Below are positions 1-56,975 of a stretch of 56,975 nucleotides of DNA, piece after piece. The notes under the pieces are model-generated. The model saw only the letters and a program-made list of their open reading frames with translations, searched no databases and was not told the origin of the DNA. How positions within the stretch are numbered: position 1 is the first letter of the stretch; the number at the start of each line of letters is the position of its first letter. The stretch covers positions 55,958-112,932 of the forward strand of contig PLOH01000118.1 of assembly GCA_003142955.1 (NCBI GenBank), given 5' to 3'. The position numbers and the translations under genes are program-made. The DNA is from Opitutia bacterium (GTDB taxonomy: Bacteria > Verrucomicrobiota > Verrucomicrobiia > Opitutales > Opitutaceae).

Positions 1-830
1 TCGTTGGCCCAGGCGGCCAGCTGCACGTTTTCCGCGCTGCTGACCACCCTGGCGACATCACTCAGGCGGATCGGGGCGCCATTGCGGTAGGCGATGATCA
101 GCTTTTCATAATCCTCAACCGTCTTGAGCTCATCGTTGGCGTCGATGGTCGAGGCGCGCGTCGGGCCGTCGAAACTGCCCTTGGCTTGGTTGACGTTGGC
201 GTTGCCGATGGCAGTCCGGACGTCATCCAGGGTCAGCCCGGCGGCAGCGAGGGAGCGGGGATCCGCCTGCACGCGCACCGCGGGGCGCTGGCCGCCGCTG
301 ATGCTGACCAGTCCGACGCCGGGAATCTGCGACAGTTTTTGCGCCAGCCGGGTGTCGACCAGGTCCTCAACCTTGGGCAACGGAATCGTCGCAGAGGTGA
401 TGCCGAGGGTGGTGATCGGAGCGTCCGCGGGGTTGACCTTGTTGTAGATCGGCGGGGTCGGGAGATCCGCCGGCAGAAGATTGGTGGCGGCGTTGATGGC
501 CGCCTGCACTTCCTGCTCCGCCACGTCGAGCGTGAGGTCGAGCGTGAAGGTCAGCGTGATCATCGAAGCCCCGCCCGAGCTGGTCGAAGCCATGCGACTG
601 AGGCCCGGCATCTGGCCAAACTGGCGCTCGAGCGGCGCGGTGATCGAGGAGGTGATCACCTCGGGACTGGCGCCGGGATACAGGGTGACGACCTGGATCG
701 TCGGGTAGTCAACCTGCGGCAGCGCCGAAATGCTCAGCATGCGATAGGCAAACGCGCCGGCCAGCAGGATGGCGACCATGAGCAGCGAGGTCGCGACCGG
801 ACGGAGAATGAACGGCCTTGAAGGATTCAC
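1..830 (-). CDS. RND efflux permease, MdtB/MuxB type (3' part outside window)
   Basis: Inner-membrane proton-driven drug/solute pump subunit. About 276 N-terminal residues are present and the gene runs off the left edge. The start is a GTG at 830, giving [17 protein letters not shown], the classical RND N-terminus with the first transmembrane helix, followed by the periplasmic porter domain ([18 protein letters not shown]; later [15 protein letters not shown]). The IGNANVNQ..G stretch is typical of the MdtB/MdtC branch rather than AcrB. It starts 21 bases after the stop of the membrane-fusion gene on the same strand, so the two are co-transcribed with the TetR gene as an efflux operon. A second permease and an outer-membrane factor may lie outside the window. 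Substrate cannot be told from the sequence. Confidence 0.93.
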
Positions 831-851
831 GTGATCGGGTAGCCGGGTTGC

Positions 852-2150
852 TCAATTCTGCGTCGGCTGGGAGCCCCTGGGTCCACGCTTGACGGGCGCC
901 TTGTCCGGGCCGGATGCCGCGGCACCGGTGGCTCCGGCGGTCCGGCTGACGAGTTCGACCGTGGAACCGTCGCGCAACTTGTCGACCCCGTCCACCACGA
1001 CAACATCGCCAGGGACGAGGCCCTTGGAAACGACGATCAGGCCATGCTCCGACGGGCCGGTCTCGACTAGACGAACCGAGGCGGTCTTCTGGTCCGCCAC
1101 GAGGTAGACGTAAGTGGCCGTGGCACTGCGCTGGATGGCGGCGGTGGGCACGACGGTGGCGCCGTGGATCTGATCCGCGATCAGCTGCACGTTCACAAAC
1201 TGGTTGGGGAAAAGCGTCTCGTCGGTGTTGGGAAACTCGGCGCGCAGCTTGACCGTGCCCGTCGTTGGATCGACCTGATTGTCCACGGTCACGAGTTTGC
1301 CGGTGGCCAGCAGGGTCCGCCCGTCGCGATCGTAGGCCTCTACGACCATGGGACTGCCGGTTTTGAACTGCTTCATTACCTGGGGCACGGCGTCCTGTGG
1401 GATGGCGAAGAGCACGGTGATCGGATGCAATTGGGTGATCACCGCGATGCCGCTGGCGTCGGCGGCATGGACGATATTACCCTGATCCACCGTGCGCAGA
1501 CCGATCCGGCCGGTGATGGGTGAAGTGATATGAGAATACGCGAGCTGCAGCGCCGCGCTTGCGACCTGGGCCTGGTCCAGCTTGATCGCCGCCTCGTACT
1601 GCCGCACCAACGCGGCCTGGGAATCCACCTGCTGTTTCGCCACCGAGTCCTGGGCGAGCAGGGTTTGGTAACGCACGAGATCAAGCCGGCCCTCGTCGAG
1701 AAGCGCGTTGTCCTTGGCGAGCTGGGCCTCATTTTGCAGTTTTTGCACTTCGAAAGGGCGCGGATCGAGATCCGCCAGGGGAGAACCCGCCTCCACGTTC
1801 GTGCCCTCCGTGAAAAAGATCTTCTGCAATTCGCCATCCACTCGGCTATGAATCGTTACGGTGTAGACCGGCGTGACGGTGCCGAGGGCGACGATCCGGA
1901 CATTGAGATCCGCCTTTTGGGCCGACTCCGCGGTGACCGGCACCGCCCCGAAACCGGGACGGGCGCGAACCGCGCCGGCAGACCGGGTCAGCGGTCGCAC
2001 GATGAGCGCGTAGACAAGCACGAGCCCGACTCCGACGATCAGCAGCCACAGCAGCCACCTTTTGGCAGGTTGCTTCTGGTCGGCAGCCGGAGTGGTCGCG
2101 CCAGCGAGAACGGGGGAGGATGCGGAGGTTTTCCGGAATTGGTCAGTCAT
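852..2150 (-). CDS. RND efflux periplasmic adaptor (HlyD/MdtA family)
   Basis: Membrane-fusion protein linking the RND permease to an outer-membrane channel. Of 432 residues, the first ~30 are cytoplasmic, then a signal-anchor (LLWLLIVGVGLVLVYALIV), then the barrel-sandwich/lipoyl half (TIHSRVDGELQKIFFTEG), an alpha hairpin with QAALVRQYEAAIKLDQAQV, the second lipoyl half (YSHITSPITGRIGLRTVDQG) and beta-barrel and membrane-proximal domains. The ATG at 2150 is preferred to an upstream in-frame TTG at 2186 because it gives a normal short cytoplasmic tail. The C-terminus is a Pro/Gly/Lys-rich tail. It lies 51 bases after the TetR gene and 21 bases before the permease gene. Confidence 0.95.
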   Translation of the reverse strand: MTDQFRKTSASSPVLAGATTPAADQKQPAKRWLLWLLIVGVGLVLVYALIVRPLTRSAGAVRARPGFGAVPVTAESAQKADLNVRIVALGTVTPVYTVTIHSRVDGELQKIFFTEGTNVEAGSPLADLDPRPFEVQKLQNEAQLAKDNALLDEGRLDLVRYQTLLAQDSVAKQQVDSQAALVRQYEAAIKLDQAQVASAALQLAYSHITSPITGRIGLRTVDQGNIVHAADASGIAVITQLHPITVLFAIPQDAVPQVMKQFKTGSPMVVEAYDRDGRTLLATGKLVTVDNQVDPTTGTVKLRAEFPNTDETLFPNQFVNVQLIADQIHGATVVPTAAIQRSATATYVYLVADQKTASVRLVETGPSEHGLIVVSKGLVPGDVVVVDGVDKLRDGSTVELVSRTAGATGAAASGPDKAPVKRGPRGSQPTQN

Positions 2151-2201
2151 GGGAAGAAGGTAGATGAGGCCGAGTTTTCGCGGCAAATGGAAGAATGAAC
2201 T

Positions 2202-2867
2202 TCAAAGTGGATTGCCCGGCTGGGCTGATGCTGCGATGCCAGCCGGCGTTGTTTTCGCAAGGCCCGACACCAGGCATTTAATGAGCGGCTCCACCTGGGC
2301 GCGCGGATTGCCGAAGGGCTGGGTCCGCAGCATCCACGGCAGGACGAAGGGCGCGCTCGCCAGCAAAATCAGCTGGCCTGCGACTCTGGCATCGATCGCC
2401 GCCGATGTCCCGAGGATCCCAGCGATGCGGACTTCCGTCTCCTGCAAAATCCGTTGATGATGGGCCGGCTGTGCGCGCGCCACCGCCATTCCCAGCTCAA
2501 ACAGGAGTGGCGTCGACCTGATCTGCCGGTGCGTGCCGTCGATCAGCGCATGAAACAAGATGACCAGTTTCGCGACCAGGTCGACCGGCCCTGCGGCGAC
2601 CGCGCGATCGCATTCTGCAAACAGAGCCGCCTGTTCCGCGGCGGCCACCGCGGCGCCGATCGCCAGTTTGCCATCGTGGTAGCGGTAAAGATTCGCGACG
2701 GACATGCCGCAATCCTCCGCGATTTCCTTCATCGACGTTTTGGCATAGCCGAACCGCCGGAAGTGGGACCGCGCGACCGTCGCAATCGCCGCGCCCGGGT
2801 CGTCGCTTGAATGCTGAACATTGTGTTCAATCTTCACTTTGACACAGTGACGCCGGACGTCCGACAC
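2202..2867 (-). CDS. TetR/AcrR-family repressor of the efflux operon
   Basis: Local transcriptional regulator. The N-terminal HTH is clear (HFRRFGYAKTSMKEIAEDCGM then SVANLYRYHDGK), followed by a helical ligand-binding domain; about 200-220 residues is the usual family length. It is the first gene of the efflux operon, which suggests self- and efflux-control. The start is uncertain: a GTG at 2867 opens the longest frame, while a GTG at 2837 would leave a more typical short lead before the HTH. Neither has a good Shine-Dalgarno. A perfect 6-3-6 inverted repeat at 2815-2829 lies within the first codons in either case. The inducer is unknown. Confidence 0.9.
   Translation of the reverse strand: MSDVRRHCVKVKIEHNVQHSSDDPGAAIATVARSHFRRFGYAKTSMKEIAEDCGMSVANLYRYHDGKLAIGAAVAAAEQAALFAECDRAVAAGPVDLVAKLVILFHALIDGTHRQIRSTPLLFELGMAVARAQPAHHQRILQETEVRIAGILGTSAAIDARVAGQLILLASAPFVLPWMLRTQPFGNPRAQVEPLIKCLVSGLAKTTPAGIAASAQPGNPL
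2815..2829. promoter_or_regulatory. Perfect inverted repeat at TetR gene 5' end, candidate operator
   Basis: TGAACA-TTG-TGTTCA, a perfect 6-3-6 dyad. TetR-family repressors usually bind short dyads at their own promoter. Here the dyad lies just inside the annotated coding start, so either the operator is at the start of the coding region or the true start is further downstream. Purely positional inference. Confidence 0.35.
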
Positions 2868-2915
2868 GGTTACACTCGGATTGCCGCAACCGACGCAAAG
2901 CCGCCGTTTGTCAAC

Positions 2916-2977
2916 GTAGCGCGGTGCTTCAGCCCGCGCTCAGAATGCCTCGAGTGCGGGCTGAATCACCGCACTAC
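2916..2977. repeat. REP-like palindrome (62 bp)
   Basis: Two imperfect 25-base arms, 2916-2940 and 2953-2977, form a long hairpin: GTAGCGCGGTGCTTCAGCCC on the left is answered by GGGCTGAATCACCGCACTAC on the right. It lies in the 270-base space between the divergent TetR and lipoprotein genes. Ends of the form GTAG...CTAC recur in other palindromes of this window. No T-run follows, so it does not look like a normal terminator. Confidence 0.7.
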
Positions 2978-3137
2978 CAATCGCCTGCGTAACGGCACGC
3001 CTTCCCGCATCGACGGAGCCGGACGCGGCTCCGCTCCAACATAGCTGTATCCCAAGGCGCCCTCGCGTCGTCATTGACCACAGCGAAGAATGGACGAGAA
3101 ACAAAATGGCTCGGCCACAGTCTTAACCAAGAACGCC

Positions 3138-3626
3138 ATGAAAACGACAATTACAGCCACTACTTTGATCCTCTGCACGATGCTGACCGGGTGTGTCGGC
3201 ACCGGCCCCAACACCCAACAGGGTGCCGTCGCTGGCGGCGCTCTCGGGGCCCTCGCCGGGGCCATCATAGGCAACAACAGCGGCAGTCACAACGGAGCCG
3301 CCGGCGCCTTGGTCGGCGCCCTGGCCGGCGCCATCGCCGGAGGCACGCTGGGCAATTCGGTTGATAACCAGAATGGCACCGTGTACGGGCGGCCCATGAC
3401 CGCCGCCCCGGCCGCCCCCGGCGCCCCCGCGGCACCAGACGTCGTCCCCGCCCAGCCCTATCCGGCCGCAGTGTGGGTCCCCGGATACTGGAACTGGAAC
3501 GGCTACCAATACAATTGGATCGCCGGATTTTGGGCCGTCCCGCCGGTCGGATTCCACGTCTACGTCGGAGGTGAGTGGATCTTCCGCCACGGCGGCTATT
3601 ACTACCGTCGCCCTTACTGGCGGTAA
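3138..3626 (+). CDS. Glycine-zipper lipoprotein with WxPGYWxWxG motif
   Basis: 162 residues if started at the ATG at 3138, which puts a lipoprotein signal directly at the N-terminus (MKTTITATTLILCTMLTGC, lipobox LTGC, Cys19). A glycine zipper follows (GGALGALAGAIIGNNSG and GALVGALAGAIAGGTLG), of the 17-kDa surface antigen/YMGG type that inserts in or associates with the envelope. The C-terminus has an Ala/Pro linker and the WVPGYWNWNGYQYNW and GGEWIFRHGGYYYRR motifs seen in small envelope proteins of unknown function. An upstream in-frame ATG at 3090 would bury the signal peptide and is rejected. Probably a monocistronic envelope or stress lipoprotein; function unknown. Confidence 0.85.
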   Translation: MKTTITATTLILCTMLTGCVGTGPNTQQGAVAGGALGALAGAIIGNNSGSHNGAAGALVGALAGAIAGGTLGNSVDNQNGTVYGRPMTAAPAAPGAPAAPDVVPAQPYPAAVWVPGYWNWNGYQYNWIAGFWAVPPVGFHVYVGGEWIFRHGGYYYRRPYWR

Positions 3627-3676
3627 GCGGTGTCCGTCTGACGATGCGCCCGTAGAAATCCGCCTGTTGGTCTAAA

Positions 3677-3758
3677 TGGAGGGCGAGGCGCCGGCCGGCC
3701 TGTCCGCCGAAGCCTTGGCGAAGGCGGAGCCACGGCGGACACGGAGGTCCGCCCTCCA
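3677..3758. repeat. TGGAGGGC...GCCCTCCA palindromic element
   Basis: An 82-bp element ending in TGGAGGGC (3677-3684) and GCCCTCCA (3751-3758), with an inner dyad TGTCCGCCG/CGGCGGACA. The same terminal sequence bounds a 66-bp palindrome inside the GspC-like gene (18644-18709), so these belong to one dispersed family. The rest of the gene-free stretch 3627-3979 holds only a half-palindrome CCACTCGCTGGCGCTCGCGG (3850-3869), which matches the right arm of the hairpin at 50320-50376. Confidence 0.65.
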
Positions 3759-3979
3759 AGCCGGCGCGGGGGTCTTCGTGCTGCGCGCAGAAACGCGGGA
3801 AGAGTTTCACCGATTCCCCGCTATCAGCTTTGGTCGAGTTTTGCCGATCCACTCGCTGGCGCTCGCGGCTGCAGAACAGGCGCTCTTCCCAGGAAACACA
3901 TGGGGATGCCACGATCCCGCCGTTTCGCCGGGCGATGCCGGGCACGGCGACACCGGAGCGTCAATCTGTCGATCAGATC

Positions 3980-4465
3980 TCAGATCGGGGCAACGGCACC
4001 TCGCGGAGCACCAATGTAGCGACGCACGGCGGAGAGCAACGCATCGAGATCGATAGGCTTTTGAAAAAACTCGTGGGCAAACCGGTCGGCGCCACCGATC
4101 GACGTAAGGGGCAGCGCCGTGATGACGAAAATGGGAAGAGCTGGACGCTGAAGATTTTCGTGGAACAGCAAATCCCATCCGCTGACCGCCGCCATCGATA
4201 GATCGGTGATCATGAGGTCGGGCCGGTGGGCCTGCAGGTATTCCAGCGCATCCTCGCCACCTGCGGCGGAGAAAACCTTCCACCCTTCGGACTGGAGCAC
4301 GCGGCGCAATCCCTCGAGCACAGCGGGGTCGTCGTCGACCAGGAGAATGGTGGGATTTGCCGGTGAAACGACAGGGGGAAAAGCAGGTTCTGACAGACTG
4401 GTGTTAGCGGGAGCGGGACGGCGCGGCGGGCGAATCTTGGCGGGGCGGCGTTGGAGCGTGCGCAT
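3980..4465 (-). CDS. Stand-alone response-regulator receiver protein
   Basis: 161 residues: a basic, Pro-rich N-terminal tail of ~37 residues and one CheY-like receiver domain with no output domain. The acidic triad DDD is at 44-46, the phospho-acceptor Asp88 is in MITDLS, Thr116 in VITA, and the conserved Lys136 in FQKP. The ATG at 4465 is chosen because the stop of the preceding gene ends 1 base before it (4467), a translationally coupled arrangement; a longer frame to 4525 would overlap that gene. Single-domain receivers usually act in phosphorelays or by protein-protein contact. No kinase is directly next to it, but an NtrB-like kinase lies at 5633. Confidence 0.9.
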   Translation of the reverse strand: MRTLQRRPAKIRPPRRPAPANTSLSEPAFPPVVSPANPTILLVDDDPAVLEGLRRVLQSEGWKVFSAAGGEDALEYLQAHRPDLMITDLSMAAVSGWDLLFHENLQRPALPIFVITALPLTSIGGADRFAHEFFQKPIDLDALLSAVRRYIGAPRGAVAPI

Positions 4466-4466
4466 A

Positions 4467-5015
4467 TCAGGGGTTCTTCGCGAGAGGTTCGTGGCACGGG
4501 AGAAAGACCTGCCCGAGTTCCGCATGTTGATCGAGGAAATCGCGGAGCAGCGGATGCTCGTGCAAAAATGCCGGATCGCGAATCGCCTCGGGGTTTTCCG
4601 CCAGCGCCCGCTCCAACGCCGGCTGCTCGTCGAGCACAGCCCGGAGTTGCGCGATCTCGGAGTAACGCAGCGGCGCGTTCGCCTGCCGGAGCAAGGCCCG
4701 ATAAAGGAAATAGCGCGGATAATGCTTGAGACCCCGGATGACGTCAGGGTTGGCGCCCAAAAAATCGTGCAGCTCCGGGTGTTTCTTTAGGTAGGCATTG
4801 TCCCCGGTCAGCGCCGGATCAAGTCGCAGATCGTCCTCGACCAACGGATGGTGATCGAGAAACCGGTCAAACTCCCGCAACGACCGGCGGACCACGGTCA
4901 TCGGAGCAGGGGTCGGCGGTGGCTCGCTGGCCCGGGCCAGCGTAATCCAGCCCAGCAATTGCGCGGCCATGAGCGCGAGCGCGAGATAAGGTCGGACTCG
5001 AGGAAACGAGAGCAT
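4467..5015 (-). CDS. Periplasmic protein with four HPxLxxFLxxNP-type repeats
   Basis: 182 residues with a signal peptide (LALALMAAQLLGWITLARAS). The mature part is mostly helical and has four imperfect repeats in which a short helix begins HP.L: HPLVEDDLRLDP, HPELHDFLGANP, QPALERALAENP and HPLLRDFLDQHA. I do not recognise the family. It sits between two genes for single-domain receivers on the same strand, 59 bases after one and coupled to the other, so it may belong to a signalling cassette, for instance as the envelope sensor. That role is inference from position only. Confidence 0.75.
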   Translation of the reverse strand: MLSFPRVRPYLALALMAAQLLGWITLARASEPPPTPAPMTVVRRSLREFDRFLDHHPLVEDDLRLDPALTGDNAYLKKHPELHDFLGANPDVIRGLKHYPRYFLYRALLRQANAPLRYSEIAQLRAVLDEQPALERALAENPEAIRDPAFLHEHPLLRDFLDQHAELGQVFLPCHEPLAKNP

Positions 5016-5074
5016 GGAGGGGTAGATCTATCCAGCTGGAGTCAGAATTTGCGCTCGTCAGGCCGCGCGGGAAA

Positions 5075-5485
5075 TCAGTTGATCGACTGCAGCGCGAAAC
5101 TTCCGGGAATCGAAAATGGTTTGGCCAGAAAACCGGCCGCCCAGCGTTCAATCTCCGGATGTTTGCCCAGGCCTTCGCCGGAAATGATCATGACGGGAAT
5201 CTCCGGATGATGCTTGTGGCAAAACGTCAACAGTTCCCAGCCGTCGCCCAGCGGCATATTGAGATCGCTAATGATCAGAGTCGGATGCTCGGCCAGGAGC
5301 AGCAATTGCGCCGCAAAGCCGTTTTCCGCGGCCAGCGCCCGATACCCGCTTATTCGAAGCAACCAAACAATGATATCGCGAATCACCTTCGAGTCGTCCA
5401 CCACCAACACCTGCGGCGGCCCTTCGGCTTCGCCCGAATTAAACGTCACGGAACCAGCATCGGGATCGTCTTGTAGATAACCCAT
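5075..5485 (-). CDS. Stand-alone response-regulator receiver protein
   Basis: 136 residues: ~24 variable residues, then a single receiver domain. Asp30-Asp31 form the acidic pocket (VLVVDDS), Asp74 (ISDLNMP) is the phospho-acceptor, Ser102 (IISGEG) replaces the usual Thr, and Lys122 (LAKPF) is conserved. No DNA-binding or enzymatic output domain. A GAGGG Shine-Dalgarno lies just before the ATG at 5485, better than for most genes here. It is the first gene of a three-gene minus-strand unit with the repeat protein and the second receiver, and is divergent from the NtrB-like kinase gene at 5633, with 147 bases between. Confidence 0.9.
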   Translation of the reverse strand: MGYLQDDPDAGSVTFNSGEAEGPPQVLVVDDSKVIRDIIVWLLRISGYRALAAENGFAAQLLLLAEHPTLIISDLNMPLGDGWELLTFCHKHHPEIPVMIISGEGLGKHPEIERWAAGFLAKPFSIPGSFALQSIN

Positions 5486-5632
5486 GGGGGCTCCCTCTTG
5501 CTTTTTTCATGCCCGAAACGCAAAAAACCACTCTTGCCTCTGAAAGAGACGGTTACGAGTTTTCACCCAACGCCCCGCGCGACGGGACTGGTTGCTTCAA
5601 CGACCGTCCGCCGGTAACTTCCTTACCACCCG

Positions 5633-7018
5633 ATGCGAAGTCCCACGCAGGTCCTGTACCGCCGTCTCGCTGCGCTGCTGGCGCTGCTCATCATCGCGGT
5701 AGCCGCGTGTCTCGGGCTGGCGTTTGTTGCGGCGCGCAACGCCAACCGCACGCTCAGGCATCTGGCCGGAGTCGAGCTCGAAGCTGCCCAGCTCGCCCGG
5801 CAGTTTCGCGGTGCCGTCGATGACCTGCATGGCGCGTTGCTGCGCATCGGGACGGAATCAGCCTACGACAGCGCGGCGGTCATCCAGCAACGCCGGCAGC
5901 GGCTAAGCGCTTGGCTGTCGGCCCGGCTCGCCGCCGCGCGGAGCCGCGAGGAACGACAGATTCTGCAGCAACTCTCGGCCGAAGTGCGTTCCTACTTTTT
6001 GAGGCTGGATGGCGTCGCCGCGCGCAGCGGGGGATCCGCCATGCCGCTCGATCGCGACACCGTCGTGATGTTCGACGATACCGCGAACCGCCTGCAGAGC
6101 ATGGCCGACGATTTCGCCGCCGTGCATGACGCCGATCTGCGCGATCTGCTGGCTGCATCGCTCGCCGCGGTGCAACAGATGAGGAACCTTGTTTTCGTCT
6201 GCGTCTCGGTGTTGATCGTCGCGATCGGAGTCGTCGTCGTCCTGCTCTATCGCGACGTCGTGCGCCCGCTCCGCGCGCAACTCTTCGAAAGCGCGGCGCT
6301 CCTCGCCCAGCGCGAGAAACTTGCCGCCCTCGGCACGCTCGCCGCCGGGGTCGCCCACGAGATCCGCAATCCGCTCACCGCCGTCAAGGCCCGGCTTTAC
6401 ACCCTGCGCCGCGGCGTTTCCTCACCCGGCGCAGTGGAGGATGTTCAGGCGATCTCCCAGGAAATCGACCGGCTCGAACGCATCGTGCGCGACGTGCTTG
6501 GGTATGCCCGCCCGGCCGATCCGAAGTTCAACGAGGTTGAACTCTCCGCCTGGCTGAAGGACCTCGCGGCGTTCCTCCAACACGATCTCGCGGCCAGCCA
6601 GATCACGCTCGCCGTCGAGGCGGCCGCGCCGGTGTCTGCGCGCTTTGACGTGGATCAACTCCGGCAGGTGGTGCTCAATCTGGTCCGCAATGCCCAGGAA
6701 GCGTTCGCCGGCCAGCCTGGCACCATCACGTTCACCCTGCGCCGCGAACGGTCGAAACTACGCGGCCGGCCGGCCGAAGTGGCGGTGCTGAGCGTGACGG
6801 ATAACGGACCGGGCATTCCCGCCAAGCATCAAGCCCGGCTGTTCGACCCGTTCTTCACGACGAAGGCGGCCGGCACCGGGCTTGGACTTTCGATCGTGGC
6901 CAGGCTCGTCGAGCAGCACGGCGGCGAAATCACCTTCCAGTCGGCCCCGCGCGCCGGCACGCGTTTTTCTGTACGCTTGCCCTTGGACTTTCCCACCCGC
7001 CAGACTCCGCCCGCATGA
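5633..7018 (+). CDS. Sensor histidine kinase, NtrB/ZraS-like
   Basis: 461 residues. TM1 (~10-33), a ~150-residue helical extracytoplasmic sensor, TM2 (~185-206), then the transmitter: H-box with His242 (AAGVAHEIRNPLTAVKARL), N-box (VVLNLVRNAQEAF), G1 (VTDNGPGIP), F-box (DPFFTTK) and G2 (GTGLGLSIV). The HEIRNPL form of the H-box is typical of kinases paired with sigma-54-dependent activators. Its stop overlaps the start of the NtrC-like gene (ATGA at 7015-7018), so this is a cognate pair. The stimulus is unknown; the periplasmic helical bundle suggests envelope sensing. Confidence 0.94.
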   Translation: MRSPTQVLYRRLAALLALLIIAVAACLGLAFVAARNANRTLRHLAGVELEAAQLARQFRGAVDDLHGALLRIGTESAYDSAAVIQQRRQRLSAWLSARLAAARSREERQILQQLSAEVRSYFLRLDGVAARSGGSAMPLDRDTVVMFDDTANRLQSMADDFAAVHDADLRDLLAASLAAVQQMRNLVFVCVSVLIVAIGVVVVLLYRDVVRPLRAQLFESAALLAQREKLAALGTLAAGVAHEIRNPLTAVKARLYTLRRGVSSPGAVEDVQAISQEIDRLERIVRDVLGYARPADPKFNEVELSAWLKDLAAFLQHDLAASQITLAVEAAAPVSARFDVDQLRQVVLNLVRNAQEAFAGQPGTITFTLRRERSKLRGRPAEVAVLSVTDNGPGIPAKHQARLFDPFFTTKAAGTGLGLSIVARLVEQHGGEITFQSAPRAGTRFSVRLPLDFPTRQTPPA

Positions 7019-8445
7019 GTGTGCCGTATCGCATCTGTCTGATTGATGATGACGCGGCGGCGCGCACGGCGCTGGAGCGCGTCTTTGCCGCTGAGGGTCA
7101 CGAGGTGGTGAGTTATCCCGACGGTCAACACGGGCTCGCGGCGGCGCTCGAAGAGGATTTCGACTGCGTGCTCACTGACCTGCGCATGCCCGGCGTCTCG
7201 GGGATGGAGTTGATCGACCGGCTGCGCGACGAACTGCCCAATCTGCCCGTTGTGCTGATGACGGCGCACGGCACGACCGAGACCGCGATCGAGGCGACGC
7301 GGCGCGGCGCCTTCGACTACATTCTCAAGCCTTTCGAGATGGAGGAATTGCTCGCGGTTGTCACGCCCGCCGCTGCCGCCGGCCGGCGCGGGCGCGAGAA
7401 AGTCGGCCTCGGCGGCGAAGAAAAGCGCGAGCTCGCCCTCGTCGGCCAGAGCCGGGCGATGCAGGCGGTTTACAAGGAGATCGGGCGCGTGGCGGAGAAG
7501 CCCGTCAGCGTATTGATCCTCGGCGAGACCGGCACCGGCAAGGAACTCGTCGCGCGGGCGCTCTGGCAGCACGGCGACCGGAAGGACAAGGCGTTGGTCA
7601 CAGTCAACTGCGCCGCGATTCCCTCGAACCTGCTGGAGAGCGAGTTGTTTGGCCACGAACGCGGCGCGTTCACGGGAGCCGAGGCGCGGCGGATCGGGCG
7701 TTTCGAACAGGCCCACCGCGGCACCCTTTTCCTCGACGAAATCGGCGACCTCTCGCTGGAGACCCAGGCCAAGCTGTTGCGCGTGTTGCAGGAACGGGTG
7801 ATCTCGCGTGTCGGCGGACGCGAGATGATTCCGGTGGATGTGCGCGTGTTCGCGGCCACGCACCGCGATCTGCCGGCCCTCGTGGCGGGCGGCAAGTTTC
7901 GCGAGGATCTTTGGTACCGGCTCAACGTCATTGTCATCCGGTTGCCGCCGCTGCGGGAGCGCCGCGAAGATATCCCGGAGCTGGTATCGTATTTCATCGC
8001 GCGGCACGGTCCGGAACTCGGCGGAGTCGCCTCGGTGCAGCCGGCAGCGGTGAAATTTCTCTCCGCCCAGCCGTGGCCGGGCAATGTGCGGCAGTTGGAA
8101 AACGTCATGAAACGCATGCTGCTCCTGGCTCACGGCTATGCGATCACGGAGGAACTGGTGCGCGCGGCGCTCATTCAGGGGCCGTCAGCCGGCGCCACCA
8201 CGGATGCGGCCGGACGCACGCTCGCCGCGCTATGCGAGGAGGCGCTGGCGGCGGCCCGCCGCGACCCGGGAGTCAGCGCCGTGACCTCGATGTTGTCCGC
8301 CGTCGAGCGCGAACTGCTCACGCAGGCGCAGGCGACGACCTCGGGCAACATCACGCAGATGGCGCAGATCCTCGGCTGGTCGAGGCTCACCGTGCGGGAG
8401 AAACTCAAGCTGCACGGTTTGCGACCGGAGCCAAGCGGGGCCTAG
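7015..8445 (+). CDS. NtrC-family sigma-54-dependent response regulator
   Basis: 476 residues in the classical order: receiver (1-120; DDD at 11-13, Asp55 in LTDLRMPG, Lys105 in LKPF), AAA+ domain (Walker A GETGTGKE, the sigma-54 contact loop GAFTGA intact, Walker B GTLFLDEIG, arginine finger region LRERREDIP) and a C-terminal Fis-type HTH (NITQMAQILGWSRLTVREKL). The intact GAFTGA means it should activate sigma-54 promoters. Two sigma-54-like -24/-12 sequences facing away from each other lie ~650-700 bases downstream, in front of the Tyr-rich protein gene and the T2SS operon, and are plausible targets. Confidence 0.95.
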   Translation: MSVPYRICLIDDDAAARTALERVFAAEGHEVVSYPDGQHGLAAALEEDFDCVLTDLRMPGVSGMELIDRLRDELPNLPVVLMTAHGTTETAIEATRRGAFDYILKPFEMEELLAVVTPAAAAGRRGREKVGLGGEEKRELALVGQSRAMQAVYKEIGRVAEKPVSVLILGETGTGKELVARALWQHGDRKDKALVTVNCAAIPSNLLESELFGHERGAFTGAEARRIGRFEQAHRGTLFLDEIGDLSLETQAKLLRVLQERVISRVGGREMIPVDVRVFAATHRDLPALVAGGKFREDLWYRLNVIVIRLPPLRERREDIPELVSYFIARHGPELGGVASVQPAAVKFLSAQPWPGNVRQLENVMKRMLLLAHGYAITEELVRAALIQGPSAGATTDAAGRTLAALCEEALAAARRDPGVSAVTSMLSAVERELLTQAQATTSGNITQMAQILGWSRLTVREKLKLHGLRPEPSGA

Positions 8446-8586
8446 GCTATGTTTTGTCGCGCTCCGATCCACGACCTCGTTCCCCGGGGTTCCTGAGTTC
8501 CCCATTGGCAATCCGGTCCGCTGGTTCGCACGCCCGTCTAGGAAATCTCATTCCCGCGGCTACATGGTTGTTTAAACCGCTTTAGT

Positions 8587-9066
8587 TCACCGCCCGCGCC
8601 CCCGAGATCCGAAATTGCGGCCGATGCGCACCGCGACCTGAGGATACCACAGACCGTAATAATAATACGGATCGTAGTAATCATAATAATAGGCGGCGGG
8701 AGATGGCTCCACGACGACAACCGGCGCCGGTGTTGGTGCAGCGGTCTGGACGGGCGTCGGGTTTCCCGCGAACAACAATTGATAGGAAACCGTTCTCGTC
8801 TGACCGTTCGCCAGCTGATAGCTGACAGTGATTTCGCGGGCAGTCTGGACGATCTGTTTGATTGTTAATCGTTGCGCAGCAGCGACATTAGTGAGATCCT
8901 CGACGCTTGGCAAACGAGGTGTGTAAACGATCTGATCCGGTGTAGCCGCGACCGGTACGGCTGTGACCGGCGTGGGCGCCGGGCTTGCTGGAGCCGTCTC
9001 GGCAAACGCTCCCGCGGAGAACAAACCTGTTGCCAACGCTAAAGCGGTAATGGCTGCGGTTTTCAT
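8587..9066 (-). CDS. Secreted Tyr-rich hypothetical protein
   Basis: 159 residues with a clean signal peptide (MKTAAITALALATGLFSAGAFA). The mature protein has a Pro/Ala-rich lead, a ~60-residue middle part (LTIKQIVQTAREITVSYQL...), then a Pro/Val linker and a remarkable aromatic stretch YYYDYYDPYYYYGLWYP, ending in a Gly/Arg tail. I do not recognise a family; Tyr-rich tails of this sort occur in small envelope proteins. It is convergent with the NtrC-like gene and divergent from the T2SS operon. A TGGCACG-N4-AAGCA sequence at 9109-9094 would put a sigma-54 transcript start ~15-20 bases before the ATG. Confidence 0.8.
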   Translation of the reverse strand: MKTAAITALALATGLFSAGAFAETAPASPAPTPVTAVPVAATPDQIVYTPRLPSVEDLTNVAAAQRLTIKQIVQTAREITVSYQLANGQTRTVSYQLLFAGNPTPVQTAAPTPAPVVVVEPSPAAYYYDYYDPYYYYGLWYPQVAVRIGRNFGSRGRGR

Positions 9067-9093
9067 GGTTGGTAAGGAGATTGTCCTTCCCCG

Positions 9094-9109
9094 TGCTTGC
9101 GCCGTGCCA
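9094..9109 (-). promoter_or_regulatory. Sigma-54-like -24/-12 promoter for the Tyr-rich protein
   Basis: Read on the minus strand: TGGCACG-GCGC-AAGCA. The -24 half is a perfect match to the sigma-54 consensus TGGCACG, and GG and GC are separated by the required 10 bases, but the -12 half has AAGC instead of TTGC. The expected transcript start falls shortly before the ATG at 9066. An NtrC-type activator gene ends at 8445. Inferred. Confidence 0.4.
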
Positions 9110-9139
9110 GGTGGCCAAAAATCGCTCTTCTAGTTGTTG

Positions 9140-9155
9140 TGGCGCGTATTAAGCA
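9140..9155 (+). promoter_or_regulatory. Sigma-54-like -24/-12 promoter facing the T2SS operon
   Basis: TGGCGCG-TATT-AAGCA, with the same AAGCA deviation and the same 10-base GG-GC spacing as the divergent site at 9094-9109. It would start a ~210-base leader in front of the first T2SS gene (9380). The rest of the 9067-9379 gap shows no gene. Inferred and weaker than the other site. Confidence 0.28.
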
Positions 9156-9379
9156 TTATCGCCTCGGGTCTGTTCCATCCCGTCGTGGCAACCCGATTCA
9201 CGCTGGATGATCAGGCGGTTACCACCCCAACCGAGGTTATCGATCTGAACCAACGGCAGCCGTCGTCCGCATGCCTCTTCCGCACTTGCTGCCTACAGAT
9301 CCGCGCTTTCCGCAAAATCCGAAAAACTGACACCACTTCATGTTACACACGTCATTTACTGAGCAACGATCGATCCCAG

Positions 9380-9991
9380 ATGAGAACCTCACGTCCAATT
9401 TCTCCTCGCCCAGTGCCAGGTCCCTTTAGCCGCTTTGCTCCGCAGACCGCTGCTGCCTGGCTGCGGCGCGGAGCCTTCCTGATCGCCGCGACATCCCTGC
9501 TGGCGGTCACTTCCTCCGCGCAACAGGACGCACCGCCCGCGAGCGGTGCGTCCAGCGCCAACGCCGAGGCCAATGCGGGCGGGTGGCACGGCAATTTCAA
9601 CCGCGAGGACATGCAAGCGCGGATGCTAGCCAACCTGCGCAACCAATTCGAAGTCACCGACGATGCCGAGTGGAAACTCATCGCCGAGCGGATCACGAAG
9701 GTGATGGATCTGCGGCGCAGCGTCGGGGGTGGCGGGTTTGGCATGGGGGCATTTCGCGGCGGCGGCAACCAGGGCAATCGCCCGGCAGCCGCGGCCAATC
9801 CCGAAGGCGATGCGCTGCGCACGGCGCTGGAGGACAAGCTCCCGGATGCTGAAATCAAGGCCCGGCTCGAGCGACTGCGGGTGACGCGCAAGCAATCCGA
9901 GGCCAGGCTCGACCAGGCGCGCGAGGATTTGCGCGCGGTCCTGACCGTCCGCCAGGAAGCGGTGGCCGTGCTGGTGGGACTTCTGCAATGA
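9380..9991 (+). CDS. Periplasmic protein heading the T2SS operon
   Basis: 203 residues from the ATG at 9380. The N-terminus MRTSRPISPRPVPGPFSRF is followed by a hydrophobic signal (GAFLIAATSLLAVTSSA). The mature protein has a helical segment (MLANLRNQFEVTDDAEWKLIAERITKVMDLRR), a Gly-rich linker and a C-terminal charged helix (KQSEARLDQAREDLRAVLT), broadly like periplasmic LTxxQ/Spy-type helical proteins, though I cannot name a family. An upstream open frame back to 9134 lacks any signal and is not used. Its stop overlaps the gspE start (ATGA at 9988), so it belongs to the T2SS operon and may be an accessory periplasmic factor. Confidence 0.72.
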   Translation: MRTSRPISPRPVPGPFSRFAPQTAAAWLRRGAFLIAATSLLAVTSSAQQDAPPASGASSANAEANAGGWHGNFNREDMQARMLANLRNQFEVTDDAEWKLIAERITKVMDLRRSVGGGGFGMGAFRGGGNQGNRPAAAANPEGDALRTALEDKLPDAEIKARLERLRVTRKQSEARLDQAREDLRAVLTVRQEAVAVLVGLLQ

Positions 9992-11772
9992 ATCCTTCCG
10001 ACTCCGAATCCGCCGGAATCAATGAAGCCGCCACTGCCTTCTCCGAGTTGCTCGAGGCAATGATCGCGGCGCGGCAACTGACGGCTGCGGACGCCCGGTC
10101 GTTCCTCGCGCAAAAACCCGCGGACGAGCCGATCACCGAGGAGCGCGTGTTGCGCTGGCTGGCGGGCGAATATGGCGTCGGCTTTGCCACCCTCGACGAA
10201 CTGGAGCCGGACAAGCAGATCCTTTCCCTTTTTCCCGCGCGCCTGCTTCTCCGCGATGAACTGCTGCCCTTGCGCCGCATCGGCCAACAGATCGAGGTGG
10301 CCACCAGCCGCCTTTTTGCCACCCAGGGCCTCGATGGTTTGAAGGCCATCACCGGCCTGCGACTTCAGCCGGTGCTCGCTCCCACCGAGGCCATTCGGCG
10401 GGAGATGAAGAAACGGCTGGGCGTCGGCGCCGACACGATCGACACCCTCGACGAGGAAAGCGGCTTGCAGGTCGTCGACGACCGCGACGGAGTCAGCGAC
10501 ACGAATCTCGACGAGGCGGCCGAGGACGCTTCGATCATCCGCTTTGTCAATCAAGTGTTGAAGGACGCGATCGACCTGCGGGCATCGGACATCCACCTCG
10601 AACCGTTTGAAGACGAACTGCGGATTCGTTACCGCATTGACGGCGTGCTGCAGGAAGTCCCGGTGCCGGCGCAGGTAAAACGCTTTCAGCCGGCCATCGG
10701 CGCGCGCGTGAAGATCCTCAGTCATCTCAACATCGCCGAAAAACGCCTGCCCCAGGACGGCCGCATCAAGGTGCGAATCGATGACGCGGAGGTCGACATC
10801 CGCGTTTCCGTCATTCCGATGCTCCACGGCGAGGCGGTGGTGATGCGCCTCCTGCGCCAAAACGCCGCCTTGCGTGGCGTCAGCGAACTGGGAATGGGCC
10901 CGCGCGAATCTGCGTGCCTCCACCGGGTCCTCCAACTGCCCCACGGCATTGTCCTGGTCACGGGCCCGACGGGCAGCGGCAAGACCTCGACCCTCTACAC
11001 CGCTTTGCACGAGATCAATGATTCAGAGCGAAAGATCATCACGATCGAGGACCCGATCGAATATCAGCTCAAGGGCGTCAACCAGATCCAGGTCAACGAG
11101 AAATCCGGGCTGACGTTTGCGCGCGGATTGCGGTCGATCCTCCGCCACGACCCGGACGTGATTCTGATCGGCGAAATTCGCGATCATGAGACGGCGCAGA
11201 TTGCCGTGCAGGCGTCGCTGACCGGCCACCTGGTGTTTTCCACCCTGCACACCAACGATGCCGCCGGCGCTGTCACGCGCCTGGTTGACATGGGTGTGGA
11301 GCCCTACCTCGTGGCCTCTTCACTCGAGGCGGTGCTCGCCCAGCGCCTGGTCCGGCTCCTGTGTCCGCACTGCAAGGCCGTCGATGACTCTCCGCTGGCG
11401 CTCTCGTACAAGACGAGGATCGGGATTCCCGAGGAGACCACCCTCTACCGCGCCGTGGGCTGCCGCGAATGCCGCCAGACCGGTTACCATGGCCGTCACG
11501 CCATCTTCGAATGGATGGACACGAACGCGGAAATCCGCGAGATGGTCCTGCGGAATGCCTCGACGGACGCCATCCGCAACGCCGCCCGCCGAGCGGGGAT
11601 GACCACGCTGGCGGACGACGGCTGCCGCCTCGTGCAGGCCGGAGTGACGACCATCGAAGAAGTCCTGAGCGTCACGACGGTGGACGAAGCGGCGCCGCTG
11701 GTGCCCACCGCGAATCACACCGAGCCGAGCGAGAATCCGGCTCCCGCGCCGCGGGCGCGAACCGCCACCTGA
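9988..11772 (+). CDS. gspE: Type II secretion ATPase GspE
   Basis: 594 residues. Cytoplasmic hexameric ATPase that powers pseudopilus assembly. An N-terminal MshEN-type domain (1-150) is followed by the PilB/GspE core: ASDIHLEPFEDELRIRYRIDG, Walker A GPTGSGKT (~326-333), the Asp box, Walker B (ILIGEIRDHETAQIA) and the His box (GHLVFSTLHTND). Two CxxC pairs (LCPHCK and CRECRQTGY) form the zinc-binding C-terminal subdomain typical of GspE. The C-terminal ~35 residues are an acidic/Pro-rich extension. The start overlaps the previous stop by 4 bases; gspF follows after 14 bases. Confidence 0.97.
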   Translation: MNPSDSESAGINEAATAFSELLEAMIAARQLTAADARSFLAQKPADEPITEERVLRWLAGEYGVGFATLDELEPDKQILSLFPARLLLRDELLPLRRIGQQIEVATSRLFATQGLDGLKAITGLRLQPVLAPTEAIRREMKKRLGVGADTIDTLDEESGLQVVDDRDGVSDTNLDEAAEDASIIRFVNQVLKDAIDLRASDIHLEPFEDELRIRYRIDGVLQEVPVPAQVKRFQPAIGARVKILSHLNIAEKRLPQDGRIKVRIDDAEVDIRVSVIPMLHGEAVVMRLLRQNAALRGVSELGMGPRESACLHRVLQLPHGIVLVTGPTGSGKTSTLYTALHEINDSERKIITIEDPIEYQLKGVNQIQVNEKSGLTFARGLRSILRHDPDVILIGEIRDHETAQIAVQASLTGHLVFSTLHTNDAAGAVTRLVDMGVEPYLVASSLEAVLAQRLVRLLCPHCKAVDDSPLALSYKTRIGIPEETTLYRAVGCRECRQTGYHGRHAIFEWMDTNAEIREMVLRNASTDAIRNAARRAGMTTLADDGCRLVQAGVTTIEEVLSVTTVDEAAPLVPTANHTEPSENPAPAPRARTAT

Positions 11773-11786
11773 AACCGACTCCGCCG

Positions 11787-13109
11787 ATGCCCCATTTCTC
11801 CTACAAAGCGATGCAGCGCGATGGCGTCCTTACCGAGGGCGTTCTGGACGCGGGCAACCGGCCCGAAGCGTTGCGACAGGTCGAGCAGCTCGGGCTCCAG
11901 CCGATCCGGCTCACGGAAGCGGCCAACGGGGCTGAGCGAAAGGAATCGCCGGTTCTTGGCGCGCCCGGGAAGCCCGCAGCCACGGCTGGCGGCGCCGCAT
12001 CCGCGGGTGCGGATGGAGCCAGGGACCGCAACCCGCTGGCGTCCCTGAAAAGCTCGCTGGGAGTGAAGCAGAAGATTTCGGCGAGGGTTCTCGAGAACTT
12101 CACCCGGTTGCTATCGAGCCTGCTGGCCGCCGGCGTGCCGTTCAGCCGCGCGCTGATCATCCTCTACCGGGAAGCCACAGTACCGGTGGCCAAGGCCAAA
12201 TGGAAAGAGATCCACGATCTGGTGATCGACGGGATGTCCCTGTCCGACGCGATGGCCCGCTCGCCCGAGACGTTTCCGAGAGTTTATGTCGCGATGGTCG
12301 AGGCCGGCGAAACGGGCGGTTTTCTCGATGTCGTGCTCGCGCAGATCGCCGATTTCCAGGCGCGGGAAAAGGACATTAAATCGAAGGTGGTGAGCGCGCT
12401 GACGTATCCCCTCATTCTGCTGGTGCTCGCGGTGGGGGTGCTGATCTTCCTGATGGTCTTTTTCATTCCGCGATTCCAGCTCATCTTCAAGAGCTTCAAC
12501 GCTGACCTGCCCCTGCTCACGCAGTTGATCGTCCAGACGAGCCAGGCCGTGCGCGATTACGGGCTGTACGTCGGGGGGGCGGCCCTGGTGGCCGTCTTTT
12601 CCCTGCGCAGCTGGTTCAAATCCGCGAGCGGGCACCGGGCTTGGGAAGGGCTGGTCCTGCGCCTGCCCGTGGTGGGCCCGCTGCTGGCGCAGTTCGCGAT
12701 GGCCCGCTTCACCCGCATGCTCGGCACGCTGCTCGGCGCCGGCGTGCCCTTGATCAGCGCACTTAACGTGGCGCGGCGCTCGATCGGCAACCAGATCCTG
12801 GTCGACGCCGTTTCCGAGTCCATTGATCGCGTCAAGGAGGGCAAGGCGCTTGGCACCAGCCTCGCGAAAAACCACACCCTGTTTCCCAGCGCCGTCATCG
12901 AAATGATCTCGGTGGCGGAGGAGAGCGGCCGGCTTGACATCGAGCTCTTGCGGATCGCGAACGTGACCGAGGGGGATCTGGACCGGGAGCTCAAGACGGC
13001 AGTCTCACTGGCCGAGCCGCTGATGCTGTTCCTCATCGCCGGGCTCATCGGCACCATTTTCATCGGCATGGTCTATCCTATTTTCTCGCTCACCGATCAC
13101 ATCAAATGA
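11787..13109 (+). CDS. gspF: Type II secretion inner-membrane platform protein GspF
   Basis: 440 residues from MPHFSYKAMQRDGVLTEG, the usual GspF/PilC N-terminus; the open frame extends upstream into gspE but has no reason to be used. Two T2SSF domains: the first has LLSSLLAAGVPFSRAL and MVEAGETGGFLDVVL, the second MLGTLLGAGVPLISAL and MISVAEESGRLDIELL, each followed by transmembrane helices (LILLVLAVGVLIFLMVFFIP; LMLFLIAGLIGTIFIGMVYP). An Ala/Gly-rich insert of ~50 residues separates the N-terminal part from the first domain. GspF couples GspE to the pseudopilus. Its stop overlaps the gspG start (ATGA at 13106). Confidence 0.97.
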   Translation: MPHFSYKAMQRDGVLTEGVLDAGNRPEALRQVEQLGLQPIRLTEAANGAERKESPVLGAPGKPAATAGGAASAGADGARDRNPLASLKSSLGVKQKISARVLENFTRLLSSLLAAGVPFSRALIILYREATVPVAKAKWKEIHDLVIDGMSLSDAMARSPETFPRVYVAMVEAGETGGFLDVVLAQIADFQAREKDIKSKVVSALTYPLILLVLAVGVLIFLMVFFIPRFQLIFKSFNADLPLLTQLIVQTSQAVRDYGLYVGGAALVAVFSLRSWFKSASGHRAWEGLVLRLPVVGPLLAQFAMARFTRMLGTLLGAGVPLISALNVARRSIGNQILVDAVSESIDRVKEGKALGTSLAKNHTLFPSAVIEMISVAEESGRLDIELLRIANVTEGDLDRELKTAVSLAEPLMLFLIAGLIGTIFIGMVYPIFSLTDHIK

Positions 13110-13564
13110 CTCTCCCCATGAACCATCCGCCCAGACGCCCCAGGCTTTCGTCCCAGCGCGGTTTCACGCTCATCGAACTGATGCTCGTACTGGTTATTCT
13201 CGGCATCCTCGCCGGGCTCGTCCTGCCCAAGTTCTCCGGTCGCGCGGAGCAGGCGAAAGAGACGGCTGCGGTGACACAGATCGCCACGTTCAAGACCGCC
13301 CTCAGCGCCTACGAAGTGGACACGGGGAGTTATCCCAGGGAACAGGATGGGTTGAGGGCGCTGGTCGTCCAGCCCTCAGACGTCGGCGGCTGGCGCGGAC
13401 CGTATTTGGAAAGCGACGTCCCGCTCGACCCCTGGGGACACCCCTACATCTACCAGTATCCGAGCAAGCGCTATCCGAGCGGTTACGACATCATTTCGAT
13501 GGGGCCGGACGGGCAGCTCGGAACCGCCGATGACATTTACAATGCTGGCATCACGGGCAGATAA
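13106..13564 (+). CDS. gspG: Major pseudopilin GspG
   Basis: 152 residues. Type III (prepilin) signal: QRG^FTLIELMLVLVILGIL with cleavage after Gly19, Phe at +1 and Glu at +5. The body matches GspG: AYEVDTGSYP, EQDGLRALV, GPYLESDVPLDPWG and the C-terminal calcium-site loop SMGPDGQLGTADDIYN. A second in-frame ATG at 13118 would shorten the leader to a more standard length. Forms the pseudopilus shaft. The prepilin peptidase GspO needed to process it is not in this window. Confidence 0.97.
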   Translation: MTLPMNHPPRRPRLSSQRGFTLIELMLVLVILGILAGLVLPKFSGRAEQAKETAAVTQIATFKTALSAYEVDTGSYPREQDGLRALVVQPSDVGGWRGPYLESDVPLDPWGHPYIYQYPSKRYPSGYDIISMGPDGQLGTADDIYNAGITGR

Positions 13565-14093
13565 CGGCGGCCGCGAACGGACTGGCGGCTTCACGCTGAT
13601 CGAGCTGATCGTCGTGATGCTGCTGCTTGGAATCGCCGCCGCGCTGGTGGCGCCGCACCTCTCGCCCTTCTTCCGGGGGCGGGTCTTGAGCTCGGAGGCA
13701 AGACGCCTGCTCGCGTTGACGCGCTATGGCCAGACCCGGGCCGTGGCAGAGGGCGTGCCGGTGCTGCTCTGGATCGATGCGAAGCAGTCCTCCTACGGCT
13801 TGATCACCCAATCGGCATCGAGCGAGCCGGACGACCGGGCCTCGCGGTTCGCGGTCGATTCCACCTTGACGATCGAGGCGTTCGCGCCGGACCCGCTGCT
13901 GGCGTCGGAAGACAACGACGAAAGACTGGCGGTGCCGGACGGCCTGCCGGCCATCCGCTTCATGCCCGACGGTTTTTTCGACGAGGCCAGCATCGGCAAG
14001 ATCGTGATCCGCCAGGGTGCCGAGGGGGCGCTCGAACTTGTGCCGACGGCCAACCGGCTTGGATATGAGATTCTCCCCGTCAATCCGAACTGA
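13530..14093 (+). CDS. gspH: Minor pseudopilin GspH
   Basis: Up to 187 residues. Prepilin motif GG^FTLIELIVVMLLLGIAAAL near residue 20, followed by SSEARRLLALTRYGQTRAVAEG and a beta-rich body with LVPTANRLGYEIL near the C-terminus, as in GspH/FimT proteins. It overlaps the end of gspG in another frame; the start may be the ATG at 13530 or the one at 13542. GspH is thought to be a minor component of the pseudopilus. Order and size fit the standard G-H-I-J-K cluster. Confidence 0.92.
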   Translation: MTFTMLASRADNGGRERTGGFTLIELIVVMLLLGIAAALVAPHLSPFFRGRVLSSEARRLLALTRYGQTRAVAEGVPVLLWIDAKQSSYGLITQSASSEPDDRASRFAVDSTLTIEAFAPDPLLASEDNDERLAVPDGLPAIRFMPDGFFDEASIGKIVIRQGAEGALELVPTANRLGYEILPVNPN

Positions 14094-14523
14094 TGCCACC
14101 CGCCGCCATCGCGGTGGTTTCACCCTGGCGGAAGTGCTGGCCGCGCTCCTCCTGATGGCGATCGTCATCCCCGTCGCCCTGGAGGGCATGAGCATCGTCA
14201 GCCGGGCAGCGGTGCTGGGTCAGCGCAAAGTAGCGGCGATGCGCGTGGCCGAGCACGTGCTGAACGAACAACTGTTGCTGCTGAGCCAGGGCCAGGTGAT
14301 CGAGAATTCGGCCAGCGGAGTCGAGAACGACGGCGGCACGAATTACCCGTGGGCCCTGCAGTCGGAGACGTGGCCGCAGGACGCGATGACGCAGCTGACG
14401 GTGCGGGTCACCTTCACGGTGCGGGACACCCAATACGAGATGAAGGCGAGCACCTTGTTCGATCCCACGGCCGACACGCTCGGCACTCCCGGCAAGCCGC
14501 CGGTCGCCGCGGGCACATTTTGA
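14065..14523 (+). CDS. gspI: Minor pseudopilin GspI
   Basis: 152 residues from the ATG at 14065, overlapping gspH by 29 bases. Prepilin motif RGG^FTLAEVLAALLLMAIVIP at residues 17-19, then ALEGMSIVSRAAVLGQRKVAAMRVAEHVLNEQLL, the long N-terminal helix of GspI, and a short beta domain. GspI nucleates the pseudopilus tip with GspJ and GspK. An in-frame upstream ATG at 14017 is less likely because it makes the leader too long. Confidence 0.92.
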   Translation: MRFSPSIRTDATRRHRGGFTLAEVLAALLLMAIVIPVALEGMSIVSRAAVLGQRKVAAMRVAEHVLNEQLLLLSQGQVIENSASGVENDGGTNYPWALQSETWPQDAMTQLTVRVTFTVRDTQYEMKASTLFDPTADTLGTPGKPPVAAGTF

Positions 14524-15260
14524 TGCAACCGATCCCCGGCAACCGCCGCGCCGAACGCGGCTTCACGCTTCTGGAGCTCCTCATCGCTACCGGGGTTGCG
14601 GCGATTGTGTTGCTTGTCATTAACGGGACCTATTTCGGCGCGCTGCGGCTGCACAACGCCACGAATGAGCGGACCGACGCGACCCTGGTGTTGGAGCGCG
14701 CCTTGGGACTGGTGCAGCGCGATCTTGCAGGGCTGATGGTGCCCGCCGGCACGGCGACGCCGCCCGCCGGCACGTTCTCGGGACAATTCCAGGACAGGCC
14801 GACCGACTCGCTGACGCAGGAATTCGCCGCTACGCGAGTGAGCCCCGATCTTTACACGACCTCAGCCACGGTGGACGGATGGAGTCCGTTTTCCGAGGTG
14901 CAGGTCGTCGCCTACTTTCTCGCGCCGGCGACCGACGGCACCAATACCAAGAACCTGGTCCGCGCCGTGACGCGGAATCTCCTTCCCGCCCAGACGCCGA
15001 CCACGGACGAGCAGGTCTTGCTCACCGGAGTCACCGACGCCCAATTTGACTATTACGACGGCACTGAATGGACCGATACCTGGGATTCCACGGTCACGTC
15101 CGCGCTGCCGATGGCGATTCGATTCAGCCTGTCGGTCCCCAACCGCGACTCCAGCCAGTCTCCGCCGCATCCGGTCGAATTGGTGGTGCCGGTTCTGGTC
15201 GCCACGAAGACCAGCCAGGCGGCGGCCCTGGCGCAGGCCGCGGGAGGGACCGGATCATGA
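14523..15260 (+). CDS. gspJ: Minor pseudopilin GspJ
   Basis: 245 residues. Its ATG shares its A with the gspI TGA stop (TGATG at 14521-14525). Prepilin leader of 13 residues, ERG^FTLLELLIATGVAAIVLLV, then ERALGLVQRDLAGLM, a GspJ-like helix, and a beta-rich domain ending in an Ala-rich tail. GspJ forms the tip complex with GspI and GspK. Longer than many GspJ proteins because of Thr/Pro-rich loops (~80-110). Confidence 0.93.
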   Translation: MQPIPGNRRAERGFTLLELLIATGVAAIVLLVINGTYFGALRLHNATNERTDATLVLERALGLVQRDLAGLMVPAGTATPPAGTFSGQFQDRPTDSLTQEFAATRVSPDLYTTSATVDGWSPFSEVQVVAYFLAPATDGTNTKNLVRAVTRNLLPAQTPTTDEQVLLTGVTDAQFDYYDGTEWTDTWDSTVTSALPMAIRFSLSVPNRDSSQSPPHPVELVVPVLVATKTSQAAALAQAAGGTGS

Positions 15261-16657
15261 CGCCGGCGACACTTTCCTTTGCAGATCCGCTCCGGCGGCA
15301 GCGCGGGTCGGTGCTCATCATCGTGCTGTGGATCTGCCTCGGGCTGGTGGTGCTCGTTCTCTATTTCGCCGATTCGACCAATTCGGAGCTCCAGGCGGCG
15401 GCCAACCGCGTGGGTGAGATCGAGGCCCGGCAGGCGGTCGCAGCCGGAACGCGCTATACCGCCTATATTCTGAACAATTACGCGATTGATGGCGTGGTGC
15501 CCGACAGCGGCATCCCGCCCGAACCGACAGCCGACTACTATTCCGAAGCCCTTCAGGTCGGCGATGATCCCGGTGACCCACGATTCTGGTTCATCGGTCG
15601 CGATGTGAACAACCTGCCCACCACCGAGCCCGTGTTCTGCCTCGTGGACGAGGCGTCCAAACTCAATCTCAACACCGCGACGGCCACGATGCTCGCTGCG
15701 CTGCCGATGACAAACATGACGTCCGACTTTGCCGCCGCGATCGTGGGCTGGCGCACCCGGCAGTCGCAATCCAGCGGCAGCGCGCTCAGCAGCGCTTACT
15801 CGACGCTTAACCCGCCACGGCTCAACAAGGGGGCGCCGTTCGAATCGGTCGACGAGCTGCGGCTCGTTTATGGTGCGACGCTCGACCTCCTTTTCGGGGA
15901 AGATACCAACCTGAACGGCACCCTGGATCCCAATGAGGACGACGGCGACCAGTCTCCGCCCCACGATAACCAGGACGGGCAGTTGCAGCCCGGCATGTTC
16001 GAATATGTCACGGCCTTCAGCAACCAGCCGACTACGACCCGCACCGGCGGACCGCGGGTGGATATTTCGAATCTCGCGCCCAACAATCCCAATTTCCAAC
16101 GGTTAACCGCCCTGCTGACGAGGAAAGGGATCAGCGCGGAGCGCGGGGCCGGGATCCTGCAAAATCTCAACCGCGCACGCCCCCAGCGCGCCTTTACCAG
16201 CGGGGCGGACTTCATGCTGGCGAGCGGGATGACGGAGAGTGAATTCGCTCTCATCCACACGTCCATCATGAGCTTCTCGTCGGCGGGGCTAATCAATGTT
16301 AATACCGCGAGCGAAACCGTGCTGGCGTGCATTCCCGGAGTCGGGCTCAGCAGCGCGGCGAGCCTTGTGACCTATCGTCTGGCCAATCCGACTGCACTCA
16401 CGTCGCTGTTCTGGATCACCCACGTGCTCAGTCCCGCGGCCATCCGCCGCGCCGGGCCTTATATCACGGACCAGTCTTACCAATTCTCCGCGGATATCGC
16501 CGCGGTCGGGCGTTTCGGTCGCGGCTATCACCGCGAGCGGGTGGTTTTTGATACGACCATGGGCATGCCGCGGATTATTTATCGACAGGACCTCAGCTCC
16601 TACGGCTGGGCATTGGGCACGCAGGTCCGGAAAACCCTAAAGACCGCCAAACCATGA
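15257..16657 (+). CDS. gspK: Minor pseudopilin GspK
   Basis: 466 residues, larger than the ~330 of classical GspK. The leader RQRG^SVLIIVLWICLGLVVLVL lacks the Glu at +5, as is usual for GspK at the pseudopilus tip. Helical alpha-domain signatures are present: LVDEASKLNLNTA, then a second VNTASETVLACIPGVG with helix-hairpin-helix-like spacing. An acidic Asn/Asp-rich insert (DTNLNGTLDPNEDDGDQ) resembles a calcium-binding loop. The ATG at 15257 overlaps the gspJ stop by 4 bases. Confidence 0.94.
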   Translation: MTPATLSFADPLRRQRGSVLIIVLWICLGLVVLVLYFADSTNSELQAAANRVGEIEARQAVAAGTRYTAYILNNYAIDGVVPDSGIPPEPTADYYSEALQVGDDPGDPRFWFIGRDVNNLPTTEPVFCLVDEASKLNLNTATATMLAALPMTNMTSDFAAAIVGWRTRQSQSSGSALSSAYSTLNPPRLNKGAPFESVDELRLVYGATLDLLFGEDTNLNGTLDPNEDDGDQSPPHDNQDGQLQPGMFEYVTAFSNQPTTTRTGGPRVDISNLAPNNPNFQRLTALLTRKGISAERGAGILQNLNRARPQRAFTSGADFMLASGMTESEFALIHTSIMSFSSAGLINVNTASETVLACIPGVGLSSAASLVTYRLANPTALTSLFWITHVLSPAAIRRAGPYITDQSYQFSADIAAVGRFGRGYHRERVVFDTTMGMPRIIYRQDLSSYGWALGTQVRKTLKTAKP

Positions 16658-18066
16658 CCTGGAAAACCAAGAACCGGTTAAACTCTGTGCTCGGGCTGAC
16701 CTTGAGCGATGGCCAGTTGCGGGCGGTTCAGGTGGCGCGGTCCAAAGCGACGATCAAGGTCGTCAACTCCGTTTCGGCGGCCCTGTCGCTCGATCTCCTC
16801 GATGAGAAGCCCGAGTTGATCGGGCGGGAAATCAGAAATCATCTCGACGCCGCCGGAATTCACGAACACGCCTGTGTGGTTGCGGTGCCGGCGAACTGGA
16901 TCATGAGCCAGCACACGAAAACCCCGGTCCTATCGCCCGAGGACTTGGACAGTTTCCTGCAGCTCGAGGCGGAGAAGGGATTCCCCTACGACGCGGCACA
17001 ACTGCAGATTGCGCGCTCGATTCACCGCTCTGCCGACGGGACTTATGTGACGCAGCTCGCCGTGCGCAAGGATCGGCTGGAGCTTCTCGCCGCGGTGGCC
17101 AAGGCGGCCCGGCTGAAACCCGTGAGTTTTACGCTTGGTCTCGCTGCCCTGCCGGGCGTGATCGCATCTCAAGGAAAGGGCCGCATCACCGTGGCGGTCG
17201 AAAGCACGGGAGCGACTTTGCTGGTCTCCGCCGGCGGTGGAATTGCGGCCTTTCGCACCTGCGAGGCCGCGATCGAATCCGCTGCGGGGGAGAACCTGGT
17301 CGACGGCGGCGCAGTGTCCCGTGAACTGCGCGTCACGTTCGAACAGGTGCCGACCGACTTGCGCGGCGATCTGCGGGAACTCTGCCTGTGCGGTGACGCG
17401 AAGATGGTGGATCAGCTGGCCGGGAGTCTCCGCGAATGGCCGGACACGGTGGGACTGAAGGTCGAGACGGGCGGGCCGCCCGGCAATCGTCTGGCTGACC
17501 AGATCGCGGAAGGCATTGCCAACCACTGGCTGACGCCAACGGGCTCCGAGGTGGAGTTTCTGCCACCGCGCCCGGGGCGCTGGTCGTTGCTGATGGCGCG
17601 CTACAACTCGAAGCGCCTCGCGACGGCTGGACTGGCGCTGGGTGGCGCCGTCGTGCTGGCCCTGGTGGCTTTCGGATGGCAGGAAATCCGGCTCCAACTG
17701 CTCCGGTCTGAATGGCGCGGGATGCAGGTACGGGCCGGCGTTCTCACGGAGATTCAGGACCGGATCCGGGATTATCGACCGTGGTATGACCGCTCCTTTC
17801 CCGATCTCCGTATTTTGGCGCGCGTCACCCAGTGCTTCCCGGACAACGGCAGCGTGACAGCGAGGTCCTTCGATATTCACCACGTGGCAAATGTCACGAC
17901 TGTCAACATCACCGGCACCGCCCAGGACGACCGGGCGTTGTTGCGGACGCAGGATCAACTGCGCAAGGCCAGGGAAATTCAGGGACTGAAGGTCGAGTCC
18001 ATCAGCGGGAAGATCCCGGCCCAGTTCACCTTCACGTTTCGCTGGATTGGAGGTTCCGGATCATGA
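16654..18066 (+). CDS. gspL: GspL-like assembly protein (PilM-like domain fused to a PilN-like domain)
   Basis: 470 residues. Residues 1-310 are an actin-like PilM/GspL cytoplasmic domain (LGLTLSDGQLRAVQVARS at the start; AVESTGATLLVSAGG in the middle). One transmembrane helix follows (TAGLALGGAVVLALVAFGW, ~328-346), then a PilN-like periplasmic coiled coil and ferredoxin-like domain (LLRSEWRGMQVRAGVLTEI; TTVNITGTAQDD). This is the arrangement of GspL, which recruits GspE to the inner membrane. ATGA overlap with gspK at 16654 and with the GspM-like gene at 18063. Confidence 0.88.
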   Translation: MTWKTKNRLNSVLGLTLSDGQLRAVQVARSKATIKVVNSVSAALSLDLLDEKPELIGREIRNHLDAAGIHEHACVVAVPANWIMSQHTKTPVLSPEDLDSFLQLEAEKGFPYDAAQLQIARSIHRSADGTYVTQLAVRKDRLELLAAVAKAARLKPVSFTLGLAALPGVIASQGKGRITVAVESTGATLLVSAGGGIAAFRTCEAAIESAAGENLVDGGAVSRELRVTFEQVPTDLRGDLRELCLCGDAKMVDQLAGSLREWPDTVGLKVETGGPPGNRLADQIAEGIANHWLTPTGSEVEFLPPRPGRWSLLMARYNSKRLATAGLALGGAVVLALVAFGWQEIRLQLLRSEWRGMQVRAGVLTEIQDRIRDYRPWYDRSFPDLRILARVTQCFPDNGSVTARSFDIHHVANVTTVNITGTAQDDRALLRTQDQLRKAREIQGLKVESISGKIPAQFTFTFRWIGGSGS

Positions 18067-18611
18067 TGACGAACATGCCAAAGCGCCAACGCTGGCTCAT
18101 CCTGCTCATCGGGGCCCTTCTGCTCCTGCTGGCCTTGGACCGGATCGTTTTCACGCCCCTCGTCAACGTCTGGCAGGCCCGCTCGGTCGAGATCAAGCAG
18201 CTAAAAGGATCCGTGGCCAGCGGCCGAAACATCATCGCGCGCGACGCGCACCTGCGGCAGGTCTGGGCCGAGATCCAGTCAGGCGCGCTGCCCAGGGACC
18301 CGGCGCAATCCGAATATGAGGTGTTGTCGGCGTTCGAAAGTTGTGGCCGGACAAGCGCCATCGAGCTCGGATCGATCAAGCCTCTTTGGAAGCACGGCGC
18401 GAACGACGTTTACTCTCTGCTGGAGTGCCGGCTGGACGCCACCGGCACCCTGCCCGCGTTGAGCCGTTTCCTGTACGAACTGGAGAAATCACCGTTGGCG
18501 ATGCACGCCGAGTCCGTCGAACTGGTCTCCCGGGACGACACCGGTCAGCGGCTGACGCTCAGCCTCACGGTCACCGGTTTGCGGCTGACTCCGCTGGAGG
18601 GCAAACCATGA
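18063..18611 (+). CDS. gspM: GspM/PilO-like assembly protein
   Basis: 182 residues: a short basic tail, one transmembrane helix (WLILLIGALLLLLALDRIVF), a coiled coil and a small alpha/beta domain (YEVLSAFESCGRTSAIELGSI; LSRFLYELEKSPLAMHAESVEL) that matches the PilO/GspM fold. GspM pairs with GspL in the inner-membrane platform. The ATG ATG at 18063 overlaps the stop of gspL. Sequence similarity within this family is low, so the name rests on the topology, the PilO-like SRFLYELEKSPL motif and the operon position. Confidence 0.82.
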   Translation: MMTNMPKRQRWLILLIGALLLLLALDRIVFTPLVNVWQARSVEIKQLKGSVASGRNIIARDAHLRQVWAEIQSGALPRDPAQSEYEVLSAFESCGRTSAIELGSIKPLWKHGANDVYSLLECRLDATGTLPALSRFLYELEKSPLAMHAESVELVSRDDTGQRLTLSLTVTGLRLTPLEGKP

Positions 18612-19249
18612 AACGATGCCATGCGGCTGAGATCGCTACCCAGGCTGGAGGGCGCTGCGCCGTCAGCGCCGCTCAGTGCCATGGCGGTGACGGCGCACCG
18701 CCCTCCAGCAAGATCATCGTCCTCGCCGCCGCCATCCTCCTCGGCCGAAGTCTCGCCGCTGACGCCAACTCGCTGGCACCGCCGCCCGCCGCCGCGCCGG
18801 CCGCCGCCAGCTTTGCCGCCTTTCGATTGATCGGCGACTGGAATATTTTCGATCCAAACCGGGTAGGCCGGAAAAACAGCGAGCCCCCGCCGCCGGCCGG
18901 CGATACGATTTCCCTCGTCGGAACGATGCAATACGAGAAAGGCCTGTTTGCCTTTTTCGACAGCCCTGACAGCAGCTATCGCAAAGCGCTCCGCGTCGGG
19001 GACGCGATCGCCCAATTCACGGTGACCCGCATCCTCGCCGACGGAGTCGAGCTCACGCGCGACTCGAAGCGGTTGTCGCTGACGATCGGCCAGCAACTTC
19101 ACCGGCCGGAGGGCGGGCAGTGGACCGTGACCGCCGCCCCCCGGGTTGACCGGGCTCCGGCCGCCAACAACGCGCCGGCGATTCCGGCGGATGCCTCGGA
19201 TGTTCTCAGACGACTGATGGAGCAAAGACAGAAACAATTGAAACAATGA
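18608..19249 (+). CDS. GspC-like T2SS protein carrying an in-frame palindromic insert
   Basis: 213 residues. The middle (residues ~75-165) looks like a GspC/PilP homology-region domain: GDWNIFDPNRVG, DTISLVGTMQYEKGLFAFF, ALRVGDAIAQFTVTRILADG, a domain that contacts the secretin N0 domain. The C-terminal ~45 residues are Ala/Pro-rich and then charged. The export signal KIIVLAAAILLGRSLAADAN begins only at residue ~35 because bases 18644-18709, a 66-bp perfect-ended palindrome, are read as 22 extra codons in front of it. Overlaps gspM (18608-18611) and the first gspD gene (19246-19249) by 4 bases. No PDZ domain is seen. Confidence 0.75.
   Translation: MKRCHAAEIATQAGGRCAVSAAQCHGGDGAPPSSKIIVLAAAILLGRSLAADANSLAPPPAAAPAAASFAAFRLIGDWNIFDPNRVGRKNSEPPPPAGDTISLVGTMQYEKGLFAFFDSPDSSYRKALRVGDAIAQFTVTRILADGVELTRDSKRLSLTIGQQLHRPEGGQWTVTAAPRVDRAPAANNAPAIPADASDVLRRLMEQRQKQLKQ
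18644..18709. repeat. 66-bp palindrome inside the GspC-like gene
   Basis: Arms GCTGGAGGGCG (18644-18654) and CGCCCTCCAGC (18699-18709), with inner complementary stretches GCGCCGTCAGCGCC and GGCGGTGACGGCGC. It has the same TGGAGGGC ends as the intergenic element at 3677-3758. Its length is 22 codons, so the reading frame is preserved. Confidence 0.75.
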
Positions 19250-20496
19250 AAACCAATCTGCTTATTCCTACTCTGTGGCTTGGATTCGCCGCGCTCGCCG
19301 CAAGTGGCCGGGCCCAGCCAGCTCCGCCGTCGCCCGCAACGGATGGCGCCACGCCTGTTGCGGACACCGGTTCATCGGCGAATCCGGGGCCCGGACTGCG
19401 GTTCAACTTTCGCGGCGCGCCGCTCGAGACGGTGTTGAACTACCTGAGCGACGCCGCCGGCTTTGTCATCGTGCTCGAAACGCCGGTGAGCGGCACGGTG
19501 GACATGTGGAGCGCCCAGCCGGTTTCGAAGGAAGAGGCGGTGCAGCTGCTCAATGTCGCGCTGAACAAGAATGGCTACTGCGCCAGCGTCCATGGCCGGA
19601 ACTTGATCGTGACTTCGAAGGACGACGCCAAAAAACAAAACATCCCGATTCATACCGGCAATAACCCCGAGGAAATTCCGCTGACCGCCGACATGGTGAT
19701 GCAGATCATTCCGCTGCGCCACATCGACGCGACGCAGGCGGCAAAAGACCTCGGCACCCTGATGCCGGGTTCGGCGACGCTCACGGCCAACCAGGATAGC
19801 AACTCGCTCGTCGTCACCGATACGGAGATGAACATCCACCACATCGTGGAAATCGTGTCGGCACTCGACCGGTCGATCGAGACCGTCTCCACCACCCGGG
19901 TTTTCCAGCTGAAGAATGCGGATCCGATCGAGATGGCCCAATTGATCACGAATCTGTACGGGATCTCCACCCCGGCCGCCGGCAATGTCGGCCAATTCCG
20001 AGGGGGGCCGGGCGGCTTCTTTGGCGGGGGCTTTTTCGGCGGTGGTTTCGGAGGCGGGGGGGGAGGCGCTGGTGCCGTCGGCGCGGCCGGCCAAGGGGGA
20101 GGAGCCTTCCGCGGTGGCGCGGCAAACCAGACCGGAGCCGGCGCCCGCACCGGCGCCACCAGCGGTCGAAACACTCCCGTGACGGCGGTCGCAGATCCGC
20201 GGACCTTCTCGATTGTCGTCAGTGCCTCGAAGGACCAGATGCCGGACATCGCCGAGATGGTGGCCCGGTTGGATTACAGCTCAGCCCGTAAACAAAAGGC
20301 TTTTATCATCACGGTGCAAAATGCGGATGTGCAACAGGTGCAAACGGTGCTGCAAAATCTTTTCCAAAGCAGCGTCTCCCGGAATTCGAGCACGACGCAG
20401 GCTGATCCGTTGAGCTCGCGCGCAACCACCAACGCCCAGCCGACCAACGCCGCCCCGGTTCTCAATCTGGGCAGCAGTTCGTCGGCGGCCCATTGA
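19246..20496 (+). CDS. gspD: Split secretin GspD, periplasmic N-domain half
   Basis: 416 residues with a signal peptide (MKTNLLIPTLWLGFAALAAS). Domains in order: N0 (~48-130, LRFNFRGAPLETVLNYLSD), N1 (~150-205, MQIIPLRHIDATQAAKDL then NSLVVTDTEMN), N2 (~215-345, RVFQLKNADPIEMAQLI, interrupted by a ~60-residue Gly-rich loop, then TFSIVVSASKDQMPDIAEMV) and only the first half of N3 (FIITVQNADVQQVQTVLQNLF). It ends there with a Ser/Asn linker and a stop; there is no beta-barrel secretin domain. The rest of N3 and the barrel are encoded by the next gene. It overlaps the GspC-like gene by 4 bases. Confidence 0.9.
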   Translation: MKTNLLIPTLWLGFAALAASGRAQPAPPSPATDGATPVADTGSSANPGPGLRFNFRGAPLETVLNYLSDAAGFVIVLETPVSGTVDMWSAQPVSKEEAVQLLNVALNKNGYCASVHGRNLIVTSKDDAKKQNIPIHTGNNPEEIPLTADMVMQIIPLRHIDATQAAKDLGTLMPGSATLTANQDSNSLVVTDTEMNIHHIVEIVSALDRSIETVSTTRVFQLKNADPIEMAQLITNLYGISTPAAGNVGQFRGGPGGFFGGGFFGGGFGGGGGGAGAVGAAGQGGGAFRGGAANQTGAGARTGATSGRNTPVTAVADPRTFSIVVSASKDQMPDIAEMVARLDYSSARKQKAFIITVQNADVQQVQTVLQNLFQSSVSRNSSTTQADPLSSRATTNAQPTNAAPVLNLGSSSSAAH

Positions 20497-20526
20497 GACT
20501 CCATGCGGGGGCAGGCAAATCTTACA

Positions 20527-20575
20527 TCGAAATCGCGAGCAAGCTCGCTTCCTACAATTTGCACAAACACGTCTC
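20527..20575. repeat. REPIN-A half copy between the two gspD genes
   Basis: AATCGCGAGCAAGCTCGCTTCCTACAATTTGCA matches, in reverse orientation, one arm of the repeat found in full at 40351-40494 and 41848-41989. It lies in the 131-base space between the gspD halves. No T-run is present, so terminator function is doubtful. Confidence 0.75.
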
Positions 20576-20627
20576 ACCGGACCTTGCCCTGACGGCGGTC
20601 TGAAAACACGGGGAAAAGTCTACTCCC

Positions 20628-21842
20628 ATGACATCACAATTATTTCGAAGGTGGATTCGCAACCTCCTCTCCGCCGGCTTGATTCTTCTAGGCTCAAGCC
20701 AGGCCACGGCCCAACAGACGACGGGAGCAGCCCGCCCCGGCGGCACCGCGGGCGGGATTGGCGGTGGGCTCGGTGGCGTCATCGGCGGCGGTGGAGCGAG
20801 CAGCAACGCCAGCGCCACCCGACAATACACCAATTCGACGATGCTGGGCGATGCTCTGATCACCAGCGACATGGATTCACGCAGCCTCATCGTCGTCACC
20901 GATGATCAGACCTTCGAAGTCATCAAGACGATCGTCGCCGGCCTCGACCAACCCCGACCGCAGGTGCTGATCGACTGCGTCTTCGTCCAGGTCACTCATA
21001 CCAATGAATTGGACCTCGGGACGGAGCTGAACTACACGGGCCCTGACGGCATCGGCCTCAATGCCACGGGCATCGCCTCGACCCAATTCGGATTAAATGG
21101 AACCGCTCCGAACGGTTTGATCAATCAGGCCCCGGCGGTGGGCAGCACGCCGAGCCCGGCTTCGCCCAGCAGCAACGGCGCCTTCTATGCCCTCACCGGA
21201 AGAAACGTGAACGCAACGATCCACGCATTAGCGGCCAACAACAAGACGGAGGTCCTCTCCCGACCGACGATTCTGACGCGCAGCAACCAGCAGGCGACGA
21301 TCCTGGTCGGCGAACAGATTCCGCTCGTCACCGGTTTTACGCCAATTGCCGTTGGCAACCAGACCACCTTCGAGAATACCGTTGTGCAGACGGACATCGG
21401 CATCAGTCTCAAAGTGACGCCGTTCATCACGGCGGAAGGGAATGTCGAAATGATTCTGGATCCGGAGATCTCGTCGTTGAGCTCTGATACCGTCGCAATT
21501 GGCAATGGGGTGAATTCTCCCATCATCAACCTGATCTCGGCCGACACGGTAATTGTCACCCCCAACAACCAGACGGTCGTCATCGGCGGCCTCATGTCTA
21601 CGCAAACGACTCAGGTGGAGAACAAGGTGCCTCTGCTGGGCGATATTCCTTTGCTGGGCTATGCGTTCAAGTATAAGACAAAGAACAAGCAGAAGACCGA
21701 GCTCATCGTTTTTTTGACGCCGCACATCGTGCGCAGTCCGGATGACCTGTCGCGTTTGGCGAAGCAAGAAAACGCCCGATTGGAAATGATGCCCAAGGCG
21801 TTCGAGAAGAAAGAACTGAACCATTACGTCCCAAGCCCCTAG
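20628..21842 (+). CDS. gspD: Split secretin GspD, outer-membrane barrel half
   Basis: 404 residues with its own signal peptide (LSAGLILLGSSQATA). After a Gly-rich linker it resumes with the second half of N3 (DALITSDMDSRSLIVVTDDQ, TFEVIKTIVAGLDQPRPQVLI), then the full secretin domain: VLSRPTILTRSNQQATILVG, GEQIPLVTG, VVQTDIGISLKVTPFI, VVIGGLMSTQTT, VPLLGDIPLLGYAFKYKTK and ELIVFLTPHIV. This is the outer-membrane channel. It is in a different frame from the N-half and 131 bases further on. A GGGGAAAAG sequence upstream may serve as ribosome-binding site. No T2SS pilotin gene is visible. Confidence 0.93.
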   Translation: MTSQLFRRWIRNLLSAGLILLGSSQATAQQTTGAARPGGTAGGIGGGLGGVIGGGGASSNASATRQYTNSTMLGDALITSDMDSRSLIVVTDDQTFEVIKTIVAGLDQPRPQVLIDCVFVQVTHTNELDLGTELNYTGPDGIGLNATGIASTQFGLNGTAPNGLINQAPAVGSTPSPASPSSNGAFYALTGRNVNATIHALAANNKTEVLSRPTILTRSNQQATILVGEQIPLVTGFTPIAVGNQTTFENTVVQTDIGISLKVTPFITAEGNVEMILDPEISSLSSDTVAIGNGVNSPIINLISADTVIVTPNNQTVVIGGLMSTQTTQVENKVPLLGDIPLLGYAFKYKTKNKQKTELIVFLTPHIVRSPDDLSRLAKQENARLEMMPKAFEKKELNHYVPSP

Positions 21843-21880
21843 CGCGCATGTTTCTCAGCGCGGCAGCGCCGCAGCCAAAG

Positions 21881-21928
21881 GTGGCGCCGGTCTGCGACCG
21901 GCGATCGCCAGTCGCAGACTGGCGCTAC
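21881..21928. repeat. Double-hairpin REP-like element
   Basis: Two hairpins back to back, GCCGGTCTGCGACCGGC and GCCAGTCGCAGACTGGC, inside an outer dyad (GTGGCGCC...GGCGCTAC). It is the only feature I can see in the gap 21843-22187 after the T2SS operon, and may protect or end the operon transcript. Confidence 0.65.
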
Positions 21929-22187
21929 ATGGCTGTCCGGTTTCCTCGACGAAAATGCAGAATCAGCGCTCCCAGCGTCCAATTGAACGGATAGTAACGC
22001 GGCCTTCGCCATCGCTACGGCCATTCGACCGGCAGCGCTACCTATGGTGGCGATAGTCAAGGGATATGCGGGCAAAGAAGCCCCTCTCCGCATGGCGTCT
22101 GCTCCAATCAAACGTGGGCGAGTCTTCCGGCTGGCATGAGCTATCACTCGCATTTTCCAGGCCGCAGGCTATAGCAAGAGAAAGCCC

Positions 22188-22781
22188 ATGCCCGAGACAT
22201 TCCAAACCAGGATCCCTACCCTGTCGGATTCGGAACTGGAGGAATATCTGCGTAATTATTCCAGATTTGAACCTGAGGCCGTTGAAGCCGCGCTGGCGGA
22301 ACTGAGGAAGCGTGGCCATGGCATATCCGACGATGAAATCAATGCCATCAGGACCAGCATGCGGGAGCGTGACACCGGGAATAGCCGCCAAGATCCCGAT
22401 CGGAGGAATCAGGCCATTCCCGGCCGTTTCAGGATGGGGCAGAGGCAAATCCGTGATGTTGCCGTGATGCTATTGGCGCTGGGTCTGGGCAGCGCGCTCA
22501 CAATCTATTTCACGGCCGGTCCAACGCCTGCGGATCCCTTGGGTTATGATCCCCTGGACACCAAGAAATATCTGCGGGAGTTGGAGCTCTACGGGGGAAA
22601 GGCAAATGTCCTTTCCGTCGAGTTCCGGCAATGGTTCTCCGGGCTGTGGCACGGCAGATCGCTGGCAGCCACGGTTGCCGTGCTGACCGTTTTGTTCGCA
22701 TTCGCATTCTGGATCGTCGCGAGCAACCAGGTGCCCGACGATGGCACGGGAGATGAAACAAAGCCGAAAGAGGCGTCCTGA
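22188..22781 (+). CDS. Two-TM membrane protein, unknown function
   Basis: 197 residues. The soluble N-terminal ~85 residues include PTLSDSELEEYLRNYSRF and AVEAALAELRKRGHGISDDE, a helical motif in which a residue run resembling an amphipathic zipper precedes a basic linker. Two hydrophobic helices follow (VAVMLLALGLGSALTIYF ~90-107 and AATVAVLTVLFAFAFWIVAS ~160-178) with a ~50-residue loop between, and an acidic tail. An AAGAGAAAG sequence before the ATG can serve as ribosome-binding site. I do not recognise the family. It stands alone on the plus strand after the T2SS operon. Confidence 0.75.
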   Translation: MPETFQTRIPTLSDSELEEYLRNYSRFEPEAVEAALAELRKRGHGISDDEINAIRTSMRERDTGNSRQDPDRRNQAIPGRFRMGQRQIRDVAVMLLALGLGSALTIYFTAGPTPADPLGYDPLDTKKYLRELELYGGKANVLSVEFRQWFSGLWHGRSLAATVAVLTVLFAFAFWIVASNQVPDDGTGDETKPKEAS

Positions 22782-22803
22782 TCTTTCTCTTTCATTCTGC
22801 GCC

Positions 22804-22827
22804 TTAGGGGTAGAGCGCTATCCCTAA
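22804..22827. terminator. Hairpin after the two-TM protein gene
   Basis: TTAGGGGTAG-AGCG-CTATCCCTAA, a near-perfect 10-bp stem with a 4-base loop 22 bases after the stop codon. There is no T-run, so termination is only a guess. The remaining gap to 23100 shows a few GC-rich short dyads and no gene. Confidence 0.4.
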
Positions 22828-23100
22828 CGCGCAAAGACGGCCTGGGGACAGCGGTGCCACCCCGGCCCGCATCCGCGGGCCAGTCCCGTCTTGGAAGGGA
22901 TGCGGAGTACATCGGCGATTTCCTGGTTCCCACAACTCGTCACCGTCCTTGGATCAGCACCTTCCAATTTTAACTGCAGTGAGCCCCCGGCAGCGCGAGA
23001 AAACCCTCAAGTTGCGCGGTACCGCACCGAATGATTTCGGTAGCCACTTCAACTGACAAGGCCGTCATCGTTCCCAACCCTTAATTGAAAGGTCAGTCCC

Positions 23101-23493
23101 ATGTCAGTGTCAGCTATATCTTCATCCGCCGGGCTTACGCCTGCTGCTTGGCAGAGTCAGATCGGGCAGGTTCAATCCGACTTTCAGGCGCTCGGCAAGG
23201 CGCTGAAGTCCGGCGATCTCACTGCCGCCCAACAGGCCTACGCCACCCTCCAGCAAGACCTCCCCGCCAGCCAGTCGTCCTCCTCCTCTACGGGCAATAA
23301 TCCGTTGAGTGCGATCGGCCAGGCGCTCCAGTCCGGCAATCTCACCGCGGCGCAGCAAGCGTTCACCGCCCTCCGGGGTCACAACCATGGCCACCATCAC
23401 CATGGCGGTGGCAGTGCCGTCGCATCTGCCGCCACCACGCCGGCCAGTGCCACCACTGGAACCACGGGCACCAGCCTGAATGCGGTCGCTTGA
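23101..23493 (+). CDS. Small repeat protein with His-rich tail
   Basis: 130 residues without a signal peptide or TM segment. Two near-identical repeats: FQALGKALKSGDLTAAQQAY (residues ~24-43) and the matching IGQALQSGNLTAAQQAFTAL, separated by a Ser-rich linker, followed by a metal-binding-like HNHGHHHHGG stretch and an Ala/Thr tail. AAAGGT precedes the ATG by ~7 bases. This compact two-repeat architecture is familiar from uncharacterised soil-bacterial proteins, but I know no function; the His cluster suggests metal binding (inference). Convergent with the glycosidase gene. Confidence 0.7.
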   Translation: MSVSAISSSAGLTPAAWQSQIGQVQSDFQALGKALKSGDLTAAQQAYATLQQDLPASQSSSSSTGNNPLSAIGQALQSGNLTAAQQAFTALRGHNHGHHHHGGGSAVASAATTPASATTGTTGTSLNAVA

Positions 23494-23540
23494 ACGGCTG
23501 GTTCCTGCCGCGACTGGAGCCTTAGCAATTCCCTGCCCGG

Positions 23541-24989
23541 TCAGTTGCCGCTGCCCGGGTTGGCGAAGACGGAGGCGGGTTCGATCACGCGCCTCGTCAG
23601 GCCTGGGCCAAACCAAGTCAGGTGCAGGCTGGCCACTCCGGTTGCGTGGACATAGCGTGCGCTGAACCCGTAGTCTTTTCCGCCGATGAGCTGGATGATG
23701 CCGGTCGCTTCCGCCTGGCCGGGTGTGGTCTTGTCGATGACCTTCCTGCCGTCGACTGAGAGCGACACCCAGTGATCGCAGTCGACGTTGATCGTGTAGG
23801 CGCCGGTCGCCGGCGGGATGATCGAACCCGTGTACTCGATGGAGAACCGTTCCCGGGGAATGCGCGCCGTCGCATCGGGAGAACCAACGCCGGGCTCGTC
23901 GACCAGATCAAAGTCGATGAACGGAACGATGGAGGTCTTGGCGAGCGTCTTGAATCCGGCGTCGGCGAAATACTTCACGGTGAAGAAATGCGTCTCCGCG
24001 AACTTCTTGGGCCCAAGCAGCGCCTGCACATCTTCCACGGCCCAAGGATGACCGTCGGGATAGACGATGCCATGGAAGGGTGTGACCGCCTCGTCGCGCC
24101 GCGGCTTGTCGCGATCTTCGTCCCAGGCAAACCGGCAGTTGTCCCGGCCAATGCCGCATTCCCACATGATGAACCCGGTCTTCCCGCGGAAATGGGCAAC
24201 GACGCCCGGGACGCTCTGCCCCTGCCGGTTCATGCACTCGGTGTTCAACGACTGCGGATCGCCCACGTAGTTGTAATTTCCATACTCATGCCACGAGCGA
24301 AAATCGGAAAACGGCTCGCCGGAGTATTCCCGGCCCGTGGCGGTCGCGGGGATCCGCGTGCCGGTTTCCTTGATCCAGCCGGCGGCGTCCTTTTCCAGCC
24401 GCAGGGTTTCAGGCGATTTCGTCGGCTCGTTGTAGATCTCCCAGAAGGCGATCCGCGCGTCATCCCGGTGCGCGCGGACAATGTCCTGCACATAGGCCTG
24501 CAGCCGCGCCCGATGCTCGGCGTAGTGCGCCTGCACCTGCGCGCCGGGTGAAACCAGCCACCGGCTGTTGTGCACGCCGGGCAGCGGCGCCGGATAGTGG
24601 TAGTCCGGCGACAGCAGTTCTTCCGGCGGCTGGTTCCAGCAGTCGTCGAAGAACACGAATTCCGTTTTGATGCCGTAGCGGTTGGCGCGTTGCAGGAAGT
24701 CTTCAATGTCCCGCAACAACACGTCCTTCTTTTTCAAATAGACGTAATAGTGCAGGTAAACGCGGACCACATTGATGCCATAAACCGAGGCCGAGTGGAG
24801 TTCGCGATCGTTGACCGCCGGATTGTATTCATCCCACTGCTGCGCTTCATTCACCGCGTTCGTGGGCACGAAAACGGCCCCCTGCACCCAGGTCCAATCG
24901 CGCGGTTCCCGGGGCGACAAAGGGGCGGCGGCCAAGCCCACGAATGCGAGCCCGAGCACAAGGAGAAGGGCCAGCGTTGCTTTCGTCAT
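23541..24989 (-). CDS. Secreted clan GH-A glycoside hydrolase with C-terminal PA14 domain
   Basis: 482 residues from the ATG at 24989; the open frame continues 12 codons upstream but only this start gives a proper signal peptide (MTKATLALLLVLGLAFVGLA). A TIM-barrel catalytic part follows with INVVRVYLHYY, the acid/base Glu188 in WEIYNEP and a candidate nucleophile Glu277 in MWECG. This pattern is typical of GH5-like enzymes acting on plant or microbial polysaccharides. Residues ~390-475 are a PA14-type carbohydrate-binding domain (SIEYTGSIIPPATGAYTI, DHWVSLSVDGRKVID). Exact GH family and substrate cannot be set by eye. The hybrid kinase gene ends 39 bases upstream on the same strand. Confidence 0.85.
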   Translation of the reverse strand: MTKATLALLLVLGLAFVGLAAAPLSPREPRDWTWVQGAVFVPTNAVNEAQQWDEYNPAVNDRELHSASVYGINVVRVYLHYYVYLKKKDVLLRDIEDFLQRANRYGIKTEFVFFDDCWNQPPEELLSPDYHYPAPLPGVHNSRWLVSPGAQVQAHYAEHRARLQAYVQDIVRAHRDDARIAFWEIYNEPTKSPETLRLEKDAAGWIKETGTRIPATATGREYSGEPFSDFRSWHEYGNYNYVGDPQSLNTECMNRQGQSVPGVVAHFRGKTGFIMWECGIGRDNCRFAWDEDRDKPRRDEAVTPFHGIVYPDGHPWAVEDVQALLGPKKFAETHFFTVKYFADAGFKTLAKTSIVPFIDFDLVDEPGVGSPDATARIPRERFSIEYTGSIIPPATGAYTINVDCDHWVSLSVDGRKVIDKTTPGQAEATGIIQLIGGKDYGFSARYVHATGVASLHLTWFGPGLTRRVIEPASVFANPGSGN

Positions 24990-25028
24990 GGTGCTGAGTG
25001 GAGGGACGTAAGCCCGGAGAGGCAAGAC

Positions 25029-28000
25029 TCAGGCCCGGTCCAGGGACCGGCGCACCGTGTCGGCCATGGTCTTCACGTCATAGGGCTTGGGCAAGAACAC
25101 CAGAAAGGGATTCACCGACATTCCCAATTTCACGATCTCCTCGCTGTAGCCGCTCGAAATTACCACCTGCAGGCCGGCTTTGGAGTGCTTGAAGCGTTCG
25201 TACAACTCCAGCCCTGATGTGCCTCCGGGCATCCTGATGTCGGTGAACAACAGATCGATCTCTTCGGCATGCCGGTGCCATATTCCCTCCGCCTCCCGGC
25301 CGTCGGCGGCCACGAACACGCGATACCCATATCGCTGCAAGCCACGCACAATCATCTCGCGAACGGCCTGATCATCTTCCACCAGCAGGATGGTTTCCGT
25401 GCCCTTGCGGGTTTCCACCTCCGCGGGTCCGGAATCAGGCAGCACGGCTTTGGTCACGGCGGGGAGGTAGACGCGGAAAACACTGCCGCGGCCCACCTCG
25501 CTGACCACTTCCACCCAGCCTCCATGTTGCTTCGTGATGCCATAGACGGTGGCCAGACCCAGCCCGGTGCCCTTGCCGACTTCCTTGGTGGTGAAGAAGG
25601 GTTCAAAGATGTGTTTCAGAGTGGCCGCGTCCATCCCACAGCCGGTGTCGATCACTGATAGACAGACGAAAATCCCGGGGCGGGCCTCCGCATTCCCTTG
25701 CGCCGCCTCGGCGCCCACTGGGACGAGTCGGGCATTAATCGTCAGCCGGCCGCCATTCGGCGACATCGCGTCCCGGGCGTTCACGCACAAATTCGTCACG
25801 ATTTGCTCAATCATGCCGGCATCGGCCTTGATCCACAGGGGATGGGGGTTGCCCTGGAATTCCAGGTTGATGGTCTCACCCAACAGCCGCCGGAGCATCT
25901 TGAGCAGATTGGCCAACACTTCGTTCAGATCGATCTGTTTTACCTGGATAATCTGCCGCCGGCTGAACATCAGCAACTGTCGGGTCAGGCTGGCGGCCCG
26001 TTCGGCATCGCTCACCAGTTGCCCGAGCGAATGCCTCATTTCCTCGGTCAGGTTCGGATCGCCCAGCAGCAGGCCGAGCTGCATCAGTGTCGAGGTTAGA
26101 ATGTTGTTGTAGTCGTGCGCCACGCCGCCCGCCAGTTGTCCCACCGCCTCCATTCTCTGAGCCTGCCGCAACTGTTCTTCGCTCGCCCGGAGTGCGACCG
26201 TCTTCTCGCTAGTCTCATGGATCTGGCGCTCGAGTTCGCGATTAGTGGTATGCAATTCGCTGGTGCGAATCGCGACGAGCCGTTCCAACCGCAGCTTCTC
26301 GCGGCGCGCGAGAAACGTGCTCAGCCAGAGGGCTGTAATGAGGGCACCCAGCACTCCGAGGCTGAGGAAGAAATAAGCCAGCCGGGTCCGATACCACGGC
26401 GCCAGAATGGAGAAATCCAGGCGGGCTTCGTCGCCGACCACCCGTCCCAGCCGCGGCCGCACGTGCAACCGGTATCCTCCGGGATCGAGATGGTTGAAGG
26501 TGATGGAGCCGGTCCCTCCAGTCGAAACCCAGCCTCCGTCGGCGCCCGAAAGTTGGACTTCAAAGCTGACGGATTGGCCGAAGGGCTGGTTGGGAGTGAG
26601 ATAATGGACCACCATGGTGCTGTTGGTGACAGGCAAATCAGGGATCCGTCCGTCCTCTGGGAAGAGCACCAAACCACTGGCCGGCAACTCCACGCGGGTG
26701 ATCCTGGCTCGCAAGGGCGGCGGCGCCGGGGCGGGCTGGGCTGGGTCAAATCGGGCCAGCCGCCCGGGCTCATTCATCCACATGACGCCATCGCTCTGCG
26801 GGGTGAAGTAAAGGGGCTGCAAACCCTCCGGAATCGCCGCCGCCAGTTCGTTCGCCTGAGAGGATTTGGGGTCAACCATCAGCACCTTGTCCGGTTTGGT
26901 GATCCACAGCCGGCCATGCGCGTCGCCCGCCGGCCGGCCGAGCGCTCCGGCCAGCGCGGGAATCCGATGCAGCAGGTCGGCGTCGGGCGAGAACCGGTGG
27001 AGGCTCCGATCATAGCGCAAGATCTGATCGCGCATGTTGACCCTGACCTCGCCTTCAAAAATGAATAGTTGCACCCACGCATCACGCAGTCCCTCCGCGG
27101 GCCCCAGCACCTCCACCGTGGGCCTGGGGAGGGTTGCCTCAATCCGGGCCACCTTGGCCGTGCCTAATTCGGCCCAGAAAACGCCCTGCGCATCGGCGAC
27201 GGCTCCATATACATGTTCCATCCCGGGTTGGGGAATCCGCTCGAAGACGTACTGGTCGCCGACGCGGCGCAGCCACCCGGTTTCGTTCTCGGCGGCATAA
27301 AGCCAGCAACCGGGCTGCACGGGCTCCGGCCGCATGTAGGGGCTGTGCGGACCCTGCGCCAGCTTCGTCCAGCCGCCGCCGGGTTCATGGCGAAAGATCC
27401 CTTCTTCCGTATTGGCAACCCATACACCGCCGAGATCAATCATGGAAGCCAGGTAGGGACCCGGGGTGTCGACCTCGAAACGGATGAGCCGGTGCTCATC
27501 GTCATAGACGCCTCGCTGCGCCTGCCCGTCCGCCAGAAGCCAGAGCCGGCCCTCGTGCCGGTAGGGCTGCGAAAACGCCAGCCCCGTCGTCACCAATGCC
27601 TCGAGCGAGGAGAAACGCGCGGGAAAATTGATGCGCACGATCCCTTCGTTCAACAAGGCCCAAAGGACACCGCCCGGGGTGCGAAGCAGCCGTTTCACCC
27701 GGGCCAGCCGGTTGTCCACCGAACGGTCCAGCGATTGGATGATCCGGCCCGTCCGATCGATGAAAACCACCCCCACGTTGTCAACGGCCGCGGCCAACAA
27801 CCCGTCGCCGGCGTCGCACAGGTCATTAATGCGATGTGCGCCTGCCAGCGGCCCATGGTTGACCAATGGCTGGAACTCGGTTCCGTCGAAGCGCATTAGT
27901 CCGAGACTGATCGCCCCGACCAGTGTGGCGCCATCGTCCACCGGCACGGCGCAGGTCAAGACCCGATCGATGTTCCAGCGGCTCCGCTCCCAGACGACCG

Positions 28001-28235
28001 GGCTGAATTGGTTGCCCTTCAGCTGGAAGAGCATGCCGTTGGACTGGTCGCTCATGAACACTCCCGTGCCCATGGTAAAGATCCGCTCCAGGGCATTGAG
28101 CCGGCCAACCGTACGCGGCACGCCTCCCGGCTTCCAGGCGATGATGGGACCGCTGCCCCAGGACCAGAACCAGTTGTCGCCCACCATCGAGACTCCTGTC
28201 AGAGCATCAGTCTCGTTCCTGAGATCCGCCGGCAA
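25029..28235 (-). CDS. Hybrid histidine kinase with propeller sensor, main open part (after in-frame amber)
   Basis: 1068 residues. About 500 residues of two-component-regulator propeller blades (repeated W/G/D patterns such as DAGDGLLAAAVDNVGVVFID), a Y_Y_Y domain (FEVQLSGADGGW, FNHLDPGGYRLHVRP), one TM helix (LAYFFLSLGVLGALITALWL), a coiled coil, HisKA with H-box VGQLAGGVAHDYNNIL, HATPase_c (GCGMDAATLKHIFEPFF; GKGTGLGLATVYG) and a C-terminal receiver (ILLVEDD; LFTDIRMPG; LPKPYD). The protein is not complete by itself: the frame continues upstream past a TAG at 28271-28269 into a signal peptide and the first blade. The nominal start is only a TTG. Possibly controls the GH-A gene downstream. 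Confidence 0.85.
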   Translation of the reverse strand: MPADLRNETDALTGVSMVGDNWFWSWGSGPIIAWKPGGVPRTVGRLNALERIFTMGTGVFMSDQSNGMLFQLKGNQFSPVVWERSRWNIDRVLTCAVPVDDGATLVGAISLGLMRFDGTEFQPLVNHGPLAGAHRINDLCDAGDGLLAAAVDNVGVVFIDRTGRIIQSLDRSVDNRLARVKRLLRTPGGVLWALLNEGIVRINFPARFSSLEALVTTGLAFSQPYRHEGRLWLLADGQAQRGVYDDEHRLIRFEVDTPGPYLASMIDLGGVWVANTEEGIFRHEPGGGWTKLAQGPHSPYMRPEPVQPGCWLYAAENETGWLRRVGDQYVFERIPQPGMEHVYGAVADAQGVFWAELGTAKVARIEATLPRPTVEVLGPAEGLRDAWVQLFIFEGEVRVNMRDQILRYDRSLHRFSPDADLLHRIPALAGALGRPAGDAHGRLWITKPDKVLMVDPKSSQANELAAAIPEGLQPLYFTPQSDGVMWMNEPGRLARFDPAQPAPAPPPLRARITRVELPASGLVLFPEDGRIPDLPVTNSTMVVHYLTPNQPFGQSVSFEVQLSGADGGWVSTGGTGSITFNHLDPGGYRLHVRPRLGRVVGDEARLDFSILAPWYRTRLAYFFLSLGVLGALITALWLSTFLARREKLRLERLVAIRTSELHTTNRELERQIHETSEKTVALRASEEQLRQAQRMEAVGQLAGGVAHDYNNILTSTLMQLGLLLGDPNLTEEMRHSLGQLVSDAERAASLTRQLLMFSRRQIIQVKQIDLNEVLANLLKMLRRLLGETINLEFQGNPHPLWIKADAGMIEQIVTNLCVNARDAMSPNGGRLTINARLVPVGAEAAQGNAEARPGIFVCLSVIDTGCGMDAATLKHIFEPFFTTKEVGKGTGLGLATVYGITKQHGGWVEVVSEVGRGSVFRVYLPAVTKAVLPDSGPAEVETRKGTETILLVEDDQAVREMIVRGLQRYGYRVFVAADGREAEGIWHRHAEEIDLLFTDIRMPGGTSGLELYERFKHSKAGLQVVISSGYSEEIVKLGMSVNPFLVFLPKPYDVKTMADTVRRSLDRA

Positions 28236-28268
28236 CTTCTCGACCCGGGCACATCGCCACCGGCCATC

Positions 28269-28688
28269 CTATTTGAATTCAATCCGGCCGAAGCCGCCGG
28301 CCATGCCCGCATAAATGCGTCCATCCTGTTCGATCGCGACGCTGGCGGTGCCAACCCGGGGGTCATCATCCGCCTGACGGAAGACTTCCCAACGCACGCC
28401 GTCCCCCAGCGCCAGCTCGCCGTGGCCAAAGGCGAGAATCCGTCCGTCCGGCATCTGATGGAGATCGACCGGCGCCGCGCTCAATCCCAGCGCTTCCGGG
28501 CCAAGGACGACAAACGGAGGGATGCCGGTTTCAATATAACCCGGAAGCGCCGCCTTGATCGATAACGCCTGCCCGTGCGCCGCCACCGGCCAGCACCCCA
28601 GCACCAGTCCGAGCGTCGCGATCAGCCGTTCGGGCCCGCGACCTCCTCTCCATCGTACCAGCGGCTGGATCATTGGCGACGCGGACAT
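28269..28688 (-). CDS. N-terminal fragment of the hybrid kinase, ended by in-frame TAG
   Basis: 139 residues with a signal peptide (LIATLGLVLGCWPVAAHGQ) and the first propeller blade (LHQMPDGRILAFGHGELALG; IEQDGRIYAGMAGGFGRIEF). The TAG that ends it is in exactly the same frame as the downstream 1068-residue part: 11 sense codons (DGRWRCARVEK) lie between the TAG and the next possible start. The unbroken protein would be ~1220 residues, a normal size for this family. It is therefore most simply a nonsense mutation, a sequencing error or, less likely, a readthrough site. Confidence 0.8.
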   Translation of the reverse strand: MSASPMIQPLVRWRGGRGPERLIATLGLVLGCWPVAAHGQALSIKAALPGYIETGIPPFVVLGPEALGLSAAPVDLHQMPDGRILAFGHGELALGDGVRWEVFRQADDDPRVGTASVAIEQDGRIYAGMAGGFGRIEFK

Positions 28689-28995
28689 GGTGGAGATCGG
28701 CTTTGACGGGCATCAAACGCTCATCCTCTATCAATCGGCTAAATCGGTATCCGATAAAATCTTGATTCGGCCCGCGTCCCATCAAATGGCGCTGGCATCG
28801 CAACTCGGGCCGTTGAACTTTATTTTGCGCGAAAAGTCGGCAAAGGCAACCAAACGATGGGATGGAACCGCCCACGTGACAGGGCCGGTTCATTCTCGGG
28901 TGGAAGACCCGGTTTCCTGCCGTAGGGGCGTAGGCTTGCCCATTTGACCAGCTTAGGTCCCCGAATCGGCCGAGGGGCTCCGCCCATTTCCGAGA
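28689..28995. other. Gene-free stretch between two minus-strand genes
   Basis: Contains the upstream region of the hybrid kinase gene. Apart from AT-richer bases around 28735-28835 (a likely promoter area) and short dyads I see no feature. Confidence 0.4.
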
Positions 28996-29556
28996 TCAAG
29001 CCGGCGCCGCGCCCGGTGGGTAGAAGCGCAGCGCCAGCCAATTGATCACCAGCAGGATCACAATGCCCGGCTCGCCCGTCACGATGCCCTGCGCCGCCCA
29101 GGCCAGCGCCGACCGGCCGCCGATCAAGGCCGGAAAAAGCCCCGTCACCACCACAGCCGCTGCCATGGCCGCCAAATAGGCGGGAGCCGCCAGATACCAG
29201 CGTGGTCCCACGCCGGCGAGCAGCACCCGCACGACGAACACAAAGCCCGATAACTCGACCATCGTCACCACGGCGAGCGGCGGCGAGGGATGCGACGTCA
29301 GCATCCAGTTTAGCCACGGCGCGAGCAACGCGACCGCCGCCGCCGAACGCACGCGACCGCAGAGGGCCGCCAGCAGCGGCGCATAAAACATCGGCAGCAA
29401 TCGTGGGCCCCATTGCGAATCCTCCGGCACCGGGATGATGTGAATCATGAACGGGAACATCACCGACAGGGCGAGCAGAACGCCCAGCTCGCGCCCAAGC
29501 GATACCGTCATGAAGCGGGCGACCCGGCCGGCACCGATGGAGGACGATTCAGACAT
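28996..29556 (-). CDS. Six-TM integral membrane protein of the NikR operon
   Basis: 186 residues from the ATG at 29556. Six hydrophobic helices can be traced: LGVLLALSVMFPFMIHII, LPMFYAPLLAALCG, SAAAVALLAPWLNWML, LAVVTMVELSGFVFVV, YLAAPAYLAAMAAAVVV and PGIVILLVINWLALRFY. Size and topology resemble ECF-transporter S components, but I see no signature that proves this. Its start overlaps the methyltransferase stop by 8 bases, so it is translationally coupled and is the last gene of the putative nickel operon. A role in inner-membrane transport of nickel or a nickel chelate is inference from position. Confidence 0.7.
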   Translation of the reverse strand: MSESSSIGAGRVARFMTVSLGRELGVLLALSVMFPFMIHIIPVPEDSQWGPRLLPMFYAPLLAALCGRVRSAAAVALLAPWLNWMLTSHPSPPLAVVTMVELSGFVFVVRVLLAGVGPRWYLAAPAYLAAMAAAVVVTGLFPALIGGRSALAWAAQGIVTGEPGIVILLVINWLALRFYPPGAAPA

Positions 29557-30190
29557 GGTTACCGGGATGCACGGAAGCGACTTCCGGGGCAAGGCGAACG
29601 GCGTGCGCCAGGAAAAAACCGGCGTCATCCTCAATCTCGATCTCACCCAGTCCAGCGTCGCGCAGCAACCGCGTCAGCTCTTCCGGACCCGGCAGGATGT
29701 GTTCATGAATCTCGGGCGGGCCCTCCCGGTGCACCGCATTGACGAACGTCTGGCTGCGAGTGTGGGCGATCCAGAATACCCCCCGGGGCCGAAGCACCGC
29801 AGTGAGACGTCGCGTCGTTTCAGGCAATGGCGTGAGGTGGGGAAAGACATTGAAACACACCACGTGATCGAAGAAGGCCGGCGGGAGCGGCAACGCGTCC
29901 ACGCGGGCGGTATGCAAGCTCACGTGGGGCGGCAGGGCGCGCTGCGCGGTCAGCCGCATGAACTCAGGCGAGGCATCGAACGCCACCACCGACCCCGCCG
30001 GGCCGGTCAAGGCGGCCAGCACCTCCGTCAGGCGGCCCGCCCCGCACCCGGGTTCCAGCACGCGGTCACCGGGCTTGATCTTCCAGCGGCGCACAAACGC
30101 ATCGACCTTGCGGCGCTCCTCAACCGTGAAGATGCGCCAACGGGTGTCGGCGGCCAGCGTATCGAAACAGCCTCCGGAATCTGTGGACAT
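29549..30190 (-). CDS. Class I SAM-dependent methyltransferase
   Basis: 213 residues from the ATG at 30190. Rossmann-type motif I VLEPGCGAGRLTEVL (~44-58), acidic residue of motif II in VVAFDASPEFM, motif IV VDALPLPPAFFDHVVCFNV, then PRGVFWIAHT. The HTRSQTFVNAVH and HILPGPEELTRLL region is typical of Methyltransf_11 proteins. It lies between the nickel-type TonB receptor and the six-TM protein on the same strand. The target is unknown; a role in making or altering a metal chelator would fit the context, but is speculation. 232 bases, mostly a REPIN-A element, separate it from the receptor gene. Confidence 0.88.
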   Translation of the reverse strand: MSTDSGGCFDTLAADTRWRIFTVEERRKVDAFVRRWKIKPGDRVLEPGCGAGRLTEVLAALTGPAGSVVAFDASPEFMRLTAQRALPPHVSLHTARVDALPLPPAFFDHVVCFNVFPHLTPLPETTRRLTAVLRPRGVFWIAHTRSQTFVNAVHREGPPEIHEHILPGPEELTRLLRDAGLGEIEIEDDAGFFLAHAVRLAPEVASVHPGNHV

Positions 30191-30240
30191 GACAAACCTG
30201 CCGGTCGAGGGGTTATCTGTGGGTAGACATCTGGAGCGTA

Positions 30241-30406
30241 TCTGCACGAACTGTAGGAGCGAGCTTGCTCGCGACCTGTCCTCCGTCGGCCCAGCGAAGG
30301 AGGATTTCGAAGTTAAAATCGCCTGCCAGCAGGCTCCTACACCGACTACCTGACGCCATTGTTGTCCATGAGTAAGGGCGAGGTTCATTGAATGCAGACG
30401 GCTCAG
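30241..30406. repeat. REPIN-A copy (diverged) inside the nickel operon
   Basis: Left arm CTGTAGGAGCGAGCTTGCTC, right arm GCCTGCCAGCAGGCTCCTAC, and the flank TTCATTGAATGCAGACGGCT, all recognisable in the copies at 40351-40494 and 41848-41989. An extra ~40 bases containing TCCTCC/GGAGGA sit between the arms. Confidence 0.8.
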
Positions 30407-30422
30407 GACAGCCGTCGCAACA

Positions 30423-32354
30423 TCAGAAGCTCAGGCGGACGCCGCCCATCCCGTTGATGCCGGGCATGGGATAACCGGGCTGCTGCTGGTAGTGGGCATT
30501 GGTGAGGTTCTGACCGCTGACAAATATCTGGCCGTGAATCCGCCAGCTCGGTACCGCAAAATCGCAGCTAAGCTTCGCATTCACCAGAAAGAAAGCGCTG
30601 ATTCGGCTGGTGTTGACCGCGTTGATGTCGCGAGCGCGCGTAAGTGCGTTTTCACTGCCGACGTACTGGCTGTCAACGCTGAGGTGGAAGCGCTGGAGGA
30701 ATCGATAGGTCGCGCCGGCGCTGGCGCTCCATTGGGGGGCGTAGGGCAGATCACTGGGATTGGCGTTGAGCGCGGTGACCCCGCCGAAAAACGCGAGGTT
30801 CTCGACCGGAGTAATTGTCAGGGTCGTTTCCAGTCCTTCAGTCTGAAAACTGTTGATGTTCGTCCAGACTGGCGGAAACGGCGGATAGGTCAGAACGATC
30901 CGGTCGTGGCCGCCGTCGTAGAACAGCGTCAGGTCAAGCTTGGCGAGCTTGCCGAACTGCTGGCTGGCACCGAGTTCGTAATGGTCAAGCGTCTCGGGAT
31001 GCAGACTGTGGCCGAGGTTGTTGCCGGGCGGGAAAGCGTCGACAAAAATACCGGGATAGTTGATGCCGCGGGCATAGGAGGCATGGAACTCCGTATCTTT
31101 GACGCCGAGCACCAGCCCGGCCTGAGGCGCAAATTCGTTGGCAAAAATGTCATGGTCCAAATACCGGAACCCGGCAGACGGCTGGAGGTATACGTCGCGG
31201 TCGAGGTTCCATCGCTGGCTGAGCGACGCGTAGGGTGAAACCATCCGCCAGGTCTCGTCCGGAAAGACGGTGAGCGCACCCGCCAGCGATTCATTGTACC
31301 GGCCGCTGATGTAATCCACATCCACGCCGCCCATCAGTTCGGCCCCCGTCCACGGCTTGAAGGTCTCGCGCGTCTTGACCCCATAATTGACGTACTTGGT
31401 CAGCGTGTCCTCATCATTCAAATGGGTCGTGGTGTCGAATTCGTTGACCCAATTCAGCGTGCCGCGATTCCAATACGCCTTCACATAACCCTCCGCATTC
31501 CCGTAGTGGTTTTCCAGGGTGGCCACGGCCAGGAAATCGTCGTCGTCAAACCGCCCGTTGTTGTACACCTGCGATGGCGGAACCAGATCCGGGGACGGGC
31601 CGGGATCGTCGGCCCAGTTGTTGGTGCGGTTGTAGATCACGTGGGCTTCCCAGTTCGAATTCAGCGTGTAGCCGATCCGCCCGAAGAAATCTTGCAGCTC
31701 ACCCGCAGAATGAGGCCGGGCTCCGTCGGAGGAGCGAAAGCTCTGGAGCAGGTAGTAGTCAAAGTCGCCCACCTTGCCGCCCTGCTCGGCGACTTCCACG
31801 AAAGTGCTATAGGAGCCGTAGGCGGTTTGCAGGCTCGTGGTGAAGCCTGGATCAGCCTGGCGTTTGGTGGTCACGTCCACCACGCCGAATGCCATGTTGC
31901 CATACAACACCGGCTGCGCGCCCTTGTAGACGTCAATGCTCTGGGCAATATCAACGCTGAGCATGTCCAACAGCGGGTGGGTCCACAGACTGTTGAAATT
32001 GGCGATGCCATCAATGGCCAGTTGGATCTCCGCACCGGGGCGCGAGGCGCCCATGCCGCGAATGAACACGGCGCCGCCCTCGCCGCCGCCAAAGCTGCCG
32101 ACCGGATCGTAATGGGTGACCACCACGCCCGGTGTCTCGCGCAACGCCGCCTGCAGATCCTGGGCGTTCAGGTCGGCGATTTGTTGCTGCGTGATCACGG
32201 TGAACTGCCCGGCCAGCGGTGTCAGCGCGTTCTCCTCGATAATGGGCGTCGCGATCACCACGAGTTTCGGCAACGAGATGACCGCATCGGGGTCTGCCGC
32301 CGCGCTGCGAACGGACAGGACCGCGGCGAGCAGGACGAGTTTGGTCAGTTTCAT
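30423..32354 (-). CDS. TonB-dependent outer-membrane receptor, probably for nickel
   Basis: 643 residues. Signal peptide (MKLTKLVLLAAVLSVRSAAA), a TonB-box-like segment (LPKLVVIATP), plug domain (FTVITQQQIADLNAQDLQ; VFIRGMGASRPGAEIQLAID; VDVYKGAQPVLYG-like sequence) and a 22-strand-type barrel ending in GMGGVRLSF with the terminal Phe expected for barrel assembly. Size and plug place it in the BtuB/CirA branch. Its start overlaps the nikR stop (ATGA), so it is translated with NikR, and the operator upstream of nikR should control it. The substrate is thus most likely nickel or a nickel chelate; cobalt is a possible alternative. Confidence 0.93.
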   Translation of the reverse strand: MKLTKLVLLAAVLSVRSAAADPDAVISLPKLVVIATPIIEENALTPLAGQFTVITQQQIADLNAQDLQAALRETPGVVVTHYDPVGSFGGGEGGAVFIRGMGASRPGAEIQLAIDGIANFNSLWTHPLLDMLSVDIAQSIDVYKGAQPVLYGNMAFGVVDVTTKRQADPGFTTSLQTAYGSYSTFVEVAEQGGKVGDFDYYLLQSFRSSDGARPHSAGELQDFFGRIGYTLNSNWEAHVIYNRTNNWADDPGPSPDLVPPSQVYNNGRFDDDDFLAVATLENHYGNAEGYVKAYWNRGTLNWVNEFDTTTHLNDEDTLTKYVNYGVKTRETFKPWTGAELMGGVDVDYISGRYNESLAGALTVFPDETWRMVSPYASLSQRWNLDRDVYLQPSAGFRYLDHDIFANEFAPQAGLVLGVKDTEFHASYARGINYPGIFVDAFPPGNNLGHSLHPETLDHYELGASQQFGKLAKLDLTLFYDGGHDRIVLTYPPFPPVWTNINSFQTEGLETTLTITPVENLAFFGGVTALNANPSDLPYAPQWSASAGATYRFLQRFHLSVDSQYVGSENALTRARDINAVNTSRISAFFLVNAKLSCDFAVPSWRIHGQIFVSGQNLTNAHYQQQPGYPMPGINGMGGVRLSF

Positions 32355-32788
32355 GCCGGCAGGTCCTTTCCCGTGCTGGTGATGGTGAGCTTGCCGTGCT
32401 TCACGCCCCTGGCCCCGATCATGGCGTCGGCCAGTTTCTTGACGTCGGCCGCCCGGCCGCGCACCGCCAGGATCTCCAGGCAGTTGTCGTGGTCGAGGTG
32501 CGCATGCAAGGTCGCGATAATATTCTCGCGATGGTCATGCTGCAAGTCGGTGAGCAAATCCAGGAGGTGATGCCCGTGATGATCATAGACCAGGGTGATG
32601 CTTCCGGCGATCTCGGCGCTGGCCTTCTGCTGGCGATGCTCGACGAGGTTTGCCCGGACCATGTCAGCGATCGCGTGCGACCGGTTGTGGTGCCCTTTTT
32701 CCCGCGTCATCCGGTCCAGTTCCCGCGCCAGTGAGGCCGGCAGGGAAACGCTGAATCGTGTGACAGACTCGACGTGGGTGTTACGCAT
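32351..32788 (-). CDS. nikR: Nickel-responsive repressor NikR
   Basis: 145 residues. Ribbon-helix-helix N-terminus (VTRFSVSLPASLARELDRM, SHAIADMVR) and an ACT-like C-terminal metal domain. The four nickel ligands of E. coli NikR (His76, His87, His89, Cys95) correspond to His84, His95, His97 and Cys103 here, in LQHDHRENIIATLHAHLDHD and NCLEILAVRG. Nickel binding makes NikR bind its operator and shut off uptake. The candidate operator at 32778-32805 overlaps its own start codon, so autoregulation of the whole operon is expected. The stop overlaps the receptor start by 4 bases. Confidence 0.96.
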   Translation of the reverse strand: MRNTHVESVTRFSVSLPASLARELDRMTREKGHHNRSHAIADMVRANLVEHRQQKASAEIAGSITLVYDHHGHHLLDLLTDLQHDHRENIIATLHAHLDHDNCLEILAVRGRAADVKKLADAMIGARGVKHGKLTITSTGKDLPA

Positions 32789-32805
32789 TTATGACTTCGT
32801 AACAC
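32778..32805. promoter_or_regulatory. NikR operator overlapping the nikR start codon
   Basis: GTGTTAC-N14-GTAACAC, extended to an 8-bp perfect dyad GTGTTACG...CGTAACAC. This equals the non-enterobacterial NikR consensus as I recall it (GTGTTAC with 13-14 spacer bases then GTAACAC). The nikR ATG (32788-32786) lies inside it, so repressor binding would block transcription start or very early elongation. Confidence 0.88.
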
Positions 32806-32985
32806 CGCCCGCGCTCACGGCAAGCGGATTGCTCCAAGGCGGAGTGCCCCTTTTGCTCCCTCCGAAACCGTATTATTGCGGGACGGAGTCGCCTGGTCCC
32901 GCCCAGCATTTCTAGCTGCATCAATCCGTATCAGGGCGTTCTTGGGGAGGAAGCGCTTTAGACGGTTTCCTAACGCGGCAGCCGC

Positions 32986-33014
32986 TTGACCCGGTGATTT
33001 CCCTTTGGTTTAAT
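32986..33014 (+). promoter_or_regulatory. Sigma-70-type promoter for the DUF362/NHL protein
   Basis: TTGACC (32986-32991), a 17-base spacer, and TTTAAT (33009-33014): a strong -35/-10 pair. Transcription would begin near 33021, which supports the ATG at 33108 and rules out the in-frame ATG at 32994. Confidence 0.6.
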
Positions 33015-33107
33015 CCCCGTTGGTCCGATTTCCTTGCCCATTGCGTCGGATCGACCGTCGCCCCCCCGAATACGACGGCTCCACGTCAGCCCCTCTGCCT
33101 TTCTGCC

Positions 33108-36100
33108 ATGTCCATCGTATCAAGCCTGTGTCCAGCGATTTCCGATCAGCCTCCTGCCCTGATTCGATCAGCAGCAGCTCTCGTCCCGTCGACGCGCTTC
33201 CTTCGCCGTGGCCGACTTTCCGCTCTCGGGGCTGCCGTTGTGTTGGGCGCCCTCTGCGCATTCTCTACGAATGCCTCGGGCCAGGGGACGACCATCGTGG
33301 CCAATCAGCCGATTGGAGAGGCCAAAGGAGTCTTCCCGGGGCGGGTCGTTTGGGTCCATGATCCCACCGCGGTCAACCAGAGTTGCGTCGTGAATACTCC
33401 CGGCGCCGCCTGGTATCTCCCCGTCAACAACAACCAGACTGTCATCGACGGCATGATGTCCACCGCCCTCCGCGGCCTGACCGGTCAGACCGACGATCTC
33501 GCGGCTTGGACTGCCATTTTCAAATTCCACAATGCCGCGCTCGGCAAGGGAGCGGTCAACTACGTTCGGGGCGAGAAGATCTTCATCAAGATCAATGCCA
33601 CCAGCGCCTGGTCGGGAAATTTCAACACCGCCGACCTGACACCCAACTCCGATCCCACCTCCCCTTCCTCCTTCGTTTCCGAGACCTCCGTCGGCCCGGT
33701 CCTTTCCGTCCTTCGCCAACTGGTCAATGTCGTTGGCGCCAATCAGTCGGACATTTACGTCGGCGATCCGCTGAAGCACATCTACAAGCATCTCTACGAC
33801 GCGTGGCATGGGGAGTTTCCGAACGTCCATTATCTCGACAACAGCGGTTACACTAACCTGGGGCGAGAGGTCGTGGTTCCCAGCACGACCGCCACCATCA
33901 CCTACTCCGACAAAGGCACCATTCTCGAGACTGATCCTGGCGATGTCTCCGTGACCATGGATTACCTTTATACGATTTCCGACCAGGCGGACTACGTCAT
34001 CAACATTCCGATGCTGAAGGGGCACATGCGCGCCGGAATGACGATGTTTGCCAAGAACAACTTCGGTTCGCAGACCCGGGCCGATGCCTCCCATCTGCAC
34101 AATGGACTGGTCGCTCCGACGAATTGGCCGGACGTCACCCGGGGAACCTACGGACTCTATCGGGTGCAAGTGGATCTGATGGGCCATTCCATGCTCGGGA
34201 AGAAGAACCTGGTTTTCTTGATGGATGCCCTCTGGTCGACCGATTTTGAGCTCGATATCCCCCTGAAATGGCAGATTCCGCCGTTTAATAACACCTACAT
34301 GTCGTCCGTCTTCGCCTCCCTCGACCCGGTGGCGATCGAGTCAGTCGGTTATGATTTTCTGCGTTCGGAATTCACGGCGACTCGCATCCCAGCCGCCGGC
34401 ACCTACGTGCAGATGCCGGCAGTTGATGATTACCTTCACCAGGCCGCTGACTCGGTCAACTGGCCGACCGGGATTGTCTACGATCCGGACAAGACTGGCA
34501 CACCGATCGGGAGCCTGGGCACCAACGAACGCTGGAACAATTCCACGGCCATGCAGTATTCGAGGAATCTGTCGCCGAACGGAACTGGGATTGAGCTGGT
34601 GCAGACCGGGCAAACCATCGGAGTGGATCCGATCGGCAACCAGACGGTCCTGCCGGGCGGCAACGCCACGTTCACGGTGAACGCGACCGGCATGGCGCCG
34701 CTGAGCTACCAATGGCAGCGGGAAGCGATCGGAACTTCGACGTGGAGCAATCTGAGCAATGGCGGCGCCTACACCGGCACGACGACGGCGACACTCGCGG
34801 TGGGATCCGCGACCACGGCGATGAACGGTGATTTGTTCCGATGCCTGATCACTAACGCCACCGCTGCCGCGACGACGCCCCCGATCGCGCTGGTCGTGGA
34901 AACCCCGATGGTCGCCGTCACAATGGCCGGATTGGCGGGAAACAGCGGCACCGCCAACGGCACCGGCTCCGCCGCCCGCCTTGATTCGCCGGCCGACGTC
35001 GCGCTCGACAGCGCCGGCAACCTCTACGTGGCGGATACCGGCAATGACACCATTCGGATGATCACGCCAGCCGGCGCAGTCACCACGCTGGCCGGCCAGG
35101 CCGGCGTCAGTGGGAGCAACGATGGTTCCGGCACGGCGAAATTCAATCATCCGGCGGGAATCGCGGTCGACGGCGCCGGCAACGCCTACGTCGCCGACAC
35201 CAACAACAACACCATTCGCAAGCTGGTGATTGCGAGCGGCGCTGTGACCACGCTGGCGGGCCAGGCCGGCAGCACCGGCAGCGTCGACGGCACCGGGACG
35301 GCCGCCCGCTTCAACGGGCCCTCGGGCATTGCCGTCGACACGACCGGGAATCTCTACGTTTCCGACACTCTCAATCACACGATTAGGAAAGTCACCCAAG
35401 CGGGAGTTGTGCTGACCATCGCGGGCACGACGGGAACAAGCGGTTTTGCTGACAACTCGGACACTTCGGCTTTGTTTCACGGGCCGCAAGGCATCGTCCT
35501 TGACGGATCGGGCGGTCTTTTCATCGCCGACACTAACAACAACGCGATCCGCAAATTGGTGCTTGGGAGCGGAGCTGTGACCACCGTGGCCGGCCAGTCC
35601 GGCGTCGCCGGCAGCGCCGATGGTCCGGTCAGCCAGGCGCAGTTCCATTTCCCCTCTGGCATTGGCATTGATGCAGCGGGCAATCTCTATGTCGCCGACA
35701 CCGACAATGACACGCTGCGCATGATCTCGCCGTCCGGGGCGGTCAGCACGCTCGCCGGGTTGGCGGGGGTCGGCGGGTCGACTGATGGAACGGGCACCGC
35801 GGCGCGGTTCAATTTTCCCACGGGTGTTGCCGCCGACAGCGCCGGCGACGTCTATCTGGCCGACACCAACAATCAAACCATCCGATTGTTCGTCATTCCG
35901 ATTGGGCCGTCGATCACGGTTCAACCTCAAAACCAGGCTGTAACCGCCGGGGCCACCGTCACATTCTCGGTCACAGCCACCGGGAAACCCGTGCCGACTT
36001 ATCAGTGGTTGTTCAACGACAGCGCCATCAGCGGGGCCACGAGCAGCACGCTTGCTCTGAACAACGTGCAGTCTGCCAGCGCCGGCTACTATTCGGTGTC

Positions 36101-36290
36101 AGTTACCAACAGCACCCGCAGCATGACCAGCAACGTGGCGATGTTGACCGTCAACTCCGTCGGGAGCGGATCGTCGGGCGGTGGCGGAGGTGGCGGAGGA
36201 GGCGGGGGCGGCGGCGCCCCGAGCGTGTGGTTCTGCAGCGTCCTGCTGTTCCTGGTCGCAGCGCGCCGGGCCTTCCGCCGCCGGCACTAG
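33108..36290 (+). CDS. Large secreted DUF362 / Ig-like / NHL-propeller fusion with C-terminal anchor
   Basis: 1060 residues. Long N-terminal signal (FLRRGRLSALGAAVVLGALC). Residues ~60-480 are DUF362-like (INIPMLKGHMRAGMTMFAKN; SVFASLDPVAIESVGYDFLR). An Ig-like domain (~505-600), six NHL-type repeats (~605-930; for example GIAVDGAGNAYVADTNNNTI and GIGIDAAGNLYVADTDNDTL) likely to form a six-bladed propeller, and a second Ig-like domain (VTFSVTATGKPVPTYQWLFN) follow. The C-terminus is a run of ~15 Gly/Ser, then APSVWF, a hydrophobic helix and RRAFRRRH, a sorting-tag-like tripartite tail. Function unknown; surface-anchored is inferred from the tail. Confidence 0.85.
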   Translation: MSIVSSLCPAISDQPPALIRSAAALVPSTRFLRRGRLSALGAAVVLGALCAFSTNASGQGTTIVANQPIGEAKGVFPGRVVWVHDPTAVNQSCVVNTPGAAWYLPVNNNQTVIDGMMSTALRGLTGQTDDLAAWTAIFKFHNAALGKGAVNYVRGEKIFIKINATSAWSGNFNTADLTPNSDPTSPSSFVSETSVGPVLSVLRQLVNVVGANQSDIYVGDPLKHIYKHLYDAWHGEFPNVHYLDNSGYTNLGREVVVPSTTATITYSDKGTILETDPGDVSVTMDYLYTISDQADYVINIPMLKGHMRAGMTMFAKNNFGSQTRADASHLHNGLVAPTNWPDVTRGTYGLYRVQVDLMGHSMLGKKNLVFLMDALWSTDFELDIPLKWQIPPFNNTYMSSVFASLDPVAIESVGYDFLRSEFTATRIPAAGTYVQMPAVDDYLHQAADSVNWPTGIVYDPDKTGTPIGSLGTNERWNNSTAMQYSRNLSPNGTGIELVQTGQTIGVDPIGNQTVLPGGNATFTVNATGMAPLSYQWQREAIGTSTWSNLSNGGAYTGTTTATLAVGSATTAMNGDLFRCLITNATAAATTPPIALVVETPMVAVTMAGLAGNSGTANGTGSAARLDSPADVALDSAGNLYVADTGNDTIRMITPAGAVTTLAGQAGVSGSNDGSGTAKFNHPAGIAVDGAGNAYVADTNNNTIRKLVIASGAVTTLAGQAGSTGSVDGTGTAARFNGPSGIAVDTTGNLYVSDTLNHTIRKVTQAGVVLTIAGTTGTSGFADNSDTSALFHGPQGIVLDGSGGLFIADTNNNAIRKLVLGSGAVTTVAGQSGVAGSADGPVSQAQFHFPSGIGIDAAGNLYVADTDNDTLRMISPSGAVSTLAGLAGVGGSTDGTGTAARFNFPTGVAADSAGDVYLADTNNQTIRLFVIPIGPSITVQPQNQAVTAGATVTFSVTATGKPVPTYQWLFNDSAISGATSSTLALNNVQSASAGYYSVSVTNSTRSMTSNVAMLTVNSVGSGSSGGGGGGGGGGGGGAPSVWFCSVLLFLVAARRAFRRRH

Positions 36291-36356
36291 CCCGGTTTCT
36301 CAACGCGAAGGTGCGTTGCATCGAAGCGTGTGAAGAAACAGCGCGGCCTCCATCCG

Positions 36357-36770
36357 ATGAGCAAGCTCAAGCCGCTTTCCTCCTCGCGCATTGAAATCGT
36401 CGACGCTCTGCGGGGTCAGCCCTGTTCGGAATCCTCCTGCGGCATTCCATCGAACACTGGGATTTTTCGCGCTACCCCACCAACGCCCCCGACTGGTTGA
36501 GGATGCTCGACCGGAACACACATGATATCGGATCAAAGCCAACCTCGAAGGCTCGGGTCTGAAGGACCTGCGGCTCGATTGCGTGGATAATCTGGTCGGG
36601 CTCCTACGGCAACCTCGCGCAGATGGCCGTCTGGGCCGCTCAGAACGTGATATTCGGCCCATCGCTCTTGCTCGTTAAGAGAATCCCGCATGACGCGGAA
36701 GACGCTCAAAGCTTCGCGAACGCGATCCTTTCCGGTTCCCAAGGAAACGCTTTTAAAAGCGAGAAAACTC
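36357..36770 (+). pseudogene. Remnant of a DUF418-family membrane protein gene
   Basis: Conserved DUF418-like pieces appear in different frames. MSKLKPLSSSRIEIVDALRG starts at the ATG at 36357; a frame change near 36417 leads to ALFGILLRHSIEHWDFSRYP and then DWLRMLDRNTHDI; most of the middle of the gene is missing; WIIWSGSYGNLAQMAVWAAQ followed by NVIFGPSLLLVKRIP remains near 36575-36690. DUF418 proteins are ~400-residue polytopic membrane proteins, so at least two thirds of this gene is lost. The bases to ~36770 may still belong to it. Confidence 0.7.
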
Positions 36771-37238
36771 ATAACGCCGCAGATTAGATGTTACGTTACA
36801 TGACTAAACCAGAACAAGTAAACGAAGCATTTGATTGCTTCCGCGAGCAGCCAAATCGGGTTGTGTCCACCCCTGCGCGCCTGGGTCCCGCGATCGCAGG
36901 GTTGGAAGATCTGAGAGATTAGTTTCATGGGCAGCGCGGGAAGGCCCCCTCCTCTATGCCGTCGGGTCGAGATCGTTGCGCCTGGACAGCCGTTGCGGCC
37001 TGTCTCGCCTGCCAGCGTTTGAAGGCTTCGTCAATCTCGCGGCAGAGTTGCTTGTGGCACGTCGCCCGGCGCGAGCCTGCTTTTGCAGACACGGAAACCG
37101 CTACGGCGGCCGATGCTGGCGGCAGGCGGGCTCGTGCCGGAAGCAACGTTTCTTCCCTTGTATCGCGGAAGCGAGTTCCATATCATATAGCAAAATCTGC
37201 GGTTAACTGCGTTTACCCCAAAGAATGGAATCTCACCC
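36771..37238. other. Gene-poor stretch
   Basis: AT-richer bases at 36771-36835. A 40-codon ORF at 36800-36922 (MTKPEQVNEAFDCFREQPNR...) has no ribosome-binding site and no recognisable similarity; I would not call it a gene. Nothing else is supported. Confidence 0.35.
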
Positions 37239-37451
37239 ATGAAGATGACTTCGATCATTGTTGCAGGGCTTGGTGTCCTAGCCCTTGTTCTCGGTGTTGT
37301 TGGGTGGCTCATCCAGGTGCCAATACTCCGCGTGCGCATGGGCGGCTACATCCACGGCGCGATTGCCCTGTATTTGCTTGCCCTGGTCATCATGGTTTTC
37401 GACCACAACTACTGCAGAAGATCGGGCACCACTCCCGCGGCGAAGTCTTGA
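37239..37451 (+). CDS. Small two-TM membrane protein
   Basis: 70 residues. Two hydrophobic helices, TSIIVAGLGVLALVLGVVGWLI and IHGAIALYLLALVIMVFDHN, with a short RVRMGGY turn between and a basic tail (YCRRSGTTPAAKS). Only a weak GGAA-type ribosome-binding site upstream. Small hydrophobic proteins of this shape are common and mostly uncharacterised. No neighbour is close enough for an operon. Confidence 0.6.
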   Translation: MKMTSIIVAGLGVLALVLGVVGWLIQVPILRVRMGGYIHGAIALYLLALVIMVFDHNYCRRSGTTPAAKS

Positions 37452-37481
37452 CGGAGCGGCGAGCTGGGCGGTCGGCGCAGT

Positions 37482-37519
37482 CCCTCGCCGGCTGAGAAAC
37501 CGATAAAGACCGGCGAGGG
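37482..37519. terminator. 10-bp stem hairpin after the small membrane protein gene
   Basis: CCCTCGCCGG (37482-37491) pairs perfectly with CCGGCGAGGG (37510-37519), loop of 18 bases, followed by CTGTTTATG. It is 30 bases downstream of the stop at 37451. A weak rho-independent terminator is possible. Confidence 0.5.
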
Positions 37520-37703
37520 CTGTTTATGCTCCATGGTCGCGCGTTGCGCCTTGGAATCGTGCTCGAAAGAGACGGGCAAATCGGTTTAGGTCGAGTGTGC
37601 GTCGACAGAAATGGATGCGGACTGATTGAACGAGCCTCGTGGTTACGCCGTATTCCAGTGAGATAACCGGCCCGGGCGCTGGTGATCTTGGCTCAGCCAA
37701 CCA

Positions 37704-37744
37704 CGACATCATGCAGCAGGCTGTTCTTTCGGCCCGTGCGACAT
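37704..37744. repeat. 41-bp dispersed repeat, copy 1
   Basis: CGACATCATGCAG...TTTCGGCCCGTGCGACAT; identical at 38 of 41 positions to 54225-54265 (same orientation). Here it lies at the very 3' end of the mannosyltransferase region. Confidence 0.6.
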
Positions 37745-37752
37745 GGCGCTGT

Positions 37753-38913
37753 TCACGTAAACCAGTAGCCGTTGACAAAAAGGATCACGGAAACCGCTTG
37801 CAAAGCGACCGACAATGCCAGCAGGGGCGTCCCTGCAACCGGCCACCTCTTCACGATCAAGGCGGCAGCGATATAGATCGGAAACACGACGGAGAAATAG
37901 CGAGGCAGCGCCTCGACACCGGAGCCGGAAAGGTAAACCAATCCGAACGTGATTCCAAGGATCGCGAACCCTGTCGGCATACGCAGGATCACACCCACGA
38001 TCAGCAATCCAAATGTGCCGACGAGCGTTGCGGCGAACCACAACCGGTAGAACGGTTCGAGGCTCCAAAAACTGTGTTTGGCAAACGCTCCCCAGAACCA
38101 CGTCAGATGCCGACCCCAGTGTTGCTGGCCATGAAAATAGGCGAACGGATCGCCGAACTTTGCCCACATCATCCAGCAGTAAATTCCAAAGCCGACCACC
38201 GGGAGCATCGACGCGGGCAGGGTCCGCCAACTCAGCGTTCGTTTACCAACTTCATTGCGCGAGCAAGTCAGCCATTCCCACGCCAACGGAACGACCAGCA
38301 GCACACCGACGAAGCGCGTGAGCGCCGCCAGCAAACCACAACTGCCTGCAATCCACCATCGCCGCCTCCGCGCGGCAGCCAGACAGCCCACCACCAGCGG
38401 AAGAAAGAGCGATTCTGAATAGGCCGTTGAAAAGAAAAAGCTAACTGGGCTGAAAAGCATGAACTCAACAGCAAGAATTGAGAGCCGTGCATCCCGCCAT
38501 TCGCGAAAGACGAGGTCGGCCAACAGCACGCAGGCGATCCACAGCCCGGTGAGCGACACTCCATAAGCTGCGATCGCCGGATCGATTCGCCCGCCCAGCG
38601 ACACGATCCGAACGCACCAAGGATAGAGAGGGAGGAATCCAACATTGGTCGGCTGTCCGGCCCCCGTAAACCAATAGCCGTTCCTAACCACATCGAGATA
38701 CCAAGACGCATCCCATCGCAGAAACCAGTCAGCGATGGTCTGTGGCGGCTGAAAATCCGTGGATTTTCCGATACCGAGAAGCGCGAGTCCTGCAACTATG
38801 TAAATGAGCAATCGGGAACTGACAAAAAGGATGAACAGTTGCCGCCACGAGAAGTTCTGAACAGTCCCGGCGGCACTTTCTGGCTTGCTCGGATTGGGGT
38901 CAGTGGCGCCCAT
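37753..38913 (-). CDS. PIG-V-like integral membrane mannosyltransferase
   Basis: 386 residues with about ten TM helices. Motifs of the PIG-V/GT-C group: RWDASWYLDVVRNGYWF after the first helix (the acidic catalytic site of GT-C enzymes, WDA.WY), NVGFLPLYPWCVRIV, FFFSTAYSESLFLPLV, ALTRFVGVLLVVPLAW and LPRYFSVVFPIYIAAAL. These enzymes transfer a sugar from a polyprenyl-phosphate donor on the outer face of the inner membrane. A 31-codon micro-ORF with a perfect AAGGAG site ends 29 bases upstream on the same strand, so the two may be co-translated. The acceptor is unknown. Confidence 0.85.
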   Translation of the reverse strand: MGATDPNPSKPESAAGTVQNFSWRQLFILFVSSRLLIYIVAGLALLGIGKSTDFQPPQTIADWFLRWDASWYLDVVRNGYWFTGAGQPTNVGFLPLYPWCVRIVSLGGRIDPAIAAYGVSLTGLWIACVLLADLVFREWRDARLSILAVEFMLFSPVSFFFSTAYSESLFLPLVVGCLAAARRRRWWIAGSCGLLAALTRFVGVLLVVPLAWEWLTCSRNEVGKRTLSWRTLPASMLPVVGFGIYCWMMWAKFGDPFAYFHGQQHWGRHLTWFWGAFAKHSFWSLEPFYRLWFAATLVGTFGLLIVGVILRMPTGFAILGITFGLVYLSGSGVEALPRYFSVVFPIYIAAALIVKRWPVAGTPLLALSVALQAVSVILFVNGYWFT

Positions 38914-38942
38914 TACGCTTCGAGGATTCTGCCTATCAACGT

Positions 38943-39038
38943 TTAGCGATCTGCCGCGCCGGGCGGCAGCGCGGTGGATGCGCCAGCTGGCGGCGTGCTG
39001 GTGGCTGGCGTCGGGTTCTGGGGTTGTTGGCTAAACAT
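38943..39038 (-). CDS. 31-residue Pro/Ala/Thr-rich micro-ORF upstream of the mannosyltransferase
   Basis: ATG at 39038, preceded by an excellent ribosome-binding site (AAGGAG, four bases from the ATG). Peptide: MFSQQPQNPTPATSTPPAGA then STALPPGAADR. No signal or TM segment. It contains PPA and PPG, the latter a known slow-translation motif. A homologous 31-codon ORF lies at 55153-55248, again directly upstream of a membrane-protein gene. Either a leader peptide or a small protein; no function known. Confidence 0.55.
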   Translation of the reverse strand: MFSQQPQNPTPATSTPPAGASTALPPGAADR

Positions 39039-39151
39039 ATTTCTCCTTCCGGATCTGTATATCATAGGGCCAGTCGGCCCAGGTGGGCGATTAGCAATAA
39101 GAGCAGATCGGAGACCATCTGAGAACCCAGATCTTCGCATGCCATTCAGCT

Positions 39152-39292
39152 ATGAAAACCCGCATCCTTCACTTCATCGCAGGTGTGGCGGCATTGTTAG
39201 CGTTCCGAACCGTGCTTGCGGCTGATGCTTTCCGCCCGGGAGTGCACCCAGATCGCTTCATCGACGAGCTCCATCGGGTCGCCGAGAAATAA
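39152..39292 (+). CDS. Small secreted peptide or truncated leader
   Basis: 46 residues: a good signal peptide (MKTRILHFIAGVAALLAFRT) ending VLAADA, then only ~23 mature residues (FRPGVHPDRFIDELHRVAEK). No clear ribosome-binding site. It may be the surviving N-terminus of a lost secreted enzyme, since the GH43 gene starts 64 bases later with its own signal. The rest of the gap 38914-39356 shows nothing else apart from the micro-ORF. Confidence 0.4.
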   Translation: MKTRILHFIAGVAALLAFRTVLAADAFRPGVHPDRFIDELHRVAEK

Positions 39293-39356
39293 TGACGCCC
39301 GGTCGAAGGAACAGTCTGGTTTGACCTGGTTCGGGTCACCCGTATTGATTGCCGCC

Positions 39357-40349
39357 ATGAACCCCCGCTTCCTTGCCCTTGGGCTGGCTGGCTGCGCCTT
39401 GCTCGCCCCGGCCGCCGCGATCGGCGGAAACCCGATCGTAACCGACCTCTTCACGGCCGATCCCGAAGCACGGGTCTTCGGCGATCGCCTGTATGTCTAT
39501 ACCTCGCACGATCTCCCGGATGCCACCTACTGGGACATGGTCGACTGGCGGCTGCTCTCGACCACCGACCTGGTCCACTGGCAGGACCATGGTGCGATTT
39601 TCAGCCTTAAGGGTTTCAGCTGGGCCAAGCAATGGGCGTGGGCTCCCGATTGCGTGCACGCGAACGGAAAGTACTACCTGTTCCTGCCGGTCGATCGCAC
39701 GAAGATCGGCGTCGCCATTGCTGATTTGCCGACCGGACCGTTCAAGGACGCGATCGGAAAGCCCCTGCTCGACAATCGGACGATGCCGGAAGCGGGCGCT
39801 GAGCCCATCGACCCCGCGGTGCTGATCGACGACGACGGCCAAGCCTATCTCTACTTCGGCTGCCGCAACGCGAGAGTCGTCAAGCTCGACCCGTCGCTCA
39901 CGCGTTTTGCCGGTCCAATCGAGACCGTGCGGTTGGTGGACGACCAGGGCAAACCGATCCCGGTCGCCGCACCGGACACAAATCCCGTGCTGCCCCAAGG
40001 CTACGGCGAAGCCCCGTTCATTTTCAAACGCGCTGGCCGGTACTACTTCGTCTACTCGAACGGCTGGGCTCCGGAATCAACCCAGGTGTACGCGATCGGC
40101 GATTCGCCCCGGGGCCCGTTCACCTACGCCGGCAAGGTCATGGAGCACGCCGCCTCCGTCACGCAACACGGCTCGGTGGTGGAATTTCGCGGGAAGTGGT
40201 ACGTGTTCTATCACACGAGCGATCTTTCAAACGGAAACTCCTTTCGCCGTTCCGTCTGCGTTGACGAGCTGACGTTCGCCCCCGACGGCAAGATCAACAC
40301 CGTGACGCCAACCAAAACCGGCCCCCTTTCGCCCGCGGCTCCTCGCTGA
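39357..40349 (+). CDS. Secreted GH43-type glycoside hydrolase
   Basis: 330 residues from MNPRFLALGLAGCALLAPAA, a clear signal peptide; the upstream in-frame extension has none. Five-bladed propeller features of GH43 (arabinofuranosidase/xylosidase group): the general-base Asp in PIVTDLFTADPEARVFGDRL, WAPDCVHANGKYYLFLPVD, DPAVLIDDDGQAYLYFG (transition-state Asp), the acid Glu in GYGEAPFIFKRAGRYYFVYS and HGSVVEFRGKWYVFYH. Length is typical of a single-domain GH43. Acts on arabinose- or xylose-containing polysaccharides outside the cytoplasm. Monocistronic; a REPIN-A copy begins right after its stop. Confidence 0.9.
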   Translation: MNPRFLALGLAGCALLAPAAAIGGNPIVTDLFTADPEARVFGDRLYVYTSHDLPDATYWDMVDWRLLSTTDLVHWQDHGAIFSLKGFSWAKQWAWAPDCVHANGKYYLFLPVDRTKIGVAIADLPTGPFKDAIGKPLLDNRTMPEAGAEPIDPAVLIDDDGQAYLYFGCRNARVVKLDPSLTRFAGPIETVRLVDDQGKPIPVAAPDTNPVLPQGYGEAPFIFKRAGRYYFVYSNGWAPESTQVYAIGDSPRGPFTYAGKVMEHAASVTQHGSVVEFRGKWYVFYHTSDLSNGNSFRRSVCVDELTFAPDGKINTVTPTKTGPLSPAAPR

Positions 40350-40350
40350 G

Positions 40351-40494
40351 GCGTTTCCATGCAAATTGTAGGAAGCGAGCTTGCTCGCGATTCAGAGGTG
40401 GAGATCGCCTGCCAGCAGGCTTCCTACGCCGATCACTTGAGGGCATCACTTTTCACGATCGAGGTCGGCGTTTATTGAATTGAGACGGCTAAGG
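40351..40494. repeat. REPIN-A full copy (plus orientation)
   Basis: Two REP-like arms: TTGTAGGAAGCGAGCTTGCT... and ...GCCAGCAGGCTTCCTACGCC, then a conserved flank ending TTATTGAATTGAGACGGCTA. The reverse complement of 41848-41989 matches it at ~90% or more by eye along its length. The ndk stop codon (40491-40489) lies at its right end. Confidence 0.88.
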
Positions 40495-40911
40495 CGCCGT
40501 GAACAGTTCTTCCGGCTTGAAGAAACGGGCCAGTTCGATCTGGCCGTTGGCCTCGCTGTCCGAGGCATGGACCACATTCACCGTCACGTCGGTGCCGAAA
40601 TCGCCGCGGATGGTTCCCTTGGCCGCTTTTCGCGAATCGGTCGGCCCGAGCAGATCGCGCACCCGCTGCACCACATTGTCGCCCTCCAGCCCCATCACAA
40701 TCACCGGCCGCGAGCTCATGAACGCCTCCAGATTCGGGTAGAACGGGCGATCCGCGACATGCGCGTAGTGTTCGCGCAAGAGCGCCGGCGTGAGCCGCAT
40801 CAGCTTGCAGCCAACAATGGTGAAGCCCGCCTGCTCAAAACGATCAATGACGTTGCCGACGTGCCGCTGGTTCAGGCAGTCGGGTTTGAAGATAATCAGC
40901 GTTCTTTGCAT
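40489..40911 (-). CDS. ndk: Nucleoside diphosphate kinase
   Basis: 140 residues, the normal NDK length. MQRTLIIFKPDCLNQRHVG contains the ATP-binding Lys, HYAHVADRPFYPNL and IRGDFGTDVTVNVVHASDS contain the active-site signature with the phospho-histidine (NVVHASDS). It equilibrates nucleoside di- and triphosphates. Some deviation from the usual NxxHGSDS signature (A for G) is common outside proteobacteria. It is flanked on both sides by REP-type repeats. Confidence 0.96.
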   Translation of the reverse strand: MQRTLIIFKPDCLNQRHVGNVIDRFEQAGFTIVGCKLMRLTPALLREHYAHVADRPFYPNLEAFMSSRPVIVMGLEGDNVVQRVRDLLGPTDSRKAAKGTIRGDFGTDVTVNVVHASDSEANGQIELARFFKPEELFTAP

Positions 40912-41018
40912 CGATGGCGCAAAACCCTACCAGTGTCCTTCGGCTTGGGAAGCCCGGAGTTGCGCGCCACCTGAGGGGGTCCCATGGTGTTTTGTTTTGA
41001 GATGCCGTCGCGCGATCC

Positions 41019-41064
41019 CACGGGCGAGACGCCCGTGCCACGTGGCATGGGCGTCCCGCCCATG
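41019..41064. repeat. REP-like palindrome between ndk and the S26-like gene
   Basis: CACGGGCGAGACGCCCGTG and CATGGGCGTCCCGCCCATG arranged head to head around CCACGTGG. Two hairpins in one element. No other feature in 40912-41157. Confidence 0.65.
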
Positions 41065-41157
41065 TCAGACGAGACTCGTTCAAAAACAAAAGACCGTGCT
41101 GAGGGTGCGGGGCCTGGCCGGACCACGTCGGATGGCGTGACGCCCGCCCGGAGCGCC

Positions 41158-41664
41158 TTACCTCGCCGGTGCGGCGTAAACGGTTTCGATCGAGGGAAGA
41201 TTCGACGCCGCCATCGCGACCGGAGCTCTTCCGGAGGAATTGAAAGTCGCGTAGACGATACCGAGGAGATTCCCGGCGTTCACCACCGTGCTGTCGGCTT
41301 CGGCGTTGTTATAACCTTTGACCTGCCAGCCGCCGGCCACGGGAGCGATGATTCGGTGCGCGACCTTCTCACCAAAACGATTCACATAAACGGCGATCAT
41401 TCCGACCCGGAGGCGGGCGGCGTCGATCTTCTTCACCACGACCACTGCATCATCACCAAAATAGGGCAGCATCGATTGGCCCGCGACGCGCACGACGTTC
41501 AATTCCGGCCGGTGCGCCGTGATGGCGAGCGCATCAGAGACCGCGCCATCGTAGGTCATTCCCGCATCACTCCGCTCCTTCGCCGCCGCCGTCGTCGTCG
41601 CCATCATCGCGAGCACCATCGTGCTCACCGGGAGGATCAGGCGGACTGCGGCTTTGATTCTCAC
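41158..41664 (-). CDS. Exported S24/S26 (signal-peptidase-like) domain protein
   Basis: 168 residues from a GTG at 41664. N-terminal export signal (ILPVSTMVLAMMATTTAAA), then one peptidase S24/S26 fold of the eukaryotic/archaeal signal-peptidase type: Ser64 in AGQSMLPYF, VVVVKKIDAARLRVGMIAVY, His103 in VAHRII and KGYNNAEAD. In active ER-type enzymes the last motif is usually KGDNN...D; here the first Asp is replaced by Tyr118 while Asp124 remains. It also lacks a C-terminal anchor. It may be a degenerate or a specialised envelope protease. It stands alone between repeats. Confidence 0.75.
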   Translation of the reverse strand: MRIKAAVRLILPVSTMVLAMMATTTAAAKERSDAGMTYDGAVSDALAITAHRPELNVVRVAGQSMLPYFGDDAVVVVKKIDAARLRVGMIAVYVNRFGEKVAHRIIAPVAGGWQVKGYNNAEADSTVVNAGNLLGIVYATFNSSGRAPVAMAASNLPSIETVYAAPAR

Positions 41665-41847
41665 GCGCTTAGCTTAGTCGCCAGCGCGGTTTCCGGGTAG
41701 TCGGCCTCCACCTTAAACGGTTGGTCTTGCTTCCCTTAGTTCAGGCACGGACTTCTCCCGATGCTCCCGGCGCAAACTCCCGAGTCCGCTGCGGCAAGTC
41801 CCCATGAAACGTAGGTGGATCCCCCCCAGCGAAGCCTCGCCTCAGGC

Positions 41848-41989
41848 GTACCAATTAAATAGACGCCGACCTCGCTCGTGAAAAGTGATGCCCCCAAGTG
41901 ATCGGCGTAGGAAGCCTGCTAGCAGGCGATCTCCACCTCTGAATCGCGAGCAAGCTCGCTTCCTACAATTTGCATAGAAACGGCTCAGG
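41848..41989. repeat. REPIN-A full copy (minus orientation)
   Basis: Reverse-complement twin of 40351-40494, including both arms and the ~55-base flank (AATTAAATAGACGCCGACCT...). With that copy it brackets ndk and the S26-like gene. The gap 41665-42176 otherwise contains the small dyad at 42051-42076 and no gene. Confidence 0.88.
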
Positions 41990-42050
41990 CCGAAACGATG
42001 GAGCCGGATTCAGGGCGGCATCGCCCGATTCCGCCGCATTTCGGGAGGCA

Positions 42051-42076
42051 AGGCGGGGTTCGGCGACCCCGCCCTA
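42051..42076. repeat. Short GC palindrome
   Basis: AGGCGGGGTTCGGCGACCCCGCCCTA: GGCGGGGTC-type dyad with a short loop, another member of the palindromic background of the intergenic DNA. 100 bases from the 3' end of the epimerase gene; possible terminator but no T-run. Confidence 0.5.
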
Positions 42077-42176
42077 CAACGTCGCCGCGGATCGTTCGCG
42101 CTGCCGCGAGAAAAAACCGCCCTGATGGAATGAATCCGAGTGTGAGCATTCCCGGCGCCACGCGACACCGGCCTCC

Positions 42177-43079
42177 CTACTTTGTCGCCAACAACGCGCG
42201 GAATGCTCCGGCCAGTTCCGGATGTGCAAAATGGAATCCGCTTTCAAGGAGGCGCTGCGGTTGCACCCGCGTGCTCGCCAGCAACATTTCGTCCGCCATC
42301 TCCCCCAACACCGTCCGCAGTACAAATGCTGGCACGCGCGCAAACGTCCGCCGGCCCAGGACGTGGGCCAGTGCTGCGCAAAACTCTGCATTCCGCACCG
42401 GCGTGGGAGCAACCGCGTTCACCGGCCCGGTCAGGCTCGTCTCCCGGATTGCATGCAGGATCGCGCCCAGCACGTCCTCCAACGTGATCCAGCTGACCCA
42501 TTGCTGACCATCGCCCAGCGGGGCGCCAAATCCCGCGTGGTACACCGGCATCAGTCGGGCGAGCACTCCCCCGCCGCGCCCCAGCACCAATCCGAAACGC
42601 AACATGACGTTCCGAATCCCCACACTGCCGGCGATCTTCGCCTCCTCCTCCCAGGCGTGGCAAACCTCGGCGAGAAATCCTCGGCCGGGGCCACTCGCCT
42701 CGGTGAGTTCTTCTTCCTTTCGATCGCCGTAGTAACCCACGGCCGAGGCGTTCACGAATGTCCGCGGCCGGCGGTTGAGGTGGGCCATGACGGCCACCAA
42801 GGCGCGGGTTCCCTCAATGCGGCTGCGGAGGATTTCCTCTTTGCGCATCGCCGTCCACCGGCCGCCGGAGAGATTTGAACCGGCGAGATTCACGATCCCG
42901 TCCAGATTTTCGAGCGACTGGCGTTGTTCCATGTCGACCGACAACGGATGCCATTCCACCTCATTCGGCCGTTCGGCCGGCCGCCGCACCAGGCGAATCA
43001 CTTCGTGGCCTTCCGCCTCCAGTCGCCGCACCAGTGCGTTGCCAATGAAACCAGAGGTTCCGGTCACGGCAAATCTCAT
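42177..43079 (-). CDS. TIGR01777/YfcH-type NAD(P)-dependent epimerase
   Basis: 300 residues from the ATG at 43079; upstream codons to 43220 are not needed. MRFAVTGTSGFIGNALVRRL has the Rossmann GxxGxxG; then IVNLAGSNLSGGRW, SRIEGTRALV, FVNASAVGYYGDR (catalytic Ser/Tyr motif of this SDR branch) and WVSWITLEDVLGAI. The C-terminal part (VPAFVLRTVLGEMADEMLLA; LESGFHFAHPEL) is the DUF1731-type domain specific to YfcH proteins. Cytoplasmic; the substrate of this family is unknown. Length is the usual ~300. Confidence 0.93.
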   Translation of the reverse strand: MRFAVTGTSGFIGNALVRRLEAEGHEVIRLVRRPAERPNEVEWHPLSVDMEQRQSLENLDGIVNLAGSNLSGGRWTAMRKEEILRSRIEGTRALVAVMAHLNRRPRTFVNASAVGYYGDRKEEELTEASGPGRGFLAEVCHAWEEEAKIAGSVGIRNVMLRFGLVLGRGGGVLARLMPVYHAGFGAPLGDGQQWVSWITLEDVLGAILHAIRETSLTGPVNAVAPTPVRNAEFCAALAHVLGRRTFARVPAFVLRTVLGEMADEMLLASTRVQPQRLLESGFHFAHPELAGAFRALLATK

Positions 43080-43298
43080 GGTCGCACTATGGCCCCTCGG
43101 AGGATCTTTCCAAGCGGAACCGCCCGCGGATCCCGCGCCTGCGAGAATCAGCCACGCCGCCCGCGGCTGGCCGGACTCATGCAGCCGCACTTTGTTTTGC
43201 GCTACGTTCTCATCGACCAAAAGGTGGCGCGCGTTGTCCTCAACGCGCCCGGAGCGTCTTGGGGACCAGCCGCTCCACCTCGGCTCCTTGGCTCCCGC

Positions 43299-44741
43299 CT
43301 AAATGGTATTCTCGTAGAGCCGCTCGTAGGCGGTGGCGGCCTTCTCCCAGCTGAAGTCGCGGCTCATGGCGCGCCTGATGGTTTCGCCCAGGCGTTCCGG
43401 TTGCCCGTGGAGTTGCAGCGCCCGATACAACGCCTGCACGAATTCCCCAGCCGATGGGACAAACATGATTCCGGTGCCGTCCTCGGGATGTTCGTCGAGG
43501 TCGACGACCGTGTCGATAAAACCGCCCACCCGGCTAACCACCGGGACGGTGCCGTACGCCTGGCTGTACATTTGATTGAGGCCGCACGGTTCGAAAAGCG
43601 AAGGCATGAGAAAGAAATCCGCGCCCGCCTCGATCAGGTGACTGGTTTCCTCGTCGAGCTTCAGGCTGAGCGCGATCTTCTTCGGGTGCACCTGCGCCAA
43701 AGCGCGGAGGGCGGTCTCATACCGCTTCTCCCCGGTGCCGAGCACGATCAACCGGCAATCGTGTTCGATGAAGAAATCTTTCGCGGCCAGCAGCAGATCC
43801 AGGCCTTTCTGCTCCGTCAGGCGGCAGATCATGCCGAAAACCGGGCCCTTGAACGCCTCATCGAAACCCATCTTTTTTAGCAGCGCAGCGCGGCAAACGG
43901 GTTTGCCCGTGAGGTCATGAACGGCATATCTCGCCGGCAACAGCCGATCCCTGGCCGGATTCCACACTTTCGGGTCGATGCCGTTGACCAATCCCACCAA
44001 GTCATCGCTCCGCGTCCCCACCACGCCTTCCAGTCCGCAGCCAAACTCGGGCGTCTGGATCTCCTGCGCATAGCGTGGGCTGACGGTGGTAACCCGGTCC
44101 GCAAACAGGATCCCGCCCTTCATCAGGTTGATCTGGCCATAGTACTCAAAACCGTCGATGCCGAGGAGCTCGTCCGGAAGATTGGTGAGCGCAAACGACC
44201 GCATTGGAAAGACCCCCTGGAACGCAATGTTGTGAATCGTGAACACCGTCTTCATCGCGAGGGAGATGCCGCTGCGCCGTTCTTCGTAACGCACCAGCAG
44301 CGGCAGCAGCGCGGCCTGCCAGTCGTGACTGTGCACCACATCCGCGCGGATCTCGGCGATCCGCATGACCTCCACGACGGCCTTGCAGAAAAAAACGAAG
44401 CGGGCGTCGTTATCCTCGTAATCGCGCTCGCCATTGCCATAGGGGAAACGGCGGTCAAAATACTCCTCGCGTCCGATGAAATACACCGTGAGGCCCTTCT
44501 TGAGTGGGAGCACGCGGACGTCTCCCGCACAGATCCGGTCGCCCATCTCCACCCTCAACCCGAGCCGTTGTTCGGCGCGGGCCATGTCTTTGTGCTCCAA
44601 GGCGGCGCGATAAGCGGGCACGAAGACCGCCACCTCATGGCCCTTGTCGGCCAGAGTGGAGGCGAGCGACCCGACGGCATCAGCCAGCCCACCCGTCTTC
44701 ACATACGGATACAATTCGCTGGCTGCGTGAATGATCTTCAT
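43299..44741 (-). CDS. glgA: Glycogen synthase (ADP-glucose type, GT5)
   Basis: 480 residues. MKIIHAASELYPYVKTGGLA contains the ADP-glucose-binding KTGGL (15-19), followed by DVVHSHDWQAALLPLL, FTIHNIAFQGVFP, VTTVSPRYAQEI, VNGIDPKVWNP, CRLTEQKGLDLLL and the GT-B C-terminal site LMPSLFEPCGLNQMYSQAYG. Makes the linear alpha-1,4-glucan of glycogen. The ATG at 44741 is preferred over a TTG two codons earlier. Next to it, divergent by 127 bases, is rnr; no other glg gene is in the window. Confidence 0.97.
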   Translation of the reverse strand: MKIIHAASELYPYVKTGGLADAVGSLASTLADKGHEVAVFVPAYRAALEHKDMARAEQRLGLRVEMGDRICAGDVRVLPLKKGLTVYFIGREEYFDRRFPYGNGERDYEDNDARFVFFCKAVVEVMRIAEIRADVVHSHDWQAALLPLLVRYEERRSGISLAMKTVFTIHNIAFQGVFPMRSFALTNLPDELLGIDGFEYYGQINLMKGGILFADRVTTVSPRYAQEIQTPEFGCGLEGVVGTRSDDLVGLVNGIDPKVWNPARDRLLPARYAVHDLTGKPVCRAALLKKMGFDEAFKGPVFGMICRLTEQKGLDLLLAAKDFFIEHDCRLIVLGTGEKRYETALRALAQVHPKKIALSLKLDEETSHLIEAGADFFLMPSLFEPCGLNQMYSQAYGTVPVVSRVGGFIDTVVDLDEHPEDGTGIMFVPSAGEFVQALYRALQLHGQPERLGETIRRAMSRDFSWEKAATAYERLYENTI

Positions 44742-44868
44742 GCTCAAACCTTAAGGGGAGCGCGCCCCGCAGGCCAGTAGAAAGCGGCCGCTGTTTTGGG
44801 TTGGCGCCTCTGCATCATTCGTTTGATTAAACATTTGCGATGCATGGCATCAGCAATATCCTCTGATC

Positions 44869-47115
44869 ATGAAGCTTCGCAACCGTCTGCTGGCCCTTTT
44901 CCGTTCGGCCGATTACGTGCCGATGCCCGAGCCAGAGATCGCCCGGACCTTCGGTCTGGCGAGGAAGGAGCGAGATGCCCTGAACATCGAGATCCGCCAA
45001 TTGCTCGGGGCCGGCGAAATCGTTCAGATCAAAGAGGACAGGCTCTGTCTGCCACGCGACGCCGACCTCGTCACCGGCCGGATCCTGTTCCGCCAGGGCG
45101 GCTCGGCCTACGTCGTCCGGGAACGGGGTCCGAGTGAACCCGAAAAGGAGGCGGTCCAGATCCCGGCTGAGAACACCGGAGTGGCGATCCACGGCGACCG
45201 CGTCGTGGTGCGCCTAAGCGACGAACTCAGCCGCCCACGCGGCGGCCGCCACGGCGGCGAGCCGACCGGCCGCGTCATCCGCATCCTCGAACGCGCCCAC
45301 GAAACCCTCACCGGCAACCTGCAGCGCACGAAGCTGTTTTTCTACGTCGCCCCGGACGACCCGCGTTTCCTCCATGACATCTACGTGCCGGATCCGGCGA
45401 AGTCAGGCGTACGCCCGGTTCCCACGATTGGCGACAAGGTCGTGGTGAAGCTCGACGAGTGGACGCAACGGCACGTCAATCCCGAGGGCACGATCGTCGC
45501 CCGCCTCGGCCGCACGCACGAGCCGAGCGCCGAACTGGCCGCGATCTTTCACAAATACCGCCTGTCCCCTGAATTCCCGGCTGACGTCCGCCGCGAGGCC
45601 GCCGCCCTCCCCGCCCGCGTCGGCATCGCCGAGCTGTTCGGGCGGCTTGACTACCGCGCCGTGCCTACCTTCACCATCGATCCCGACGACGCCAAGGATT
45701 TCGACGACGCGCTCTCGGTCGAAAACCTGCCGAACGGCGACCTGCGCGTCGGCGTCCACATCGCCGATGTCAGCAGTTATGTGAGACCCGGCACGGCGCT
45801 CGACACCGAGGCGCAGCGCCGCGGCAATTCCACTTATCTGGTCGGCACCGTCGTTCCGATGCTGCCGCACGAGCTCTCCAACGGCCTGTGCAGTCTCGTG
45901 GAGGGGGAAGATCGCCTGACCAAGGCCGTCCTGCTCACCTTTCACAAAGGCCAGCTGCACAGCACCGCGTTTGCCAACACGGTCATCCGCAGCCGCAAAC
46001 GCCTGACCTACCGCCAGGCCTATGCCCTGCTCAAGGAAGACAGCCTCGACAAGATCCGCCGGCTGCCCTTGCCGCCCGCGCACCAGACGGGCTCGACTGG
46101 CCGGGCGCTGTCCGATCTGCGGCGCGACGAGCTCGCCGACCTGCAGCGGTGGATCCGCCAGCTCTGGGATCTTGCCCTCCGGCTCCGCCGCGAGCGCATG
46201 CGCAACGGCAGCCTCGACCTCGACATGCCCGAGGTGAAAATCTTCGTCGACGAACACGGTTACGCCGACCGCCTGGAGCGCATTGAGCAGGACGAGAGCC
46301 ACCAATTGATCGAGGAATTCATGCTGGCCGCCAACGAAGCGGTCGCCCGCGTCGCGCGCCAGCATCGTCTGCCCTCGCTCTACCGCGTGCATGACGACCC
46401 GGATGAGGAGAAGTTGCAGGAATACCGCAAGGAACTGGCGACGTTCGGGGTCGCGGTCGGCGATCTCACCCTACGCGGCGAGATTTCCCGGCTCCTCAAT
46501 ATCCTCAAGTCGCACCCGCAAGGGTACACCCTGCGGACCCAGCTCCTGCGCAGTCTGCGGAAAGCGGTCTATCGCGCGTCGCCAGACGGTCACTACGGCC
46601 TGGCCAAGACGGACTACACGCATTTCACCTCACCCATCCGGCGCTACGCCGATCTCGTGGTCCACCGCGTCTTCGACCACTACCTCGTCAAGCATCTGGG
46701 CCAGGCCGCCCCGCGCGGATTCCAGTTCGGCTATAACATCGCCCGCATGGAAATCCTGGCGCAGCACCTCAGCCTCACCGAACAGAACAGCACGGAAGCA
46801 GAGCGCGAGTCGCAGAAGGTGAAGCTGCTCGAGTTTTTCGAGCGCGAAACGACGAAGAAAAAGCGGACCGTGTTTGCCGCGGTCATCACCGATGTGCGAA
46901 ATCACGGGCTGTTTGTCGAACTGCCCGACGCCATGACGTTCGGGCTGGTCCACCTTTCGACGCTGCGTGACGATCTTTATCAGCTGAACAACGCCGGCAC
47001 CGCCCTGGTCGGCCGGCGCTCGAAGCGGCGCCTGGAACTTGGCCAGAAGATCAGCGTCGTCACCGAGCGGGTCGACCGCTTCAAGCGCCAGATCGACTTC
47101 CGGCTGAACGGCTGA
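44869..47115 (+). CDS. rnr: Ribonuclease R (RNB-family 3'-5' exoribonuclease)
   Basis: 748 residues. An N-terminal winged-helix domain (FRSADYVPMPEPEIARTFGL), two cold-shock-like OB domains (~70-230), the RNB catalytic domain with the metal-binding acidic cluster FTIDPDDAKDFDDALSV and YTHFTSPIRRYADLVVHR, and a C-terminal S1 domain (AAVITDVRNHGLFVELPDAM). Degrades structured RNA, taking part in rRNA and mRNA turnover. Slightly short of E. coli RNase R because the Lys-rich tail is missing. Monocistronic; a REPIN-B element begins at its stop. Confidence 0.96.
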   Translation: MKLRNRLLALFRSADYVPMPEPEIARTFGLARKERDALNIEIRQLLGAGEIVQIKEDRLCLPRDADLVTGRILFRQGGSAYVVRERGPSEPEKEAVQIPAENTGVAIHGDRVVVRLSDELSRPRGGRHGGEPTGRVIRILERAHETLTGNLQRTKLFFYVAPDDPRFLHDIYVPDPAKSGVRPVPTIGDKVVVKLDEWTQRHVNPEGTIVARLGRTHEPSAELAAIFHKYRLSPEFPADVRREAAALPARVGIAELFGRLDYRAVPTFTIDPDDAKDFDDALSVENLPNGDLRVGVHIADVSSYVRPGTALDTEAQRRGNSTYLVGTVVPMLPHELSNGLCSLVEGEDRLTKAVLLTFHKGQLHSTAFANTVIRSRKRLTYRQAYALLKEDSLDKIRRLPLPPAHQTGSTGRALSDLRRDELADLQRWIRQLWDLALRLRRERMRNGSLDLDMPEVKIFVDEHGYADRLERIEQDESHQLIEEFMLAANEAVARVARQHRLPSLYRVHDDPDEEKLQEYRKELATFGVAVGDLTLRGEISRLLNILKSHPQGYTLRTQLLRSLRKAVYRASPDGHYGLAKTDYTHFTSPIRRYADLVVHRVFDHYLVKHLGQAAPRGFQFGYNIARMEILAQHLSLTEQNSTEAERESQKVKLLEFFERETTKKKRTVFAAVITDVRNHGLFVELPDAMTFGLVHLSTLRDDLYQLNNAGTALVGRRSKRRLELGQKISVVTERVDRFKRQIDFRLNG

Positions 47116-47240
47116 GCCAAGAGCAATTGCGGGCAATTCTCCTCGTGCGTTCGCGAACCGGTGGTGTGCCAGCGTAAGAAACCCGCTGGCGGGCGATCAT
47201 CGGTCGCAAGCGACCTTCCTACTGCATGATCCTGGCTGAG
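47113..47240. repeat. REPIN-B copy 1
   Basis: TGAGCCAAGAGCAATTGC...TCGTGCGTTCGCGAACCG...ACCCGCTGGCGGGCGATCAT then CGGTCGCAAGCGACCTTCCT, ending GGCTGAGCCC. The same order of blocks occurs at 50521-50640. Two REP hairpins (CCCGCTGGCGGG and GGTCGCAAGCGACC) lie side by side as in REPIN-A. Overlaps the rnr stop codon. Confidence 0.8.
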
Positions 47241-47329
47241 CCCTTGCACGCGATCACCGGACTTATCCAGCCCCATCCACAAAACGGGTTTTTGCGTCGG
47301 ATACCCTCGCCGCCTCCGCCATTCCATCC

Positions 47330-48280
47330 ATGAGCGCTCCTCTAATTCAAGGTCTTCATCATGTCACCGCCGTCTGTGGCGCCCCGCAACGCAACTTTGA
47401 CTTTTACTCCGGTCTCCTGGGACTGCGATTGGTGAAGAAGACGGTCAACTTCGACGATCCGGGCACCTACCATCTCTACTATGCCGACGGCGCGGGCACG
47501 CCCGGCTCCGTCTTGACATTTTTCCCCTGGGTCGAGGCTCCCGCCGGACGGGTCGGAACCGGCCAGGTCAGCGCAATCGCCTACGCCGTTTCGGAACCGG
47601 GTTTTGCCTACTGGCAGGGTCGACTGGCGGCAAACAAAGTGGAGTTCCATGGCCCGAAGGCACGTTTTGACGAAACCTACATCGAGTTCGCAGATCCCGA
47701 CGGGCTGAAGCTAGAGCTCGTCGTGGCTGACCAATCGGCGGCCTTCACGGCATGGGCGAACTCGCCCGTGCCCGCCGCGATGCAGTTCCGAGGATTTCAT
47801 TCGGTGACGCTTGCGGAGTCCGGCGTCGGGCCGACCCAGGCGCTGCTGACCACCCAGATGGGCTGGACACTGGTCAAGGAGCAGGACGGCCGTTTCCGCC
47901 ACCGGGCGCCCACCATTGGGCCAGCCTCGCTGGTGGATGTTCTCCCTACGCCCGGCGCTCCAGGCGGCCTGCCCGGCACGGGCACCGTGCACCACGTGGC
48001 ATTCCGGGTGGACAGCGACGCGACCCAACAAGCCTGGCGCAACCAACTGCGCGAAATGGGCTACCACGTCAGCCCGGTGATGGATCGAACGTATTTCCAC
48101 TCAATCTACTATCGCGAGCCCGGCGGCGTCCTGTTCGAGATCGCCACGAATCCGCCAGGTTTCACCGTGGACGAGCCCGCCGGGACGATGGGGACGAGCC
48201 TAAAGCTGCCGGAACAATATGAGCCCCTCCGCACCCAGATCGAAAAAGCCCTGCCCAGCCTCAAATCCACCGCCGCATGA
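47330..48280 (+). CDS. Ring-cleaving dioxygenase-like VOC protein (MhqO-like)
   Basis: 316 residues, two glyoxalase/VOC modules (1-135 and 150-300). Metal-site residues are recognisable: His in GLHHVTAVCG, the Glu in KLELVVAD; in the second module His in FRGFHSVTL, His in VHHVAFRV and Glu in VLFEIATNPP. These proteins (MhqO/YkcA group) are Fe-dependent extradiol-dioxygenase-like and are linked to quinone and electrophile stress. The next gene, an esterase of the MhqD type, overlaps by 4 bases, which repeats the mhqO-mhqD pairing known from Bacillus. Confidence 0.92.
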   Translation: MSAPLIQGLHHVTAVCGAPQRNFDFYSGLLGLRLVKKTVNFDDPGTYHLYYADGAGTPGSVLTFFPWVEAPAGRVGTGQVSAIAYAVSEPGFAYWQGRLAANKVEFHGPKARFDETYIEFADPDGLKLELVVADQSAAFTAWANSPVPAAMQFRGFHSVTLAESGVGPTQALLTTQMGWTLVKEQDGRFRHRAPTIGPASLVDVLPTPGAPGGLPGTGTVHHVAFRVDSDATQQAWRNQLREMGYHVSPVMDRTYFHSIYYREPGGVLFEIATNPPGFTVDEPAGTMGTSLKLPEQYEPLRTQIEKALPSLKSTAA

Positions 48281-48900
48281 GAATTCACGAAGGCCAGCCG
48301 GTGCTGCGCGATGGCGCGCCGCTCGCCACCGCCGGGGCGGTGTTGATTCTTCTCCACGGCCGCGGCAGCCGCGCCGAAGAAATGATTGAGCTCGGACGCG
48401 CCCTGCGCCTGCCCAACGTTGCCCTCGTTGCCCCCCAGGCGGCGGACGGCGAATGGTATCCGCAGCGCTTCTTGGCCCCGCGGGCACAGAACGAACCCTG
48501 GCTGGCTTCCGCTCTGGCCGTGTTGGCGCGATTGATCGACGAAGTTGACGGCGAGGTCCGATTGCGGGAAATGATCGTGCTCGGCGGCTTCTCCCAGGGA
48601 GCGTGTTTGGCGATGGACTTTGCCGCCAGTCACCCGCGCCGCTATGCCGCGGTCCTGGGATTGAGCGGCGCTCTCATCGGTCCTCTTGACAGCCGGAACG
48701 AATACCGCGGTTCGCTCGGCGGCACGCCGGTTCTCGTCGGCTGTGCGGAACGCGATCCGCATATTCCCATCGAGCACGTGCGCGCCAGTGCGCAGACCTT
48801 TCGCGACCTGGGTGCGGTCGTGACTGAGCAGATCTTCCCCGGCGCCGCCCACACGGTGTTTCCCGAGGAGATTGCCTGGATGCGCCGCCTGGCCCTCTGA
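48277..48900 (+). CDS. Alpha/beta hydrolase, phospholipase/carboxylesterase family (MhqD-like)
   Basis: 207 residues. Oxyanion region VLILLHGRGSRAEEM, nucleophile Ser in VLGGFSQGACLAMDFA, catalytic Asp in VGCAERDPHIP and His in FPGAAHTVFPEE. Cytosolic esterase of the YpfH/MhqD type. Start codon overlaps the dioxygenase stop (ATGA at 48277), so the pair forms a small operon. Likely acts on aromatic/quinone-derived esters, inferred from the mhq analogy. Confidence 0.92.
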   Translation: MRIHEGQPVLRDGAPLATAGAVLILLHGRGSRAEEMIELGRALRLPNVALVAPQAADGEWYPQRFLAPRAQNEPWLASALAVLARLIDEVDGEVRLREMIVLGGFSQGACLAMDFAASHPRRYAAVLGLSGALIGPLDSRNEYRGSLGGTPVLVGCAERDPHIPIEHVRASAQTFRDLGAVVTEQIFPGAAHTVFPEEIAWMRRLAL

Positions 48901-48968
48901 CCGGATTGGGTCCAGTGTTTCCGCCGGGCATTTGCCGAGTCGGATTGTTCGGGTAAGATTGCGGAGTC

Positions 48969-50270
48969 ATGAAGGCATCCGACAGTCCGGCTTTCCCCCA
49001 CGTCGTCGTCCTTGGCGCCGGTTTCGGCGGACTCACGTTCGCCCAGAGGCTTCCGTCTTCCTTGGCACGAGTCACGGTGGTGGACCGTCAGAACCACCAC
49101 CTCTTCCAACCGCTGCTCTATCAGGTGGCCACCGCGGGCTTGGCCGCGCCCGACATCGCGCAACCGATTCGCTCCATCCTGCGCCGAAAGCCCAATCTCA
49201 ACGTCCTCATGGCCGAGGTCCAGGCGATCGATCTTGCCGCCCGGAAGGTGATCCTAGACCGCGGCGAACTCGGGTATGATTACCTCATTCTCTCCCTCGG
49301 CGGCCGCACCGGCTATTTCGGACATCCGGACTGGGAGCGCCATGCGCCCGGTCTCAAATCGCTCGACGACGCCTTGCGGATTCGCCGGACCGTCCTGCTT
49401 GCATTTGAACGCGCGGAAACCGAAACGGATCCGGCGCGCCGCATACAGCTCATGACCATTGTCGTGGTGGGCGGAGGGCCGACCGGCGTCGAACTGGCCG
49501 GCACATTTGCCGAGCTTGCCCACACCGTGTTGCGGCGGGATTTCGAGCACATCGATCCAACGCGGGCGCACGTCATCCTGATCGAAGCCGGATCCCGCGT
49601 CCTGGCCGCGTTTCCCCCGGAACTCTCGGCCAGCGCGCAACGCCAGCTCGCGCGCCTCGGCGTCGACGTCCGAACGGGCACCCTCGTCAAGGATATCCGC
49701 GACGGCGAGGTTGAACTGAGCACTGGCACGGTCCGCGTCGCCAACGTGATCTGGGCGGCTGGCGTCGAGGCGCATCCGCTGACTCGGACGCTCGGGCTCG
49801 AGACGGACCGGGCCGGCCGCCTCAAGGTCGCCCCCGATCTCAGCCTTCCGGGGCATCCGGAGGTCTTCGCGCTGGGCGATCTGGTGAGCCTGGTGGACCG
49901 GAAGGGCGTGACCGTGCCGGGGATTGCTCCGGCCGCGATGCAGATGGGCGCCCATGCGGCAAATCTCCTGGTCCGGGAGATTCGCGCCGGAGATCGGAAC
50001 CGGCCGCGCGCGGCCTTCACCTATTGGGACAAGGGTAATATGGCCACCATCGGCCGGTCGGCCGCCGTGGCGCAGATCGGCCGGCTCCAATTCAGTGGCT
50101 GGCCGGCGTGGGCGGCTTGGCTAAGCGTGCACCTGATCTTCCTCGTGGGCTTTCGCAACAAACTCTCGGTGTTCCTCCAGTGGCTGTATTCGTACCTCAC
50201 CTACAAAAGGGGCGCCCGGATTATCACCGGTCTCGACGAGCGGGATTGGCCCGTCCCGCCGCGGGCATGA
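48969..50270 (+). CDS. ndh: Type II NADH dehydrogenase (NDH-2)
   Basis: 433 residues. FAD-binding HVVVLGAGFGGLTFAQRL, the quinone-site-like NHHLFQPLLYQVATAGL, NADH-binding TIVVVGGGPTGVELAGTFAE, the second FAD motif GHPEVFALGDLVSL and a C-terminal membrane-binding amphipathic/hydrophobic segment (AWAAWLSVHLIFLVGFRNKL). Non-proton-pumping NADH:quinone oxidoreductase on the inner membrane. Length and motifs fit Ndh well. Transcribed alone, 68 bases after the esterase gene, possibly in the same unit. Confidence 0.95.
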   Translation: MKASDSPAFPHVVVLGAGFGGLTFAQRLPSSLARVTVVDRQNHHLFQPLLYQVATAGLAAPDIAQPIRSILRRKPNLNVLMAEVQAIDLAARKVILDRGELGYDYLILSLGGRTGYFGHPDWERHAPGLKSLDDALRIRRTVLLAFERAETETDPARRIQLMTIVVVGGGPTGVELAGTFAELAHTVLRRDFEHIDPTRAHVILIEAGSRVLAAFPPELSASAQRQLARLGVDVRTGTLVKDIRDGEVELSTGTVRVANVIWAAGVEAHPLTRTLGLETDRAGRLKVAPDLSLPGHPEVFALGDLVSLVDRKGVTVPGIAPAAMQMGAHAANLLVREIRAGDRNRPRAAFTYWDKGNMATIGRSAAVAQIGRLQFSGWPAWAAWLSVHLIFLVGFRNKLSVFLQWLYSYLTYKRGARIITGLDERDWPVPPRA

Positions 50271-50319
50271 TCCATCCGGCTAGAGCGGTTTAAATTGAAC
50301 TGTGGCCGAGAACGCGAAC

Positions 50320-50376
50320 GTAGCTGCGAGCGCCAGCGAGCGGATGGTTCGTCCACTCGCTGGCGCTCGCGGCTAC
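50320..50376. repeat. REP-like palindrome
   Basis: GTAGCTGCGAGCGCCAGCGAG (50320-50340) answered by CTCGCTGGCGCTCGCGGCTAC (50356-50376), loop of 15 bases. The right arm recurs at 3850-3869. In the gene-free stretch 50271-50695 this and the REPIN-B copy are the only features. Confidence 0.72.
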
Positions 50377-50520
50377 ACTTTTTCGGAAACCGCGCTAGCC
50401 TCCACTTCCGCTCCCGCCAAAGCCTCCATGAAGGAGTGGCGCGCACCCTTCCTCAGCGTCGCGCCCGGCCGATGCTGCACTGTGGCGCCTTTGCCTCAGC
50501 CTCGCGCTTCCCTGCCCCGT

Positions 50521-50640
50521 CTGAGCCAAGATCATGCAATTGCATGCAATTCTTCCTCGTGCGCTCGCGAACCGATTGGTGGGCGGTGTAGGAAGCCCGC
50601 TGGCGGGCGATCAACGGTCGCAAGCGACCTTCGGCTGAGC
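50521..50640. repeat. REPIN-B copy 2
   Basis: Blocks CTGAGCCAAGATCATGCAAT, CCTCGTGCGCTCGCGAACCG, GTGTAGGAAGCCCGCTGGCG, GGTCGCAAGCGACCTTC and GGCTGAGCC follow the same order and orientation as at 47113-47240. Confidence 0.8.
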
Positions 50641-50695
50641 CTTCGCGACGGTGGAGTAAAACCGTTTCGAACGAACCCGGATTGTAAAACGGCAG

Positions 50696-51001
50696 CTACG
50701 ACTGAAGGTTGTGGACAGCAATGGCCGTCTCCTGCGGTGGCGTCTTGAACCCGCCTTTGATGCCCTGCTTCATTCGGGGCAAGAGGATGCTGTCGCGGAA
50801 TCGCACCCAACTCGCCTTGGAGTCGTGGACTGCCACGACCGTCCAACCTCCAGCCGCCGGGCCAGCCGCGTGGAAGATCTGGCCTTTCGGCAGGCTGTCC
50901 CGGCTGGGATGCACCGCCGTGATTGACGCCTCGTATTGCGTCTTAGTGCCGCCAGGAAAGTGATGGATGATTGCGTAGGCCGTTTTCTTCGCAGGTTGCA
51001 T
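50696..51001 (-). CDS. Small conserved hypothetical protein (dimeric alpha/beta-barrel-like)
   Basis: 101 residues. A strong GGAGGAG ribosome-binding site lies 7 bases before the ATG, unusual for this genome. The sequence (YAIIHHFPGGTKTQYEASIT, GQIFHAAGPAAGGWTVVAVH, SKASWVRFRDSILLPRM, ETAIAVHNLQ) alternates beta and alpha elements like antibiotic-biosynthesis-monooxygenase/dimeric alpha-beta barrel proteins, but I see no catalytic motif. Cytoplasmic. Stands alone next to repeats. Confidence 0.75.
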   Translation of the reverse strand: MQPAKKTAYAIIHHFPGGTKTQYEASITAVHPSRDSLPKGQIFHAAGPAAGGWTVVAVHDSKASWVRFRDSILLPRMKQGIKGGFKTPPQETAIAVHNLQS

Positions 51002-51481
51002 TCTTGTTCTCCTCCCAGGTTGACGGAGCCACCTCTCGCGGCCCCTGAATCTGAAGTAAAAGTTAAGATCTGTTTAGGGTTGGCTCCGGAACTGCGCCGG
51101 CACACGTCGAGACATGCCGCACTGCGCAATCATTACTAATCCTTCCTATAAATGGTATTAATCCTACCAGTCAAATGGCCCGGTTGGAATTATGTGCCGG
51201 ACGATCGGTTGGCGGCGGCGCCGCACCTCAGCTTACCGATGTTGTGTTCATTCAGTCGTTGAGCCAAATCCTCGATATAGCCCACGGAGAAATGGTTTGG
51301 TTAGCCTGCATCCATCATGAAACTGGCGAAGATTGTCCAAAGCGGCGAGCGACGGAGCATGAAGAGGGCGCCAGCCCCAGAACGCACCAGAAATCCATGA
51401 TGGATGGCAGGTTAGCCTTGGCGCAACGGCGTGCCAACCGCCAAGCGCGGCGCAGGCCATTACACCGGTGAAGTGAACGCC
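51002..51481. other. Gene-free stretch
   Basis: Upstream region of the minus-strand gene ending at 50696 and downstream region of the PEP-CTERM gene. Slightly AT-rich around 51120-51180 (candidate promoter area). Open frames here are short and without recognisable content. Confidence 0.35.
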
Positions 51482-52573
51482 CTAAATCGCAAGCGCCGAT
51501 TTCCGTCGGTAGGCCAGCGCCCCGAGCGTCAGCATTCCGGCGAGCAGCATCGCGGCGGTACTCCCGCCATCAGGCACTCCCGGTCCATGGGTATCCACCG
51601 TCTGTTGGGTGACAAAGATGCTGTCTTCGGGCTGGTTCATGCTCCCAATGCCGGTGATCGTCGCGCTGTTGACGCTGTCCAGGGAAATGGCCCATATATT
51701 GTTGTTCGCGCCTGGGCTCTCGCTGGTCACGATCACGTCGCCCGCATACTGGTCAAACTGCGACGCCGGGGCAAACAGGACGTTGTACGGGTAATTCACG
51801 CCATAGAACCCTTCAACAGGGTTGGTCTCGCTAGAGATATTGGCTGGCACAAAGCTGATCGATTCGGCCGCCGGGATCTGGAACACGGGCGTTACCGTCC
51901 CGCCGGGGGAAATCGCATTAATCAATCCCGTGCCTTCCGACGTGGTAAAGAGCGTCCCCGCGGCATAGGTTCCGAACTTCTGCGTCGCAAAACCAATCCC
52001 TTCGGTGTCGGCGTTGAGGTTGGCCAGCAGGGAAACCTGACCGGCCGTTCCAACCTCGTAGACGGCGCCGGTGGTGGTCGTGACAATCATGTTATTGCCG
52101 TACAACCCGGCTGTATCGAAGCTGATTCCGCGCACATCACCGCTCCCAACGGTCGCAAATAGGCTCGCTGCACCACCAGTGTTCGCAAACTGATAGATTT
52201 GTCCGTTGGCCCCGGAACCAGCGAAGATAGCGTTGGATCCGTAGCCGCTACTATTCGGGGAAGCCGAGAGGACGACCTCGCCGCTGGCGCCCGGAACCGT
52301 CCCAAACGTGCTGATAATCGAGCCGCTGAGGTCGGTCTGGTACAATAGGTTGCTACTGGGATATCCCCCCGTTCCGACGAACTTGTTGCCGGCATACGTG
52401 AGGCCAATCGGCGACGCATTGCCAGAATAAATGCCTTGTAATTGGCCCTGGGTGATGAACGGCGGGGATTTGAACGTTATTTGCGCGGGCGCTTGCGTGA
52501 CCAAGGCAGCCAAGGCGACGCCATACGCTCCGAGGATGAATCTGCTCATTTTGATATTCATGGTGATATTCAT
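51482..52573 (-). CDS. PEP-CTERM (VPDSG-type) surface protein with propeller-like repeats
   Basis: 363 residues. Signal peptide near the start (MSRFILGAYGVALAALVTQ from the third in-frame Met at ~52549; the annotated start is the first Met). The body repeats blocks such as GIYSGNASPIGLTYAGNKF, NNMIVTTTTGAVYEVGTAG and AGTLFTTSEGTGLINAISPG, a beta-propeller pattern. The C-terminal tail is VPDGGSTAAMLLAGMLTLGA followed by LAYRRKSALAI: sorting motif, hydrophobic helix and basic end. Such proteins are processed by an exosortase/EpsH-type system and exported with exopolysaccharide. No exosortase gene is in the window. Confidence 0.88.
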   Translation of the reverse strand: MNITMNIKMSRFILGAYGVALAALVTQAPAQITFKSPPFITQGQLQGIYSGNASPIGLTYAGNKFVGTGGYPSSNLLYQTDLSGSIISTFGTVPGASGEVVLSASPNSSGYGSNAIFAGSGANGQIYQFANTGGAASLFATVGSGDVRGISFDTAGLYGNNMIVTTTTGAVYEVGTAGQVSLLANLNADTEGIGFATQKFGTYAAGTLFTTSEGTGLINAISPGGTVTPVFQIPAAESISFVPANISSETNPVEGFYGVNYPYNVLFAPASQFDQYAGDVIVTSESPGANNNIWAISLDSVNSATITGIGSMNQPEDSIFVTQQTVDTHGPGVPDGGSTAAMLLAGMLTLGALAYRRKSALAI

Positions 52574-53766
52574 GGGTTAAACGCCGCTACGGTGGGGTGG
52601 AAGTGTGAGTGGGAAATCATGTACCAAGCGGATCGCCGATTGGGCAACCCCAGTGTATTAGCATATCAAATGCCACCCATTAGCTAAGATTACGGCAATA
52701 CTCGTAACTGTTTGCTTCAGCGCGACCAAGCGCCGATAATATTGGCAAAGGTTGCTCCACCCCGGAGTTAAAGAAGTCCAAAAACTGTAAAGCTGTAAAC
52801 TTTTCCGACGATCGTGTTAAGGTTCGGAGTTGGGGGCGTTCAAGTCAGTCCGCCCTCTGACTCGGTCACCAGGGCGCCAGCCGCCCTTCCGCCATTCAGA
52901 GAAACGACGCGGGCGCGAAGCCCAAGCTGGCAGGCCCTGCGCCAGATGGAGGCGATGAAGGGTCGGAGCGGTTTCCGGGGATGTGAGTAATCCGGACTCG
53001 GATCCCTAAATCGCGGGATCGATCTCTTGAGGAATCTTAGCCGTCCTTATGCAGTTAAAGAGATCGTCGCCAAAAGGCGCACCGTTTGGCGTCGTTGATG
53101 GTGTGCAACTTATAACGACTGACGCCGTCGCCTCAACGACGGGAGGGAGTTTCAGGTTTACAAGATCTTCTACGATCCTGCCGACCAGACCAAGCATTTA
53201 CGCCAGCTTGGCTGGCAATTCGAAATCCGCCAAACTGATCACTACTTTCTTTATGGCCATGGGCACCAATGAAATGCCTGACCATGCGTTGCATCGCGCC
53301 CGCCATCGCCCTGTTGTCATCGTGACCCGCGTGGACAGGGTCATGCCGACAATCACATGACGCGTTTCCGATTGCCGTTGGGTCGGCGATCCTTCTTTTC
53401 GTGTAGGGTACCTCTACCAGTTGATCGGTGCGCTTGGAGCGAATGAAGTACTTGCCATCACGCTCGGCGGTATTGCCCCAGCCATTGTCTTTTGTTCGAA
53501 ATTCCTCGGCGGTGGCGGCCGGGCGATGGTGCGGGTTGCCGTAACTGGCGACGAATTCCCGAGCTTCTGCCGCTGGACTCAACAGGTGATATTGGATATC
53601 AACTCCGCGATCCATTCTCAGGTCGCCCCCTCAGAATCCCTGCACTAGATCCCGACCGTGCAGCATCGTGCACGATCAGCCGTCCAGTCCACCGGCTTCC
53701 AAACACTGGTCCGTGGCCGATCTGACGTTCCCCGGAAGCTGGCCCAATATCGTCGCCCAATCGCCG
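52574..53766. other. 1.2-kb stretch without a convincing gene
   Basis: 52574-53000 is the upstream region of the PEP-CTERM gene and shows no gene. On the minus strand of 53006-53720 several overlapping frames contain protein-like pieces (for example KYFIRSKRTDQLVEVPYTKR, and MLGLVGRIVEDLVNLKLPPV directly after a TAA at 53200-53198), but none has a family I know, and frames shift between pieces. A decayed gene is possible. Confidence 0.35.
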
Positions 53767-54114
53767 CTACTTGCGCGCTTTGACCAGCCCCGCCGCCTTC
53801 TTGATCAGGTTGACGCTAGCTATCGAGACCCCGAACTCCTTGGCGACAGCGGATGCGGCTTTCTTCCCTTTGAGCGCCTTCACCATGCTCGCCTTCAGCT
53901 CCGGCGTGATGCGGGCGCGCTTCTTGCGCCCCTTCGAGCGGCCTGTCTTACCGCCAACAGCTTTGAGCGCCCCGATGAATTCCTTCAAACTGGCATAGCC
54001 ATATTTTCCCGGCAATCCCGCGAGTTCACTGGCCCGCACGCGTGCGATGGCCTTCTTGAGCTCCAGGGTTTTGGCTTCTAAATCCGCCAGTTCTTTTATC
54101 TTGTCGGTTATCAT
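53767..54114 (-). CDS. Small basic HTH DNA-binding protein
   Basis: 115 residues from MITDKIKELADLEAKTLELK (six more if the ATG at 54132 is used). An N-terminal coiled coil, a middle GYASLKEFIGALKAVGG, a very basic linker (RSKGRKKRARITPELKASMV) and a C-terminal helix-turn-helix (SAVAKEFGVSIASVNLIKKA) like the resolvase/transposase-type HTH. It resembles small nucleoid- or regulator-type proteins with an H-NS-like layout. Next to a 41-bp dispersed repeat and an otherwise empty stretch. Targets unknown. Confidence 0.7.
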   Translation of the reverse strand: MITDKIKELADLEAKTLELKKAIARVRASELAGLPGKYGYASLKEFIGALKAVGGKTGRSKGRKKRARITPELKASMVKALKGKKAASAVAKEFGVSIASVNLIKKAAGLVKARK

Positions 54115-54224
54115 ATGGCATCCATGTTCCATAATCTGTTGCTAGGCCGCAAGTCGATTTTGCCGCCTTGCGGTCTATAATCCAGACTGCATCGATCTCG
54201 ATTCTAGGCAGGGCCAGACAACTT

Positions 54225-54265
54225 CGACATCATGCAGGAGCCTGCTCTTTCGGCCCGTGCGACAT
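54225..54265. repeat. 41-bp dispersed repeat, copy 2
   Basis: CGACATCATGCAGGAGCCTG then CTCTTTCGGCCCGTGCGACAT; 38 of 41 bases equal to 37704-37744. The gap 54115-54546 holds no other feature that I can support; short open frames on the plus strand look random. Confidence 0.6.
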
Positions 54266-54546
54266 CCCGCAGTTCTCGACCCATCGCACTCTACCATCGC
54301 CAACTCTCCTCCTCAGGCATGTCCTTCTCTCCTTCGAGCACGAGATCGCTTTCGAACGTTTCCAAAAGCGTTAACCAGCGATAAACCCGAAAAAAGCAGG
54401 GAAACGCGCCTTTCCTTTACTCTGCATATCACGCCATTTCCGAAGGATCTTTTCCTCCCGCTTTCTCTTTTCCGCCTCCAACGCTTCGTGCGTGTACGTT
54501 CTCATTGGGGTCTTATGGCAAACGCTTGAGCCGAGCGTCACGGTCG

Positions 54547-55137
54547 CTAGCCCGCGTTCGCTCCAGTGACTGGTTCACCACTCCTTTTCAATGCGTAGAT
54601 TCTGTTGATCCTCGGCTGAATAAACCAAATGCCAAGGGGGAGAAACCAGATAAGGAAGAATGGACCGGCGTAATCGTCGAACGACACCGACTTGCTGCTC
54701 TCAGCCATGACCAAATTCTTGGACACGAAGTAAAGGCTGTAGAACATGCAGAACATGGCGAAAAAGTGAAACGGCATGATCAGTGCGAATGCCGTTAGAT
54801 TCTGGATCTGAAGAACCGCGATGAACGCGAAGACATAGACTGTTGGGTAGATCATGGCGAACCGAAAGAAACCCATGCGCGGTTTTAAGGGTCGCGGAAC
54901 AACAGAGTTGAGAAACGATCCCAGCGACCACAGCCATGAGAGATTGCAGAAAATGTATAGTGCAAAAACAATGCCGAATAGCCAACCACCGGCTCGTACG
55001 AAATGCTCTGGTCTTCGTTGTGCCACCAACAAGAGGTACGTGACGCACGCTACCTGACCGAAGAACGGTACGCAGATCAGCAAGAGGAAAAGCTGCCAGT
55101 GCTTGGCACGGAGAAAGAGACTGGTAATCGCATTCAT
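54547..55137 (-). CDS. Polytopic membrane protein, unknown function
   Basis: 196 residues with about five hydrophobic helices: WQLFLLLICVPFFGQVACVT, GGWLFGIVFALYIFCNLSWL, FAMIYPTVYVFAFIAVLQI, LIMPFHFFAMFCMFYSLYFV and GPFFLIWFLPLGIWFIQPRI. The end (QPRINRIYALKRSGEPVTG) is soluble. This layout, with FxKxxFFLIWFFPIGIWxIQPR-like last helix, is seen in uncharacterised proteins of several phyla. A 31-codon micro-ORF ends 15 bases upstream on the same strand. Confidence 0.75.
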   Translation of the reverse strand: MNAITSLFLRAKHWQLFLLLICVPFFGQVACVTYLLLVAQRRPEHFVRAGGWLFGIVFALYIFCNLSWLWSLGSFLNSVVPRPLKPRMGFFRFAMIYPTVYVFAFIAVLQIQNLTAFALIMPFHFFAMFCMFYSLYFVSKNLVMAESSKSVSFDDYAGPFFLIWFLPLGIWFIQPRINRIYALKRSGEPVTGANAG

Positions 55138-55152
55138 ACTTATGCCGAAGGT

Positions 55153-55248
55153 TTAGCGTTTTGAAGCGCCGAACGGCGGCGCGACGGGTGCGCTGGCGGT
55201 CGATGTGCTGCTGGCTGGTGTCGACAGTTGATGACGATCTGGCGGCAC
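55153..55248 (-). CDS. 31-residue Pro/Ser/Thr/Ala-rich micro-ORF upstream of a membrane protein
   Basis: GTG at 55248, stop at 55155-55153. Peptide: MPPDRHQLSTPASSTSTASA then PVAPPFGASKR, exactly as long as, and alignable without gaps to, the micro-ORF at 38943-39038. No good ribosome-binding site, so it is less certain as a gene than the other copy. Confidence 0.4.
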   Translation of the reverse strand: MPPDRHQLSTPASSTSTASAPVAPPFGASKR

Positions 55249-55278
55249 TGCCAGGGGCCGGGTATTAGGGTGCTCACT

Positions 55279-56975
55279 TTATGGGAGATTTGCAGGCGGT
55301 CCAACGAAGCGGACTTCCATCCCACCCGGATAACTTTTTAAAGCGTCCATCCTGTTAACACTGAAATTCTTATCCCAACAAACAAAGAGCTTGAACGGAA
55401 ATTCACCATAGAATTGGCTCTTGAAGTTGTTTATAGTTATGATTTTGCCACGTTTCCCGTCAATCATCACCTTCAGTTTCATTAGCTCATTCAACTTGTG
55501 ACCGTCCCCCTCCGCGCCAAATTGCGAATCGGAATCCGTGATGTCGGCAAGTCGCGTGATAGCATTTTCTCGTGACGTCAAAAACACAGCCTCAGGACCC
55601 AGTGAATGGATGATTTCTAGCGTTTCGGGGTCCACCGTGATCACAACGGGCACCACAGAGAGCAGTGCAACGACTTCAGGACGCTCTGCCTCCGCGGCGA
55701 TCATAAGCGGCGTGGCACCGCTGCGGTCCTTCGATACGACCGCCGCGCCTCTGTCCAACAGCAGCTTCACCAGATCAAGGGACCCCTTCTCGGCGGCGAT
55801 CATAAGCGGCGTGGTATAGTTCCTATCCTGAGAATCAACCGCTGCGCCTTTGTCTAGCAGCAGCTTCACCACTTCAAGATGCTCGTTCTGCGCGGCGAAA
55901 AAGAGCGGCGTGCGACCGTAGTTGCTCTTGGGATCCACCGCTGCCCCCTTGTCCAACAGCAGTTTTACTAAAACTAGGTGCCCTTTATCGGCAGCAACGT
56001 GAAGCGGGGTGAAGCCGCCATTGAGCTTGGCATCAATCCCCGCGCCTTTTTCCAGCAACAGTCTCACCACGTCTAGGTTTCCTTTCTCCGCGGCGCTATA
56101 AAGTGCCGTGAAACCGTGGTCGTTCTTGGCATCCACCACCGCGCCCATGTCCAGCAGCAGCCTCACCACATCTAGGTGCCCCTTCTCGGCGGCGATCATA
56201 AACGGAGTAAAACCGCCTTTGATCTTGCCATCCACCGCCGCACCTTTCTCCAGCAACAGCCTAACCAGGTCAAGGTGCCCGTTCTGTGCGGCGCTGTAGA
56301 GCGGTGTGAAACCGCCGTTGATCTTGGCATCCACCGCCGCGCCCTTTTCCAACAGCAATTTCACCACGTCTAAGTGCCCGTTCTGCGCGGCAACAAAGAG
56401 AGGCGTGGTGCCGTTGCTACTCTTGGGGTCGACTACCGTGCCTTTTTCCAAAAGCAACTTTACTATATCAAGATATCCATTTTGCGCTGCGCTGAAGAGC
56501 GGGGTGGCACCTTTGTCATTCTTGGCATCAACGACTGCGCCTCTTTCTAGCAGCAACCCCACCACCTCCAGGTGTCCTTTCTCCGCAGCAACGTAAAGCG
56601 GCGTGAAACCGCCGTTACGCTTGGCGTCAACTACAGCGCCTTTCTCCAAAAGCAGCTTTGTGACCGCAAGGTGCCCGTTCTGCGCCGCAATGGAGAGCGG
56701 CGTGGTACCATGGTAATTCTTGGCGTCTACGGTCCCTCCTTCGTCCAGTAGCAGTTTTACAACCTCGATGTGCCCATTCTGCGCAGCCATGAAAAGCGGC
56801 GTGTGCTTCCTATTATCGGCGGCATCGACCGCATCGACCAAACTCGGATCGGTCACGAGCAAAGCGCGGACCTTCTCCACATCTCCTGCTTTGGCTGCAT
56901 CATGGATCGGTGCTGCACGTAGCCAGCAGGCAGATGCGAGCGCAAGGCCCAAGCCTAGCCCGGAAATTTCACAAT
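55279..56975 (-). CDS. Exported ankyrin-repeat protein (5' end outside window)
   Basis: At least 557 residues; the frame is open to the right edge (…CEISGLGLGLALASACWLRA), so the true start and the front of the signal peptide lie outside. About 13 ankyrin repeats follow, with the TPLxxAAxxGHLxVVxLLLxxGAxVDAK consensus (for example TTPLFVAAQNGHLDVVKLLL). Several neighbours are nearly identical, pointing to recent repeat duplication. The C-terminal ~130 residues (VITVDPETLEIIHSLGPEAV; LNELMKLKVMIDGKRGKIIT; GGMEVRFVGPPA) are non-repetitive and unknown to me. Probably a periplasmic or secreted binding protein. Confidence 0.9.
   Translation of the reverse strand, partial: CEISGLGLGLALASACWLRAAPIHDAAKAGDVEKVRALLVTDPSLVDAVDAADNRKHTPLFMAAQNGHIEVVKLLLDEGGTVDAKNYHGTTPLSIAAQNGHLAVTKLLLEKGAVVDAKRNGGFTPLYVAAEKGHLEVVGLLLERGAVVDAKNDKGATPLFSAAQNGYLDIVKLLLEKGTVVDPKSSNGTTPLFVAAQNGHLDVVKLLLEKGAAVDAKINGGFTPLYSAAQNGHLDLVRLLLEKGAAVDGKIKGGFTPFMIAAEKGHLDVVRLLLDMGAVVDAKNDHGFTALYSAAEKGNLDVVRLLLEKGAGIDAKLNGGFTPLHVAADKGHLVLVKLLLDKGAAVDPKSNYGRTPLFFAAQNEHLEVVKLLLDKGAAVDSQDRNYTTPLMIAAEKGSLDLVKLLLDRGAAVVSKDRSGATPLMIAAEAERPEVVALLSVVPVVITVDPETLEIIHSLGPEAVFLTSRENAITRLADITDSDSQFGAEGDGHKLNELMKLKVMIDGKRGKIITINNFKSQFYGEFPFKLFVCWDKNFSVNRMDALKSYPGGMEVRFVGPPANLP

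Follow-up and report, generated by a model that had tools for sequence, protein, structure and literature searches.

The type II secretion system (T2SS) operon in the window, the whole 56,975-nucleotide stretch of an Opitutia bacterium contig analysed here, encodes its GspD secretin as two adjacent genes, gspD1 and gspD2 (products D1 and D2), each with its own predicted signal peptide. The cut between them lies inside ring domain N3, and D1 and D2 are probably two subunits of a single T2SS secretin in which N3 is rebuilt between the chains. The secretin is split at the same place in 20 genomes from five families of the phylum, the source genome included.

Two adjacent genes encode the parts of one GspD

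The features of the window to which we refer below are as follows.

9988-19249, + strand: T2SS operon genes E, F, G, H, I, J, K, L, M and C-like, in that order (Pfam; order conserved in relatives)
19246-20496, + strand: gspD1, N-terminal secretin half, 416 aa (ORF; Pfam; TIGR02517; 15 relatives in the family)
19246-19314, + strand: predicted Sec signal peptide of D1, putative cleavage site after GRA (simple score)
19402-19593, + strand: N0 domain of D1 (PF21305, residues 53-116)
19894-20274, + strand: N2 domain of D1, with long Gly-rich loop (best PF03958 stretch, residues 217-343)
20290-20373, + strand: N3a, first half of N3 (beta1-alpha1), at the end of D1 (Secretin_N 3-34 of 69; invariant residues in the D1 alignment; boundaries approximate)
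20497-20627, no strand: intergenic gap between gspD1 and gspD2, 131 nt (ORF ends; 4-48 nt in 19 relatives)
20531-20563, + strand: REP half-element in this gap, separate from the split itself (20-mer copy counts; paired copies elsewhere)
20628-21842, + strand: gspD2, C-terminal secretin half, 404 aa (ORF; Pfam; TIGR02517; relatives)
20628-20711, + strand: predicted Sec signal peptide of D2, putative cleavage site after ATA (simple score)
20847-20963, + strand: N3b, second half of N3 (beta2-beta3-alpha2), near the start of D2 (Secretin_N 35-69 of 69, residues 78-112; conserved in the D2 alignment)
21225-21734, + strand: secretin barrel domain of D2 (PF00263, residues 200-369)

The two genes close the T2SS operon, which reads E-F-G-H-I-J-K-L-M-C-D1-D2, and the start of gspD1 overlaps the end of the C gene by 4 nt. 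L is weakly matched (PilM_2), and M and C, which lack a Pfam match, are named by their place in the operon and their conservation. The operon order is identical at 20 of 20 loci as far as these were fetched, a few distant loci lacking single operon genes at contig or fetch edges or through divergence. Just upstream of the operon lie a sensor histidine kinase and a sigma-54-type response regulator (5633-8445), a pair that may regulate it. The source genome contains three further one-piece secretins (L002, L003 and L004/L053), one of which (775 aa) is also hit by the N-part profile, and the split operon is therefore not the sole secretin system there.

In D1 a signal peptide is followed by N0, N1, N2, N3a and a Ser/Thr/Asn-rich tail. 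D2 has a signal peptide of its own, then a low-complexity linker that is mostly Gly-rich, N3b and the secretin barrel. Pfam analysis identified N0 in D1 (PF21305, E 3.4e-10, 40.1 bits against a cut-off of 27), together with three stretches that match Secretin_N (PF03958), and the Secretin domain in D2 (PF00263, E 4.1e-47); the N1-N3 ring domains and the barrel are all present, but spread over two proteins. On the 600 positions of the GspD model TIGR02517, D1 covers 1-298 and D2 covers 274-599. The curated cut-off of 351.35 bits is reached by neither half (153.9 and 250.3 bits), a warning for annotation pipelines, since the model misses both halves at this threshold. Sec-signal-like N-termini, with a hydrophobic core, a mostly positive n-region and A-x-A, are present on both genes in all 20 pairs, as judged by a simple score and not by a trained predictor.

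The division falls within ring domain N3

The original prediction held that the secretin is made from two genes, each with a signal peptide and with the cut in N3, and this description is borne out by Pfam, TIGR02517, the fragment scans and the simple score. In the window, fragment scans with Secretin_N assign positions 3-34 of 69 to the tail of D1 and the complementary positions 35-69 to the head of D2, which places the cut between positions 34 and 35 and therefore in the alpha1-beta2 loop of N3. Neither half-domain match is strong by itself in the window (E 0.007 and 0.008); both are firmer in a distant relative, L113 (E 9.6e-5 and 2.3e-6). The D2 heads of two relatives, L040 and L049, gave no score in the Secretin_N fragment scan, and their N3b was assigned from the alignment. 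In the alignments of relatives, the N3a residues are kept at the end of D1 and the N3b residues near the start of D2.

When joined in silico, with the Gly-rich loop of N2 and the low-complexity tails flanking the cut left out, D1 and D2 align end to end with solved GspDs, for example with 5wln over 21-583 (E 1e-50). The prediction that the two halves together make one complete GspD thus holds along nearly the whole of the solved structures. Single-sequence structure models (AlphaFold without an alignment) failed, with pLDDT values of 31 and 36. The long Gly-rich loop in N2 of D1 is very variable in length and occupies the same topological position as the cut in N3; this loop and the Gly-rich linker of D2 would be consistent with a fission at a point where N3 had a long, disordered loop.

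The arrangement is conserved in five families

The same two-gene layout, when sought in related genomes, was found in 19 others at a fixed operon position. Close D2 homologues, with 46-59% identity, occur in 15 other genomes of a 100-genome family sample. In each of these the same two genes are present, 15-45 nt apart. A D1 profile search of a phylum sample added four further families with the same arrangement, one genome each (L112-L115), and in a fifth further family (L116) the D1-type gene is cut by the contig end. D1 of L113, L114 and L115 carries an extra N-type region before N3a, so the length of the periplasmic part differs within this secretin lineage, unlike the position of the cut.

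In a 388-genome phylum sample, a D2-type profile gave nine matches of at least 484 bits, all of them split, and the next-best match was a one-piece secretin at 216 bits. In the rest of the order only one-piece secretins, at no more than 160 bits, were found above threshold, apart from contig-end fragments. A scan of a named-genome collection with D2 returned two distant matches only, and plasmid records gave only distant matches (<60% identity), the annotated ones among the matches listed being ordinary GspD. We considered short secretin ORFs in other genomes as further independent splits and rejected them: L146-L149 are truncated where their stretch or contig ends, and L145 is another secretin, encoded in one piece.

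Within the 100-genome family sample, the operon's own GspK is present in exactly the 16 split genomes, and in a genus sample of six the split system occurs in the source genome only. So patchy a distribution, 16 of 100 genomes in the family and one of six in the genus, suggests that the operon has been lost or transferred as a whole.

The prediction that the halves lie in different reading frames, 131 bases apart, agrees with the ORF coordinates. Over the 20 pairs the gap ranges from 4 to 131 nt, and all three frame relations and all three stop codons occur. Since the frame relation varies across pairs, neither a sequencing frameshift nor recoding accounts for the split, and the varying stop codon likewise rules out programmed recoding.

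The gap in the window also contains a REP sequence. The 20-mer CGAGCAAGCTCGCTTCCTAC has 19 exact copies in the genome, and none when read backwards; one copy lies in the gap. At two other sites in the window, 40368-40387 (- strand) and 41947-41966 (+ strand), the same 20-mer adjoins a second, inverted REP, forming a REPIN pair, and the single copy in the gap is therefore a half element, as had been proposed. It is a later insertion in the source genome and has no part in the origin of the split: the gaps of most relatives are too short to hold a REP, yet their genes are split.

The split has one origin and both halves are under purifying selection

In a tree of 84 secretin sequences, the 20 D2 proteins form one clade (100/99) on a long stem, with a single change in all 200 bootstrap trees. 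The main groups are the same in the trees of D1 and D2; long branches call for caution with the distant rows. Among the relatives sampled, none of those with this operon has the one-piece gspD that the original prediction had named as a possible refutation. The dN/dS ratios between relatives are 0.08-0.32 for both genes, and in pairs with the window 0.21-0.30 for D1 and 0.40-0.42 for D2; many dS values are near 1, and those ratios are rough. Both halves are under purifying selection, which completes the check on dN/dS that had been proposed (0.08-0.42 overall).

D2 of the window is more divergent than its counterparts, with 52-54% identity to three close relatives as against 72-77% among these. 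The drop in identity is smaller for D1 and several other operon genes of the source genome, and the divergence of D2 there may reflect relaxed or shifted selection.

The split is best read as one ancient fission and an old, maintained design, with no broken gene. The view that it evolved and is not a dead gene thus stands on one origin, five families, a fixed operon position and the second signal peptide. An ancestral one-piece GspD would have been divided once, in the alpha1-beta2 loop of N3, and the signal peptide of D2 may have been captured at an internal start, or may stem from a tandem duplication followed by complementary loss.

Proposed assembly of the secretin from two chains

At the end of the operon, D1 and D2 would be translated as neighbours, and their signal peptides suggest that both chains are exported separately by Sec. 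D2, with N3b and the barrel, would then form the outer-membrane pore, and D1, with N0-N1-N2-N3a, the periplasmic rings. N0 is the GspC-binding domain in known systems, and D1 would dock GspC through it. N3 would be completed by non-covalent pairing of N3a with N3b, giving a hetero-oligomeric channel. Because the N3a residues are kept in D1 and the N3b residues in D2, completion of N3 by two chains is the best reading.

In a one-piece secretin, the N rings, or N module, assemble without help from the rest, and N3 is assigned on structural grounds to the C module (PMC5646246). These properties make a secretin of two chains plausible. With N3 grouped with the C module, the natural division would be the N2-N3 linker, and a cut through N3 is less obvious. 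This position of the cut, the weak half-domain matches and the more divergent D2 of the window are points against the two-chain reading; with these included, we hold it to be probable.

D2 might instead form the pore alone, as in reduced secretins, with D1 a separate periplasmic adaptor ring to GspC and the half-N3s unpaired. The ability of N modules to self-assemble without the C domain (PMC5646246) would allow this, as would the mitochondrial GspD, which makes pores without any N domain (PMC8134430). N3a and N3b are kept and complementary in all relatives, whereas one or both should have decayed if they were unpaired, and we consider such an arrangement unlikely.

A further reading, which we hold distinctly unlikely, is that through the split the pore and the N rings can form with different copy numbers, for example 12 D1 to 15 D2. 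If true, this would be a built-in answer to the symmetry mismatch between the secretin and the inner-membrane platform, which is debated for one-piece secretins (PMC10550240; PMC6882859). Unequal numbers are disfavoured because N3 is cut internally, and some N3 domains would stay incomplete.

Partial gene replacement, with D1 a remnant and D2 recruited from another system, has a precedent in RhcC1/RhcC2 of rhizobial T3SS (PMC3459982). It is very improbable for D1 and D2, since the two halves cover neighbouring stretches of a single GspD model, complement each other at one site inside a domain and give trees that largely agree. The match of each half to GspD and the agreement of the trees led us to reject a foreign C part of the rhizobial type.

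A broken gene, whether a gspD in decay or a frameshift from sequencing or assembly, might be read from the different frames, the REP insertion in the gap and the more divergent D2 of the window, but is practically untenable given the layout shared by 19 other genomes (one on a single contig of 4.15 Mb, G071), the second signal peptide and the purifying selection on both halves; with the same cut in 20 genomes, whose gaps range from 4 to 131 nt and whose halves show each of the three frame relations, the frameshift artefact that could have overturned the original prediction is excluded, and pseudogene and frameshift alike are refuted for the lineage.

If D1 and D2 do form one secretin, this would be a bacterial T2SS whose secretin consists of two different chains sharing a ring domain. 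The two could be separately tagged, titrated or removed, and would offer a tool for examining the stoichiometry needs of the secretin parts, how N3 seals the prepore and how a 15-fold channel meets a 6- or 12-fold platform.

Comparison with known secretins

The one-piece GspDs (XcpQ, PulD and those of E. coli and Vibrio) share with D1 and D2 the N0-N1-N2-N3-secretin order and the T2SS operon, and the joined halves align with them end to end. D1 and D2 differ in being encoded by two genes with two signal peptides, in the cut N3 and in an operon that ends D1-D2; no single polypeptide here spans the curated TIGR02517 model.

Split secretins are already known from rhizobial T3SS and mitochondrial T2SS. 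For a bacterial T2SS, we found no description of a secretin in two parts in the open-access literature that we searched. Rhizobial-type T3SS secretins are split as RhcC1/RhcC2, and a Tad secretin was the source of the C part (PMC3574062, PMC3459982). These, and likewise HrcIIC1/HrcIIC2, resemble D1 and D2 as a bacterial secretin in two genes, one for the N part and one for the pore part (PMC3574062, PMC3459982). RhcC1 and RhcC2 belong to a T3SS, their genes lie apart and RhcC2 comes from a Tad secretin, whereas D1 and D2 are adjacent halves of one GspD cut within a domain. The D1-D2 operon encodes a T2SS and is not a T3SS gene cluster, and the best match of D2 is the T2SS GspD model (3.7e-74), with GspD structures ranking before RcpA.

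The mitochondrial T2SS has GspD and separate GspDN1-3, of which GspDN2 and GspDN3 are halves of an N domain, and is likewise a case of a T2SS secretin divided into several polypeptides (PMC8134430). There the genes are eukaryotic, N0 is absent, the N part is in several fragments and GspD lacks N3, whereas D1 and D2 are encoded by two adjacent genes of a bacterial operon and N0 is present in D1. In D1 and D2, bacteria would have a counterpart of the GspD fragmentation seen in mitochondria.
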